From contig BPJV01000014.1 in NCBI GenBank assembly GCA_026004795.1, positions 1-47,427 on the forward strand: a stretch of 47,427 nt of DNA, in the 5' to 3' direction. The notes beneath the pieces were generated by a model. It made no database searches. It was given only the letters and a program-made list of their open reading frames with translations, and was not told the DNA's origin. Within the stretch, counting starts at the first letter, position 1. Each line of letters opens with the position of its first letter. This document shows positions 1 through 47,427 of this stretch, one piece after another. A program made the translations under genes and the position numbers. The stretch comes from Pirellulaceae bacterium (GTDB lineage: Bacteria; Planctomycetota; Planctomycetia; Pirellulales; Pirellulaceae).

Positions 1-388
1 GCAATAAAGTGACTGGCACTGAATTGGCCAAAGATGCCGAAGTTCGCGAGTGATATGAAGGTGGGTGGCACTAAAGAATAGTCAAGCAAGGGAATTTTGG
101 CGAATTCTACTACTTGGTTAGGCAGGGGAATTCTGGCGGATACTACGACGTGGTAACAAGGGGAGGTGTGTGGCGATCCCGCGCTCTGGGTGGCTCGCCA
201 TATCGCCGATGGCACTGAAGTGCGCGGATGGTCAACTTCGACGGGGAAGGCTATCTTGTTAGACGATGGGAGGCTAAACGCCTGACCGTTTGACGATGGG
301 AGGCCAAACGCCCGAGATTCAGGCGATCGGTGGTCAAACGCCCGACCATTATCACAGGATTTCGTACTCATGTTTTGTGAGAAGAAGG
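1..388. other. Leading intergenic region
   Basis: No gene could be supported here. Two imperfect direct repeats of 30 bases lie at 91-120 and 127-156 (about 24 of 30 positions equal by eye, 36-base period). They read in one frame as two similar 12-residue blocks (GNFGEFYYLVRQ and GNSGGYYDVVTR), so they may be the decayed end of a repeat-containing gene, but the frame is closed upstream at about 73. The tandem 30-mers at 261-350 are listed separately. Confidence 0.5.
261..350. repeat. Three tandem 30-bp repeats upstream of the DapA-like gene
   Basis: Three head-to-tail units of exactly 30 bases occupy 261-290, 291-320 and 321-350. The common core is CGAT, then GG, two variable bases, then AAACGCC. 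The array ends 39 bases before the chosen start of the DapA-like gene, so it could be an operator or binding-site array, but that is inference. The array is open in the frame of the gene from the ATG at 290, but the peptide it would add is not part of the DapA fold. Confidence 0.8.
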
Positions 389-1348
389 ATGACTTCGACT
401 TCTAGCACGGTTTTCACTGGTTGCATTCCTGCGCTGATGACTCCTTGTGATGGGCAGGGGCGGCCAGATTATGACGAACTGGTTCATACGGCGCGGCGGC
501 TCATCGACTGCGGCATGCGAGCGGTCGTCTATTGCGGCTCAATGGGCGAGTGGCCATTGTTGTCCGATGCACAACGGCAAGAAGGTGTGGCACGATTAGC
601 ATCCGCCGGGATTCCTGTCGTCGTGGGGACTGGAGCCCAGAATACGGCGGCAGCAGTGGGGCATGCGCGCCATGCTGCCGAAGTAGGAGCAGCCGGTTTG
701 ATGGTCATCCCTCGTGTCCTTTCCCGAGGAACTTCTGTTGCGGCACAAGCCGCTCACTTTTCCGCTGTCTTGGCGGCTGCTCCCGATCTGCCCGCGGTGA
801 TTTACAACAGCCCCTATTACGGATTCGAAACTCGCGCCGAGCTATTCTTTGCGCTGCGCGAAAAACACTCGAATCTCGTGGGCTTCAAGGAATTCGGCGG
901 GCGTGAGGCACTGACTTATGCCGCTGAACATATCACCAGTGGCGATCCCGAACTGACGCTGATGGTGGGAGTGGACACCCAAGTGTTCCATGGGTTCGTC
1001 CGCTGTGGCGCAGCCGGAGCGATTACCGGTGTCGGCAACGCACTCCCTCAGCCCGTGCTTCGTTTGGTCCAGCTGTGCCAACAAGCCCAGCAGGGGGACC
1101 CGCAATCGCGTCTCTTGGCTCAACAACTCGACGAAGCACTGGCCGTCCTGGCGCGCTTCGACGAGGGACCGGACTTGGTGCTGTACTACAAAGAGCTGAT
1201 GGTGCTCGAAGGCCATATGGCGTACCAGCATCCGGTCCAGGCCGACGATCGACTATCACCCACCCAACAGAATTTCCTCCGGCAACAATGGGAACAATTC
1301 CGCCGGTGGTGGGACCAATGGCCGGGAGCAGCCACTCAGGCTCGCTAG
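389..1348 (+). CDS. DapA/NAL-superfamily lyase, LhpC-like
   Basis: Class I aldolase-type TIM barrel of 319 residues, about the usual length for dihydrodipicolinate synthase/N-acetylneuraminate lyase enzymes. The family marks are visible: the GSMGEWPLL segment (GTTGE-like substrate loop) near residue 50, the catalytic Tyr in YNSPYYGF, the Schiff-base Lys in GFKEFGG, and GVDTQVFHG after it. The VYCGSMG and IPRVLSRG segments resemble the 1-pyrroline-4-hydroxy-2-carboxylate deaminase branch (LhpC, hydroxyproline catabolism) more than lysine-pathway DapA; this is from memory of the family, and no other hydroxyproline gene is nearby. The ATG at 389 is chosen because AGAAGG lies directly before it and the 33 residues upstream only translate the tandem repeat and linker. 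The stop overlaps that of the convergent gene. Confidence 0.85.
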   Translation: MTSTSSTVFTGCIPALMTPCDGQGRPDYDELVHTARRLIDCGMRAVVYCGSMGEWPLLSDAQRQEGVARLASAGIPVVVGTGAQNTAAAVGHARHAAEVGAAGLMVIPRVLSRGTSVAAQAAHFSAVLAAAPDLPAVIYNSPYYGFETRAELFFALREKHSNLVGFKEFGGREALTYAAEHITSGDPELTLMVGVDTQVFHGFVRCGAAGAITGVGNALPQPVLRLVQLCQQAQQGDPQSRLLAQQLDEALAVLARFDEGPDLVLYYKELMVLEGHMAYQHPVQADDRLSPTQQNFLRQQWEQFRRWWDQWPGAATQAR

Positions 1349-2736
1349 CCCAGTGCCGCCGCCGGGCTAGTTTCTTCCGCGTTGGTGGGACTCCCTCCAT
1401 GGTCGATCCGTCGCCGCAGCCTATTGACGTACGCATCTAGAAATTGTTGAGTGTCGGTTTCGGAAAAATAATGAGGACTGCACCGGAGGCAGATTCGTAA
1501 ATCGCGGCGATAGGTAAAGATCGACATCGTGACGTGTGTCAGTTTACGTAGCGGCGGGACTCCCTCGATCGTCTCCAACTGCAGGTTGCCGCATTGCACC
1601 AAACCACTCTTTCGGGGCAGCGGTAGGTAAAAACTCTTCGTCGGATCACCCGTGTTGGAGAGAATCGCTGAGGCCAGACACTTATTGCTGCGCAACACCC
1701 ACCGAGCGGCCCGCGGGTTGTAGCGTGCCATTACCATCAGTTTCGCGAATCCGGTAAAATACCGCTGGCTTTTCAGTCGTGTCATCTCGGCACGGACAAA
1801 ATCCGCCACGCCGCGCTCGTCCTGCAGTTCCCCGCTGCGGCGCCGCAACAAAGCGTAGGTCACACAATTGCAGGCCGTGCGAAGCGGTTCGTGGGGCTGG
1901 CGTAAGTCCATGGGAACCATGACGCACAATCCGCCAGGAACAACATACCGACCATGAGAGCGGTTCCAGTCACGCATCGTCAAGAACAGATCGGTCACCA
2001 AGGCATCGTTGACCGTCAATCCATCCCGTTGGCATGCAAGGCGAAAAGCCTTGTACGCATCTTTGTCGAACACGTGCGATTGAATTCCCGGAAAGGGGGG
2101 CGGTGGCTGTCGATCGCTTCGATTTCGTGGTGGCGCCACCGGTAGGATCCTCCGCAACATGAACTTGCGCAACTCCCGCCAGCCATGTTCCATCTGGTCA
2201 TTGGTCAATAAGGGTTCGAAACCGCTGCGGTTGCGATCTTTCAAGGTCCGGCGGTCCAATTCGGCCAGCGGTGCCACCTCGCCGCCAGTACGCAGCGCGT
2301 ATCCTTGCAACAGATCACCGAGGAACTGGTAGGAACCAATGCCATCGCAACTGGCGTGATGGAATTGCAACGTCAACACCGCCTGCTGCGTATCATGCCT
2401 CACCCAAGCGCGCAGCCCCGGTTCCTGGCGCAGATCGATGAACTCTCCCGCCGTAGGCAACGTAATCGGCTCGTCGTAGTTTCCCCAATCGATCTCGGGA
2501 AAGGTATCTCCCGCGACCCAACAATCGCGCCCGGCTTTGGCTGGCTGAATCCTTGCCGTCAGGAGTGGATGCCGCGCCAAGGCCTCCTCGAACGCACGCT
2601 CGAAGGCGGAGCGATCCAGGTCTCCCGAGAATACATACCGCTCCACGAACGTCATGGGATATTGCGGACTATCGTCCAGAAACATGTAGTGTTCGAAAGG
2701 ACTGAGGTGGAGCGGAAAAATACGCTTCGATGCCAT
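1345..2736 (-). CDS. Condensation-domain-like acyltransferase
   Basis: A 463-residue protein of the CoA-dependent acyltransferase/condensation fold (chloramphenicol acetyltransferase, PapA, wax ester synthase, NRPS C domain). The catalytic HHxxxDG motif is present as HHASCDG at residues 126-132, and the N-terminus (LSPFEHYM) resembles the start of PapA/WES proteins. It is a stand-alone domain with no adenylation or carrier domain in reach, so it probably acylates a small molecule or lipid; the substrate cannot be told. The ATG at 2736 (MASKRIFPL) is preferred to the in-frame ATG at 2835, which would add 33 non-family residues. It converges on the DapA-like gene, the two TAG stops sharing the palindrome CTAG at 1345-1348. 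Confidence 0.75.
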   Translation of the reverse strand: MASKRIFPLHLSPFEHYMFLDDSPQYPMTFVERYVFSGDLDRSAFERAFEEALARHPLLTARIQPAKAGRDCWVAGDTFPEIDWGNYDEPITLPTAGEFIDLRQEPGLRAWVRHDTQQAVLTLQFHHASCDGIGSYQFLGDLLQGYALRTGGEVAPLAELDRRTLKDRNRSGFEPLLTNDQMEHGWRELRKFMLRRILPVAPPRNRSDRQPPPPFPGIQSHVFDKDAYKAFRLACQRDGLTVNDALVTDLFLTMRDWNRSHGRYVVPGGLCVMVPMDLRQPHEPLRTACNCVTYALLRRRSGELQDERGVADFVRAEMTRLKSQRYFTGFAKLMVMARYNPRAARWVLRSNKCLASAILSNTGDPTKSFYLPLPRKSGLVQCGNLQLETIEGVPPLRKLTHVTMSIFTYRRDLRICLRCSPHYFSETDTQQFLDAYVNRLRRRIDHGGSPTNAEETSPAAALG

Positions 2737-3474
2737 GGATAATAGGCCACAAGGGACAAAGTAGACAGGTATCGGCCATGTGCCCTGCAAGAGGAGCAAC
2801 AGGCTGGAATGACGCCATTGAGAGGACAGAGCCATCGCCTGGCGACTGCGAAAACGGATGGGGCACGAAGCGGATTATAAACGGTTCGTCCCGAAAGCGA
2901 ACGGGCCTCAAGAATTCGGTCGCCCGAAGAATCTCTCCTGTTTCAGCGGCCGCCGCCGCAGATTATCGATATCCTCAGACCGATTTCCCAGGAAACGCAG
3001 CGGACGCGAAGTACCGGCCCCGCACGGGAGCTTTGCCTCGCGCTGGGCAGGCGGAGCCCGGAGAACACGCGGGGGCCAGGAGGAGCCTGGAGAACCAGAA
3101 ACCACCAAAAACACAGGTTCCCAGGCGGAGCCTGGAGAACATTGGGTTCCCAGGCAGAGCCTGGGAACCAGAAAAGCCTGGGAACTAGAAAAGCCTGGGA
3201 ACTAGAAAAGCCTGGGAACCAGAAAACACTTGGTACCAGAACAAACAGAAAAAGCGCGTGCCGAAACAAGTCCACGGCGCGCCCCCACCTCAACAACTCC
3301 CACGGTCCCCGTTCTAGGATCGGTGGAGAGCACGTGGAGGAAAATCGCGCTCCGCGGCACGCGAACGCCAGAGGCATTGCGCGGTATGCTCCCCATAAAG
3401 CTCGCCCCGCATGCAGGACCCGGGAAGCTGAATGACGGCGCCGTGCCATCGGTTGGGCGGAGGATTCCTTCGCC
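2737..3474. other. Gene-free region between acyltransferase and giant pseudopilin
   Basis: 738 bases without a supportable gene. The middle is a repeat cluster (3041-3226, listed separately). This is the region downstream of the 1909-residue gene and upstream of the acyltransferase. No U-tract terminator was seen for the long gene. Confidence 0.6.
3041..3226. repeat. TTCCCAGGC-type palindrome and tandem repeat cluster
   Basis: Degenerate copies of a palindromic unit are followed by a perfect tandem. The clearest palindrome is 3145-3169, with 11-base arms GGTTCCCAGGC and GCCTGGGAACC around AGA. From 3159 to 3226 a 17-base unit starting GCCTGGGAAC and ending GAAAA is repeated four times (3159-3175, 3176-3192, 3193-3209, 3210-3226) with only a C/T change at one position. 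Earlier, less perfect units with GGCGGAGCCTGGAGAAC lie at 3041-3140. Repeats of this core are common in intergenic DNA of planctomycetes and cyanobacteria (general knowledge). Function unknown. Confidence 0.9.
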
Positions 3475-6400
3475 CTATTCGATCATTCGCCGCATCAGGA
3501 TGCACTTCTCGGTGTTCAAGTCGCGTCCCTGTTGGTAGCCGACCGGTATCGAGCGATCGATGATGTAAAAGGCGGTATGGCGTTGGCTTCGTCCTTCGTC
3601 GGCCAAATACTCCTGCCCCAGACTGCCGCTAGCGTCGACCTCGAAGAAGCCGATCGTTACCCGCACGCTAAACACGTTCGACCGCGTCGTCACCAAATTG
3701 GCCAACCGCGTGATCGGCAAGTATTCGGCGAATGGATGTTTAACCGGATAGGGGCTGGAGGGCGAAAAGAGCGGTTGGTTACCATTGAGTACCGACCGCA
3801 GCAGGGTCGTTTGTACAGGGTTACTAATTGCCTGCTGATCCAAAACACCGCCAAAAGTGTCTGGGACGAACCCTGCTTCGAAAGGCGATTTGAATACGCC
3901 GGCAAAGCGAGTGGGGTAGTCTGGACTCAACGGCAAACTAGCGGGATTGCTGCCGTAGAAACCGGGTTGCCCCACATCGTAACCTCGACGGCTGACGACC
4001 AACGGATTCCAATACGGCAAGGCCCCCCCAGTCAATATGCTGGTCCGTTGCGACGGAGACAATGTCCCCCAGATGATCCCTTGCCACACCGCCGGTTCGG
4101 AAATGTCATTGATATTTACCCGTCCCGGTTCGGTGAAGCAGGAAATTCGATTGTAAGGAGGCCTCAAGGGGGCGAAAAGTTCGCGGACGCTGACGTCCTG
4201 CAAGGTAGTCGCTGACGGTCTCACGACGACATCGGGTGGGAGCCAATCCTCGGCATCAGTCCATGGAGACGGTGTTTCCACCAGCTCGAACAAGGTTGCC
4301 GGGGACAATTGATTGCCGGCGGACGCGTCGATTGCCTGGAAGAAATTGGGTAAGTGCGTCATGTCGTTCACGTCTTGAGGTGAACTGTAGAGATTGGTCG
4401 AACCGGGTGGTGCGGGCGTGGAAAACTCCTGAAACAGTTGCCCAGGCGCTGACAGCGGCACCATCATCAGCTCCAGCGGATTGGCGAACGGTCGGTCTAA
4501 CCAGAACAGCGACGCCGGCATATCCGCCGGGGCACCGATATACCCATTGACCACCTGTGGCGTATCCTGCCCCAACATACGGAACGGTGAGTTCAAGTAG
4601 CCAAGCGTCACGAAGTGCTGCGAGGCGCCAGTGTCGGTCGTCGGCCGCACGCGATCAGGCTGAGGTGGATTGGCCAACGAGGTATCCAGCGGCAGTTGGC
4701 GGTCGAAATAGGTTCCCGTCACTGCGCCCGTAGGCGAGGTGTAAGCCCCCGTGTTGGTCACGGCGTAGGAAAGGAAGGTGCGTCCGGTCTGCGGCGCGAA
4801 ACCTCCCGCCGTAACGTCGACCATCGCCCCCGACTTTTGCCGTGTAGTGAATCGATAACTGCTTCCGGCATCAATGTTGTCTTCCCCAGAGAAAACCGTC
4901 AGGTCGATGGGGATCCAATCCACCGTGATGTACGGATTGAAGACTGCGTGCCATGGCCGTTCAGGATCAGCCAACCGCTGTAGGAACGCCGTGCACCAGT
5001 CCTCGACCGTTCCCGGAGCGGGCAAGTCCGACGTTCCCGGTGTCCCACTGGCACCGTTGAGGGGCCAAAAACGGGCAATCGGGGAGAGGTTCCGATCCGT
5101 GCTGTCGAACGGCTCGTCCGGTAGGGACGGCGTCGTACCTCCTCCGGAGAAATCATAAAAAGCATCTCCGGGCATCAGCGCAAAGCCGGGCGCATTGTTA
5201 ACCGGATCCGGCATGTTGTCGTTGCTGTCCAATTGTTCGGTCGGCGGCGGATAATACTGGTTCACATGCGGCGCCGAAACATTTACCCCGATCATATCCA
5301 ACAACGGAGGGGAATTTCCTCCCGGGTTTGGATTCCAAGTCATAGGAGGAATACCCGCGATCATGGTCAGACAATCCCGTGTGGCTGGGTTCCCCATGGA
5401 ATCAGTGCGACGGTTGTTTACTCGATCATTGTTCCCGTCGAAGTAGGTGACCCAATTCCGGTAGGGTCCCGCATTGTTGCCCTGCGTGTTGCTCGGCTGG
5501 TACGGCGTGAAGGCGTCCTCGAGCACGATCCGGTGGTGATTCGGCCGATGATTCGTGCCGCCAACATTGCGCGAACCAAAGTAAGTGACCTGCCGCGGTC
5601 CAACTACCAGGTACTGTCCTCCGGCCAATACCATCGGCCGACCACTACGGTTTTCGAAAACGCGCCCTTGCACCTGAGCTGCCGTCAAGCCAGTCGGCAG
5701 GTCTGGAATCGATTGACCATTGATGGCTAATAGCCCTGGCTGCGTAAACAGAATGACGCGGTCAATGTCCAGCGGCGGTGGTGCGGTGGGATTCGTGACA
5801 TCCCACACCAAACCGCTGGCCGACGTCTGCGAAAACTGATAGGTCGTAACCGACCTTTCGACTTCACGGCCCGGTTGTTGGAGAGCTAGCGGACTGGCGG
5901 AGGAATTCGGATGGGGCGCCGAAATAACAATTCGAAACACCGGGAATTGTATGCCATTTTCATTGGGAGGCGTGATTGCTCCCAGGTTCAACACGACATT
6001 ACTCCCTACCCGTGTATATAAGGACCAAGGGAACGTGGACGCAGCGACGCCCGGGACCGAGGTATCATTGGCATCGGATGTCGTCCGCGTGGCCATCAGT
6101 TCCAGGAATAGCGAGCCTTCGGGCATGCGATACTGATCGAAATCATCATCCGGGTTGGTGGTGGCCGTTGTGCGTCTGCCCGTCGAATCGCGATCGGTAT
6201 CCTTCACCCGCAGGTCGTGAGTCGCCAATGACTCGGTCAGGACCACATCGACGTTCTCATGTCCCCATACCACTTCGCCCTTGTTCAATTCAGGTTCCCA
6301 ATAGTAGGTGCCCCCCGTACTGACGAACGGATCGGGATCATAAGGAAAGCGTGTCATGGCCGAGTCGGCATCGCGGAAATCGATGACATTGACCGCCCAT

Positions 6401-9204
6401 TGGGCGATGGCCCGCGCGCGCAAATCCCCGGTCAATGGACTACTGTTGGGACGATTGGATAGGTACAATTCTTCGGGCAAAATTAACATCGCCAAGCAAT
6501 AAAGATTGCGAGCAGCCAATTGACGGCTCTGCTGGCCGAAGTGAAAGGCCCTGTCGGCCACAGAAGTGAGCGATTCGTAGGCTGGATCGAGATTGCCCGA
6601 GTCGATCCCCTGTCCGAAGGTGTAGTCTTCAACCATTTGGGGATTCGAGTACTGCATGGTGTTGCCACTGATCACTTGCGTGCGTTGACGACTCGTAAAG
6701 CCTGCCGTGGAATTTACAGGCGGCTGACGCTCGGCGACGGTCAATTCATCGATTGTGCCGTCGCCGTCGTCATCGATTCGGTTCTGCAGCATTTCTTCCG
6801 GTTCATCGACATTACCATCTCCGTCGTCGTCCACCCCATTGCCCAAAGGCCGGTTCAGATTCATCAACTGGCCGCGATGCAGTTCGATAGGAAACAGCTC
6901 GGCAAACATGGCAAAACTCATGGCGTTGTCCGCCGCAACTCCATGATTGGCTAGATCCCGAAACGCGTAGATATCGGCCAGCAGCTCGTACAACGAATTC
7001 GACCGATCATTGTTCTGAGGGACGGCCATTGAAGGCAGGCGCAAATGACGAGAACGAGGGACGATCGACCGGTGAACAAGTGCCAAGCCGTCAAGCCGTC
7101 GCGGCAGATTGCTGCGATCCCAATCGTTCCGTCTCAACAGTCGCTCCCACTCCGCCAAGGTGAAAGGAGCGTCGCGGTACGCGCCGCGCATCCACCGCGC
7201 TTCATACGCCTCGTCGTCGAACTGCGTCATCGGCCCTCCGATGTTGAGGGGATTCGCGTTGAGTACCAGGGGGTTTCCTAGGTGATCCAATCCAATCGCC
7301 TGGCGACCGTTGACGGATAGACTAAACGCCGGCAGTAGCGGATGCCGCGGTAACGAAGAGGCCATTGTGTTCTTGAGAAACTCGCGTTCGTTCAAGCGAC
7401 TGCGCAAATCATTGCCCTCCGCCCCCGCATGAAAATTGACGCCACCGTAACGCTCGAAAAGGAATTGCAGGTACGCATTATCGTTAGGGAAGAGATGGCG
7501 CAATGCGATGTCGGCCGGCCCCAAACCCAGCCCCTGCGGGAGATAGTTCCCCGCGCCTACAACGTAGGACGCATTCGTTTGGGTGGTAAAATTAGCGTCC
7601 GCTTGGGTTAGGTTTCCTGCGGCGTTCACATCCAGTCGCGAATCGAGGCTCTCAATCGTGTAGGAGACGAGCACCTTGAGCAGCTTGCCTTCCGGCGAGG
7701 TGATCAACGGCATGTTGGGATCGACCCAGATGCCATCGAAGATGCCGTCGGCATCGCTGTCCACATCCCACGGCCCCAGCGTCAGCCACCTGACCCAGTT
7801 TTGAAACGCCTGCACACCGTTCGGTGAGGAAGCCCAGTTGTTATCGAACACGCAGTCGAGGATCGGTTCGCGGCCATTGGCGTAGTCCCCCAGGTTGCTC
7901 CCGCTGAAACTCAAATTGGAAACCAAGTCGGGTGTACCCGAATTCGTCCCATTGATGACGCGATACGCAAGTGGACGGGCCGCCGCCCGCTCGATCCTCA
8001 GTACTGTAGCCGCTAATTCCTCGAAGTTGACGAAGGTGCTGGGGTCCTTCCAGTTGGCGATATAGTTGATCAACGCCGGCCGATGGAAACTAGGAATGAT
8101 GTCCTCGCTGCTGGTCGCCCCACTGGCTCGATGGCTCAGCCAGAAGTTGTTGTAGTCAGCCGCGTCGTACGATTCGTCTGTGTCGCCTTCCAACCCGCCA
8201 GCCCCCAACCTGCCATAATTCGGTTGCAGGTTTACGGGAAACGTGGAAATGCCGGCTGTATCCAGCGGAGTGGGCAAACTATGATTCTGGCTGACGTTGC
8301 TGAGGTCGCTACGAATCCCCACGCCGTGCGCATTGAACGGAGCGGCGTTGAGCAGTACTCGGTAACCTGCTTGAATACTGTTCTGCGCGTCGAATTGATA
8401 ACACAGATACAACCCACGCTGGTCCGGCCCGGCCGGCGTCGCCTCGATCCATTCGCGCAAGGAGCGAGTCGTGCCTCCCACGTGCACCACTTCATTCGGC
8501 AGGTCCTGCAAATCGATGACGATGCTGAACGTTTGGATGCGCTGGTCCATGTTCGGATTGCCGCTGCCATCGACCGCGTTGCGTGTGTCCCCGACGTAAC
8601 GAATTACCCGCAAGGAGTGGCCGCGCAAGGGACCATCGAGGAACGTAACGATGCGGCCCGTCCATACGTCATGTTCTACCGGCAAGTACGCGTTGGCATT
8701 CGCAGGATTGGAACTGGGAAATTCTTGGTTGGCAGCGAGCGCATTGCGCACTATGGGGATGCGCAAAAATCGTCCTTCTAACAGCAACGGTCGCTCGGGG
8801 TGAACCGGCGTCAAGGGTGGAGCCCAGCCCGCAGGGGGTGGTGGATTCGGAGGGATGGCGGTGTTCAAACCGGCCCCGGTATTTCCCGACCACTCGGTCC
8901 GGCGCACCCGCAATTGCACCGGTGGTTCGATCGAACCGTACAAGTCGCCCAGCAAGTCATGATGCCACAGCGAGGAGGCGGGATCGGTCGTACCCCGCAA
9001 AGCGATGCGCAGGGCCGAATCGAGCAACTTGGCTGGGGGCGTGCCCCGAAAGTCTCGGCGCACCATCGCGGTGTTGGCGGCTCGCGATTGACTGGAAACG
9101 ACGACATAGGTGACCGCCAACAGGCTGAACAACGACAACATGCCGAGAACCACCAACAAGATCAAACCCTCACGACGAGGGTAACGTGTGGATCGTTCAG
9201 ACAT
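3475..9204 (-). CDS. Giant GspK-like pseudopilin, 1909 residues
   Basis: The N-terminus has a short basic leader (SERSTRYPRREG) followed by one hydrophobic helix (about residues 13-38), the layout of a type II secretion minor pseudopilin of the K type. It is about six times the length of a typical GspK. Three Asp-rich, EF-hand-like calcium motifs are visible: DVDSDADGIFDG near residues 480-491 and two DDDGDG units between about 785 and 820. FRDADSAMTRF (about 940) and GRVNINDISEP (about 1690) resemble segments of planctomycete GspK-like proteins, the latter like the VNINTA motif of the GspK helical domain. The ATG at 9204 is chosen for a GGAG eight bases upstream; the ATG at 9231 has none. 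It is last in the pilus/secretion locus. The body is probably extracytoplasmic; its ligand is unknown. Confidence 0.75.
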   Translation of the reverse strand: MSERSTRYPRREGLILLVVLGMLSLFSLLAVTYVVVSSQSRAANTAMVRRDFRGTPPAKLLDSALRIALRGTTDPASSLWHHDLLGDLYGSIEPPVQLRVRRTEWSGNTGAGLNTAIPPNPPPPAGWAPPLTPVHPERPLLLEGRFLRIPIVRNALAANQEFPSSNPANANAYLPVEHDVWTGRIVTFLDGPLRGHSLRVIRYVGDTRNAVDGSGNPNMDQRIQTFSIVIDLQDLPNEVVHVGGTTRSLREWIEATPAGPDQRGLYLCYQFDAQNSIQAGYRVLLNAAPFNAHGVGIRSDLSNVSQNHSLPTPLDTAGISTFPVNLQPNYGRLGAGGLEGDTDESYDAADYNNFWLSHRASGATSSEDIIPSFHRPALINYIANWKDPSTFVNFEELAATVLRIERAAARPLAYRVINGTNSGTPDLVSNLSFSGSNLGDYANGREPILDCVFDNNWASSPNGVQAFQNWVRWLTLGPWDVDSDADGIFDGIWVDPNMPLITSPEGKLLKVLVSYTIESLDSRLDVNAAGNLTQADANFTTQTNASYVVGAGNYLPQGLGLGPADIALRHLFPNDNAYLQFLFERYGGVNFHAGAEGNDLRSRLNEREFLKNTMASSLPRHPLLPAFSLSVNGRQAIGLDHLGNPLVLNANPLNIGGPMTQFDDEAYEARWMRGAYRDAPFTLAEWERLLRRNDWDRSNLPRRLDGLALVHRSIVPRSRHLRLPSMAVPQNNDRSNSLYELLADIYAFRDLANHGVAADNAMSFAMFAELFPIELHRGQLMNLNRPLGNGVDDDGDGNVDEPEEMLQNRIDDDGDGTIDELTVAERQPPVNSTAGFTSRQRTQVISGNTMQYSNPQMVEDYTFGQGIDSGNLDPAYESLTSVADRAFHFGQQSRQLAARNLYCLAMLILPEELYLSNRPNSSPLTGDLRARAIAQWAVNVIDFRDADSAMTRFPYDPDPFVSTGGTYYWEPELNKGEVVWGHENVDVVLTESLATHDLRVKDTDRDSTGRRTTATTNPDDDFDQYRMPEGSLFLELMATRTTSDANDTSVPGVAASTFPWSLYTRVGSNVVLNLGAITPPNENGIQFPVFRIVISAPHPNSSASPLALQQPGREVERSVTTYQFSQTSASGLVWDVTNPTAPPPLDIDRVILFTQPGLLAINGQSIPDLPTGLTAAQVQGRVFENRSGRPMVLAGGQYLVVGPRQVTYFGSRNVGGTNHRPNHHRIVLEDAFTPYQPSNTQGNNAGPYRNWVTYFDGNNDRVNNRRTDSMGNPATRDCLTMIAGIPPMTWNPNPGGNSPPLLDMIGVNVSAPHVNQYYPPPTEQLDSNDNMPDPVNNAPGFALMPGDAFYDFSGGGTTPSLPDEPFDSTDRNLSPIARFWPLNGASGTPGTSDLPAPGTVEDWCTAFLQRLADPERPWHAVFNPYITVDWIPIDLTVFSGEDNIDAGSSYRFTTRQKSGAMVDVTAGGFAPQTGRTFLSYAVTNTGAYTSPTGAVTGTYFDRQLPLDTSLANPPQPDRVRPTTDTGASQHFVTLGYLNSPFRMLGQDTPQVVNGYIGAPADMPASLFWLDRPFANPLELMMVPLSAPGQLFQEFSTPAPPGSTNLYSSPQDVNDMTHLPNFFQAIDASAGNQLSPATLFELVETPSPWTDAEDWLPPDVVVRPSATTLQDVSVRELFAPLRPPYNRISCFTEPGRVNINDISEPAVWQGIIWGTLSPSQRTSILTGGALPYWNPLVVSRRGYDVGQPGFYGSNPASLPLSPDYPTRFAGVFKSPFEAGFVPDTFGGVLDQQAISNPVQTTLLRSVLNGNQPLFSPSSPYPVKHPFAEYLPITRLANLVTTRSNVFSVRVTIGFFEVDASGSLGQEYLADEGRSQRHTAFYIIDRSIPVGYQQGRDLNTEKCILMRRMIE

Positions 9205-9580
9205 GAGGCTTGCTCCGTTTAAGTTGTGCATGGTTATCGATTCTCGCTGGGTTCAGCGATGCGGCAATCGGAATGCAGGAATCGTCGATCGCTCATCGGC
9301 GGACGGCCACCTGCCGCGGAGGCAATCGTCACGATTGCCTCCGCCTACGTTCCGTTAGGACAACGCCTTCGAGGAGCCGAAGGCAGCGTACGACCGCCTT
9401 GGCCACAGTTCGGCGCCATTGGCGAAACGGCCGCTCCTTTTTTGCAGATCCGACATTGCCTCTAACACTTCATTTCTCAAAGTTCGCAACTGACTTTTCC
9501 ACTTCTCATTTCATCATTCGCCTTGGCGAGGTCAGCTTCCCCCTAGCGCTGGCCTCGCCCCCAGGGGGGAACGCGGATCA
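9205..9580. other. Intergenic region with a strong hairpin
   Basis: 376 bases between the J-like prepilin and the giant pseudopilin. It contains a perfect inverted repeat at 9316-9344 with 13-base arms GCGGAGGCAATCG around a three-base loop. No U-tract follows on either strand, so it is not a standard intrinsic terminator; a role in mRNA stability or partial termination ahead of the giant gene is possible but unproven. Confidence 0.7.
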
Positions 9581-11013
9581 TCAATCCGGTATCTCGACCA
9601 CGCGTTCGTAAACCGCTACCGCACCTTTGACCAAGGTGGCTGTGGTGGGGGCGGCTTGAAGTCCAGCGCCGGTATACGTGCCGAAAACCCAGTCAGGACC
9701 GGCTAATCCAACATGAACCGACCACACGGGTTCAGCATTCGCGTTGCCGTAAGGATCAGCCACCACCGCGCCTACATCCAACAATGTTGGTTCACTATCG
9801 ACCGAGACGACGCGATACCAACGAAACACCGAATAGGGACGAACACCTACTCCGGGAACTTGCTCCGCCGCAACATGCTTGGCCAGCATCACCCAATCAC
9901 CGACGCGGATTTCCTCTTCCATGGCCGAGGAGAAAAGCAACTGGACCCGTCCACCGTTTCCGCCAACGAAATTGCCGCTCTGCGGCACCACCCACATCAG
10001 CCGCTCACCCTGCGGGGTGGAACGAGGGTCGGGCACGCCGCCGGTGCGCAGCGTCGGATTGAACAACCGATCGCGCTCGAACAAGACCACTAGCGATAAG
10101 ACGTATTGCTGTTCGGTGCCTATCCGCGTGGCCTCGAGCGGACTGAGCGTCGCCAACCACGAGTATTTGTTTCCGGCGCTCGCCCTCCCCGGCACATTGC
10201 CGCTGACCGGTTGAAAACGGCGCAACGACGGGACCGGACTCTCGAACCCTGCTTGTTCGGCTTCCTCCTCACCGATCTCGATCACCTCGTCCTGCGACAC
10301 AAAAACGCGTCGCACCATAGCTTCGATCATGGGTTCAAACGCACCGGGAGTCCGGCGGATCGACAGACGCTGCATCCGCGGCTGGTCCTCCCAGGCCAAT
10401 CCCGAGGAGGATCCGATGTCGAGGCGGGGATCGATCAACGGGTTGTAGCCGTCTTGGTAATAGGGAAATACGGCCGGACGATACCAGGAATTGTTGGGCC
10501 GACTGGCTTGTTTGTAAGTCCCCCATGACGAGCTGACCCAATCGCGGCTGGAATAGAAATAGGGATCGATGCACAAGGACACTTTGCCGGGAGGCAACAC
10601 ATGCTGCGCCCCCAGCGATCCTACCGAACCGGTCAAGCGATTCCCTCCGGGGAACGCTTTACTCACACCGGTCCACGGTGAACCTGCCAGCACATCCTCG
10701 TACCGCAACCACTGCGCCTGATAGTGGAATTGCCGGGCGAGAAAATCCTCGTACCATGCCCGGGCCAGCGCTTGGGACTCGGTGGCGCGATTGGCCACGG
10801 AAGCGTCGCGGCCGGACATCAGCAGGAGTGAAGCGATTCCCAAGAGCCCCGCCACAGCGATGCCGGTGGCGAACAGCACCTCCATCACGCTTACCCCACG
10901 ACGCCCTGGCCGCCCCCGCTGCCGAGCGCGGCAGGGGACAGCGAGGGGGATATCGGCCGATCCCCTCGGTGCCGAAGATGCTTGCGGACTGGTAACAACT
11001 CGATGCCCATCAT
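9581..11013 (-). CDS. Prepilin-like protein (PilV/GspJ-like), leader frame broken
   Basis: From the ATG at 10888 the protein is 435 residues and begins MEVLFATGIAVAG, which is the hydrophobic start of a mature pseudopilin lacking its leader. Reading upstream in the same frame gives RRGVSVMEVLFA, a proper type IV prepilin cleavage site (Gly before V, Glu at +5), but this frame has no ATG, GTG or TTG start before a stop. A good start exists at 11013 (MMGIELLPVRK, with GAGGTG five bases upstream) in another frame that ends at a TAA just before the prepilin helix. Removing two bases makes 11013-9581 a single 476-residue frame, so two extra bases in the G/C runs between about 10895 and 10975 are likely. 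The start overlaps the stop of the gene upstream (ATGATGG). The C-terminal part carries no domain I recognise. Confidence 0.65.
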
Positions 11014-12264
11014 GGATTCACCTCGGCAATGCCATACGTCGCGCTGGTCCGCGCTTGTGCCAGACGGTTGAGAACTTGATCCGTCACACCGGGGGCGGGA
11101 ACCGTCGTCCCGATTGACCGGCGACGTGAAAACATGTCCCGTAAACGGGTTGATCGTGACCCAACTGTTCAAGGTGTCCATGAGGTTCGACCGAAACAAA
11201 TCGTCGAATTGGAGCGATTGGTTGGGATCGAGCAACGGTGACCGTGGCACTCCATCGGTTCGTCCTACCAATCAGCAGATGGATCAAGGTCGTCGGGGAA
11301 GCACGTTGCAAAACCGGCGCAGTGACGGATAGCAGACCGGTCCTGGTAATACCACGCCTCGACCGTGCCATCGGGACTGAAGACGATATAGATAGGACCA
11401 AAGTCCGGGTTACCATCGCTCGCCGATTGGTAGGGCGGAGTCGGCGGGTAACCTTGACTCGGGTCGGCAGCCGTTGCATGAATCGCATCGCTGCTGAATT
11501 CTCGCCCCGTCAGCCCGAAACCGGAAAAGTGCAAATCGATGCACGTCCCCCGGGGCAGCGTCGTTCCCCCGGCCAACGATTTGCTGGGACGGCGGAAGAT
11601 GCGAAAAGTCACCTCCGTCCCGTTGGCGTTCTGCCACGCCGGCTCGGACAACCACGGCCCGCCTTCCCGTCAGCAGGGGCGGATTGCTGAAGGCCAATAC
11701 CACATTGGTGCCCGTGACTTGGGGGTCCGCAGTGAGCATGAACATCTCACGACGTGACCCGAGTTGAATAAAATCCCCGGCTAACGCCAAACCGGAAGGT
11801 ACCGGCGGGTTTTGAGACGGGTCAATCAGGCTGGCCGCCATCGAAGTGGGGATGGCAAGTTGATCCGCATAGCCATCGGCATTGCTATCTCCCAACGTTC
11901 CTCGTGCGCCGGCCCAATCGCCGGTGTAGGGCGGGAAGACCTCGCCGGTCGAGATCCGGATGCAGGTGTTGGCGGCGACCAATGCGTCTTGCGGGCTGAC
12001 ACCGCCCGCGGAGTCATAGCGCAAGCGATTGAAAATCACGGCCACCGGACGGCCCGTGGCAACGGCGCGAGCCTTGGCCGCTTCGCAATATTGCTGGACG
12101 ATCGTCGCCGCCTGGCTGACCTTCTGATCGGCCAACATCCCCTTGACCGTCGGCAGCGTGATGGCCGCCAGCAACACCAGGACGCCCATGACGACCAACA
12201 ATTCTACCAGGGTGAAACCATGGCGATTACGGGGAGAAGTCGTGTGATGCCCGGCAACCAACAT
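11010..12264 (-). pseudogene. Prepilin (GspH/FimT-like) with four +1 frameshifts
   Basis: The N-terminus (RHGFTLVELLVVMGVLVLL) is a perfect type IV prepilin signal with cleavage after Gly and Glu at +5, followed by FimT/GspH-like sequence (KARAVATGRPVAVIFN). The frame then breaks four times: near 11666-11668 (CCC), 11342-11343 (CC), 11259-11260 (TT) and 11091-11095 (GGGGG), coordinates on the plus strand. Removing one base at each restores LLTEGGPWLSEPAW, YYQTGLLSVTAPVL, GRTTDGVPRSPL and SRPGVTDQVLNRL, and 1255 minus 4 is divisible by 3 (416 residues). The restored stop TGA at 11010-11012 overlaps the next gene's ATG, which supports the reconstruction. GGAG lies five bases before the ATG. It may be intact in the organism and broken only in this assembly. 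Confidence 0.75.
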
Positions 12265-12267
12265 TCT

Positions 12268-13446
12268 TTACTCCAACAACAAGCTGTGGTTCGTGATATT
12301 GTCTGCTGCGCCATTCGTCGTCCCATCTTGGTCTTCATCGAACAACGCCCCCAGACCGCCATTTCCTCCGTAAACACCAAAGTATGGGTCGGGATAATAG
12401 TAGGGGCCGGCCTGCCCGTAGGCAGGCGAAGTAGTGGTGCCAGACCACACCATGGCAGCGTACGCGAGCGGCTGATCACCTGCCGTGTTGGGATCCATGT
12501 CCAAATCGAACGCCACGTCGAACACTCCATCCGGTCCGGCCGAGATGATCAAGGGCACCAGCAACCAGGGCTTTCCATTGGCATTGACGTTGGCATCGAT
12601 CCACCGCCAATCGGTCCGCAACGGATCCATGGCATCGGGGTTGGCAACACCACGGGCTCGATTCAACTCGCTGGGAAAACCTGCCGGCCACCGCAGCCAC
12701 CGAATCGGATTGCCCCACGCGTCGATGAACTCGGGCAGGCCGTCGTCGTCCGTGTCGCCGATCTCCTGCGGCCGAAATGCTTCCAGCGCCGAACCGCCTT
12801 GATACGTCGACGTGGCGACGATCTGGTACAACCACTCGGCTCCTTGATTGATGCCATTGATATTTGGCGGCAAGGTCGCCGGCTGCGGCGCTACGGAACC
12901 ACTGAAAGGCGAAGCAATCGACGCCAGCCCCACGCGAGATCGATAGATGTTCCACCGCGGCGGAACATGACGCTGCCCCAGGGGAGCCGCGGTACTCTGC
13001 CCGACATAGAAAGGAACATCGTCATTCGGATTGTTGTTGGCGGTGCGCAACACCGTTTTGTACGCCGTGGGTGGGTACCAGACATCGGTAACACGATCCG
13101 GCAGTTCCATCCGCATCCAATCGCGCAGCACCATCATCCGCAATCGCGCTCCCTCGCGCGGGCTGAGCAGAGGCTGACCACCCAAACCGCGATCGGGCCG
13201 CAACCAGGTCGAATCCACATCGATCCGTACCGCCCGATACCGAAACTCCTCCCACTCTTGCAGGATCACGGCATTGATCTTCTCGATCGTATGTCGCGTG
13301 CGAGCGATGTTGGCATCTTGCCGGGCACCGGCCAGTGCGAACAGCACCAATCCGGCCATCGAGCCCAAAATGGCAATCGCCACCAGCAGCTCCACCAACG
13401 TAAAGCTGGGACGATTGCGGTGAAACAGGAATGGCGTTTGTTTCAT
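12268..13446 (-). CDS. Prepilin-like protein (N-methylation domain)
   Basis: 392 residues. The leader MKQTPFLFHRNRPS is followed by FTLVELLVAIAILGSMAG, a type IV prepilin N-methylation motif with Glu at +5; the residue before the cleavage point is Ser rather than the usual Gly, which is unusual. The C-terminal part has an Asp-rich stretch (DLDMDPNTAGD) and ends NHSLLLE. Its stop TAA lies within the ribosome binding site of the next prepilin (three bases between the two genes), so the two are co-transcribed. Which GspI/J/H role it plays cannot be told; its position beside other minor pseudopilins suggests part of the tip complex. Confidence 0.8.
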   Translation of the reverse strand: MKQTPFLFHRNRPSFTLVELLVAIAILGSMAGLVLFALAGARQDANIARTRHTIEKINAVILQEWEEFRYRAVRIDVDSTWLRPDRGLGGQPLLSPREGARLRMMVLRDWMRMELPDRVTDVWYPPTAYKTVLRTANNNPNDDVPFYVGQSTAAPLGQRHVPPRWNIYRSRVGLASIASPFSGSVAPQPATLPPNINGINQGAEWLYQIVATSTYQGGSALEAFRPQEIGDTDDDGLPEFIDAWGNPIRWLRWPAGFPSELNRARGVANPDAMDPLRTDWRWIDANVNANGKPWLLVPLIISAGPDGVFDVAFDLDMDPNTAGDQPLAYAAMVWSGTTTSPAYGQAGPYYYPDPYFGVYGGNGGLGALFDEDQDGTTNGAADNITNHSLLLE

Positions 13447-13951
13447 GACTCAGTCCGAGATTATTTGGTCGGCGCTATCGGTTAAGGACAACTCAGGCGT
13501 CTCGTGATGCGACAGAAGATCTCAATCTGCAACACGATGCCTTTCATGACGAAGTGGCAAAGGAGGAAGTTGCAATTATCGCGCCACACCATGGATCGAT
13601 GGTGCGCCCAGGCGAGTTACTCCAGGGGAAACGAAGTGATAACATCCCCAGTTGGCTATTGTCGTTCGGAATTGGGTTCATCGAAAAGCGTTGCACTTCA
13701 AGTGAGGTTCACCAGAGGCGAGGTGACAGGACCAACCAGTGCCGCCGACCGCCTAGGAAACGTCGCCCTGGTGCCCGCGACTCGACCGGCCACAAAAACT
13801 TCTCCATGCACCAGAAGAGAGACGAGTTTTGCCCTGCAGATACGGTCTGCGGCGCCATACAATTCACGCAGCGTGGCGACATCCCCAGGTAGTTCCATGC
13901 CGTTGAAATCACCCTTCTCCTGTTGTCGTTCCCGTCCAGCAACGGCGAGCA
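13447..13951. other. Intergenic region within the pilus locus
   Basis: 505 bases between the GspG-like gene and the next prepilin. No conserved reading frame is seen. An imperfect hairpin lies at 13581-13608 (arms GCGCCACACCAT and ATGGTGCGC) without a T-run on either strand. The gap separates the operon into an upstream part (ATPases, GspF, GspG-like) and a downstream part (minor pseudopilins), so a promoter for the latter may lie here, but none was recognised. Confidence 0.5.
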
Positions 13952-15121
13952 TTATTCAGGCAGGTTGTCACCGAAAGTCCCTTCTGAGAAATTCGCGACA
14001 TTGTCCAATTGCGTAGCCACGCCTGAGCCATCTTGGTAGCTTCCAAACGCCCCCACGGTGGGCGGCAGCGAGCTGAAATCAATACTGTTGCCGGAAGGAT
14101 AGGCATAGAATCGCGGACCACTACCGCTGGTAAACGGAACGCCGCCAAAAATGTCGTCCAAGCCGGCGGACAGGAGTTGAAATGAATCATCTTCCATGTA
14201 GCGATACTGTCGCTCGTAATCGGTGGCCGGGACATTGGTACGTACCTGATCGGAACGGTAGGGGCGGGCGATGCCGAAGGGAGCGGTCGCACTGCCGTAG
14301 TAGTTAAAGTACGTGGCTCCATTGCTGGGGTACGAATACGTCCGCGAATCGAAGTAAACGAACGGGGCTTGTTTACCCCGCGGCCGATAGACGGGGATAC
14401 AGTCATTGGCCGCTCCCAGACCGTAATCCGTCTCATCGCTGGAGATCGTCACCTGGACGTTGTTAATCGGCGTGATCTGTAACGTCAGTTGCTCCTGCTT
14501 GAACTCATACAGCGGTTCATTGCGATCGGTATTGTATTGGACGCTACCGCGACTTCCCGCAGGCGTGGCGGAAGTAACCTGATTGCCGCCAGAATCGGTG
14601 ATGAAGAATGGTCCGCCGACGCCGGAAAGTGGGTAAATGGGATCGCTGCTGAAACCGCCGAGGAAAAAGACGAGCGCTTCGGCTGGATCCATCATGCCTG
14701 CCGGCGCGCTGTTGGTCGCTCCCACCAGCGGCACGCTGGTCCCCGGAAAGCTATCGGTAGTCAACAAGGCGATTTCCGTGGCCGCGATCTGCGGAAAAAC
14801 CTTGCGCAAATGATTGATAACAACCTGGGAATTGGAACCGTCGGGCGGGTAATCGTTGTACTTTTGCCGGTACTTCTCCACCGCATCGGCCAGGCCTTGC
14901 GTCTCCAGGGCGATGGCCCGCTGCTGAATCGTCTTGCGAGCGTAATTGACCGTGGGCACCAGCAATCCTGCCAAGATAGCGATGATGGCGATCACCGTGA
15001 GGACTTCGATCAGGGTGAACCCAGCACGAGCTTGTCGCCTGGCGGGCCCACGTGATCGACGGGTAGCGAGCTCCCACTCCCGGAAACTGCTCCGGTGTTC
15101 AAGTTCATATGCAGTAAGCAT
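13952..15121 (-). CDS. GspG-like major pseudopilin
   Basis: 389 residues. A long basic leader (RRSRGPARRQARAG) precedes FTLIEVLTVIAIIAILAGLL, the classic type II prepilin signal with Gly at -1, Phe at +1 and Glu at +5. The segment ALETQGLADAVEKYRQKYNDYPP is the GspG pattern (helix ending in a Tyr-Pro turn), but the protein is more than twice the length of typical GspG and carries a C-terminal extension with aromatic-rich loops. The ATG at 15121 is chosen for AGGGAGAAGG just upstream; an in-frame ATG at 15172 lacks one. It follows GspF, so it is likely the main subunit of the pseudopilus made by this locus. Confidence 0.85.
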   Translation of the reverse strand: MLTAYELEHRSSFREWELATRRSRGPARRQARAGFTLIEVLTVIAIIAILAGLLVPTVNYARKTIQQRAIALETQGLADAVEKYRQKYNDYPPDGSNSQVVINHLRKVFPQIAATEIALLTTDSFPGTSVPLVGATNSAPAGMMDPAEALVFFLGGFSSDPIYPLSGVGGPFFITDSGGNQVTSATPAGSRGSVQYNTDRNEPLYEFKQEQLTLQITPINNVQVTISSDETDYGLGAANDCIPVYRPRGKQAPFVYFDSRTYSYPSNGATYFNYYGSATAPFGIARPYRSDQVRTNVPATDYERQYRYMEDDSFQLLSAGLDDIFGGVPFTSGSGPRFYAYPSGNSIDFSSLPPTVGAFGSYQDGSGVATQLDNVANFSEGTFGDNLPE

Positions 15122-15195
15122 CAGCCTTCTCCCTTTTAAAAATCCTGGCAATCGGTGTGCCGGCCCAACCATGTCGCGACCCAGTTTTGCAAATG

Positions 15196-16632
15196 TTATG
15201 CCAACTCCGAAATCAACTTCACCAACGGCAAGAACAAGGAGATGACGATGAAGCCCACCGCCACACCGAGGAACACGATCAACAGCGGCTCGATCAACCG
15301 CGTCAAGCCCTCGGTCATCACGGAAACTTCTTCATCGTACGTGTCGGCAACCTTGTAGAGCATCGTATCCAATTCCCCCGTCTCCTCACCGACGTCGACC
15401 ATGTTGACCACCAATTCGTCGATGACGCGGGTGCGCATCTTGAGCATGTAAAACAGGGCACACAACAAGGCGCCGACGCCGGTGGTAATCCCGCCGACGA
15501 CCAGCAAGTTTTGCATCGACTGCGAATCGCCGCTGACCCCACGTCCGGCCGTCAGAGCTACGGAAATGATCATGACGCCGGGAAAGGTTCCCATCAGCAC
15601 CCAGAAGAACAGGGCCAGGGGATGGAAGCCGGGCGTGGAATACTCTCGCATCGGTTTGGCGATCACCTCCCCCTCGCGGATCGCCTCGATGATTCGAGTG
15701 AAGATCCGCTCGAACAGGGCGTTGCCGGCGGTTTCCCGGGTGATGTTCAGCGCTTCGAGGATGGGTACCCCGGAGGAGATCAGCGTACCGAGCGTTCGCG
15801 TGGTGCGGGCGAGGATATTCTTCTCCACCAGCGCGCCGAACACTGGCAGCTTGAGCATGTACATGTCAAATCCCATCCGCCCGTGACGGAACTTGCGAAT
15901 CAGCTTGGTCAACAACCAATAGCAGAAGGGGATGAGCAGCATGAGGAACCAGTACTGCACGATGTAATCGCTCATGGCGATCAGCAACTGGGTAGGTGCC
16001 GGCAAGTCGATTTCGAATTCCTCGAACATCTCTTTGAACACGGGGACGATGTAGGCCATGATCAACGCGAGAATCAACCCGGCGATAACCACCACCGCGA
16101 TGGGGTAGATGAGGGCTCCTTTGACCTTCCGCTTGAGCGACTCGGCGCTTTCCAAGAAGTCGGCCAACCGTTGCAGGATCGTCTCCAACGCCCCACCGGC
16201 TTCCCCCGCCTTGATCATGTTGACGTACAGGCGACTGAACACCTTGGGACACTTGCTCATCGCCTCCGACAGGGTGGCCCCGGCCTCGATCTCATCGCAA
16301 ATATCCATCAAGGCATTTTTTAGCTTGCCCGGCTTGGTATTGTTCTCCAGGATTTTCAAGCTGCGCAAAATCGGCAGACCGGCATCTTGGAGGATCGAAA
16401 GCTGGCGGGTAAACGTGCAAATATGCTTGGTCTTCGCCCCACCGAGCGCGAACGGGCGTTTCTTGCGCGGACCGGCCGCCGCCTTCGCCGCCCCCTTCTT
16501 CACCTGAATCTTGGTGACGAAGTAGCCCATCTGGCGTATCGTCGTCTGCGCTTCTTCCTCGCTGGCCGCCTCGATCACATCTTTGATCTCTTGGCCAGTT
16601 GCGTCCATCGCCTCGAATTGGAAGGTAGGCAT
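15196..16632 (-). CDS. gspF: GspF/PilC inner-membrane platform protein with an insertion
   Basis: 478 residues, against about 400 for the family. Two T2SSF domains are visible: residues about 75-200 (RQLSILQDAGLPI, then SPVF-type region ending IVPVFKEM) and about 275-475 (RTTRTLGTLISSGVPILEAL, then VGEETGELDTMLYKVAD, DEEV). Transmembrane helices fall near 173-198, 224-244 and 449-474. The second domain is interrupted at about residues 333-402 by about 70 extra residues containing two more hydrophobic segments (ALFFWVLMGTFPGVMIISVA and a GGITTGVGALLCALFYML stretch) that do not occur in typical GspF. The N-terminal 60 residues form an extra cytoplasmic head (FEAMDATGQE). It acts as the membrane platform that couples the GspE-type ATPase to pseudopilin assembly. 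Confidence 0.9.
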   Translation of the reverse strand: MPTFQFEAMDATGQEIKDVIEAASEEEAQTTIRQMGYFVTKIQVKKGAAKAAAGPRKKRPFALGGAKTKHICTFTRQLSILQDAGLPILRSLKILENNTKPGKLKNALMDICDEIEAGATLSEAMSKCPKVFSRLYVNMIKAGEAGGALETILQRLADFLESAESLKRKVKGALIYPIAVVVIAGLILALIMAYIVPVFKEMFEEFEIDLPAPTQLLIAMSDYIVQYWFLMLLIPFCYWLLTKLIRKFRHGRMGFDMYMLKLPVFGALVEKNILARTTRTLGTLISSGVPILEALNITRETAGNALFERIFTRIIEAIREGEVIAKPMREYSTPGFHPLALFFWVLMGTFPGVMIISVALTAGRGVSGDSQSMQNLLVVGGITTGVGALLCALFYMLKMRTRVIDELVVNMVDVGEETGELDTMLYKVADTYDEEVSVMTEGLTRLIEPLLIVFLGVAVGFIVISLFLPLVKLISELA

Positions 16633-16686
16633 GGCGAAGTGTCCTCTAATGCATTAACCCGTGGGAAACTATTTATCTCTCGTCGG

Positions 16687-18399
16687 CTATTCGTTGATCG
16701 TCTCGCGCAACACCTCATCGGCCGTGGTGATGCCCTGGAACACATAGTTGATACCGTACTTGCGCAGCGGGATCATACCGTAGCTTTCCGCCTTGTCCCG
16801 CAGTTCGTCGGTCGTGGCGTTGCGCATGACCATCTCGCGCAAATCATCGTTCATGATCAACAATTCGAACAACCCCACACGGCCTTTGTAGCCGGTGTTG
16901 TTGCACTTCTCACATCCCCGCCCGCGATAGAATTTCCTGTCGCCGATCGTATCCGGGTCGATCCCCAAATCGAGGAGCACTTCCCGTTGCGGTTCGATCT
17001 CCTCGCGACAATTGGTGCAGATGCGTCGCACCAACCGCTGGGCGAGAATCGCCTCGACGCACGCGGTGATCAAGAACGTGGGGATGCCCATGTCCTTCAA
17101 ACGCGTGATCGTGCTGGGAGCATCATTGGTATGCAACGTGCTGAACACCAAGTGACCGGTCAGCGACGCCTGCACGGCGATCTCGGCCGTTTCGATATCG
17201 CGAATCTCTCCCACCAGAATAATGTCGGGGTCCTGCCGTAGGATGGCCCGCAAGCACGACGCGAAGGTAACGCCAATCGAGTGGTCGATGGGAATCTGCA
17301 CGATGCCATCGATGTCGTACTCTACTGGATCCTCCGTGGTGATGATCTTGTCCTTGATGTCATTCATCTCCGAGAGGGCCGAGTAGAGGGTGGTCGTCTT
17401 GCCCGACCCGGTCGGTCCGGTGACCAGAATGATGCCATTGGGCCGTTTGATCACCGTGCGAAACTTGTTCAACGTATCCTCGTCCATGCCGACGTTGTCC
17501 AAGTCGAGGGACACCACCGAGCGATCGAGAATCCGCATCACCGTGCTCTCACCGAACATCGTCGGCAACACACTGACGCGCAGGTCTACCGGGTGACCGC
17601 CGACCATCAATTCGATGCGCCCGTCCTGGGGCAGACGCCGCTCGGCAATATCCAGGTTGGCCATGACCTTAATGCGAGTGGTGATGGCGAACGCCAAGTG
17701 ACGCGGGGGCGGGACCATTTCGTAGAGCACCCCCTCGGCCTTGATGCGAATACGAAACTCGTCCTCGAACGGCTCGAAGTGAATGTCGCTGGCGTGGTCC
17801 TTGATCGCCAGCAACAACACCATGTTGAGCAACTTGCGCACCGGCGCGCTATCGGCCAGCGCTTCGGCATCGGTCAGATTGAATGCCCCTTCCTCCAACG
17901 CGCTGGCCGCCTGAGCCAACTCCTCATCGGAGTTCAAATCGGCGATGATCTTTTCCAATGAATCGACGTCGGATGAATAGTACTTGTCGATGGCCGCCTG
18001 AATATCGCGTTCGGTCGCTACCACCATCTCGATGTCGTAGCCCAGGAACGTCCGCAACTCGTCCTGCACCGTCAGGTTCTGGGGGTCGCACGTAGCCACC
18101 GTCAACTTGGTGCCATCGAACTTGACCGGGACGATGCGATACATCTGCGCCATCGTCTCGGTGATCTTATCCAATACGTCCGGCGGCAAGGTGACCTCGG
18201 CCAGGTTCACCGTCTTCATGTTCAACTGCTCGGCCAAGGCAGTTGCCAGTTGTTCATCGGTGATCAACCCCATATCCTCAGCGATGCGGCCAAGCAGGGC
18301 GCCGGGACGCTGCTGCTGCTCGTCGAGGATCACCTCCAACTGCTCGTCGGTGATAAAACCGAGGTCCACCAGGATCTGACCGATCTTCCGAACTACCAC
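16687..18399 (-). CDS. GspE/PilB-type assembly ATPase, copy 2
   Basis: 570 residues. Domains in order: N-terminal MshEN/T2SSE_N modules (about 1-140, with two ITDEQL repeats), N2 domain (about 180-310), then the RecA-like ATPase with Walker A GPTGSGKTTT at 328-337, Asp box TTEDPVEY, Walker B DIILVGEIRD and His box LVFSTLHTND. A tetra-cysteine zinc site is formed by CTNC at 461-464 and CEKC at 496-499, typical of PilB/GspE. The start is a GTG at 18399 with GAGGT upstream. It lies directly upstream of GspF (54 bases), so it is probably the ATPase dedicated to this GspF. About 35-40% alike by eye to the other GspE-like protein in the window, so a paralogue rather than a recent duplicate. Confidence 0.92.
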   Translation of the reverse strand: MVVRKIGQILVDLGFITDEQLEVILDEQQQRPGALLGRIAEDMGLITDEQLATALAEQLNMKTVNLAEVTLPPDVLDKITETMAQMYRIVPVKFDGTKLTVATCDPQNLTVQDELRTFLGYDIEMVVATERDIQAAIDKYYSSDVDSLEKIIADLNSDEELAQAASALEEGAFNLTDAEALADSAPVRKLLNMVLLLAIKDHASDIHFEPFEDEFRIRIKAEGVLYEMVPPPRHLAFAITTRIKVMANLDIAERRLPQDGRIELMVGGHPVDLRVSVLPTMFGESTVMRILDRSVVSLDLDNVGMDEDTLNKFRTVIKRPNGIILVTGPTGSGKTTTLYSALSEMNDIKDKIITTEDPVEYDIDGIVQIPIDHSIGVTFASCLRAILRQDPDIILVGEIRDIETAEIAVQASLTGHLVFSTLHTNDAPSTITRLKDMGIPTFLITACVEAILAQRLVRRICTNCREEIEPQREVLLDLGIDPDTIGDRKFYRGRGCEKCNNTGYKGRVGLFELLIMNDDLREMVMRNATTDELRDKAESYGMIPLRKYGINYVFQGITTADEVLRETINE

Positions 18400-18530
18400 G
18401 TTTACCTCAACCTCTTCGGGTAATGCTCTACCTGCCTGCTTTCCTTGTCACCGCAACGGCCGGGCCCCACGGTGGGGCTATCGACCATTCAGATACTTCC
18501 ACGAACCGCGGCGTTGGCGGTCGCGCCCGT

Positions 18531-19640
18531 TCACACCTCCTCTTCGTCCTCCTCGGCCCCATCGGCCATGCCGCGACGCGCATTGACGATGCGTTTAGCC
18601 AAATCGTCGGGGCGGTGGGCCTTCGCCAACACGTCCTCGACGGTACAGATCCCGTCCCTCCACAGCTTGAACAGCGCATCGTCCATCAAGTTCATCCCGT
18701 ACTTGGCCCCGGTCTGAATAGCCGAATTGATACGGAAGGTCTTGTTTTCGCGGATCAAATTGGCAATCCCCGGAGTGACCACCAAAACCTCGTAGGCCGC
18801 CACACGCCCACCGCCGATGCGCGGCAGCAACGTTTGCGCCACCACCCCCAACAGGGCTGTACTCAACTGGGTGCGGATCTGGTCCTGCAGGTTGCCGGGG
18901 AAGGCATCGATGATGCGGTTCACCGTTCCTTGGGCGCTGTTGGTGTGCAACGTCCCGAAGACGATGTGTCCGGTCTCGGCGGCCGTGATCGCGGCCGCGA
19001 TGGTTTCCAGGTCCCGCAGCTCACCGACCAAGATCACATCGGGGTCTTGTCGTAGCGCCCGCTTGATCGCCTCGGCAAAACTGGGGACGTCGACACCCAC
19101 CTCGCGCTGGTTAATCGTCGACTTCTTGTGGTCATGATAGAACTCGATGGGGTCCTCGATGGTGATGATGTGCAAGTCATGGTTTTCATTGAGGAAATTG
19201 ACTAGGCTGGCCAACGTCGTACTCTTCCCCGAGCCGGTAGGCCCGGTGACGAGGACCAGTCCCCGCGGCCGTTGCACCATCTCCACCACCGACTTGGCCA
19301 AACCAAGCTGCTCCGGCGTCAACTTCTCATTAGGAATCTGACGCAGGACCATGGAAATGTAGCCACGCTGTTTGAACACCGAAACGCGGAACCGCGCCTG
19401 ATCTCCAAACGCAAACCCGAAGTCCGAACTTCCCGATTCCTGCAATTCGCGCTGACACCGCTCCGGCGTGATACTCTTCATCAACGCCACCGTGTCATCG
19501 GGCTCCAACACCTTGGTATCCAGCTTGCGCATACGTCCATGCAAGCGAAATACTGGCGGTTGCCCCACGACGATATGGATGTCGCTGGCCCCCTGCTTAA
19601 CGCATGCTTGCAAAAGCTTGTCAATTAAAACCGTTGCCAT
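18531..19640 (-). CDS. pilT: Twitching-motility retraction ATPase PilT
   Basis: 369 residues, the usual length for PilT. An N-terminal PAS-like domain (ASDIHIVVGQPPVFR) is followed by the RecA-like core with Walker A GPTGSGKSTT at 133-142, Asp box TIEDPIEF, Walker B DVILVGELRD, and His box GTLHTNSA. The PilT-specific GIANLIRENK segment (AIRNLIRE motif) is present near residue 300, which separates it from PilB/GspE. It ends with an acidic tail (EEDEEEV). Its presence means the locus could drive retractable type IV pili rather than only a secretion pseudopilus. It stands between the two GspE-type genes. Confidence 0.93.
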   Translation of the reverse strand: MATVLIDKLLQACVKQGASDIHIVVGQPPVFRLHGRMRKLDTKVLEPDDTVALMKSITPERCQRELQESGSSDFGFAFGDQARFRVSVFKQRGYISMVLRQIPNEKLTPEQLGLAKSVVEMVQRPRGLVLVTGPTGSGKSTTLASLVNFLNENHDLHIITIEDPIEFYHDHKKSTINQREVGVDVPSFAEAIKRALRQDPDVILVGELRDLETIAAAITAAETGHIVFGTLHTNSAQGTVNRIIDAFPGNLQDQIRTQLSTALLGVVAQTLLPRIGGGRVAAYEVLVVTPGIANLIRENKTFRINSAIQTGAKYGMNLMDDALFKLWRDGICTVEDVLAKAHRPDDLAKRIVNARRGMADGAEEDEEEV

Positions 19641-20346
19641 GGATGGTCCATTCCACGTCTACGAGGGTTGAACACCGGTAACTACTCGCAGCGATCCTCT
19701 GCCCCGGGCACTGCCACTTCCTGCCCAAGCGCCGCGGTATGCATCGCCAGTGCACCACCAAGGGCGCTCAGCGACCACAATGAATTCCGTGGGATTATGA
19801 AGATCAGCACCGCTGCTCAAGAGTCACCCAATTGCTGAAAAAACCGATACCAACAAACGACGAGGATGATTGTAATTCGAACAAGAAGAAATTAGGCGAT
19901 TAGGTATCTTTTAAGTCGATAAACAGGAAAAACCTACAAAGCGGCATCGCTTGCCGCAGGGCGTGCACACTTACAGCCCCCGTCCCTGATCCCCCATCGG
20001 TCCGCACGGCGGCCTACCGTCCTATCACGTACGATGCGGCAGCCTCCCAACCGGCATGCGGGGAATCCTCGCAGTGCCACCGTGCGCCGCGACGGTCGCC
20101 CCCGAGGATGGCTCGCCGCCGCGACCTGAGGGGCATTCGCATCCCATGACGATGTGGACAAGGAAATCAACAGGAATGATTGCCCCATTCTATCCCCCAT
20201 CCAAGCGAGGCTCCAGCTTCGGTCACGAAAACTGCCCTCGTCATTGGATAAGGGAAACCGCGCCATCGTCCCCGGCCCCCTGCTGAACCACCACCGGAGC
20301 AAGTCGCGGGTGGACGAAGGAACGGGAGAAAAGCAGCCATTAACGA
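19641..20346. other. Gene-free region between pilT and the first GspE-like gene
   Basis: 706 bases with no supportable gene on either strand. The part near 19830-19930 is AT-rich compared with its surroundings and lies upstream of pilT, so it is the likely place for a pilT promoter, but no convincing -35/-10 pair was found. No terminator with a U-tract follows the GspE-like stop at 20347. Confidence 0.5.
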
Positions 20347-22134
20347 TTAGGACGCCACGACCGTTGGCCGCGCCTCCTCGCCGAGGACCTCACGGAAGAC
20401 ATGCTGCAAGGCGAGTGAGTCTTGTTCTGTACGTTTGGCCACTCGATAGACTTCTTCTAACGTCGTGAAGCCGCGTAACACCTTGCGAATGCCATCACAA
20501 TACAGTGTCGTCATCCCCTCATTAATAGCTTGTTTCGCTATCTCCACTGTTGATTTGTTCTGGAACATCATCTCGCGAATCTTGCTGGATACCACCATGA
20601 GCTCGTAAATACCCATCCGACCGCGGTATCCGGACTTTTGGCAGTAACTACAGCCTTTGCCACGGACAAACGTCGCCTTCTCCGCCACTTCGGGGGGAAT
20701 ACCGGCATCTGCCAACACGCTCTCGCTGGGCTTGAATGCCGTCTTGCAACGGCGGCAAACCGTCCGTACCAACCGTTGGCCCAACACCGCCACGACGGAG
20801 CTAGCCACCAGATAGTTGGGGACTCCCATGTCGACCATACGTGTAACAGCACTGGGCGCATCGTTCGTATGTAGTGTACTAAATACCAAGTGTCCAGTCA
20901 AAGACGCCTGGATACCCATCGATGCCGTCTCGGTATCGCGCATCTCGCCGACCAGGATGATGTTGGGCGCTTGACGCAGCATGGCTCGAATAATGCGCGC
21001 AAAGTCGAGACCGATATTGTGACGGACTTCGACCTGGTTGATCCCCGGCAGGTAGTATTCCACCGGGTCTTCGGCGGTGATGATCTTGCGATCCGGGCGG
21101 TTCATCGCATTGAGGGCGGCATAAAGGGTGGTGGTCTTCCCCGAACCGGTGGGCCCGGTGACCAGAATGATCCCGTTGGGGCGTTTGATCATTTGAGTAA
21201 AAATCTTGAAATCCCGTTCCGACAACCCCAACTGACGGATCCCCACCTTGATGTTGTCTTTATCGAGCAGCCGCATGACGCAGCTCTGGCCGTGGTTGGT
21301 GGGGATGACACTGACCCGCAGGTCGAGTTCTTTCTCTCCGACGGTGATTTTGATCCGCCCATCTTGGGGGCGGCGACGTTCGGCGATGTCCATCTTGGCC
21401 AGGATCTTAATGCGGGACAGAATGGCCCCCAACAGACGGCGTGGGGGACTATCCCGCTCCACCAGAATCCCATCGATCCGATAGCGAATCCGCACTCGGT
21501 CCTCAAAAGGTTCGATGTGGATGTCCGAGGCGCGCAATTGGACGGCTTCCTGGATCATCAGGTGTACCAATCGCACCACCGGGGCGCTCGACTCATCAAC
21601 CCCCTCGTCCTCGCCGGAGAGTCCGTCTTCGGCGGTTTCCGTAAAGTCGATTTGCGTATCGGTGAATTCTTGGAGAATCGAGTCCGCCGATTCCCCTTCC
21701 ACCTGTCCGTAGTAGCGGTTGATCGCTTCCTGGATCGCTTCCCGGGGCGCCACCGCCGTTTCGATCTTGCGGTTGAGAATAAACCGAAGCTTCTCCACCG
21801 TTTCCAGGTCGAACGGATCGGCAACTAGTACGTGGAGCACATCATCCTCGTCGCGGTAGGGGATGATGCTGTTTTCGCGGGCGACCGATTCGGGTACCAA
21901 CTGGATCACTTCATCGGGAATCGTGATCTCCGACAGATCCACGAATTTTAATTTGTGAAATTCCGCCAGTGCGCGGTAAACATCGGTAGGTTCGGCATAT
22001 CCGAGCTGGATCAGGGCATCCCCGATGGGCATGTCGTTATCGCGAGCGACGGTCACCGCCTCGCTGATCTGATCGAGGCTGACAATACCTTTGCGCAGCA
22101 ACAGGTCGGTGAAGTCATTGGCGGGCTGAGCCAC
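20347..22134 (-). CDS. GspE/PilB-type assembly ATPase, copy 1
   Basis: 595 residues. N-terminal MshEN-type region (about 1-140), an acidic linker (about 145-182), then the N2 domain and the RecA-like ATPase with Walker A GPTGSGKTTT at 327-336, Asp box TAEDPVEY, Walker B NIILVGEMRD at 391-400 and His box LVFSTLHTND. Zinc-binding pairs are CRRC at 460-463 and CSYC at 495-498. The start is a GTG at 22134 preceded by GGAG. It is the first gene of the pilus/secretion locus in transcription order and is separated from pilT by 706 bases, so it may be regulated apart. Having two GspE-type ATPases and one GspF suggests either two systems sharing parts or a second platform protein elsewhere. Confidence 0.92.
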   Translation of the reverse strand: MAQPANDFTDLLLRKGIVSLDQISEAVTVARDNDMPIGDALIQLGYAEPTDVYRALAEFHKLKFVDLSEITIPDEVIQLVPESVARENSIIPYRDEDDVLHVLVADPFDLETVEKLRFILNRKIETAVAPREAIQEAINRYYGQVEGESADSILQEFTDTQIDFTETAEDGLSGEDEGVDESSAPVVRLVHLMIQEAVQLRASDIHIEPFEDRVRIRYRIDGILVERDSPPRRLLGAILSRIKILAKMDIAERRRPQDGRIKITVGEKELDLRVSVIPTNHGQSCVMRLLDKDNIKVGIRQLGLSERDFKIFTQMIKRPNGIILVTGPTGSGKTTTLYAALNAMNRPDRKIITAEDPVEYYLPGINQVEVRHNIGLDFARIIRAMLRQAPNIILVGEMRDTETASMGIQASLTGHLVFSTLHTNDAPSAVTRMVDMGVPNYLVASSVVAVLGQRLVRTVCRRCKTAFKPSESVLADAGIPPEVAEKATFVRGKGCSYCQKSGYRGRMGIYELMVVSSKIREMMFQNKSTVEIAKQAINEGMTTLYCDGIRKVLRGFTTLEEVYRVAKRTEQDSLALQHVFREVLGEEARPTVVAS

Positions 22135-22241
22135 GATCTACTCCTTCGATTTGAGAAAAGTGGCGACGGAAAAGGATGGCGCGGTGAACTTCGGCGATGC
22201 GAATTCATCCCCATCATCTTGACTGGTGTGTGTTCAACTTG

Positions 22242-23369
22242 TCAATCGTTTTCTGGGGTCTGTTGTTGGGGTTGGCCCGTTGCCCCGCGTCGCGTCCGCA
22301 TGGTATCCCACACCGCCACAACAAGAAACACGCCAGTCAAGGGGAAGGCCCCCCACAGGACGACGGAGGTTAGGCGTGCGTGCCACAACGGATCGGTTTC
22401 CGACAACACTAGCAGAGCGATGTACACCACAAAGTAGGCCAGAAGGAGCAACCCTTCGATGCGGGAGATGCTTCCCCACGAAAAGAAGATGGGCAAGCAC
22501 ACCAGGGCCACCAGAACGGCGACGGGAATGTCGAACGCCAGCGCATCGGCGCTGACCGGCATGCCATGGGGAGCAACGATGGCACTAAGCCCGAGAACGC
22601 ACATAATATTGAACATATTGCTCCCCACGACATTCCCCACGGCGATGTCGCGTTGGCCGCGGATGCTGGCCACGACCGAGGTAACGACCTCCGGCAATGA
22701 TGTGCCGATGGCGACAATGGTCAGGCCGATGATCAGCTCGCTGACCCCCAAGTAGCGAGCCACGGCCACCGAACCTCGAACCAGCCAGTCGGCCCCCAGG
22801 CCCAAGCACACCAAACCACTACCGATCAACACCAATTGGACGAGGATTCCTTTCCATGTTTGTGGTGGCGGCGGCACCTCATCAGCGAATTCCGCGACGA
22901 TGGCCGGTGACTCATTACGGCTCTTGCGGACCGAAACCACGATATAGATGAGCAGCGCGGTAAAGAGAATCATCCCATCGATCCGTCCCAACTGACCGTC
23001 GCGGGCAAAGCCCCATAGGGCTAACGAGGCCAGAACCATCAGCGGGACATCCAGGCGGATCAACTGACTGGAGACCACCAGGGGGCAGATCAGCGCCGAC
23101 AAGCCGAGGATCAGCAACACATTGCAGATGTTGCTGCCCACCACATTGCCGATCGCCAAATCGGGGGCCCCTGCGTAGGCGGAAACGAGACTGACGCCTA
23201 GTTCCGGTGCACTGGTACCGAAGGCCACGACCGTCAGGCCGATGACCAATGGTGAGATGCGTACGGCAGCAGCCAAAGCGGCCGCGCCGCGCACCAACAG
23301 CTCGCCCCCCATGACCAGAAGGACGAAGCCGCTGACGATTTCGCCGGCAACGATGAGCGTACTGGGCAC
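22242..23369 (-). CDS. Calcium/sodium antiporter (CaCA family, YrbG-like)
   Basis: 375 residues with about ten hydrophobic segments. The two inverted alpha repeats of the Ca2+/cation antiporter superfamily are clear: GLTVVAFGTSAPELGVSL near residues 43-60 with VGSNICNV after it, and GLTIVAIGTSLPEVVTSV near 210-227 with VGSNMFNI. The Glu in GTSAPE/GTSLPE is the ion-binding residue. A cytoplasmic loop with charged residues (RKSRNESPAIVAEF) lies in the middle. The length and layout match prokaryotic YrbG-type exchangers of the inner membrane. The start is a GTG at 23369. The gene lies 107 bases upstream of the GspE-like gene on the same strand. Confidence 0.92.
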   Translation of the reverse strand: MPSTLIVAGEIVSGFVLLVMGGELLVRGAAALAAAVRISPLVIGLTVVAFGTSAPELGVSLVSAYAGAPDLAIGNVVGSNICNVLLILGLSALICPLVVSSQLIRLDVPLMVLASLALWGFARDGQLGRIDGMILFTALLIYIVVSVRKSRNESPAIVAEFADEVPPPPQTWKGILVQLVLIGSGLVCLGLGADWLVRGSVAVARYLGVSELIIGLTIVAIGTSLPEVVTSVVASIRGQRDIAVGNVVGSNMFNIMCVLGLSAIVAPHGMPVSADALAFDIPVAVLVALVCLPIFFSWGSISRIEGLLLLAYFVVYIALLVLSETDPLWHARLTSVVLWGAFPLTGVFLVVAVWDTMRTRRGATGQPQQQTPEND

Positions 23370-23586
23370 TGTTTTACTACCTCATGTGGAAAGCGGTGCT
23401 GGCTGCTGGGGAACCCCCTGGGAGTGCCATACTGTATTTATCCTAGGAAGCGTCCAACTGCACGTCGCGGACGTCTGCCCGTCGACATGCCGGAGTGCGC
23501 GGAGAGGAAACGCCGCGATCGCACCAGTCGCCCTGGCTCCTCGTCCCTCGCCTGCTGTGTGGCGGGGGCCCCCTGGCGGCACAGCG

Positions 23587-24450
23587 TCAAGCCTGCACGA
23601 CCTCATTGATCAGCGCACCAATCCCGTCGATGCGGATTTCAATCCGATCACCGGCGGCCAGGGTGAAGTCACTGTCGGGTACGATCCCGGTCCCGGTGAG
23701 CAGAAACGCGCCATGAGGAAATGTATTGTCACGCCCCAACCAACCCACTAGCTCATCGAACTTGCGTGCCATCTCGGCCACGCTGGTCGCTCCTTCAAAG
23801 GCCACCTCCGCGTGGCGCAGAACGCGAAGCGAGATGCCGATCTGGTCGTGTGGAGGCATCGCCTCGGCAAGCGTGATCCAGGGGCCGAGACCACAACATT
23901 GGTCGTACACCTTCGCCTGCGGCAAATACAAAGGATTCTCCCCCTCGATATCCCGTGAACTCATGTCGTTACCGATGGTATATCCCACGATTTCCAGACG
24001 AGGGTTGAGGACCAGCGCCAACTCCGGTTCGGGCACGTTCCACGTGGCGTCCTGGCGAATACGCAGCGCCTGCCCGGTCCCCCGCACGCGATAGGGCGTC
24101 GCCTTGAAGAACAATTCCGGTCGCGGCGATTGGTAAACTCGATCGTAGCAATCTTTCGCCGCTTCCGACTCTTCCATCCGCGCCGTCTGCGATCGTTTGT
24201 AGGTCACTCCCGCGGCCCACACCTCCTGGCGATCGATCGGCGGGAGCAATCCGGCGCGATCGACGGGAAATCGCTCGCCTCGTCGCGGCAGAGCGCGCAC
24301 CGTGGCGGCAAGTTCCGCGGGAGACAGGGTGAGCAACGCGTTGAGATCGCGGAACGGCGCGTCGCGGAGATCAAGAACTTCGACGGCATCACCCTCAACC
24401 ACCCCTACCGCGGGTTCGCCAACAGAATCAAGCAGTTTCGCAAGGTGCAT
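23587..24450 (-). CDS. Fumarylacetoacetate hydrolase (FAH) family protein
   Basis: 287 residues. The N-terminal third is the variable cap; the FAH fold begins near residue 75 with [10 protein letters not shown] and [10 protein letters not shown]. Metal-binding acidic residues are in [10 protein letters not shown] (ExE) and [11 protein letters not shown], the classic FAH signature. The sequence [14 protein letters not shown] and the length resemble the 2-keto-3-deoxy-arabinonate dehydratase branch more than human FAH, so a sugar-acid dehydratase is possible; this is from memory of the family and the substrate is not proven. It has an ATG at 24450 and is divergent from the parvulin gene. Confidence 0.8.
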
Positions 24451-24684
24451 GGACTTCCCCCCGTTTCTTATTTCTCAATTTCTCAATCCTCGAATACCAG
24501 GTCGTCTTGTGGGGCTCGTTGATCGGCGCGTCTCATGGTACAGTAGTCCTAGCGGAGTTCCAGCGGCACAGGGCTGGGATTTTTTCCTCCACGAGCTGCC
24601 TGGCCAAACGCAGCCAGACAGTGTGGCACCACTTGCCGCCGACCTTCCAATTCCAACGTGCACCTGAAATTAGGAGAACAACCG

Positions 24685-24966
24685 ATGGCGACTGCAACCG
24701 CACGACATATCCTCGTCAGCACCGAAGCCGAGTGTGAACGGCTGAAGCAAGAGATCGAGAACGGTGGTGACTTCGCCGAAATCGCCCGAGCTCACTCCGC
24801 ATGCCCATCGGGGCGCAGTGGCGGCCAGCTCGGTCAATTCAGCCAGGGACAAATGGTGCCCGAATTCGACCAAGTGGTCTTCACCGGCGAACTTAACACG
24901 GTCCATGGGCCCATCAAGACGCAATTCGGGTACCACTTGGTGGAAATCACCAGTCGCAGTGAGTAG
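24685..24966 (+). CDS. Small parvulin-type peptidyl-prolyl isomerase (PpiC-like)
   Basis: 93 residues, the size of stand-alone E. coli PpiC (parvulin). Family marks are ARHILVSTEAEC at the start (the first beta strand with its His), GGDFAEIARAHSACPSG, GGQLGQFSQGQMVPEFD and QFGYHLVEI with the second conserved His. There is no signal peptide, so it is cytoplasmic. The ATG at 24685 is preferred because TAGGAG lies ten bases upstream; an in-frame start at 24658 would add nine residues that parvulins lack. It is followed 51 bases later by a thioredoxin-fold gene on the same strand. Confidence 0.92.
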   Translation: MATATARHILVSTEAECERLKQEIENGGDFAEIARAHSACPSGRSGGQLGQFSQGQMVPEFDQVVFTGELNTVHGPIKTQFGYHLVEITSRSE

Positions 24967-25017
24967 TTCGACCAGCAGCTAGCTGTGGATTGAATCGTTC
25001 AAGTAGGAGGATGACAG

Positions 25018-25611
25018 ATGGTACGTACCGCGAGTACGATGATGCCTTTGGGGACAGAAGCCCCACCTTTCTCGCTGCCGAATATCGATGGGACAACCGT
25101 ATCCCGCGATGATTTCCGCGGCAAGAAGGGATTATTGGTCGTCTTCATGTGCAATCATTGCCCGTATGTGAAGCACGTCGCCGACGAGCTAGCACGCCTA
25201 GCCGACGAGTACCAGGCGAAAGGGATCGCCGTGGTAGGGATCAATAGCAATGACGTGGCTAGCTATCCCGACGACTCGCCAGAGAAAATGAAGGAAGAGG
25301 CCCAGCAGCGCGGTTACCATTTCCCCTACCTGTACGATGAAACGCAGGAAGTGGCCAAAGCGTATGGCGCCGCATGTACGCCCGATTTCTTCCTGTTCGA
25401 CGATCAGTTCCGTTTGTTTTACCGCGGACAGATGGACGACTCCCGTCCCGGTCAAGGCCAGCCGGATGGGCGTGACTTACGCGCCGCCCTCGATGCCTTG
25501 CTCCATGGCGAAAACCCTCCCGAGCACCAGAAGCCGAGTTTGGGATGCAACATCAAATGGAAGCCGGGGAACGAACCGGAGTATTTCAATCCAGCCGGAT
25601 CGGCCAACTAG
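25018..25611 (+). CDS. Thioredoxin-fold protein (AhpC/TSA-Redoxin family)
   Basis: 197 residues. The fold starts PLGTEAPPFSLPNIDG and carries a CNHC motif at residues 45-48 in VFMCNHCPYVKH, a C-X2-C site typical of the redoxin family often annotated as thioredoxin family protein in planctomycetes and cyanobacteria. The cis-Pro region is CTPDFFLFD, and the C-terminus has a conserved NIKWKPGNEPEYF tail with a single Cys (GCNIKW). There is no signal peptide, so it probably works in the cytoplasm as a thiol oxidoreductase or peroxiredoxin-like enzyme. AGGAGG lies upstream of the ATG. It is likely co-transcribed with the parvulin gene. Confidence 0.88.
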   Translation: MVRTASTMMPLGTEAPPFSLPNIDGTTVSRDDFRGKKGLLVVFMCNHCPYVKHVADELARLADEYQAKGIAVVGINSNDVASYPDDSPEKMKEEAQQRGYHFPYLYDETQEVAKAYGAACTPDFFLFDDQFRLFYRGQMDDSRPGQGQPDGRDLRAALDALLHGENPPEHQKPSLGCNIKWKPGNEPEYFNPAGSAN

Positions 25612-26054
25612 CTGGTCTTTTCGTCGCGTCTGGGGGTCGGAAGTAGGACCGCCGACCGATGGCTCGGCTTGGCTCCCGTTCGGCGCGGTATGGATAGATT
25701 ACTGCGCCGGTGATCGCCGGTATGCTTGTTTTCGAGGCGCCCCGGGGGGCTGGAGGCAGCGGCCGGCGGGGCGGAGACATCCTCCCTACACGAGTGAAGC
25801 GGGCAAGAAAACTCAGTGATTAGCCGGATCCCAAGGCTCAGGAGGCGGACCAACAACCGCTTGATGAAAATTTCCGATATCTCAGCGCTGCAGTAGGGCA
25901 GGGGGGCCGACCAGCCGCAGTTACCGATTGGCGTCCCTGGCTGCAAGCCCTTTGTAGCCCTCTCTCGAGGAAATTTTTCACCGAGATTTCAACCAACGCT
26001 TCCTCACGTCCCACGGCCACTTAATCTCGCCCGGCGGCGGGCGACGCCGCTACC
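25612..26054. other. Intergenic region between two convergent genes
   Basis: 443 bases with no gene seen. Two hairpins lacking a T-run are near the flanking stops: 25634-25660 (GGTCGG and CCGACC arms), after the redoxin gene, and 26027-26044 (TCGCCCG and CGGGCGA arms, four-base loop), ten bases after the stop of the minus-strand pyrophosphorylase gene. Either could serve as a terminator or 3' mRNA end. Confidence 0.45.
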
Positions 26055-27452
26055 TTAGCGCAAATAGGTATCGGCCACAAAATCAATGCCTTGCGGAAGT
26101 TTTTGTTGGACTTCGTCTGCGTCAAGTGCCCACAAGGGATTGATTTCCACGCGAATGTCCGACGGAACGTTAGCCCCAGCTGTCTCTAGCCAACGGCGAT
26201 GTAGGTGGAGCATTGCTTGTTGGGCTTGTTCGGGGGTGTCCACGGCCGCACCATTAGCGTTTTTGACCGGCGCAAACACTTCGGCCGCATCGGCTTCGAC
26301 GACGATCGCGTTGTCCGCCAACGGCAGTAAATCGAACACGAATCGTTCAAACTTGATGGCATTCGGTTCCGTCGGTTCGACACGGTTCCCCTGCGCATCG
26401 ACATAGGAGACCTTTTTATGGGCGCGATGAAAGGGTAACGCATCAGCCGCATCGACGGCCGCTTCCAAGAAACTGCGGTCGAATACGTGGATGGCGATAT
26501 TCCCAGCCCACAATCGCAGGGACCCATCAGGATTGGTCTGTTCGGCGAACTGCTCCGGCAGGTCGCTGTACTCGATGATCTGCACCTTCCCATCCACCAT
26601 CACCACGTTGCCCACCTTCTCGGTAGGAAAGCGCTTCTTGACGACCTGCGTGGTCATTTGACTGCGGGCCAGAATGTGGTAGCCAATCAATTCCGGTTCA
26701 CACAAACGAGCCATCGGATTATCGACTTGGGCATAATAGAAATAATCGATTCCCGCCTCGGCGGCCGCTTGGAGGCACCGGTTCTTGTGCAGCGCGGCGA
26801 CGACGCCGCCGTGTCCATCGGGGCTGAGGGCCAGACGATGCTTTTCGGCCAGGAGCAGTCGCCCGTGTTGATCATCGACGGCCGGCATGGTTCCTTGACA
26901 AAAGATATGGACGTGTTGGGGATCGAGTCCCAACCAATGATGGTCCCTGAAGTAGGCGCGGGTTTCCGCATCGGTCGCCGGGCTAGTCATCACGAACAGA
27001 GGGATCGTTTTCCCATAACGACGCATCACGGCGCGGAGTCGATCGGCGTGCATTTGATAAAGGGTGCGCCCACTGAGCGGTCCAATGGGGAACATCCCCT
27101 TGGGCGGCGCAAAACCCAGCCGCGTACCTTGGCCGCCGGCAACGAGAATCATTCCTACCTTGCCCTGTCTGAGCGCCTCTTCGCCCGCTTCGATCGCCTC
27201 CGGGCGAGATGGCTCAGGACGCGGATCCTCTAAACGTATCGCTGGCGGAGGTTCAGCGCGGGCGGCCAGCGCGGCCCAGTCCGTCGCAGCTTGCTCCCGC
27301 ACGGTTAGATCGCGGAGCAAATCGAAATCAACACTCTCGATATCTGCGACCAGCGCCGCACGCTGCTCGTCGGTCAGTTCGTCCCAAAACTGCAACAGGT
27401 GCTCATGACTGTAGCTCTGTAAACGACTCTGTAGCGTTTGCTTATCCAGCAC
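26055..27452 (-). CDS. UDP-sugar pyrophosphorylase (UDPGP family, AGX-like)
   Basis: 465 residues. The nucleotide-binding loop GGQGTRLGFAPPKGM lies at residues 106-120, the signature of the eukaryote-type UDP-N-acetylhexosamine/UDP-glucose pyrophosphorylases (GGxGTRLG...PKG), followed by TLYQMHADRL. QVDNPMARL and GNVVMVDGKVQIIEYSDL are further conserved parts of the sugar-binding region. It probably makes UDP-GlcNAc or UDP-GalNAc from UTP and the sugar 1-phosphate for envelope polysaccharide; the sugar is inferred from resemblance to the AGX branch. The start is a GTG at 27452. It is a single-gene unit divergent from the zinc-ribbon gene. Confidence 0.88.
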   Translation of the reverse strand: MLDKQTLQSRLQSYSHEHLLQFWDELTDEQRAALVADIESVDFDLLRDLTVREQAATDWAALAARAEPPPAIRLEDPRPEPSRPEAIEAGEEALRQGKVGMILVAGGQGTRLGFAPPKGMFPIGPLSGRTLYQMHADRLRAVMRRYGKTIPLFVMTSPATDAETRAYFRDHHWLGLDPQHVHIFCQGTMPAVDDQHGRLLLAEKHRLALSPDGHGGVVAALHKNRCLQAAAEAGIDYFYYAQVDNPMARLCEPELIGYHILARSQMTTQVVKKRFPTEKVGNVVMVDGKVQIIEYSDLPEQFAEQTNPDGSLRLWAGNIAIHVFDRSFLEAAVDAADALPFHRAHKKVSYVDAQGNRVEPTEPNAIKFERFVFDLLPLADNAIVVEADAAEVFAPVKNANGAAVDTPEQAQQAMLHLHRRWLETAGANVPSDIRVEINPLWALDADEVQQKLPQGIDFVADTYLR

Positions 27453-27804
27453 CGTATCTTACCTCTTCAAAAATCGGGGCACTCGCACATGGCCTATTGT
27501 CTGCCGATAGTCATCATCTGCAATGTAGGTTAGCATGGGAGGCGGTTCAGGTAACCCCTGCGTCCTACAACGTGAACGGCGGAAGGGGCGATTCCTTGCC
27601 AGGGCGTAGAGGGCCCAGGTGCGGGGGTGCCGGTGGAGTACCCAGGCGCGACCGTCATGCCGTCGTTTCTGGCCAACAAGGGGAACCTTCGGCAGGAAGA
27701 GCAGGAAAACCCAACGGACCATGAACTGGTTTTACGGAGCCCGAACCGCACCTAGCGTCGACAAAGTGATGTCAGTCGTTGTTCGCTTTAGCCACAGGAA
27801 GATT
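27453..27804. other. Divergent intergenic region
   Basis: 352 bases between the divergent pyrophosphorylase and zinc-ribbon genes. It must hold the promoters for both, but no convincing -35/-10 pair was seen. An in-frame ATG at 27619/27724 would extend the zinc-ribbon protein; it was not used because the extension lacks family features. Confidence 0.4.
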
Positions 27805-28506
27805 ATGGCCGTTACAGCCGCGTTGATTCAAACACTGCACCGCATGAATCGGCAGAAGGCGGATTTGCAAGGACAGTTGGAGCGAGGTCCACGGATCATC
27901 GCCGCAGCACGAGGACGCGTCAAGGAAGCGGAAAGCGAGCTGGACGCGCTCCGGCAGACGATTCGCCAGACGCGCATGGAGGTGGATCAGAAACAGTTGC
28001 AGATGGAGGAAAGGGAAGCCAAGATTCGACATTGGCAGGGCCAGCTGAATACCGTCAAGGAAAACCGCGAATACCAGGCGTTGAAGGACCAAATCGCCGC
28101 GGAAACACAAGCCAACGCGGTGCTCTCCGACGAGATCCTCGAACTTCTGGAATCGCTCGATTCGCTGGCCGAACAGGAACAACAACAGCTCGTGGCGTTG
28201 GAAAAGATTCGCCAGGAGAGCCAAGAAACCGAAGCGCGGATTATTGAAAAGCGAGCAGCTCTGGAGAAGGAACTGGCGCGGGTTGAGAAAGAGCTCGCCG
28301 AAGCCGAAAAAGGCCTGGAGGGAATCATTCGGCGGGAGTATTTCCGGCTGGTGGAAGCCCGCGGCGAGGACGCTCTGGCGGAACTGGATGGCAATTCCTG
28401 TTCCGGATGTTATCAAACGCTCACCCCGCAACTGCTAGAACAACTGCGCGTGGGGCAGCCGGTGCTGTGCAGTACCTGTGGTCGAGTTGTTTACCGCCCC
28501 AGTTAA
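27805..28506 (+). CDS. Coiled-coil protein with C-terminal C4 zinc ribbon
   Basis: 233 residues. Residues about 1-175 are a long heptad-rich coiled coil (for example RRVEKELAEAEKG-like stretches rich in Glu, Lys and Leu), with the conserved NREYQALKDQIAAE motif. The C-terminus has a zinc ribbon built by CSGC and CSTC separated by about 20 residues, the zf-RING_7/C4-type domain earlier called DUF164. Homologues are widespread in bacteria (HP0958-like) and have been linked to flagellar or RNA-related functions in some species; no function is assigned here. The ATG at 27805 has AGGA eight bases upstream and gives the usual family length (about 240). Confidence 0.88.
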   Translation: MAVTAALIQTLHRMNRQKADLQGQLERGPRIIAAARGRVKEAESELDALRQTIRQTRMEVDQKQLQMEEREAKIRHWQGQLNTVKENREYQALKDQIAAETQANAVLSDEILELLESLDSLAEQEQQQLVALEKIRQESQETEARIIEKRAALEKELARVEKELAEAEKGLEGIIRREYFRLVEARGEDALAELDGNSCSGCYQTLTPQLLEQLRVGQPVLCSTCGRVVYRPS

Positions 28507-28936
28507 CGTCGGAGCGCCGGCCGTGATTCCACCGAATGGTAATTGCACCGTTCCGCGTCGAGCATGGTTCCCGGCCAGGCCTGCTCATCAAAATTCGCAA
28601 TTCGTCGGCCATTTCACGCCGGCCATTTCACGCCGGCGGTGACGCTCGACCGGTCAGGGGCCGCAAGCAGACGACGCCCGGGGCCGCTAGCTGCCCGATG
28701 GACCGGCCGCTAGCCGACAGCCACCGCTTCTTTAGGTTTCCTCGTTTTTTTCCTTGGTCCGAGGAGACCAGACCGGTCGTGCGAAAAGGAACATCGGCTG
28801 CCCCTTCCCCTGCCGCCATACCTTTCCGGCCATCGTGCAGCCTATAATGCAGCGAGGCACCCTGTGCGTTCCCGGGTGCACCTTGTCCTCTGCTCTTTGT
28901 CCTTCTCCGTAAGCCATTTGTACAAGCGATCCGACG
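28507..28936. other. Intergenic region with a small direct repeat
   Basis: 430 bases without a supportable gene. A 14-base direct repeat GGCCATTTCACGCC is found twice in tandem at 28607-28620 and 28621-28634. A C/T-rich stretch (about 28735-28760) follows. Promoter elements for the membrane fusion protein gene were not recognised. Confidence 0.5.
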
Positions 28937-30409
28937 ATGGTGACTTCTTGGCTCGGACGGCAACCAACGTCAACCAAACTCGCCGCCCCGTTGCTACTGG
29001 CAGGGCGATTGGCGGCGCTGGTGGGTGCGTTCTCGTTGGTCGGCTGTGATCACAGCGACCTGAGGTTGTGGTTCTCGGGTAGAGAATCCGCCTCTTGGGC
29101 CACGGTAGAAGTGGCACCTCGCCCGTTGGATCACGTGGTGCTGGAACAAGGGGAGATCGAAAGCAGCAGTGGCATCGAGATCACCTGCAAAGTGAAATCC
29201 GCGGGACGGGACGGGATTCCCATTTTGTGGGTGATCGAGGAGGGGACAGAGGTGAAAGCCGGCGACCTGCTGGTGGAACTCGACGCCTCGCAATTCGAGG
29301 AGGAGTACAAACAGCAGTTGCTGCGCGTCGCCAGTGCTGAGGCTGATGCCATCCGTGCCCAGGCCGATGTGGAGACGGCGAAGATTTCGCTGCGGCAGTA
29401 TCTGGAGGGAGATCATCTTGTCGCGCGCAAGGACCTGTTAAGCCAGATCGCGGTGGCCGAACAAGAACTGCGCAATGCCGAGGTGGCGCTGATCAACGCG
29501 CGTCGCCTCCGTGAACGAGGGCTGATGGAGGACCTGCAAATCGAATCCGTGGAGTTCACCAAATCGACGGCGCTGGACAAGTTGGAAAAATCAAGAATGG
29601 AACTGCAGATCCTTGATGCCCTGGTCAAGAAGAAGAATGAAATCCTGCTGGCCAGCGGAATCGATGCCGCCAAAGCCCAACTGGAATCAGCGCGACTGAG
29701 ACTGAGTGAAGAACAAAACGCCTTGGAGGAGATCCAACAGCAGATCGCCAACTGCACGCTCACCGCACCTCGTGACGGCATCGTCGTCTACAATAACACT
29801 TCGTCGCGTCCGGGACCCAACGGAGGCGGATTCGTGGTCGAAGAAGGGGCGCTCGTGCGCGAGCGGCAGGTGATCATTCGACTTCCTGATTTGAACAAAG
29901 TTCGTGTGCGTGCTTTGGTGAACGAATCGAGGATCCGCTATCTTGAAACTGGGCTGCAGGCGATCGTGCAAGTTGAAGGGGTTACCGGAGAGATGATCGG
30001 CAAGGTGACTCGCGTCGCCCGTTATGCTGTGCCGGGAAATTGGTTCTCATCAGTACGCGAGTACGAGCTGTGGGTCGATATCCTCAACCCATTGCCGAGT
30101 GTCCGCGCGGGAATGACGGCCGAGGTGCGCATCTTCGTGGACCACTTGGATGACGCACCCACCATCCCATTGTCGGCGTTGTACGAGCATGACGACGCGT
30201 TGTATTGCCTCCGGAGGACGGAGGGCGGCCGCTGGGAGACTGTGGAGGTAACCTTGCACGCCACCGACGATCAGTTCGCGGCCATCGAATCGGGGCTAGC
30301 CGTCGGAGACGTTGTCGTCGTGGAGCCGACACGGCACCTTCACCTTCTCCGTCTCCCACTCAGCCGCACCCTTTCTGGCGGGGAGAATCGGTCGGCGGAA
30401 CGCAACTAG
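28937..30409 (+). CDS. Membrane fusion protein (HlyD/RND-type adaptor), likely lipoprotein
   Basis: 490 residues. A basic start and a hydrophobic stretch end at SLVGC, a lipobox with Cys at residue 37, so the mature protein is probably lipid-anchored. The rest follows the adaptor order: a beta-barrel/lipoyl half (GTEVKAGDLLVELDASQF, about 105-122), a long coiled-coil hairpin (about 123-270, rich in Ala, Glu, Leu), the second lipoyl half (CTLTAPRDGIVVY, about 272-285), and a beta-barrel domain (VRALVNESRIRYLETG and VRAGMTAEVRIFVD). Such adaptors join an inner-membrane transporter to an exit duct. No ABC or RND transporter gene follows; the next gene codes for a 57-residue membrane protein. The efflux partner must be elsewhere. 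Confidence 0.87.
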   Translation: MVTSWLGRQPTSTKLAAPLLLAGRLAALVGAFSLVGCDHSDLRLWFSGRESASWATVEVAPRPLDHVVLEQGEIESSSGIEITCKVKSAGRDGIPILWVIEEGTEVKAGDLLVELDASQFEEEYKQQLLRVASAEADAIRAQADVETAKISLRQYLEGDHLVARKDLLSQIAVAEQELRNAEVALINARRLRERGLMEDLQIESVEFTKSTALDKLEKSRMELQILDALVKKKNEILLASGIDAAKAQLESARLRLSEEQNALEEIQQQIANCTLTAPRDGIVVYNNTSSRPGPNGGGFVVEEGALVRERQVIIRLPDLNKVRVRALVNESRIRYLETGLQAIVQVEGVTGEMIGKVTRVARYAVPGNWFSSVREYELWVDILNPLPSVRAGMTAEVRIFVDHLDDAPTIPLSALYEHDDALYCLRRTEGGRWETVEVTLHATDDQFAAIESGLAVGDVVVVEPTRHLHLLRLPLSRTLSGGENRSAERN

Positions 30410-30625
30410 CCTCGCCGGCCTCCTCCGGCGGCCAACCGTTGCTATCCCCCTGTCTTCTCTCTGCAGACACTACAATCCGCCGTCGTTGCCGCCACCCTCG
30501 CCCCAACTGCTGTCCAAGGTCGAGCCTGCCACGTGTCGGCGAACGATACTTGTCACTGGCGCTTCTGAGTTGCCGTGGACCATAAAGATTCGTTGAGTGC
30601 GTGTCATCGATCGAGAGGACATCTC

Positions 30626-30799
30626 ATGGGGTTCGATCTAATAATGGGATTGGCTGTTGCCTATCTGAGCCTCTCGCTATTGGTACGACTGATGCGACAG
30701 AAGGAAAGCTACCTGGTCGGACTGCTGAGGGACTATGTCGAGCGTCAGCGAGGCCGTGGGGCGTCGTCCCCGTCCGCTGAAAATGGGGATTCGGCGTGA
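30626..30799 (+). CDS. Small single-helix membrane protein
   Basis: 57 residues starting MGFDLIMGLAVAYLSLSLL, with one predicted membrane helix at about residues 3-22 and a basic, then hydrophilic tail (RQRGRGASSPSAE). GAGAGGA lies six bases before the ATG, which supports translation; a GTG at 30575 in frame would add 17 residues and was not used. I do not recognise a family. It follows the membrane fusion protein by 217 bases, so it could be unrelated. Confidence 0.5.
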   Translation: MGFDLIMGLAVAYLSLSLLVRLMRQKESYLVGLLRDYVERQRGRGASSPSAENGDSA

Positions 30800-31070
30800 A
30801 TGCACGTATTCAAGCCCGCCTCGACTGCTTAGAATGACGTTGGTCAGGACCTGTTCCGAGAACGCTCAGCCCGCCGGCACCAGTGGCTGGTGCTGCTGAA
30901 AAGTATCCCCCACGGCTTAGACGCCCAACGCCCCGGCGGCCGTGGAAAGCGAGAACAGGGCCTACGCGGATTCTTGGCGAGTCCCACCGTCGGCAGTCCT
31001 CGCCATGCCATGTTCTCACCCCGTACGCTTGCCGACATCAAACTTTCCGTTTTGTGTTAAGGATTTTCGA

Positions 31071-31754
31071 ATGCGATTTCTCGTATGTACCCTGTGGTGC
31101 TTCTTTCCGTTCACTGCGGCGCTTGCCCAACAGGCAGTTCCCGGAGCAGCTCAACCGGCCCCAACCAAGGTCAGCGATCCTGCCAGCTATGGGATCGGTT
31201 ACGATATTGGACAGAACATTGCCAGCGGTGGCCTGACGGCCGCTGACTTGAACACCAGCGATTTGGTGGCTGGGATCGTGGATGCGGTATCTCAAAAAGA
31301 ACCCGCCGTTTCACCAGAGGTGGTGCAGCAAGCAATGGAGCAATTGCTGCAGAAGATATTGGCTCGCAAGAACGCGGCCGCTACGAAGTTCCTTGAGGAA
31401 AACAAGAAGAAGGACGGCGTGCAGGTCACCGATAGCGGCTTGCAGTACCAAGTATTGAAGCAGGGTAATGGTGCATCACCCAATGTCACCAGTCGGGTGA
31501 CGGTGCATTACGAAGGTCGATTGACCAATGGCGAGGTTTTCGATAGCTCGATTCAGCGTGGCCAACCGGCGACGTTTGGCGTCAGCCAGGTGATTCCGGG
31601 ATGGACCGAAGCCCTGTTGCGGATGAAAGTCGGTGATAAGTGGCGATTGGTGATCCCGCCCAATCTTGCCTATGGCGAACGCGGTTCCCCGCCGGTGATC
31701 GGTCCTAATGAACCGTTGATCTTCGACGTCGAATTGCTGCAAGTCGACCAGTAG
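31071..31754 (+). CDS. Secreted FKBP-type peptidyl-prolyl isomerase
   Basis: 227 residues. The first 20 residues (MRFLVCTLWCFFPFTAALAQ) form a signal peptide ending in ALAQQ. Residues about 35-125 are an FKBP N-terminal dimerisation helix domain (SYGIGYDIGQNIASG, then long helices with LQKILARKNAAATKFLEEN), as in Mip/FkpA. The catalytic FKBP domain runs from about 130: VTVHYEGRLTNGEVFDSS, QVIPGWTEALLRMKVGDKW and PPNLAYGERG. It therefore works outside the cytoplasm as a folding helper. The ATG at 31071 has AGGA upstream; the in-frame GTG/ATG further upstream would place 43 residues before the signal peptide and is unlikely. Confidence 0.93.
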   Translation: MRFLVCTLWCFFPFTAALAQQAVPGAAQPAPTKVSDPASYGIGYDIGQNIASGGLTAADLNTSDLVAGIVDAVSQKEPAVSPEVVQQAMEQLLQKILARKNAAATKFLEENKKKDGVQVTDSGLQYQVLKQGNGASPNVTSRVTVHYEGRLTNGEVFDSSIQRGQPATFGVSQVIPGWTEALLRMKVGDKWRLVIPPNLAYGERGSPPVIGPNEPLIFDVELLQVDQ

Positions 31755-31773
31755 TCTGGTTTGGCGCTCTCGG

Positions 31774-31809
31774 CGACCGCAGGGAAAGCAGAAGTTTTCC
31801 CTGTGGTCG
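31774..31809 (+). terminator. Hairpin after the FKBP gene
   Basis: Inverted repeat with 14-base arms, 31774-31787 (starting CGACCGCAGGG) and 31796-31809 (ending GTGGTCG), one G-U pair and an eight-base loop, 20 bases after the stop codon. There is no T-run after it, so it may stabilise the 3' end or terminate with Rho rather than act as a standard intrinsic terminator. Confidence 0.45.
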
Positions 31810-31969
31810 ACTCCTCGCCCTGAAGCTCGCTGGTGCCGTGCGAGGGATGGGTGATCCGAATGACGACCCGCGTGTGGCGGCCTGCGGCGGACCGTCGCCG
31901 ATTGTCGTTCCTACCACCGCATGTGGCCACTCCTTGCCGCGTCTGTCCTGACTGAATCCAAAGAGCATC

Positions 31970-32995
31970 ATGAGCGCGCCGACTCAGCCGCCCCCCGAAC
32001 CGGAACTTGCCGACGACGACGTCCAGGCGATCGACCGCTTCCGCAATACCTATCGGGCTTTGATCGACGAGTTGAGTCGAGTAATCGTCGGTCAGCGGGA
32101 GACGATCGAACAACTGGCGATTTGCTTATTCTCGCGGCGGCACGCGCTGTTGATGGGGGTGCCGGGCTTGGCCAAGACACTGTTGGTCAGCAAGCTGGCC
32201 GAGACGATGTCGCTGAAGTTCAGTCGTATCCAGTTCACTCCGGACTTGATGCCCATGGACATTACGGGGACGGACATCTTGCAGGAAACCGACCATGGGC
32301 GTCGCGAATTCCAGTTCGTGCGCGGACCGGTGTTCGCCAACATTGTCCTGGCCGATGAGATCAATCGCGCGCCGCCCAAGACGCAAGCGGCCATGTTGGA
32401 GGCGATGCAGGAGCAGCGGGTAACGGTCCTGGGGAATGAATTCCTGTTGGAACCTCCCTTCATGGTGCTGGCCACTCAGAACCCGGTCGAGCAGGAGGGT
32501 ACCTACCCACTGCCGGAAGCGCAGCTCGATCGCTTCATGTCCTTGATCGAACTGGATTATCCGACCGAGGAAGAAGAGATTCTTATCGCCCGGACGACGA
32601 CCGGCGATAGCCTTCCAGAGCTGAACCATCTCTTGACGGCTCGCGACATCATCGCCCTCCAAGACCTCGTTCGCCGCGTCCCTGTTCCCGATCATCTCTA
32701 CACCTACGCCGCTCGGCTGGTACGTCGCACACGGCCTACCGACCCCACGGCCCCCGCCTGGCTGCGTCCGTTGGTCGCGTGGGGAGGCGGTCCGCGTGCC
32801 GTGCAGAACTTGATTCTAGGCGCCAAGGCTCGCGCCGCCCTGCACGGCAGTTATATGGTACGCATCGAGGATGTTCAGGCGGTCGCCCCGCCGGTGCTCA
32901 ACCATCGAGTGATCACCACCTTTGCCGCCCAGGCCGAGCAGGTGACGGCCAAAGAGATCATCCGCCGACTGATTGACGAAACGCCGATTGCTTAG
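31970..32995 (+). CDS. MoxR-family AAA+ ATPase
   Basis: 341 residues. Walker A is GVPGLAKT at residues 63-70, Walker B is IVLADEINRAPPKTQ at about 125-139, then the sensor region ATQNPVEQEGTYPLPEAQLDRF, all diagnostic for MoxR. It is the first gene of a MoxR - DUF58 - BatA-like operon, in which MoxR proteins are thought to act as chaperones loading metal ions or remodelling VWA-domain partners (family knowledge). It is cytoplasmic. The ATG at 31970 gives a usual family length; a short acidic, Pro-rich N-terminus precedes the domain. Confidence 0.95.
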   Translation: MSAPTQPPPEPELADDDVQAIDRFRNTYRALIDELSRVIVGQRETIEQLAICLFSRRHALLMGVPGLAKTLLVSKLAETMSLKFSRIQFTPDLMPMDITGTDILQETDHGRREFQFVRGPVFANIVLADEINRAPPKTQAAMLEAMQEQRVTVLGNEFLLEPPFMVLATQNPVEQEGTYPLPEAQLDRFMSLIELDYPTEEEEILIARTTTGDSLPELNHLLTARDIIALQDLVRRVPVPDHLYTYAARLVRRTRPTDPTAPAWLRPLVAWGGGPRAVQNLILGAKARAALHGSYMVRIEDVQAVAPPVLNHRVITTFAAQAEQVTAKEIIRRLIDETPIA

Positions 32996-33079
32996 CATCC
33001 TCATGCTCGATGCTGGCCAGTCGCCCCCCGAGGCGAGGCCGAAGAATGGTTATCAGTTTCCCGCACAGGCTGATAGGCG

Positions 33080-33991
33080 ATGACCGCTTACCACCGACAT
33101 CGTCGTTTTCTCGACCCTGGTGTGGTCGCTCGCTTGAGAAGCTTGCCGTTGTGCTCCCGCAAACCGATGTTGGGCAGCGTCTCTGGTATGCACGTCAGTC
33201 CCCACCGTGGGGCGAGTGTCGAATTTGCCGAGTATCGCCGGTACGTTGCCGGCGATGACCTCCGGCGTCTGGACTGGCGTGCCTTCGGACGCACCGATCG
33301 TTTTTACATCAAAGAGTTCGAGGCAGACACCAACCTCCGCCTGGTCTTCATCCTCGACACCAGCGGATCGATGGCCTACGGATCGACGGGCCTGACAAAG
33401 TTGCAGTATGCCGAGCGGTTGGTAGCCACGTTGGCCTACCTGGCGGTGGCGCAAGGCGATGCCGTCGGTCTGACGTGCATTGCCGATCGAGTGATTCACC
33501 AGTTGCCGCCACGCCGACACCCGGGGCATCTATCGCTCCTGTTCGACATGCTGGAAACCCTGCGTCCCCACGGCACCACCGCCTTAATCAAGTCGCTGCA
33601 CGAACTTGCCGCCACCCTTCGCCAACGTGCCCTGGTGATCCTATTGTCTGACCTGTTCACCGAACCAGAATCGTTGCGATCCTGCATGGAGCATTTTCGT
33701 TTTTGCCAACACGACGTGGCGGTGTTCCATTTGCTCGATCCCGAGGAAGTCGACTTCACCGTGAACCAACCGACACGATTCCTCGACCTCGAAGGGGGTG
33801 AAGCCGTCTTCTCCGATCCCGCGGAAATGGGTGATCGCTATCGAGCGGCCGTGCGAGCCTATCTTGACAGTATGGAAACCATGATGCGGGAGACCGCTAT
33901 CGATTACCATCGCGTCCAGGTCGATCAACCCTACGAACAGACGCTGACACGATTCTTGCTGCAACGAGTGCATCGGAGGCGACGAAGATGA
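33080..33991 (+). CDS. DUF58 protein with VWA-like domain
   Basis: 303 residues. The DUF58 signature GASVEFAEYRRYVAGDDLRRLDW lies near residues 44-66, followed by DRFYIKEFE. A von Willebrand A-like MIDAS motif DTSGSM is at residues 93-98, so metal-dependent protein binding is likely. There is no membrane helix. The gene starts 84 bases after moxR and its TGA overlaps the ATG of the next gene by four bases, so the three are co-expressed and probably form one complex. Confidence 0.93.
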   Translation: MTAYHRHRRFLDPGVVARLRSLPLCSRKPMLGSVSGMHVSPHRGASVEFAEYRRYVAGDDLRRLDWRAFGRTDRFYIKEFEADTNLRLVFILDTSGSMAYGSTGLTKLQYAERLVATLAYLAVAQGDAVGLTCIADRVIHQLPPRRHPGHLSLLFDMLETLRPHGTTALIKSLHELAATLRQRALVILLSDLFTEPESLRSCMEHFRFCQHDVAVFHLLDPEEVDFTVNQPTRFLDLEGGEAVFSDPAEMGDRYRAAVRAYLDSMETMMRETAIDYHRVQVDQPYEQTLTRFLLQRVHRRRRR

Positions 33992-35991
33992 GCTTCCTGC
34001 AACCCTGGATGCTGTATGCTTCACCACTGGTCGCTCTCCCGGTGCTGATCCATCTGGTTAGTCGGCGGCGATTTCAGACGCGGCCATGGGGGGCGATGAT
34101 GTTTCTGCTGCAAGCGGAGCGGCTGCAGCGACGCATGGCCAAGATTCGCCGGTGGTTGATCCTGGCCTTGCGCACGCTGGCCGTCGCCGCACTGCTGCTG
34201 GCCGCCTGCCGACCTCTGGCCAGTAATCTGCTCGGGTGGGCCGCCAGCTCGACCGATACCACGGTCTTGATCATCGATCGTTCTCCGAGCATGGAGGCCA
34301 GCGGGGTGGGGGAGAGAACGAAACTGGCCACCGCCGAATTCCAGTTGCTCGATGCATTGGAAAAGCTTCCCTCCCGCCGGTACGTTGTCATCGACAATGT
34401 TCAGTCGGTTCCGCAGGAATTCGACCGGGTGGACGACGTGCGACAGGCGGAGATCTTCCGGCCGGTGGATGCTCCCGCCAACATCCCTCAACTGGTTGAA
34501 CAGGCCGTGGCGTATATCCGAGACCATCAGCCCGGCACCGTCGAAGTATGGCTGTGCTCCGACTTGCAACGCTCCAGTTGGCGACCAGAGGATGGCTTGT
34601 GGAACCTGTTGCACCAGAGAATCCAGCAACTACGACAACGCGTCCGCTTCCACTTGCTGGCCTACCCCGATACCCCCAGAACCAATCGCTGCGTGCGTGT
34701 GGTAGCTGCCAAGCCTCACACGGAGGAAGACGCAGGACGAAAGCGGACCACGCTGCGTCTATCGTTCACCATCGAGCGGACAGGGCCGGCATCCTCTGCT
34801 CCCGAAACGGTGCCTGTGAAGATCACGCTTGATGGAGCGACTACCACGGTCCCGGTCGAATTGCACGGACCGCGAGCGGAGTTTCATCATCACGAATTGC
34901 CACTTGTCGCTCACGCCGACGCGGGATGGGGATCGATCACCCTGCCTGCCGATACCCAACCGGCCGACGATGTCAGTTACTTCATCTATGGAACGCGACA
35001 GGAACGCCACGTGGTGTTGGTCACCACGGATGCCAAGAGTAGCCGCCCGATCGAGATCGCCGCCTCGGTAACCCCAGACGGGGAAACCGCCAGCGAAGTA
35101 CTCCGCGTCGCTCCGCATACCTTGCAAGAACAGATGCTGCGAGATGCTGCTGCCGTTTTTTGGTGCGCGCCGCTGCCGCAACCGGAGGCCGCGGCGTCCA
35201 CGTGGCTGAACAGGTACGTGGAGCGGGGTGGGCAGATCGTTTTCTTCCCTTCGCGGCAGTTAATCGCCGCGGAAGGAGTCCCCTCTGGTAGCTTTGCCGG
35301 GGTCACCTGGCAAGGATGGCACGACGTCGAACCCGTAGTCGCCAATCACTGGCGGTCGGATCAGGACGTGTTGGCTGCGACCGAAAGTGGTCGCGGGTTG
35401 CCCGTCGGAGAAGTGACCGTGCAAGGGTATGCCTCCATGCAATCCGCGCAGCGATGGAGCGTGCTGGCTAGCCTGCCCAACGGAGCTCCCTTGCTGGCAC
35501 GCCTTCCACGTGAACGGGGAAACGTCTATTTCTGGGCCGTCTCACCTGACCCGAAGCATTCGAACCTGGCGTCCGATGGAGTTGTGTTGTATGTGGTCGT
35601 CCAGCGAATTATCGCCCAAGGCTATCAAGCTTTTCACGGTGCTGCGCAGCGCGAGGCACGTAGTCCGCAAGTCGAGGTCACCAATTGGCGGCGCGTCATT
35701 AGTCATCGCCCGGGATGGTCCAGCGAATTCGAAGCCACCGCGGGAATCTACGAAGTGGGCAGTCAACTGATGGCCATCAATCGGCCCCCCGGTGAAGATG
35801 AGATCGACCGTGTTAGCGACGACGAGATCGACCGACTTTTTGCTGACATTCCCCTGACGCGCCTGGAACAGGTCACGGGAAGCCTGGGCGGCGTCGTACG
35901 CGAGGTATGGCGCATCTTTTTGGGTGGGATGGTCGCAGCACTGATCCTGGAGGCTATTCTGTCATTACCGGCAGCTCGTGGGAACCATTGA
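33988..35991 (+). CDS. BatA-like membrane protein with VWA domain
   Basis: 667 residues. The N-terminus is the BatA/TIGR02226 type: SFLQPWMLYASPLVALPVLI (first membrane helix) then HLVSRRRFQTRPWGAMMFL, followed by a second helix (ILALRTLAVAALLLAAC, about 56-73) and a VWA domain with DRSPSM in place of DxSxS at about 91-96. A large extracytoplasmic middle part follows (about 250-620), including a FIYGTRQ and glutamine-amidotransferase-like stretch (FWCAPLPQPEA). The last 25 residues hold a final membrane helix (IFLGGMVAALILEAIL). It overlaps the DUF58 gene by ATGA. The MIDAS is complete enough to bind metal, but the function (stress or envelope integrity in related operons) is inferred. Confidence 0.9.
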   Translation: MSFLQPWMLYASPLVALPVLIHLVSRRRFQTRPWGAMMFLLQAERLQRRMAKIRRWLILALRTLAVAALLLAACRPLASNLLGWAASSTDTTVLIIDRSPSMEASGVGERTKLATAEFQLLDALEKLPSRRYVVIDNVQSVPQEFDRVDDVRQAEIFRPVDAPANIPQLVEQAVAYIRDHQPGTVEVWLCSDLQRSSWRPEDGLWNLLHQRIQQLRQRVRFHLLAYPDTPRTNRCVRVVAAKPHTEEDAGRKRTTLRLSFTIERTGPASSAPETVPVKITLDGATTTVPVELHGPRAEFHHHELPLVAHADAGWGSITLPADTQPADDVSYFIYGTRQERHVVLVTTDAKSSRPIEIAASVTPDGETASEVLRVAPHTLQEQMLRDAAAVFWCAPLPQPEAAASTWLNRYVERGGQIVFFPSRQLIAAEGVPSGSFAGVTWQGWHDVEPVVANHWRSDQDVLAATESGRGLPVGEVTVQGYASMQSAQRWSVLASLPNGAPLLARLPRERGNVYFWAVSPDPKHSNLASDGVVLYVVVQRIIAQGYQAFHGAAQREARSPQVEVTNWRRVISHRPGWSSEFEATAGIYEVGSQLMAINRPPGEDEIDRVSDDEIDRLFADIPLTRLEQVTGSLGGVVREVWRIFLGGMVAALILEAILSLPAARGNH

Positions 35992-36198
35992 GGCAATGGC
36001 AGGCAACGATCCGTTGACGATTTTTGCTCGTGTACCGTAGCCTCGATTAGCGCCCGACCGTATCCCTCTATCGATCGACCTCCGATACTGTTGGGCAGGT
36101 TCCTGGTCATTCCAACTTGCTGCCAACAGAAAGGCTTCCGATCGGTCGCGTCTTGGGTGGGCAGCATATTACATCACCATGACGGACATCCGGCGCAT

Positions 36199-36240
36199 AA
36201 AAAACGGACCGATGCATGGGATCACCCCAGGCATCGGTCC
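36199..36240 (-). terminator. Strong intrinsic terminator on the minus strand
   Basis: Perfect ten-base-pair stem, GGACCGATGC at 36206-36215 and GCATCGGTCC at 36231-36240 (plus-strand coordinates), with a 15-base loop. On the minus strand it is followed by G and then six T (36204-36199), the standard form of a Rho-independent terminator. It lies about 360 bases after the stop of the MurE-like gene, too far to be simply its own end, which suggests it ends a separate transcript. Confidence 0.8.
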
Positions 36241-36385
36241 GCATGTTCCCTGGCACCGGAGCAGCAAGCGGCTACCTGCCACTCCGGTGCTCAGACTTAA
36301 GCCCTGTCGCGAAGCTCCGATCTTTTACGGCTGACCCAGAAACCGTAGCCGATCGGATGAATGCTCCGACCCAGGAGGGAGGCCA
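36199..36385 (-). ncRNA. Candidate structured non-coding RNA
   Basis: Reading the minus strand towards the terminator there are three stem-loops in series. First, 36317-36356 with CCGATC/GATCGG arms and an inner TACGG/CCGTA stem. Second, 36253-36290 with nine-base arms GCACCGGAG/CTCCGGTGC. Third, the terminator at 36206-36240. All stems are perfect and the region is free of long reading frames, which fits a small RNA of roughly 150-190 bases. It does not match tmRNA, RNase P, SRP or 6S RNA signatures that I could check. The 5' end is a guess. It could also be a 3' untranslated region of the MurE-like transcript. Confidence 0.4.
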
Positions 36386-36601
36386 GCTATGATTTCCCGC
36401 AAAAGCATAGCCAACGACAGGACTTCCCATGATTCAGCATCCGTGCCAGCACCCGTCGGTTGGATCCTCATGATCCACACGCTTTTTGCTTCCTATCGTG
36501 GCGATGATCCTCGGGATTCGCACCAGGGGACGTCCAACTTGAACATGCCCTCGTCCGATGCAGGCCAATGTCTTTGGTTTATCGCCTGACCATCTTTCAT
36601 G

Positions 36602-38137
36602 TCAATGCGAAAAAATGGAATCGGAATCGGCAGAGGGAAAAACGTTCAGTGTGGGAGGAATCGGACAGGGTTGCATCTGTTGGACGGCGGCCAGAGCGAC
36701 TTCTTCGTCGGTGCATAGTTCGCCGTCGCGCGTCACCCAACTGGCAATTCCCCGTCCGCTGAGGAGCACATTGCCGGAACTGGTATTGGCCACTGCCCAC
36801 CGAATGGCGGCCTCACGGTCGGGGATGATCTGCACGCGGCCCGGGGCTTTCACACCGCCCAGCACGTCCATCGCCATGCTCTGTAGGTGTTGAGGAGATA
36901 ACTCCGCACCGGTCAACACCACACGGCACTCGTTGGCTTGGAACACTTCTCCCAAACGATGCCGCCACTGCGGATGAAGGCGGGGCTGCAAATCGTGCAC
37001 TACCGTCGTCCTCCCCATCTGATGCCGCCGGAGAGCGTGCAAGACCACCGCGAGTTGGTCTGGGGTGACCGCAGCGTCGATATGAATCGGGAATTCCACG
37101 GCTGGTGCCAGACGTTGCATGCGCCCCGGAATCTTGGTGAGCGTCTCCACACCGGCGATGGCATCGGGAATCGAAAAATCGAACAGCCAAGCGGTGGCGA
37201 CGGCGGCCAAGGCACTGCGGGCGATGTGATCACCTGGCAACTTTAACGTTAGCGGCATCAGCACTCGCCCCGCGGCAACGAGCAACTGCTGCTCCCCACC
37301 GGCATGGCCTAGTCGCTTGCCTCGCACGTGTTCGGCGGCATCCAGGCCATAGGTGGCAGCCGGAAAGCGGTTGCGCGCCGCCCACAGGGACGCACACGCG
37401 TCGTCGGCATTGTACAGAACGAGCGGCTCGGTCGAGCATTCCTGCACCAACTGCCGGACCAGGTTACCGGAGGTACGCGTCGCGCGGCCTCCGGTTCGCT
37501 GACCGGGCCGCATGCTGGTGACAATCACCACGTCGAAATCGATGCCGGCGGCCACGTGTCGTCTCAGCATCGCATCCGATAGCTCGATCACCGCCGCTGG
37601 CGCTCCGGCGCGCTCGGCGGCCGCCAACCACCCGGCCAATCGCTGAGGGCCTGGACACTTAGTTGCCAGTCGATCGCACTCCCGCGAATCGCTCGTTCCC
37701 AACGAGGTACGATAGGCGACGGCCCCTCCCAGCCGTTTCAACATGGCGGCGACAAACAGTGCCGTGGTCGTCTTGCCATGCGTCCCCACAATACCCACGG
37801 TCAACATGCGGCGCGTCGGATTTCCTGCCAATTGCTGGCATAGTTGCGCATAGACCCGCGCGTTGTTCGGAACCAAGCATTGCGGGACATCGACCGGCAG
37901 CAACCGCTCGGCGATCACCGCTACGGCCCCTCGTTGCACAGCCTCTGCCACCTGCTCGTGTTCATCCCGGTCGGCGGCATGACGAGGGACGAAAACGTCG
38001 CCCGGACGGCACCTATCAGCACGATCACAACAGGAATGCACGGTGATGTCTTCCGCGCCGACAAAGACCGCTTCCGACAAGAAAGAACGGAGGCGAACCC
38101 CGTTGCTTGCCTGCGCACCAGTTCCGTGATCCGACAT
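36602..38137 (-). CDS. MurE-like Mur ligase paralogue, degenerate active site
   Basis: 511 residues with the Mur ligase layout: an N-terminal UDP-MurNAc-type domain (CRPGDVFVPRHAADRDEHEQ), a central ATPase with P-loop GTHGKTTT, and a C-terminal domain. Compared with true MurE it differs at important places: the DxxHTPD segment reads DAAVTPDQL with Val for His, the NLxxDHLDYH segment after FDVVIVTSM is lost, and no DNPR motif that selects meso-diaminopimelate is seen. It may therefore act on another substrate or be a non-catalytic relative; true MurE is probably elsewhere. The ATG at 38137 has AGGAGG seven bases upstream; the in-frame start at 38206 does not. The sulfatase gene lies upstream on the same strand. 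Confidence 0.78.
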   Translation of the reverse strand: MSDHGTGAQASNGVRLRSFLSEAVFVGAEDITVHSCCDRADRCRPGDVFVPRHAADRDEHEQVAEAVQRGAVAVIAERLLPVDVPQCLVPNNARVYAQLCQQLAGNPTRRMLTVGIVGTHGKTTTALFVAAMLKRLGGAVAYRTSLGTSDSRECDRLATKCPGPQRLAGWLAAAERAGAPAAVIELSDAMLRRHVAAGIDFDVVIVTSMRPGQRTGGRATRTSGNLVRQLVQECSTEPLVLYNADDACASLWAARNRFPAATYGLDAAEHVRGKRLGHAGGEQQLLVAAGRVLMPLTLKLPGDHIARSALAAVATAWLFDFSIPDAIAGVETLTKIPGRMQRLAPAVEFPIHIDAAVTPDQLAVVLHALRRHQMGRTTVVHDLQPRLHPQWRHRLGEVFQANECRVVLTGAELSPQHLQSMAMDVLGGVKAPGRVQIIPDREAAIRWAVANTSSGNVLLSGRGIASWVTRDGELCTDEEVALAAVQQMQPCPIPPTLNVFPSADSDSIFSH

Positions 38138-38292
38138 CGTTGGCCTCCTTGCCCAAAGCGAAAAAGATAACGAGCTATGAACTTCCATGTACGCGTGACT
38201 GGTCACCTGATCCCGTGGAGTTCATCTCCTCAGGTGAACGGCTCAATTATACGCATCTGGCTCAGCGGGCAAACATCGATTTTTCCCAGCGT

Positions 38293-39771
38293 TCAGAATT
38301 CTGCACCGGAGCCTTTTCGTTCCGACTCGGCCTTGAACTCCGGTGCCGCTTCTCGCGGCAACCATGCCATGAGGCGCTCGCGCACCGCACGAAACAACGG
38401 ATCGTGCACCACATTATGCAATTCCTGTGGATCGCTCCGATGATCGTAAAGCTCCTCGCCGCCATCCTCGTAGACGATCAACCGCCAATCACGATCACGA
38501 ACCGCGTGATTGCCATAATAGGAAGAAATGATGGCCGGACGATGGCGAACCGCATGAGGATCGCGCAGCTGCGGCACCAACGATTCTCCTTCTAACCAAT
38601 GGTTCGGCGACAGTTGGCAGAGCTCCACCAGCGTGGGATAGATGTCCAGCAGACTCACCGGCTCAATACAAGGTTCTCCGGGCACAATCTCTGGACCAAC
38701 GATCAACAGGGGAACACGCGTCGATTCCTCCCACAAGGTCCTCTTTCCCCAATGCCATTTTTCTCCCAGATGAAAGCCATGGTCGCTCCACAAGACAATG
38801 TAGGTATGGTCGGCATAGGGACCGCTATCCAATGCTTCCACCAGCTTACCGACACAATGATCCACGAAACGGATCGATGCCAGGTAGGCTTGAGTCAATT
38901 CCCGCTCGCAGTCCGCGGCAAGCACTTCCGCATGGGTCGGAGCGGCAAGGAAGCGATTCAGATCGCGAAAATTCGGCGGCACGTCACTCAAATCATCCTC
39001 GACGATGCGAGCAAGTCGTACGTGCTCGATGGGATAGTCATCAAACCAATGAGCAGGCACGCAGAGCGGCACATGCGGACGATAAAAACCAACCGACATC
39101 AAGAACGGTGAATCGAACCCCTCCTCGCGTAACAACCGCGCTGCTTGGACGGCCAGCTGATAATCTCCCATCGCCTCATCGTCAACGGGGAAGGGGCCCC
39201 AGTCCCATGCCCGATGCCAATGGGATGGCCGATGCAACGGTCGCGGTGGGGAAGGGTTCATCGGTCTTCCCAGCGACTGATCGATGTCAGCAGCCAGACG
39301 TCCCTGAAACCCGTGGTGCAACACCTTACCACCGCTGATCGTAGTATACCCATGCTGCCGAAAATAGCCGTGCATCGTCGGCACTTCAAGCAACGAGGGA
39401 AGCTCTTCATAACGGGGCCCCAATTCGTAGCTCCCGTGCGTGGTAGGAGCCACCCCGGAGAGCACACTGATGCGCGATGCCGAGCAGACGGGAACGGCAC
39501 AATGAGCGTTGGCAAATACCCGACCGCGCCGAGCCAAGGCGTCCATATGAGGCGTAGCGGCTTGCGGATGACCACCGAGAAACCCGGTCCAATCGTTAAG
39601 ATCATCGATGCAAATCATCAATACGTTGCATCGAGAGATAGAGTCGGCCGCCGGCTCGTTTCCGTAGTTGGCAACTGGCAACACGACAGTGGCGAAACAA
39701 ACCCAACCGGGAAAGAATACGATTGCACACCATCCACTTCGGCAACTCTCCACGGCAGCCCCCCTGTTCAA
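38293..39771 (-). CDS. Sulfatase (iduronate-2-sulfatase-like)
   Basis: 492 residues. Metal-binding Asp pair ICIDDLND near 54-61 and the active-site signature CSASR at 96-100 (C-X-A-S-R form; the Cys is converted to formylglycine by a maturation enzyme) identify a type I sulfatase. Further conserved parts are SGGKVLHHG, LWSDHGFHLGEKWHWGKRTLWEES with the late metal-binding DH, and YDHRSDPQELHNV at the end. A hydrophobic stretch before residue 35 may be a signal peptide. The only start available is a TTG at 39771, directly after two in-frame TAG codons, next to a run of six G (plus strand 39759-39764); removal of one G would join it to a longer upstream frame, so the true start is uncertain. Planctomycetes carry many such enzymes for sulfated polysaccharides. 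Confidence 0.88.
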   Translation of the reverse strand: MNRGAAVESCRSGWCAIVFFPGWVCFATVVLPVANYGNEPAADSISRCNVLMICIDDLNDWTGFLGGHPQAATPHMDALARRGRVFANAHCAVPVCSASRISVLSGVAPTTHGSYELGPRYEELPSLLEVPTMHGYFRQHGYTTISGGKVLHHGFQGRLAADIDQSLGRPMNPSPPRPLHRPSHWHRAWDWGPFPVDDEAMGDYQLAVQAARLLREEGFDSPFLMSVGFYRPHVPLCVPAHWFDDYPIEHVRLARIVEDDLSDVPPNFRDLNRFLAAPTHAEVLAADCERELTQAYLASIRFVDHCVGKLVEALDSGPYADHTYIVLWSDHGFHLGEKWHWGKRTLWEESTRVPLLIVGPEIVPGEPCIEPVSLLDIYPTLVELCQLSPNHWLEGESLVPQLRDPHAVRHRPAIISSYYGNHAVRDRDWRLIVYEDGGEELYDHRSDPQELHNVVHDPLFRAVRERLMAWLPREAAPEFKAESERKGSGAEF

Positions 39772-40061
39772 CTACTACGGCGCGAAGCACACCCTCCGAT
39801 TGATCCCCAAAACGATTGAGGGAAGCAACCGTCCCCTCACCAGGCTTAGAATCTCCCGCCTGCGGTCTGGTAATTCGCAGGTCGATGGACCTAATGGCTC
39901 TGATCAACCTAACTTATGCGATGACAACTCCTGCTGACACCCCCCTACCAGCCCGCCGCAGTTGATGCATCAAATAGGCCGCGAAACAGTACTTGACGAT
40001 GCGACGGATTAAGCAATCAATTCCCCGTAACTGCCGCGAGAAGAAACACTTAATCCAATGA
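39772..40061. other. Gene-free region before the hsdM/GxxExxY island
   Basis: 290 bases. It holds the upstream end of the sulfatase gene and its probable promoter. No other feature was seen. Confidence 0.4.
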
Positions 40062-40292
40062 GAACTCAGAACTAAGGCTACGCTGGAGGTCATCGCGAAA
40101 CACGATTCCGTCCTGCGCCCCGGCCGCTACGTCGGCCGCGCCGATGTAGCGGCCGATGTCGAAGACGACGGCGAACCGTTCGAGGAAACGATACAGCGGC
40201 TGACGTCCGAGCTGTCCAAGTGCCTGTCCGAATCGGAATCGCTCGCCGCGCAGATCAAGGCAAATCTGGAAGGGCTGGGTTATGGCGGGTAG
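40062..40292 (+). pseudogene. hsdM 3' fragment (type I methylase C-terminus), copy 1
   Basis: An open frame of 76 codons without its own start, from the TGA at 40059-40061 to the TAG at 40290-40292. It reads LRPGRYVG near the start, then FEETIQRLTSEL, and ends LAAQIKANLEGLGYG, which is the C-terminal end of type I restriction-modification methylases (HsdM: the TPGRYVG segment and the helical tail ending NLEGLGY). The catalytic NPPY domain is absent, so it is a remnant. The TAG stop is embedded in ATGGCGGGTAG, where the following ATG is the usual start of hsdS in such operons. Confidence 0.8.
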
Positions 40293-40302
40293 TCGGACGA
40301 TT

Positions 40303-40377
40303 GAAAACACAGAGGCACAGAGAGCACGGAGAAGCGGACGTGTGGTAAGCTCTGTGTTCTCCGTGCCTCTGTGTTTC
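40303..40377. repeat. 75-bp palindromic element, copy HP1
   Basis: Imperfect inverted repeat. The right arm is 21 bases ending CTCTGTGTTTC; the left arm begins GAAAACACAGAGGCAC and repeats the GGAGAA core after a short insertion. The centre is about 23 bases. It lies 11 bases after the first hsdM stop. Three further copies are at 40493-40567, 40985-41061 and 41176-41249. The arms differ by a few bases between copies, while the centre varies more, as expected if the stem is under selection. Confidence 0.9.
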
Positions 40378-40396
40378 AAAACCTCCCGGCGCGCGA

Positions 40397-40482
40397 CCGA
40401 GCTGTCCAAGTGCCTGTCCACATCGGAATCGCTCGCCGCGCAGATCAAGGCGAATCTGGAAGGGCTGGGTTATGGCGGGTAG
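40397..40482 (+). pseudogene. hsdM 3' fragment, copy 2
   Basis: Copy of the last 28 codons of hsdM (ELSKCLSTSESLAAQ and so on to LGYGG and stop). With the palindrome that follows it, it is a tandem duplicate of 40207-40378 with period 190 bases and about eight differences in 172 by eye. It has no start of its own and is continuous, through HP1, with a frame that starts at the ATG in copy 1. Confidence 0.85.
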
Positions 40483-40492
40483 TCGGACGATT

Positions 40493-40567
40493 GAAAACAC
40501 AGAGGCACAGAGGGCACGGAGAAGTGGACGCGTGGTAGGCCCTGTGTTCTCCGTGCCTCTGTGTTTC
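40493..40567. repeat. 75-bp palindromic element, copy HP2
   Basis: Second copy of the palindromic element, with the same left arm (GAAAACACAGAGGCAC) and right arm (CTCTGTGTTTC) as HP1. It ends 20 bases before the ATG of the GxxExxY gene, so it forms the left boundary of that gene, and its right arm provides an alternative in-frame GTG at 40561. Confidence 0.9.
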
Positions 40568-40587
40568 AATTCCATTGCGAGCACATC

Positions 40588-40965
40588 ATGAATACCAACG
40601 ACCTGACCAGTGCGATCATCGGTGCGGCCATCGACGTTCACCAACGGCTCGGCCCGGGACTTCTCGAATCGGCCTACCGCGTTTGTCTGGCGTACGAACT
40701 GCGGAAACAAGGCTTCGAGGTGATTGAGGAACAACCTATTCCGGTGGTTTATGACGACGTCAAACTCGAATGCGGATTCCGGGCGGACCTGATTGTGAAC
40801 AGACAGGTCGTGGTGGAATTGAAAGCAAAGTCAGCCATTCATCCGGTGGACAAGGCACAAACGCTGTCCCACCTGAGACTGATGGGGCTGCGCTTCGGGC
40901 TGTTGATCAATTTTCATGAGGTCAAACTGGTGGACGGCGTTCATCGGATTGTGAACGGGTATTGA
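40588..40965 (+). CDS. GxxExxY protein (PD-(D/E)XK nuclease superfamily)
   Basis: 125 residues. The name motif G-x-x-E-x-x-Y is seen in LGPGLLESAY near residue 25. A PD-(D/E)XK-type nuclease core follows: the Asp in GFRADLIVN and the ExK in VVVELKAK. The tail LMGLRFGLLINF is conserved in the family. The biochemical role of this family is not established. The gene is intact and lies between two copies of the palindromic element (HP2 20 bases before it, HP3 19 bases after its stop). The ATG at 40588 is chosen because upstream residues only translate the arm of HP2. Compared with the hsdM and integrase scraps around it, it is the only complete gene in the island. Confidence 0.9.
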   Translation: MNTNDLTSAIIGAAIDVHQRLGPGLLESAYRVCLAYELRKQGFEVIEEQPIPVVYDDVKLECGFRADLIVNRQVVVELKAKSAIHPVDKAQTLSHLRLMGLRFGLLINFHEVKLVDGVHRIVNGY

Positions 40966-40984
40966 GATGGAAGACCGGACGATT

Positions 40985-41061
40985 GAAAACACAGAGGCAC
41001 AGAGGGCACGGAGAAACGGCCGCACGATCGGCTCTGTGTTCTCTGTGTCTCTGTGTTTCAG
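40985..41061. repeat. 75-bp palindromic element, copy HP3
   Basis: Third copy, 19 bases after the stop of the GxxExxY gene. The left arm starts GAAAACACAGAGGCAC as in HP1; the right arm has CTGTGTCTC in place of CCGTGCCTC, so it is the most diverged copy. It leads without a gap into the third hsdM fragment. Confidence 0.88.
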
Positions 41062-41080
41062 AAAAACACCGCGGCCGGCC

Positions 41081-41157
41081 GAGTTGTACGAGTGCCTGTC
41101 CGAATCGGAATCACTCGCCGCGCAGATCAAGGTGAATCTGGAGGGGCTGGGCTAAGG
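41081..41157 (+). pseudogene. hsdM 3' fragment, copy 3
   Basis: Another copy of the hsdM tail (ECLSESESLAAQIK and so on), with an early TAA at 41155-41157 in place of the TAT GGC GGG TAG end of copies 1 and 2. It differs from them in more places, so it split off earlier or decays faster. Confidence 0.8.
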
Positions 41158-41175
41158 CGGGTAGCCGGATGATGG

Positions 41176-41249
41176 GAAACACAGAGGCACAGAGGGCACG
41201 GAGAAGCGGACGCGTGGTAGGCTCTGTGTGCTCCGTGCCTCTGTGTTTC
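41176..41249. repeat. 75-bp palindromic element, copy HP4
   Basis: Fourth copy, with left arm GGAAACACAGAGGCAC and right arm CTCCGTGCCTCTGTGTTTC. It marks the right edge of the repeated part of the island; the sequence after it has no similarity to the other units. Confidence 0.88.
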
Positions 41250-41328
41250 TACCCTCTCCGCGACGTCCCAAACTGATCTCCAGCGAGCTTCCGGTTCCCG
41301 GTAAGCGAGGGAGCCGGCGATTGACTGA

Positions 41329-41604
41329 TTTCAGAAAGTCGGCTGGCAGCGGACCTACAACCCCGAACTCGGTCCGGCAGACAACAAATCGGCGCGTGAG
41401 GTGATGCAAGATGACACACCCAAGCTAACGCTGGACACCTACGGCCACCTATTCCCTGGACAAGGGGCCGACGTGGTGGAACATATGCGGGGGATGCTAA
41501 ATAATTCTGACGACGAACCGCGCAGCCCGGCGGCAACCGCCACCGAGGACGCAGTTGCAACCGCTGAGCACGATTGCAGCGCGCAGCAGTTGGCGCAGCA
41601 TTAA
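41329..41604 (+). pseudogene. Tyrosine recombinase/phage integrase C-terminal fragment
   Basis: A frame open from 41329 to the TAA at 41602-41604. The part from 41404 reads TPKLTLDTYGHLFPGQGA, the C-terminal box of tyrosine recombinases that holds the nucleophilic Tyr (usually in TMDTYGHLF). The upstream catalytic Arg and His boxes are missing, so this is a 3' remnant of an integrase gene. The residues before 41404 do not resemble an integrase, which points to a recombination joint there. Confidence 0.75.
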
Positions 41605-41900
41605 GGATACGAGACGACGCTTTTCGGTGCGCCTGGGCGCAAAAGCGAATCAGTGCATCCAGCACCAGAGAAAAAGGATAAGTCCTTGCTAGTTGGCGAC
41701 TTGGGCGATGCTATGCGACGCCTCGCGAGTGCGTGCGAAAGCACAGCGGAAGCAACGGTCTTCATGAACACTCTCGGATCTGGCCAATCGCCGACTATCT
41801 TTGCCACTCACGTGTCTAGCGGGTTTACCTAGGTCCCTCGGTCACCATCAGCAAACGCAATGGCATCACTTTCAGGCAACAGGCGGAGCAGGTTCTTGTG
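41605..41900. other. Spacer between integrase scrap and MprF gene
   Basis: 296 bases. No gene, tRNA or obvious attachment site was found. The composition resembles the region that follows. Confidence 0.4.
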
Positions 41901-44559
41901 TCACCGGTGAAGCAATCTTCCCGCGCCGCCAGAGATGAGCGTGGCGACGTTGGCGAGGATTTGGGGTGTGGCGAGGCCGCCGGGGCTGGCGAGGTATTTG
42001 GGAAACCACTCGGGATCGAATTTGTCTTTGTAGTTTCGCAGGCCTTGAAAGTTGTAGAAGTGCTCGCCGTGGCGGAAGAGCAAATTCGAGACTCGGTTCC
42101 AGAGCGGGCCGAGGCGATGCGATTCCACGCCGGAAAGCGGAGCCATGCCGAGGTTGAACCATTGGTAACCCTGCTCGTGACCGTCGAGCATTAGCTCAAT
42201 GAACAGGTACTCCATGACTCCGTGGGGTGAATCGGGAAGGTAACGCATCAGATCGATGGACAGTTCTTCTTTGTTGGCACCCCTCCAGATGTTTGCGAAT
42301 GCGATCGCGTCATTCTGTTCATTGCGGATGAGGGCGATGTCATATCTGGCGAGATACAGTTCATCGAAGAAACCGAGTGAAAATCCTTTCTCTGCCGTCG
42401 ATTTGTCTCCCAGCCACGCATCGGAAATCTCTTTTAGCCTTGGCATTATGTTCGGAACGTCGGCTTGAGGAACGATCTCGAACCGCAGGCCAGCCTCGCC
42501 CGACTTCTTCTTGGTGCGACGCAGGTCTTTGCGCGAACTGCCTTCCAGCGAGAAGTCTTCCAGCGGCACGCGCGCCTCCTCACCGAGTTTCAGCATGGAC
42601 AATCCCATCTCGACGTAGCGACCCAGCGACGATTCATCGACCTGATAGAAGACCGGCCACACTCCGGCTGCATCGCAGGCTTCTCGAAAGTTCCACGCGG
42701 CGTCATCGGTGGATTCTTTCGGACCGATGGGGTCACCCATGGCGATCCAGCTATTGCCTTCGCAGCCAAACATGACCGCGGCTTTTCGGTCGTCGCTGAA
42801 AACAAATCGCTTGTCGCCTAGAAGTGCGAGGTTCGCGTGCGTGGCTTCTGTGCCCGCAACAATGTTGGTGACTTCCGCCAGTTCTTCGTCACTCGCAAGA
42901 TCAGGCACGTTGGGGTGAGACCGCAACACGCGAGCGACGGCAACCAGAGCAATTGTCACTGCAGCACCAGGAAACCAACCCTCGCAGCGAACGCGGCGCG
43001 TCGCCGTGGTAAGCAAAATCCCACCACAGACTGTCGCGGTATTCGACGTGCCGATACGCGAAGAGGACCACCCACAGTATCAAACCAAGTGAAATCACGA
43101 TGGTTGCGATCCAGCCGACCGTAAGCTTCGGTGCGAGGAGTTGTCCGCGACGATAGAAGTGCTTGCGGCACGGAAGCAATGCGAGTAGCAGAACGAGCAG
43201 GATCGTCGCTTCTTCGTAGTCGAAGCCTTTGAGCAGCGAGACTACAATGCCCACCCCCGAGCAACCCGACGGTGACGCTCCACGCCGCATCAATTCGGCG
43301 ATACAACGCACGAGCGAGGATCAAGAGCAAAGCGCCGATCACGCTGCCGAGGAAATGGGAGAGTTCCACCACCGGCAATGGCATCATCCGCCGGACGATT
43401 TGCATTCGACCGTCCGCCGCAGGAAGCGCTCCGGAAATCAACAGAATGATCCCGGCGACGAATACGGCCCCCGGTGATGATTCGTGGACTGACGATACTC
43501 GTCCATTTGACTGCTTGGCCGGAGTACGCCGCAACTCTTGCACTGTGATGCCGCAGCGTTGCAATCGCAACGGAAACGACGGCTAACACCAAGGGAAACA
43601 GGTAATAGATGACTCGGTAAGCCAGCAGCGTTGCTACAAGACCATGCGTCGAATGCGGCAGCATCGTGATCAGGACCAGTTCGAGAACGCCGAGACCTCC
43701 GGGCACATGGCTGATCAATGCGACAATGATTGCCAGCAGAAAGATCGCGGTGAATGACAGGAAGCTGATCGAGACATCGCTGGGAAGCAGGACATACAAC
43801 GCAGCCGATGCACACAGAAAGTCGGCGGCGGCCACTCCCGTCTGACTGATGGCGATTCGCAGGGGCGGTGGCTGGAAGTTGACACTGAAGAAGTGAAGAG
43901 GCTGCTTTCGGAATAGACAGGCTACAAAGTACAACGCTGGAATCGTCAACAGGATGATTCCAAGAGGCCGGCTGCTGGCCAGCGGAAGATTAAATTTTGC
44001 CGGTATATCAAAACGGCGTGACGAGAAACAGCGTCCCGCTTAGCGTAAAGAGCCCGACCCAAAATGCCGCTGCGATGAAGACAATCATCCGCACGATTTC
44101 CTGTGACGACATGCCCCATCCGGAATACAGCCGAACACGGACGGGAGTCCCACCAAAGACCGCACCGAGTGAATTGCTGAACGCGTAGTAGAGTAACGAA
44201 GCGATCGTAACCTGCCGAAAACTCAGCGGGTGGTGGACCAACCGCACTCCGAGCCAGTCGTATCCGATCAAAACGACGTAGTTACAGGCTGTGAACAGCA
44301 AAGCCAAGCCGATCGACCACCACGGCAAAGCGCGAAAGCTGGCCTCGATATCCGCAAGGTGAACCGACTTGAATTCGTGATGGAGCAACCAAAGTGCGAA
44401 ACCGAAAACAATTACCGACGCCACGTCGCGAATCACATGGCCGTATCGCGCAACGAACTGTGACAGGCGAGATTCACTCACGGCAACCGGCGTTGACTCC
44501 GGCTGACTTGCGGGAGCGATCGGCACCGATGCATCCTTTGCCGCTCCGGCGTCGCTCAT
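41901..44559 (-). pseudogene. mprF: MprF-like phosphatidylglycerol lysyltransferase, four +1 frameshifts
   Basis: The pieces together code for an MprF-type protein: an N-terminal multi-pass flippase domain (SLLYYAFSNSLGAVFGGTPVR, then SHVPGGLGVLELVLI) and a C-terminal DUF2156 GNAT-like aminoacyl-transferase domain (about residues 560-880, with GCEGNSWIAMGDPIG, FYQVDESSL and GMAPLSGVESHRLGP). The frame breaks near 44010-44013 (AAAA), 43468-43472 (CCCCC), 43254-43258 (CCCCC) and 42970-42971 (GG), plus-strand coordinates. Removing one base at each gives one frame of 884 residues (2659 minus 4 is divisible by 3), the usual length of MprF. Each restored junction makes good sense (VTPFDIPAKF, ITGAVFVAGI, GLLGVGIVVS, LVSGAAVTIA). 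The start has GGAGG upstream and overlaps the DUF1003 stop by ATGA. It transfers lysine or alanine to phosphatidylglycerol and moves the product to the outer leaflet. Confidence 0.82.
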
Positions 44560-45242
44560 TGTTTCCTCCCCAGTTCTTCCAGCAGGTCCGTCTGAACTTG
44601 TTGGATTTCCAGCAGACGATGCCATTGGTGAGTGAGCAACAGATCAAGCTTCGAGTGGAGATGACGGATTTCGAGTTCTGCTTTGAGATTGACGCGGTAA
44701 TCATTCTCGGCTCGCAATCGGTCTTTGGCCTCTTGCCGGTTCTGGCTCATCATGATCACCGGTGCCTGCACGGCTGCCAGACAGGAAAGCACCAAGTTGA
44801 GCAGGATGAACGGGAACGGGTCAAACGGTTTGCCGAGCAGTGTTAGCGAGTTGATTACGATCCACACCAGCAACACGCCGCCAAACAACAGGATGAACGT
44901 CCAGCTTCCGCCAAAGGTCGCGACACGGTCTGCGACGCGCTCACCGAACGTCGATTCTTGGTCGAGTGTGTTGTTGACATTCTCTGCGAGGATGTCGTGT
45001 TGCCGCAGGCTCTCGACAACCTCCTGTTCCAACGCAGTCAGTTCACCCTTCTCCTCAGTCAAAACATCCTGAACGTATTGACTGCGAAATTGATTCAGGT
45101 CGTCGTGACAAATGAAGCTTTCGGCGTTCCAGTCCGGGGCAGAAGCCTCGATCAAAGACACGACGGCGGGGCGAACGAACCGAGCCGGCGTGACGTCCGT
45201 GATGGGGAGTTCTTTTTTGCAGATGGCGCAATGAACATTCAT
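44556..45242 (-). CDS. DUF1003 membrane protein
   Basis: 228 residues. A short N-terminal part carries a C-X2-C pair (HCAICKKELP) that may bind zinc. The DUF1003 region has DRVATFGGSWTFILLFGG and two membrane helices (about 125-147 and 155-178), with NLVLSCLAAVQAPVIMMSQNR, which is diagnostic for the family. A charged C-terminal helix follows (KLDLLLTHQWHRLLEIQQ). Function of the family is unknown. It overlaps the NDH-2 stop and the MprF start by four bases each, so the three are translationally coupled. Confidence 0.92.
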   Translation of the reverse strand: MNVHCAICKKELPITDVTPARFVRPAVVSLIEASAPDWNAESFICHDDLNQFRSQYVQDVLTEEKGELTALEQEVVESLRQHDILAENVNNTLDQESTFGERVADRVATFGGSWTFILLFGGVLLVWIVINSLTLLGKPFDPFPFILLNLVLSCLAAVQAPVIMMSQNRQEAKDRLRAENDYRVNLKAELEIRHLHSKLDLLLTHQWHRLLEIQQVQTDLLEELGRKQ

Positions 45243-46583
45243 GGAAATGATTCTTCGTTTTTGTCTTCGGTTTGTTGTTTGTGATGAACGAGTACGACGT
45301 GGTCCTCACCGGTAATGATCCGAGAGCTGCGATTGAAGGTCAGGTAATTCCAGCCCCATTGAAAGAGGATCAAGACGCGATTCTGGAACTGAACGATCTG
45401 CATCAAATGCACGACGAGCCACAGAAGCCAAGCGAAGAATCCACAAAATTGACGCTTGCCGACTTGGGCCACCGCGGCCGCACGACCGATCGTTGCCATC
45501 GTGCCACGGTCTTTGTAGCGAAACGGATCGTTGACGGCTTTCCCATTTACCTTCGCAGTGATGCTTCCAGCGACGTAGGCGCCTTGCTGCATCGCCACGG
45601 GGGCGAGGCCGGGAAAAGGACGTCCTGACGCATCGCTGCACGACGCGATGTCACCAATGGCAAATACATTGTCAAAGTTGCCAACCGTCAAATTGCGTGA
45701 CACGGGCACTCGACCCGCACGATCGGGTTCGACTCCGCACTGCTCGGCAAGCATCCTGCCCAGTGGGCTGGCCTGAACACCAGCGGCCCATAGCACCGTT
45801 CGAGTCGCGATCGTCTCCTCACCGTCGGCCGTGGATAACTCAACGCAGTCTTCAGTGATCCTTGTGACCTTGGTGTGCGTGCGAACTTCAATCCCCAGCG
45901 ATCGAATCTTCTCGGCAGCTCGGTTGCAGAGTTCTTCCGGGTAGTGAGCGAGAACGTGTTCGGCTGCTTCGACGATCAGAATGCGGGAGTCTTCGGGATT
46001 GATGTGCCGGAAATCATGTTTGAGCGTATGCTTGGCGATTTCAGACAGCGCACCGGCAAGTTCTACGCCCGTTGGTCCGCCTCCGACGACGACGAAGGTC
46101 ATCAAAGCCTGACGAGTTTGCAGGTCGGATTCACGCTCGGCTGCTTCAAAAGCGAGATAGATTCGGCGGCGAATCTTGGTCGCATCTGCAATGGTCTTAA
46201 GTCCGGGCGCATTCGGCTCCCACTCATCGTGTCCGAAGTAGCTGTGCGTCGCACCGGCCGCAACGACCAGCTCGTCATAGCGGAGTTCGTCATCGGCAAA
46301 AACGACTTTCTGAGCGACGACATCAATCGCCTGCACTTCGGCTAACAGCACTTCACAATTTGCTTGCCGCCGCACGATGTATCGCAACGGTGTTGCGATG
46401 TTCGACGGAGACAACCCACCCGGTCGCCACCTGATAGAGCAACGGCTGAAACAGATGAAAGTTATGCCGATCCACCAGTGTGACGCGGACATTCGACTTA
46501 CGAAGCCGACGAGCAGTCTCCAGTCCGCCGAATCCGCCGCCAATGATGACGACATGTCGCTGTTGTTTGTTTGAATTGGGCAT
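45239..46583 (-). pseudogene. ndh: Type II NADH dehydrogenase (NDH-2), one +1 frameshift
   Basis: Two pieces join into a 447-residue NDH-2. The first holds the FAD-binding loop ([17 protein letters not shown]) and [18 protein letters not shown]; the second begins [14 protein letters not shown] and holds the NADH-binding loop VVGGGPTGVELAGAL and a C-terminal membrane-binding region (WLLWLVVHLMQIVQFQN). The frame breaks at a CCC run at 46419-46421 (plus strand); removing one base gives VATGGLSPSN, and 1345 minus 1 is divisible by 3. ATG at 46583 was chosen over the GTG three bases before. The enzyme passes electrons from NADH to quinone without pumping protons. First gene of the NDH-2 - DUF1003 - MprF operon. 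Confidence 0.85.
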
Positions 46584-46921
46584 CACTAACTTTGACTCAA
46601 AAACAGATTCCTGCGAGCGAGGGGCCAGTACTTCTGGCTTGACGCAAATGCGTTTTCCATTCGCAGGCCATTCTATCCGATCACCTTTCGCTTGCTATCA
46701 GCCGCGAAGTTGTCGGGGCAATTTGTGTCTCCGGGAAGTCTTGTCGCGCCTGCTCGTCCGGTGAGATCACTTTCATCGGGCGAGCTTTTTGTTTGTCGTA
46801 GTGGAAGAGGGGACGAGGCCCCGAAACTCTGTTCTCTGCTCGAAGGATTCGTTGCCTCATCCACTACTGCTTTGCGAGCGCGTGCAAGCAATCTGCACGA
46901 TGCTTGGTAGAATCTTCCGTT
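46584..46921. other. Divergent promoter region between ndh and kup
   Basis: 338 bases between two divergent genes, so both promoters must lie here. A TTGACG hexamer at about 46638 is seen but has no matching -10 at the usual spacing, so no promoter is called. Confidence 0.4.
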
Positions 46922-47427
46922 ATGGACGACATCGGAAACCACCACAACGCGCAAAACAAGAGACTGCTCGCCGCTACGCTGGCGGCGCTAGGAATTGTCT
47001 ACGGAGACATCGGCACCAGCCCGCTGTATGCCGTTCGCGAATGTTTTGCGGGTGAAGGGCGACTGGCAATCAATGAGGTCAACGTCTTCGGAGTCATGTC
47101 ACTGATTCTTTGGGCATTGATCATTGTCGTTTCCGTCAAGTATCTGATCTTCGTCATGCGTGCCGACAATGAGGGGGAAGGCGGCATTTTCGCGCTGATG
47201 ATGCTGGCCAACCGAGACGGGAAACCAAGAGCGAGGATTTCCACGATTGCCCTTATGGGTTTGTTTGGTGCCGGCTTGCTGTACGGCGACGGCATCATCA
47301 CTCCGGCGATATCCGTCCTGAGCGCTGTCGAGGGCGTTCATGTGGCGACCTCCGCTTTGGACAGGTTTGTTGTCCCCATCACGCTGGCCATTTTATTCGG
47401 CCTGTTCTGGTTCCAACGGCATGGGAC
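46922..47427 (+). CDS. kup: Low-affinity potassium transporter Kup (partial, runs off the window)
   Basis: The first 168 residues of a K+ uptake permease. The start MDDIGNHHNAQNKRLLAATL is followed by the Kup signature ALGIVYGDIGTSPLYAVREC at about residues 22-41, then helix LILWALIIVVSVKYLIFV, DNEGEGGIFALMMLA and GAGLLYGDGIITPAISVLSA. These are the K-transporter motifs of the HAK/KUP/KT family. The remaining two thirds lie beyond the window. No strong ribosome binding site is visible before the ATG at 46922; the next in-frame Met is in the conserved region, so this start is kept. Confidence 0.93.
   Translation, partial: MDDIGNHHNAQNKRLLAATLAALGIVYGDIGTSPLYAVRECFAGEGRLAINEVNVFGVMSLILWALIIVVSVKYLIFVMRADNEGEGGIFALMMLANRDGKPRARISTIALMGLFGAGLLYGDGIITPAISVLSAVEGVHVATSALDRFVVPITLAILFGLFWFQRHG

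Follow-up and report, generated by a model that had tools for sequence, protein, structure and literature searches.

Most GxxExxY genes lie between terminal inverted repeats (TIRs) that contain about three heptads, spelled C-R-C-R-R-A-G, and the encoded protein very probably recognises these repeats, physical binding being suggested by the way in which its residues and their bases vary together across sequences. Since the spelling of the repeats can be predicted from protein features, gene and TIRs together probably form one small mobile element, the protein of which would read the heptads at its own ends.

The arrangement is seen in a window of 47,427 nucleotides (the whole stretch of DNA that was analysed) from a Pirellulaceae genome, in which the following features lie side by side:

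40080..40292, + strand: hsdM 3' remnant, the C-terminal ~70 codons (tail copy 1), stop codon at 40290-40292
40305..40376, no strand: HP1, palindrome without gene, with three-heptad arms (folding and alignment)
40396..40493, + strand: hsdM tail copy 2, a repeat of copy 1 (alignment)
40495..40566, no strand: HP2, directly 5' of the GxxExxY gene (folding and alignment)
40588..40965, + strand: GxxExxY gene, 125 aa, predicted PD-(D/E)XK fold (TIGR04256, PF13366, structure model, Foldseek)
40987..41058, no strand: HP3, directly 3' of the GxxExxY gene (folding and alignment)
41078..41175, + strand: hsdM tail copy 3 (alignment)
41176..41249, no strand: HP4, palindrome (folding and alignment)

The order of tail, HP1, tail, HP2, gene, HP3, tail and HP4 had been given, with coordinates, in a preliminary description of this DNA and proved correct. 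The same is true of its four copies of one palindrome, which are about 72 bp long with 91% mean column identity when aligned, and of its three copies of an hsdM end, which align with 89% mean column identity. The hsdM family models gave no match from the tail alone, and the assignment to hsdM follows from the intact HsdM C-terminus of the same genome, with which the tail shares 35 of 69 aligned positions. The left arms of the palindromes, as in HP1, consist of the three heptads CACAGAG, CACAGAG and CACGGAG. When folded with DNA parameters the palindromes reach z-scores of -4.4 to -7.1, and for each of the four none of 200 shuffles folds as well as the native sequence.

The window protein scores 136.5 bits against TIGR04256 (cut-off 35) and 129.5 bits against PF13366 (cut-off 22), and PDDEXK_3 is its sole match in Pfam. 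Its structure model (pLDDT 95.4, pTM 0.88) has Cas4 and lambda-type exonucleases as the nearest solved folds in Foldseek (TMq 0.5-0.57), the top matches being the Cas4 structures 4r5q and 4ic1, with a best E of 3.6e-3 and none at 1e-3. In an alignment of 71 sequences (the window protein and 70 of 75 full-length relatives) the residues E27, D67, E77, K79, Q91 and Y95 are invariant or nearly so, D67 and E77 being found in 71/71 and K79 in at least 90%; we take this set to fit the motifs of RecB and Cas4. Moreover, 35 of the 71 family members match the Pfam Cas4 model weakly at E <= 0.1 (best 7.7e-4). The model thus places the protein in a remote Cas4/RecB-like PD-(D/E)XK nuclease fold with a predicted catalytic D and E-x-K, in line with the fold assigned earlier from the sequence motifs. 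The window protein matched no PDB sequence and no PADLOC defence model up to E 1, no phage record at 1e-5 and, in Pfam, none of the known transposase families; Transposase_17 (Y1/HUH) was also absent among the Pfam matches of the 71 relatives. Eight plasmid records were matched, a pattern-limited scan of viral contigs gave three GxxExxY relatives, and the PHROGs search returned a single weak match to a family of unknown function.

The best 80 GxxExxY loci of a scan of named genomes represent many phyla, among them Planctomycetota, Bacteroidota, Cyanobacteria, Chloroflexota, Acidobacteria, Verrucomicrobiota, Gemmatimonadetes and Proteobacteria, together with two methanogens. In 63 of 76 of these loci (four with short flanks were dropped) the pair motif CRCRRAG-N1-4-CRCRRAG lies at most 400 bp from the gene, where its density is ~20-fold that of the far flank and its orientation is mostly + upstream and - downstream. 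TIRs were also scored without any motif, as the best inverted match between a segment around the gene start and a segment around the stop, with 398 other ORFs of 90-260 aa from the same loci as controls. Of the 126 GxxExxY genes, 92 scored at least 14, compared with 8 of the 398 controls; a score of at least 16 was reached by 78 and 2, respectively. After removal of two duplicate proteins the lower threshold was reached by 90 of 124 distinct genes and missed by 34. The proportion is 45/50 for distinct Planctomycetota loci and 44/73 for the genes from named genomes, one of the two methanogen loci being among the 44. In a later set of 90 genes, from which 6 partial and 5 duplicate genes had been removed, it is 66/90; 17 of these had been fetched earlier and already counted in the heptad-type test described below, and for the 73 strictly new genes it is 54/73. 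An earlier version of the test across the gene, for which 75 of 80 loci were usable owing to short flanks, gave 43/75 against 8/286 controls with a score of at least 14. A hairpin scan on each side of the gene (score at least 12) yielded 13/79 upstream, 11/77 downstream and 44/1237 in the control, a weak signal because it sought hairpins on each side and not repeats across the gene.

That GxxExxY genes merely happen to lie in repeat-rich intergenic DNA is hardly conceivable in view of these counts. The reversed motif, although much rarer, is denser near the gene as well (7 in 88.6 kb versus 6 in 449.8 kb of far flank), and is somewhat enriched in genomes with the gene. However, the control ORFs of the same loci refute such a coincidence, and the opposite orientation of the motif on the two sides and the residue code presented below speak against it too.

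GxxExxY genes are common in many phyla and in archaea, and TIGR04256 is present in 112 of 246 genomes of Planctomycetota. The exact arm CACAGAGNCACAGAG occurs in 47 of the 246, namely in 40/112 genomes with a GxxExxY gene and 7/134 others (p 8e-10). Part of this association must reflect general repeat richness, since the reversed control (at least one copy) is likewise associated (20/112 versus 5/134, OR 5.6, p 5e-4). With at least four copies required, the arm is found in 20/112 versus 4/134 genomes (p 1e-4) and the reversed control in 4/112 versus 2/134 (p 0.4). The number of exact arms per genome ranges from 0 to 55. In four genomes (G039, G156, G220 and G245) 8-26 exact arms were counted and a GxxExxY gene was not detected, and single arms also lie inside other repeats of Nostoc. 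Genome G004 carries 53 exact arms of the AG type, and the ends of its one GxxExxY gene found are, by eye, CACAGAT-like; the automated run counter scored no heptad run for this gene. The enrichment of the palindrome across genomes that the preliminary description had called for was thus found; copies lie away from the gene as well, and some genomes have them without a detected gene.

The 5.59-Mb genome of the window itself contains six genes above the TIGR04256 cut-off, one of them with internal stops. The arm pattern, with at most three mismatches, has 24 matches in it (reversed-pattern control 1), 22 of which fall in three clusters that each have a GxxExxY gene at most 1.9 kb away; the remaining two are C11:40948 and C4:182490 (two mismatches), and three of the six genes lie outside the clusters. 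At C1:697.5-703.5 kb the elements occupy junctions between the genes of a type I restriction operon, in which Pfam identified hsdM, hsdS and the beginning of hsdR. The junction of hsdM and hsdS holds a palindrome, beyond which 66 nt of the hsdM end are repeated, and hsdR is preceded by a palindrome, a short piece of the hsdR start and the hsdS end, and then palindrome, GxxExxY gene and palindrome. The gene at C1:755002 belongs to another subfamily with differently spelled ends (CACGAAT) and, as judged by eye, is flanked on each side by a copy without the gene middle; these middle-deleted copies look as early gene-less derivatives should.

The unit as a whole commonly ends, by eye, in TTNACC...GGTNAA; T stands at -3 in 50 of 79 anchored cases, and since ACC served as the anchor the finding concerns the outer letters only. 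For the 79 of 92 TIR cases that could be anchored the median length is 485 bp (range 399-859). A comparison of filled and empty sites, as had been recommended, revealed the presence or absence of the whole unit at orthologous sites: one Nostoc locus has it in 6 of 8 genomes and is empty in 2, and one Empedobacter locus, located where one gene ends and the next begins, has it in 2 of 14 and is empty in 12. The empty-site flanks are 77-91% alike with an intergenic part that cannot be aligned, and are too diverged for the junctions to be read. Among the matches listed for Flavobacterium (299 genomes), the flank pieces in G423 and G505 are separated by 64-66 bp, with an identity of ~74%. The unit also sits between radA and the following gene in a Bacteroides finegoldii record. 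Several genomes contain dispersed gene-less units that share the ends of the full unit and enclose loops of about 15-170 bp.

The neighbourhood of the unit is not random with respect to strand. For the 96 of 126 genes that have neighbours on either side at most 700 bp away, the orientations are 62 '+[+]+', 26 '+[+]-', 7 '-[+]-' and 1 '-[+]+', compared with 136, 51, 24 and 36, respectively, in 247 background triples. Hence the elements mostly avoid divergent promoters, run along operons and lie downstream of genes, and host promoters probably transcribe them. A short target duplication was absent in the 79 anchored cases, where direct repeats of 2-10 nt at the ends equal random pairing. Direct repeats with a score of at least 25 outside the palindromes were found for 5/65 short and 5/111 long spans versus 12/2280 random positions, where short spans overlap with long ones and L086 is the same locus as L010. 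Long duplications of the flank are seen only locally; the duplicated tail of the window, considered as a general target duplication, is real at a few loci and no rule.

The spelling of the heptads follows the type of the protein. Heptads ending in AG accompany 98 of 122 GLLE-type proteins and AT/AA heptads none of them (2 ties, 22 without a run), whereas the 21 GFLE-type proteins have AT/AA in 14 cases and AG in 2 (5 without a run); nine proteins of other types are divided into 2 AG, 2 AT/AA and 5 without a run. Strictly new genes with a TIR score of at least 12 gave 23 AG, 0 AT/AA and 7 without a run for GLLE, 1 AG, 10 AT/AA and 4 without a run for GFLE, and 3 AG, 9 AT/AA and 2 without a run for other types. 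Base composition does not explain this, because both kinds coexist in single genomes (e.g. G000 and G180). In addition, protein identity correlates with arm similarity in a Mantel test on 70 of the 92 elements from which pairs of at least 80% identity were excluded (r 0.41, 0/2000 permutations), also once GC is removed (r 0.40).

For the GLLE type, columns were scanned in a discovery set of 58 elements, which singled out residue 124 as tracking heptad position R2, residues 7 and 8 as tracking R5 and residue 4 as tracking R4. This code was fixed in writing, after which 80 further loci were fetched. In the resulting 20 strictly new elements, which stem mostly from other loci of the discovery-set genomes, all four relations run in the predicted direction. 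The fraction of A at R2 is 0.0 with N124 (n 2), 1.0 where the chain ends (n 9) and a mixed 0.35 with G124 (n 5); at R5 it is 0.0 with T7 (10) and 0.58 with S/A7 (10), or 1.0 with K/N8 (3) and 0.17 with E/G/S/R8 (14); and at R4 it is 0.89 with N4 (15) and 0.30 with E/D4 (2). Independent sister pairs from 80 pooled elements, on a tree built without the tested columns, changed as predicted in 9 cases and in the opposite way in 0 for R2 and residue 124 (N versus chain end; 10:0 with 8 unchanged when G is grouped with N). The corresponding figures are 9:0 with 6 unchanged for R5 and residue 7, 10:1 with 2 unchanged for R5 and residue 8, and 8:2 with 2 unchanged (p 0.055) for R4 and residue 4. The window protein has N4, T7, S8 and G124, and its heptads have A at R2 and G at R5, which is consistent with the code wherever it applies. 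Such repeated joint change of residue and base points to physical recognition and is otherwise hard to explain. In a fresh scan of 22 later elements, two of which had been fetched before the code was fixed, column 84 outranks residue 4 for R4 and column 2 outranks residues 7 and 8 for R5, and the scan for R2 is incomplete as z is undefined for some columns; with other columns also ranking high, residues 4, 7, 8 and 124 are best regarded as candidate contacts.

The code supports binding, which requires no cleavage, and would therefore also suit a protein that binds the repeats to control its own transcription within a unit that is not itself mobile. We consider this very unlikely, as the inverted repeats also lie downstream of the gene, gene-less units occur elsewhere, orthologous sites either have or lack the unit as a whole, and the active-site residues D67 and E77 do not vary in any of the 71 sequences.

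The comparison of the two arms of one element indicates what is conserved in them. The fixed heptad letters mismatch in ~1% of cases, R2 in 10%, R5 in 6%, R4 in 25% and the spacers between heptads in 33%, rates that are low for the heptads partly by selection, since the arms were picked for similarity and the heptads by pattern. Mismatches compatible with G.U pairing are in no excess over A.C ones (102 versus 107). The absence of a G.U bias is free of that selection effect. Heptads that are kept together with arms that lack this bias favour a DNA-binding site used at both ends over an RNA hairpin. The hairpin as the unit of selection was ruled out as the main reading, given the unpaired spacers and the missing bias. 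The earlier suggestion that the protein acts on the palindrome accordingly survives in part: the covariation supports the protein as a binder at least, but the conserved item is the heptad word of the TIRs and not the hairpin.

The same figures bear on an RNA-level element like the intervening sequences of 23S rRNA, in which the transcript would pair, RNase III would excise it and the protein would bind RNA. Such an element in Coxiella is alike in having a small ORF in a TIR loop of ~0.4 kb, as a passage of PMC4990558 describes it, and the tendency of the units to follow genes and to run with the operon (62 '+[+]+' versus 7 '-[+]-' of 96) would suit it. Nevertheless, it is highly improbable, with G.U and A.C mismatches in balance, with spacers that differ in a third of the cases and fixed heptad letters that hardly differ, and with no Rfam family at the gathering threshold in the window and one tRNA in 16 other loci.

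Rather unlikely, too, is the view that another enzyme, or slippage or recombination by the host, moves the repeats and that GxxExxY is a co-adapted passenger or maintenance factor, for instance in the resolution of palindromes. It would account for the four repeat-rich genomes without a detected gene, the single arms within unrelated Nostoc repeats, the lack of a match to known transposase families and of a target duplication, and the local tail-HP duplications, which resemble recombination. Yet the covariation is specific for subfamily and residue and recurs in independent pairs, which amounts to tight co-adaptation, and a unit with a median of 485 bp has room for one small gene only.

The reading that we prefer, that of a small mobile element with its own end-reading protein, could work as follows. 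The element would typically measure 0.4-0.6 kb between TTNACC...GGTNAA ends and carry about three heptads, spelled C-R-C-R-R-A-G in the GLLE subfamily, the variable bases of which would be tracked by helix 1 (residues 4, 7 and 8) and the C-terminal tail (residue 124). The protein would bind its heptads at either end of the unit, where it would probably also nick or cut the DNA, whereupon host repair or replication and recombination would copy the unit elsewhere or excise it. HP1 to HP4 would be derivatives made of the ends without the gene, in the manner of REPINs or MITEs. They may be served in trans and act as substrates of recombination; homology between one HP and another could then lead to local duplication and so to the tail-HP repeats of the window. 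An almost even case can be made that these units constitute a distinct class, parallel to an S23-type class, in which a single Cas4-like nuclease with a residue-to-base code and without a known transposase would drive the spread of both the element and the gene-less palindromes.

The S23-type class is suggested by the TIGR02436 four-helix-bundle genes, which were taken as a control. Among the 28 of 30 that could be used (in the rest the ORF was not found), 20 have a TIR score of at least 14, compared with 0/31 control ORFs of those loci, and of the 8 control ORFs that scored high in the GxxExxY loci, 3 are themselves TIGR02436 genes. Their end words have a period of 7-8 and another spelling, with the CRCRRAG motif in 1/28. 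This points to a second class with analogous, differently spelled ends; inverted heptamer repeats are described for Xanthomonas in a passage of PMC4692102.

With a defined terminal repeat and a residue-to-base code, an orphan family is united with previously unnamed genomic repeats in one testable system, and odd N-termini such as MNHRDTETQR are explained as translated repeat. The open-licence literature yielded no function for GxxExxY, an earlier report elsewhere being possible, and nothing relevant on the repeat sequences, the arm peptides or PF13366. The term GxxExxY itself occurs in PMC8934634, in an unrelated passage, and in PMC12085832.

Among known systems, several share features with the GxxExxY units. 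With Cas4 and RecB-type nucleases the protein has a similar, remote fold in a shorter chain (125 aa versus 202-215 aa). MITEs and small IS elements likewise combine TIRs with internally deleted, gene-less derivatives, whereas the GxxExxY units have no matched transposase and no detected short target-site duplication. The intervening sequences of 23S rRNA are also units of ~0.4 kb with a short ORF in a TIR loop, and a passage of PMC4990558 places heptamer repeats upstream of the S23 ORF in Coxiella. However, the GxxExxY protein is no S23 four-helix-bundle ORF, its elements, where inspected, are located between genes for proteins (Rfam found no rRNA in the window or 16 other loci), and its arms vary without sign of RNA pairing. 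In the REP-RAYT systems, as described in a passage of PMC2817692, a small gene lies between two inverted palindromic repeats and gene-less copies are dispersed, much as the GxxExxY gene lies between two inverted repeats in 90/124 distinct genes. The resemblance noted in the preliminary description is therefore apt as an analogy, but does not extend to membership: the REP-RAYT enzyme is a tyrosine Y1 HUH protein (IS200/IS605-like) and GxxExxY has a predicted PD-(D/E)XK fold. Tandem heptads at the ends and the spread across many phyla also set the GxxExxY units apart. Next to the REP-RAYT palindrome stands a GT(A/G)G head; the GxxExxY ends read, by eye, TTNACC...GGTNAA. REP-RAYT repeats are dispersed in high copy; for the GxxExxY units the counts are 0-55 exact arms per genome among 246 and 24 looser matches in the genome of the window, 22 of them beside GxxExxY genes. 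By analogy, REP-RAYT would offer the best functional parallel to the GxxExxY units, and the intervening sequences of 23S rRNA the one nearest in shape.

In the genome of the window, elements lie at both the hsdM/hsdS and the hsdS/hsdR junctions of a type I restriction operon that is apparently intact (L010, G000:C1:697500-703500). The ends of the flanking genes are duplicated over 43-96 nt at these sites, and the ORFs of the operon remain open (hsdR was read in part only). Elsewhere on the same contig (L012, G000:C1:753502-756849), inspection by eye showed three tandem copies of an element with CACGAAT-type ends, the middle of the GxxExxY gene being missing from the outer two. In the window itself, an open stretch at 41398-41605, which contains TLDTYGHLFPGQGADVVEHMR, resembled by eye the C-terminus of a tyrosine recombinase, so that the DNA adjoining the element gives the impression of a place where the ends of dead genes have collected.

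The repeat also enters the protein at three loci (L030, L032, L036). Translation there starts within the upstream repeat or ahead of it, so that the arm itself encodes the GxxExxY N-terminus, for example MNHRDTETQR.

Arms also occur within or around other repeats. By eye, in a sample of 20 places in Nostoc genome G254 (L323-L342), other repeats contained single arms TCTCACGCAAAGGCGCAAAGGCGCAAAG, one such family being bounded by GGCGTTGCTGATT...TGCAACGCC. In genome G185 (L271) a CACAGAG-type unit was seen by eye to have a ATTACGCAGATT-type hairpin nested inside it, which looks like the insertion of a member of one element family into a member of another. The GxxExxY gene was not detected in four genomes (G039, G156, G220 and G245) in which the arm motif nevertheless occurs 8-26 times without mismatch; either the assemblies are incomplete, the genes were lost, or another helper acts.

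Inverted repeats of short tandem words also bound four-helix-bundle genes (TIGR02436, S23/IVS type; L168-L197), with words such as AGTGGTTAGTGG and TAGTTGTTAGTTGTTAG. Three such genes with inverted repeats were met blindly among the control ORFs of GxxExxY loci:

L095:650-997, four-helix-bundle gene (TIGR02436)
L106:1187-1546, four-helix-bundle gene (TIGR02436)
L167:2569-2961, four-helix-bundle gene (TIGR02436)

The TIR score reached at least 14 in 20 of 28 genes of this type.
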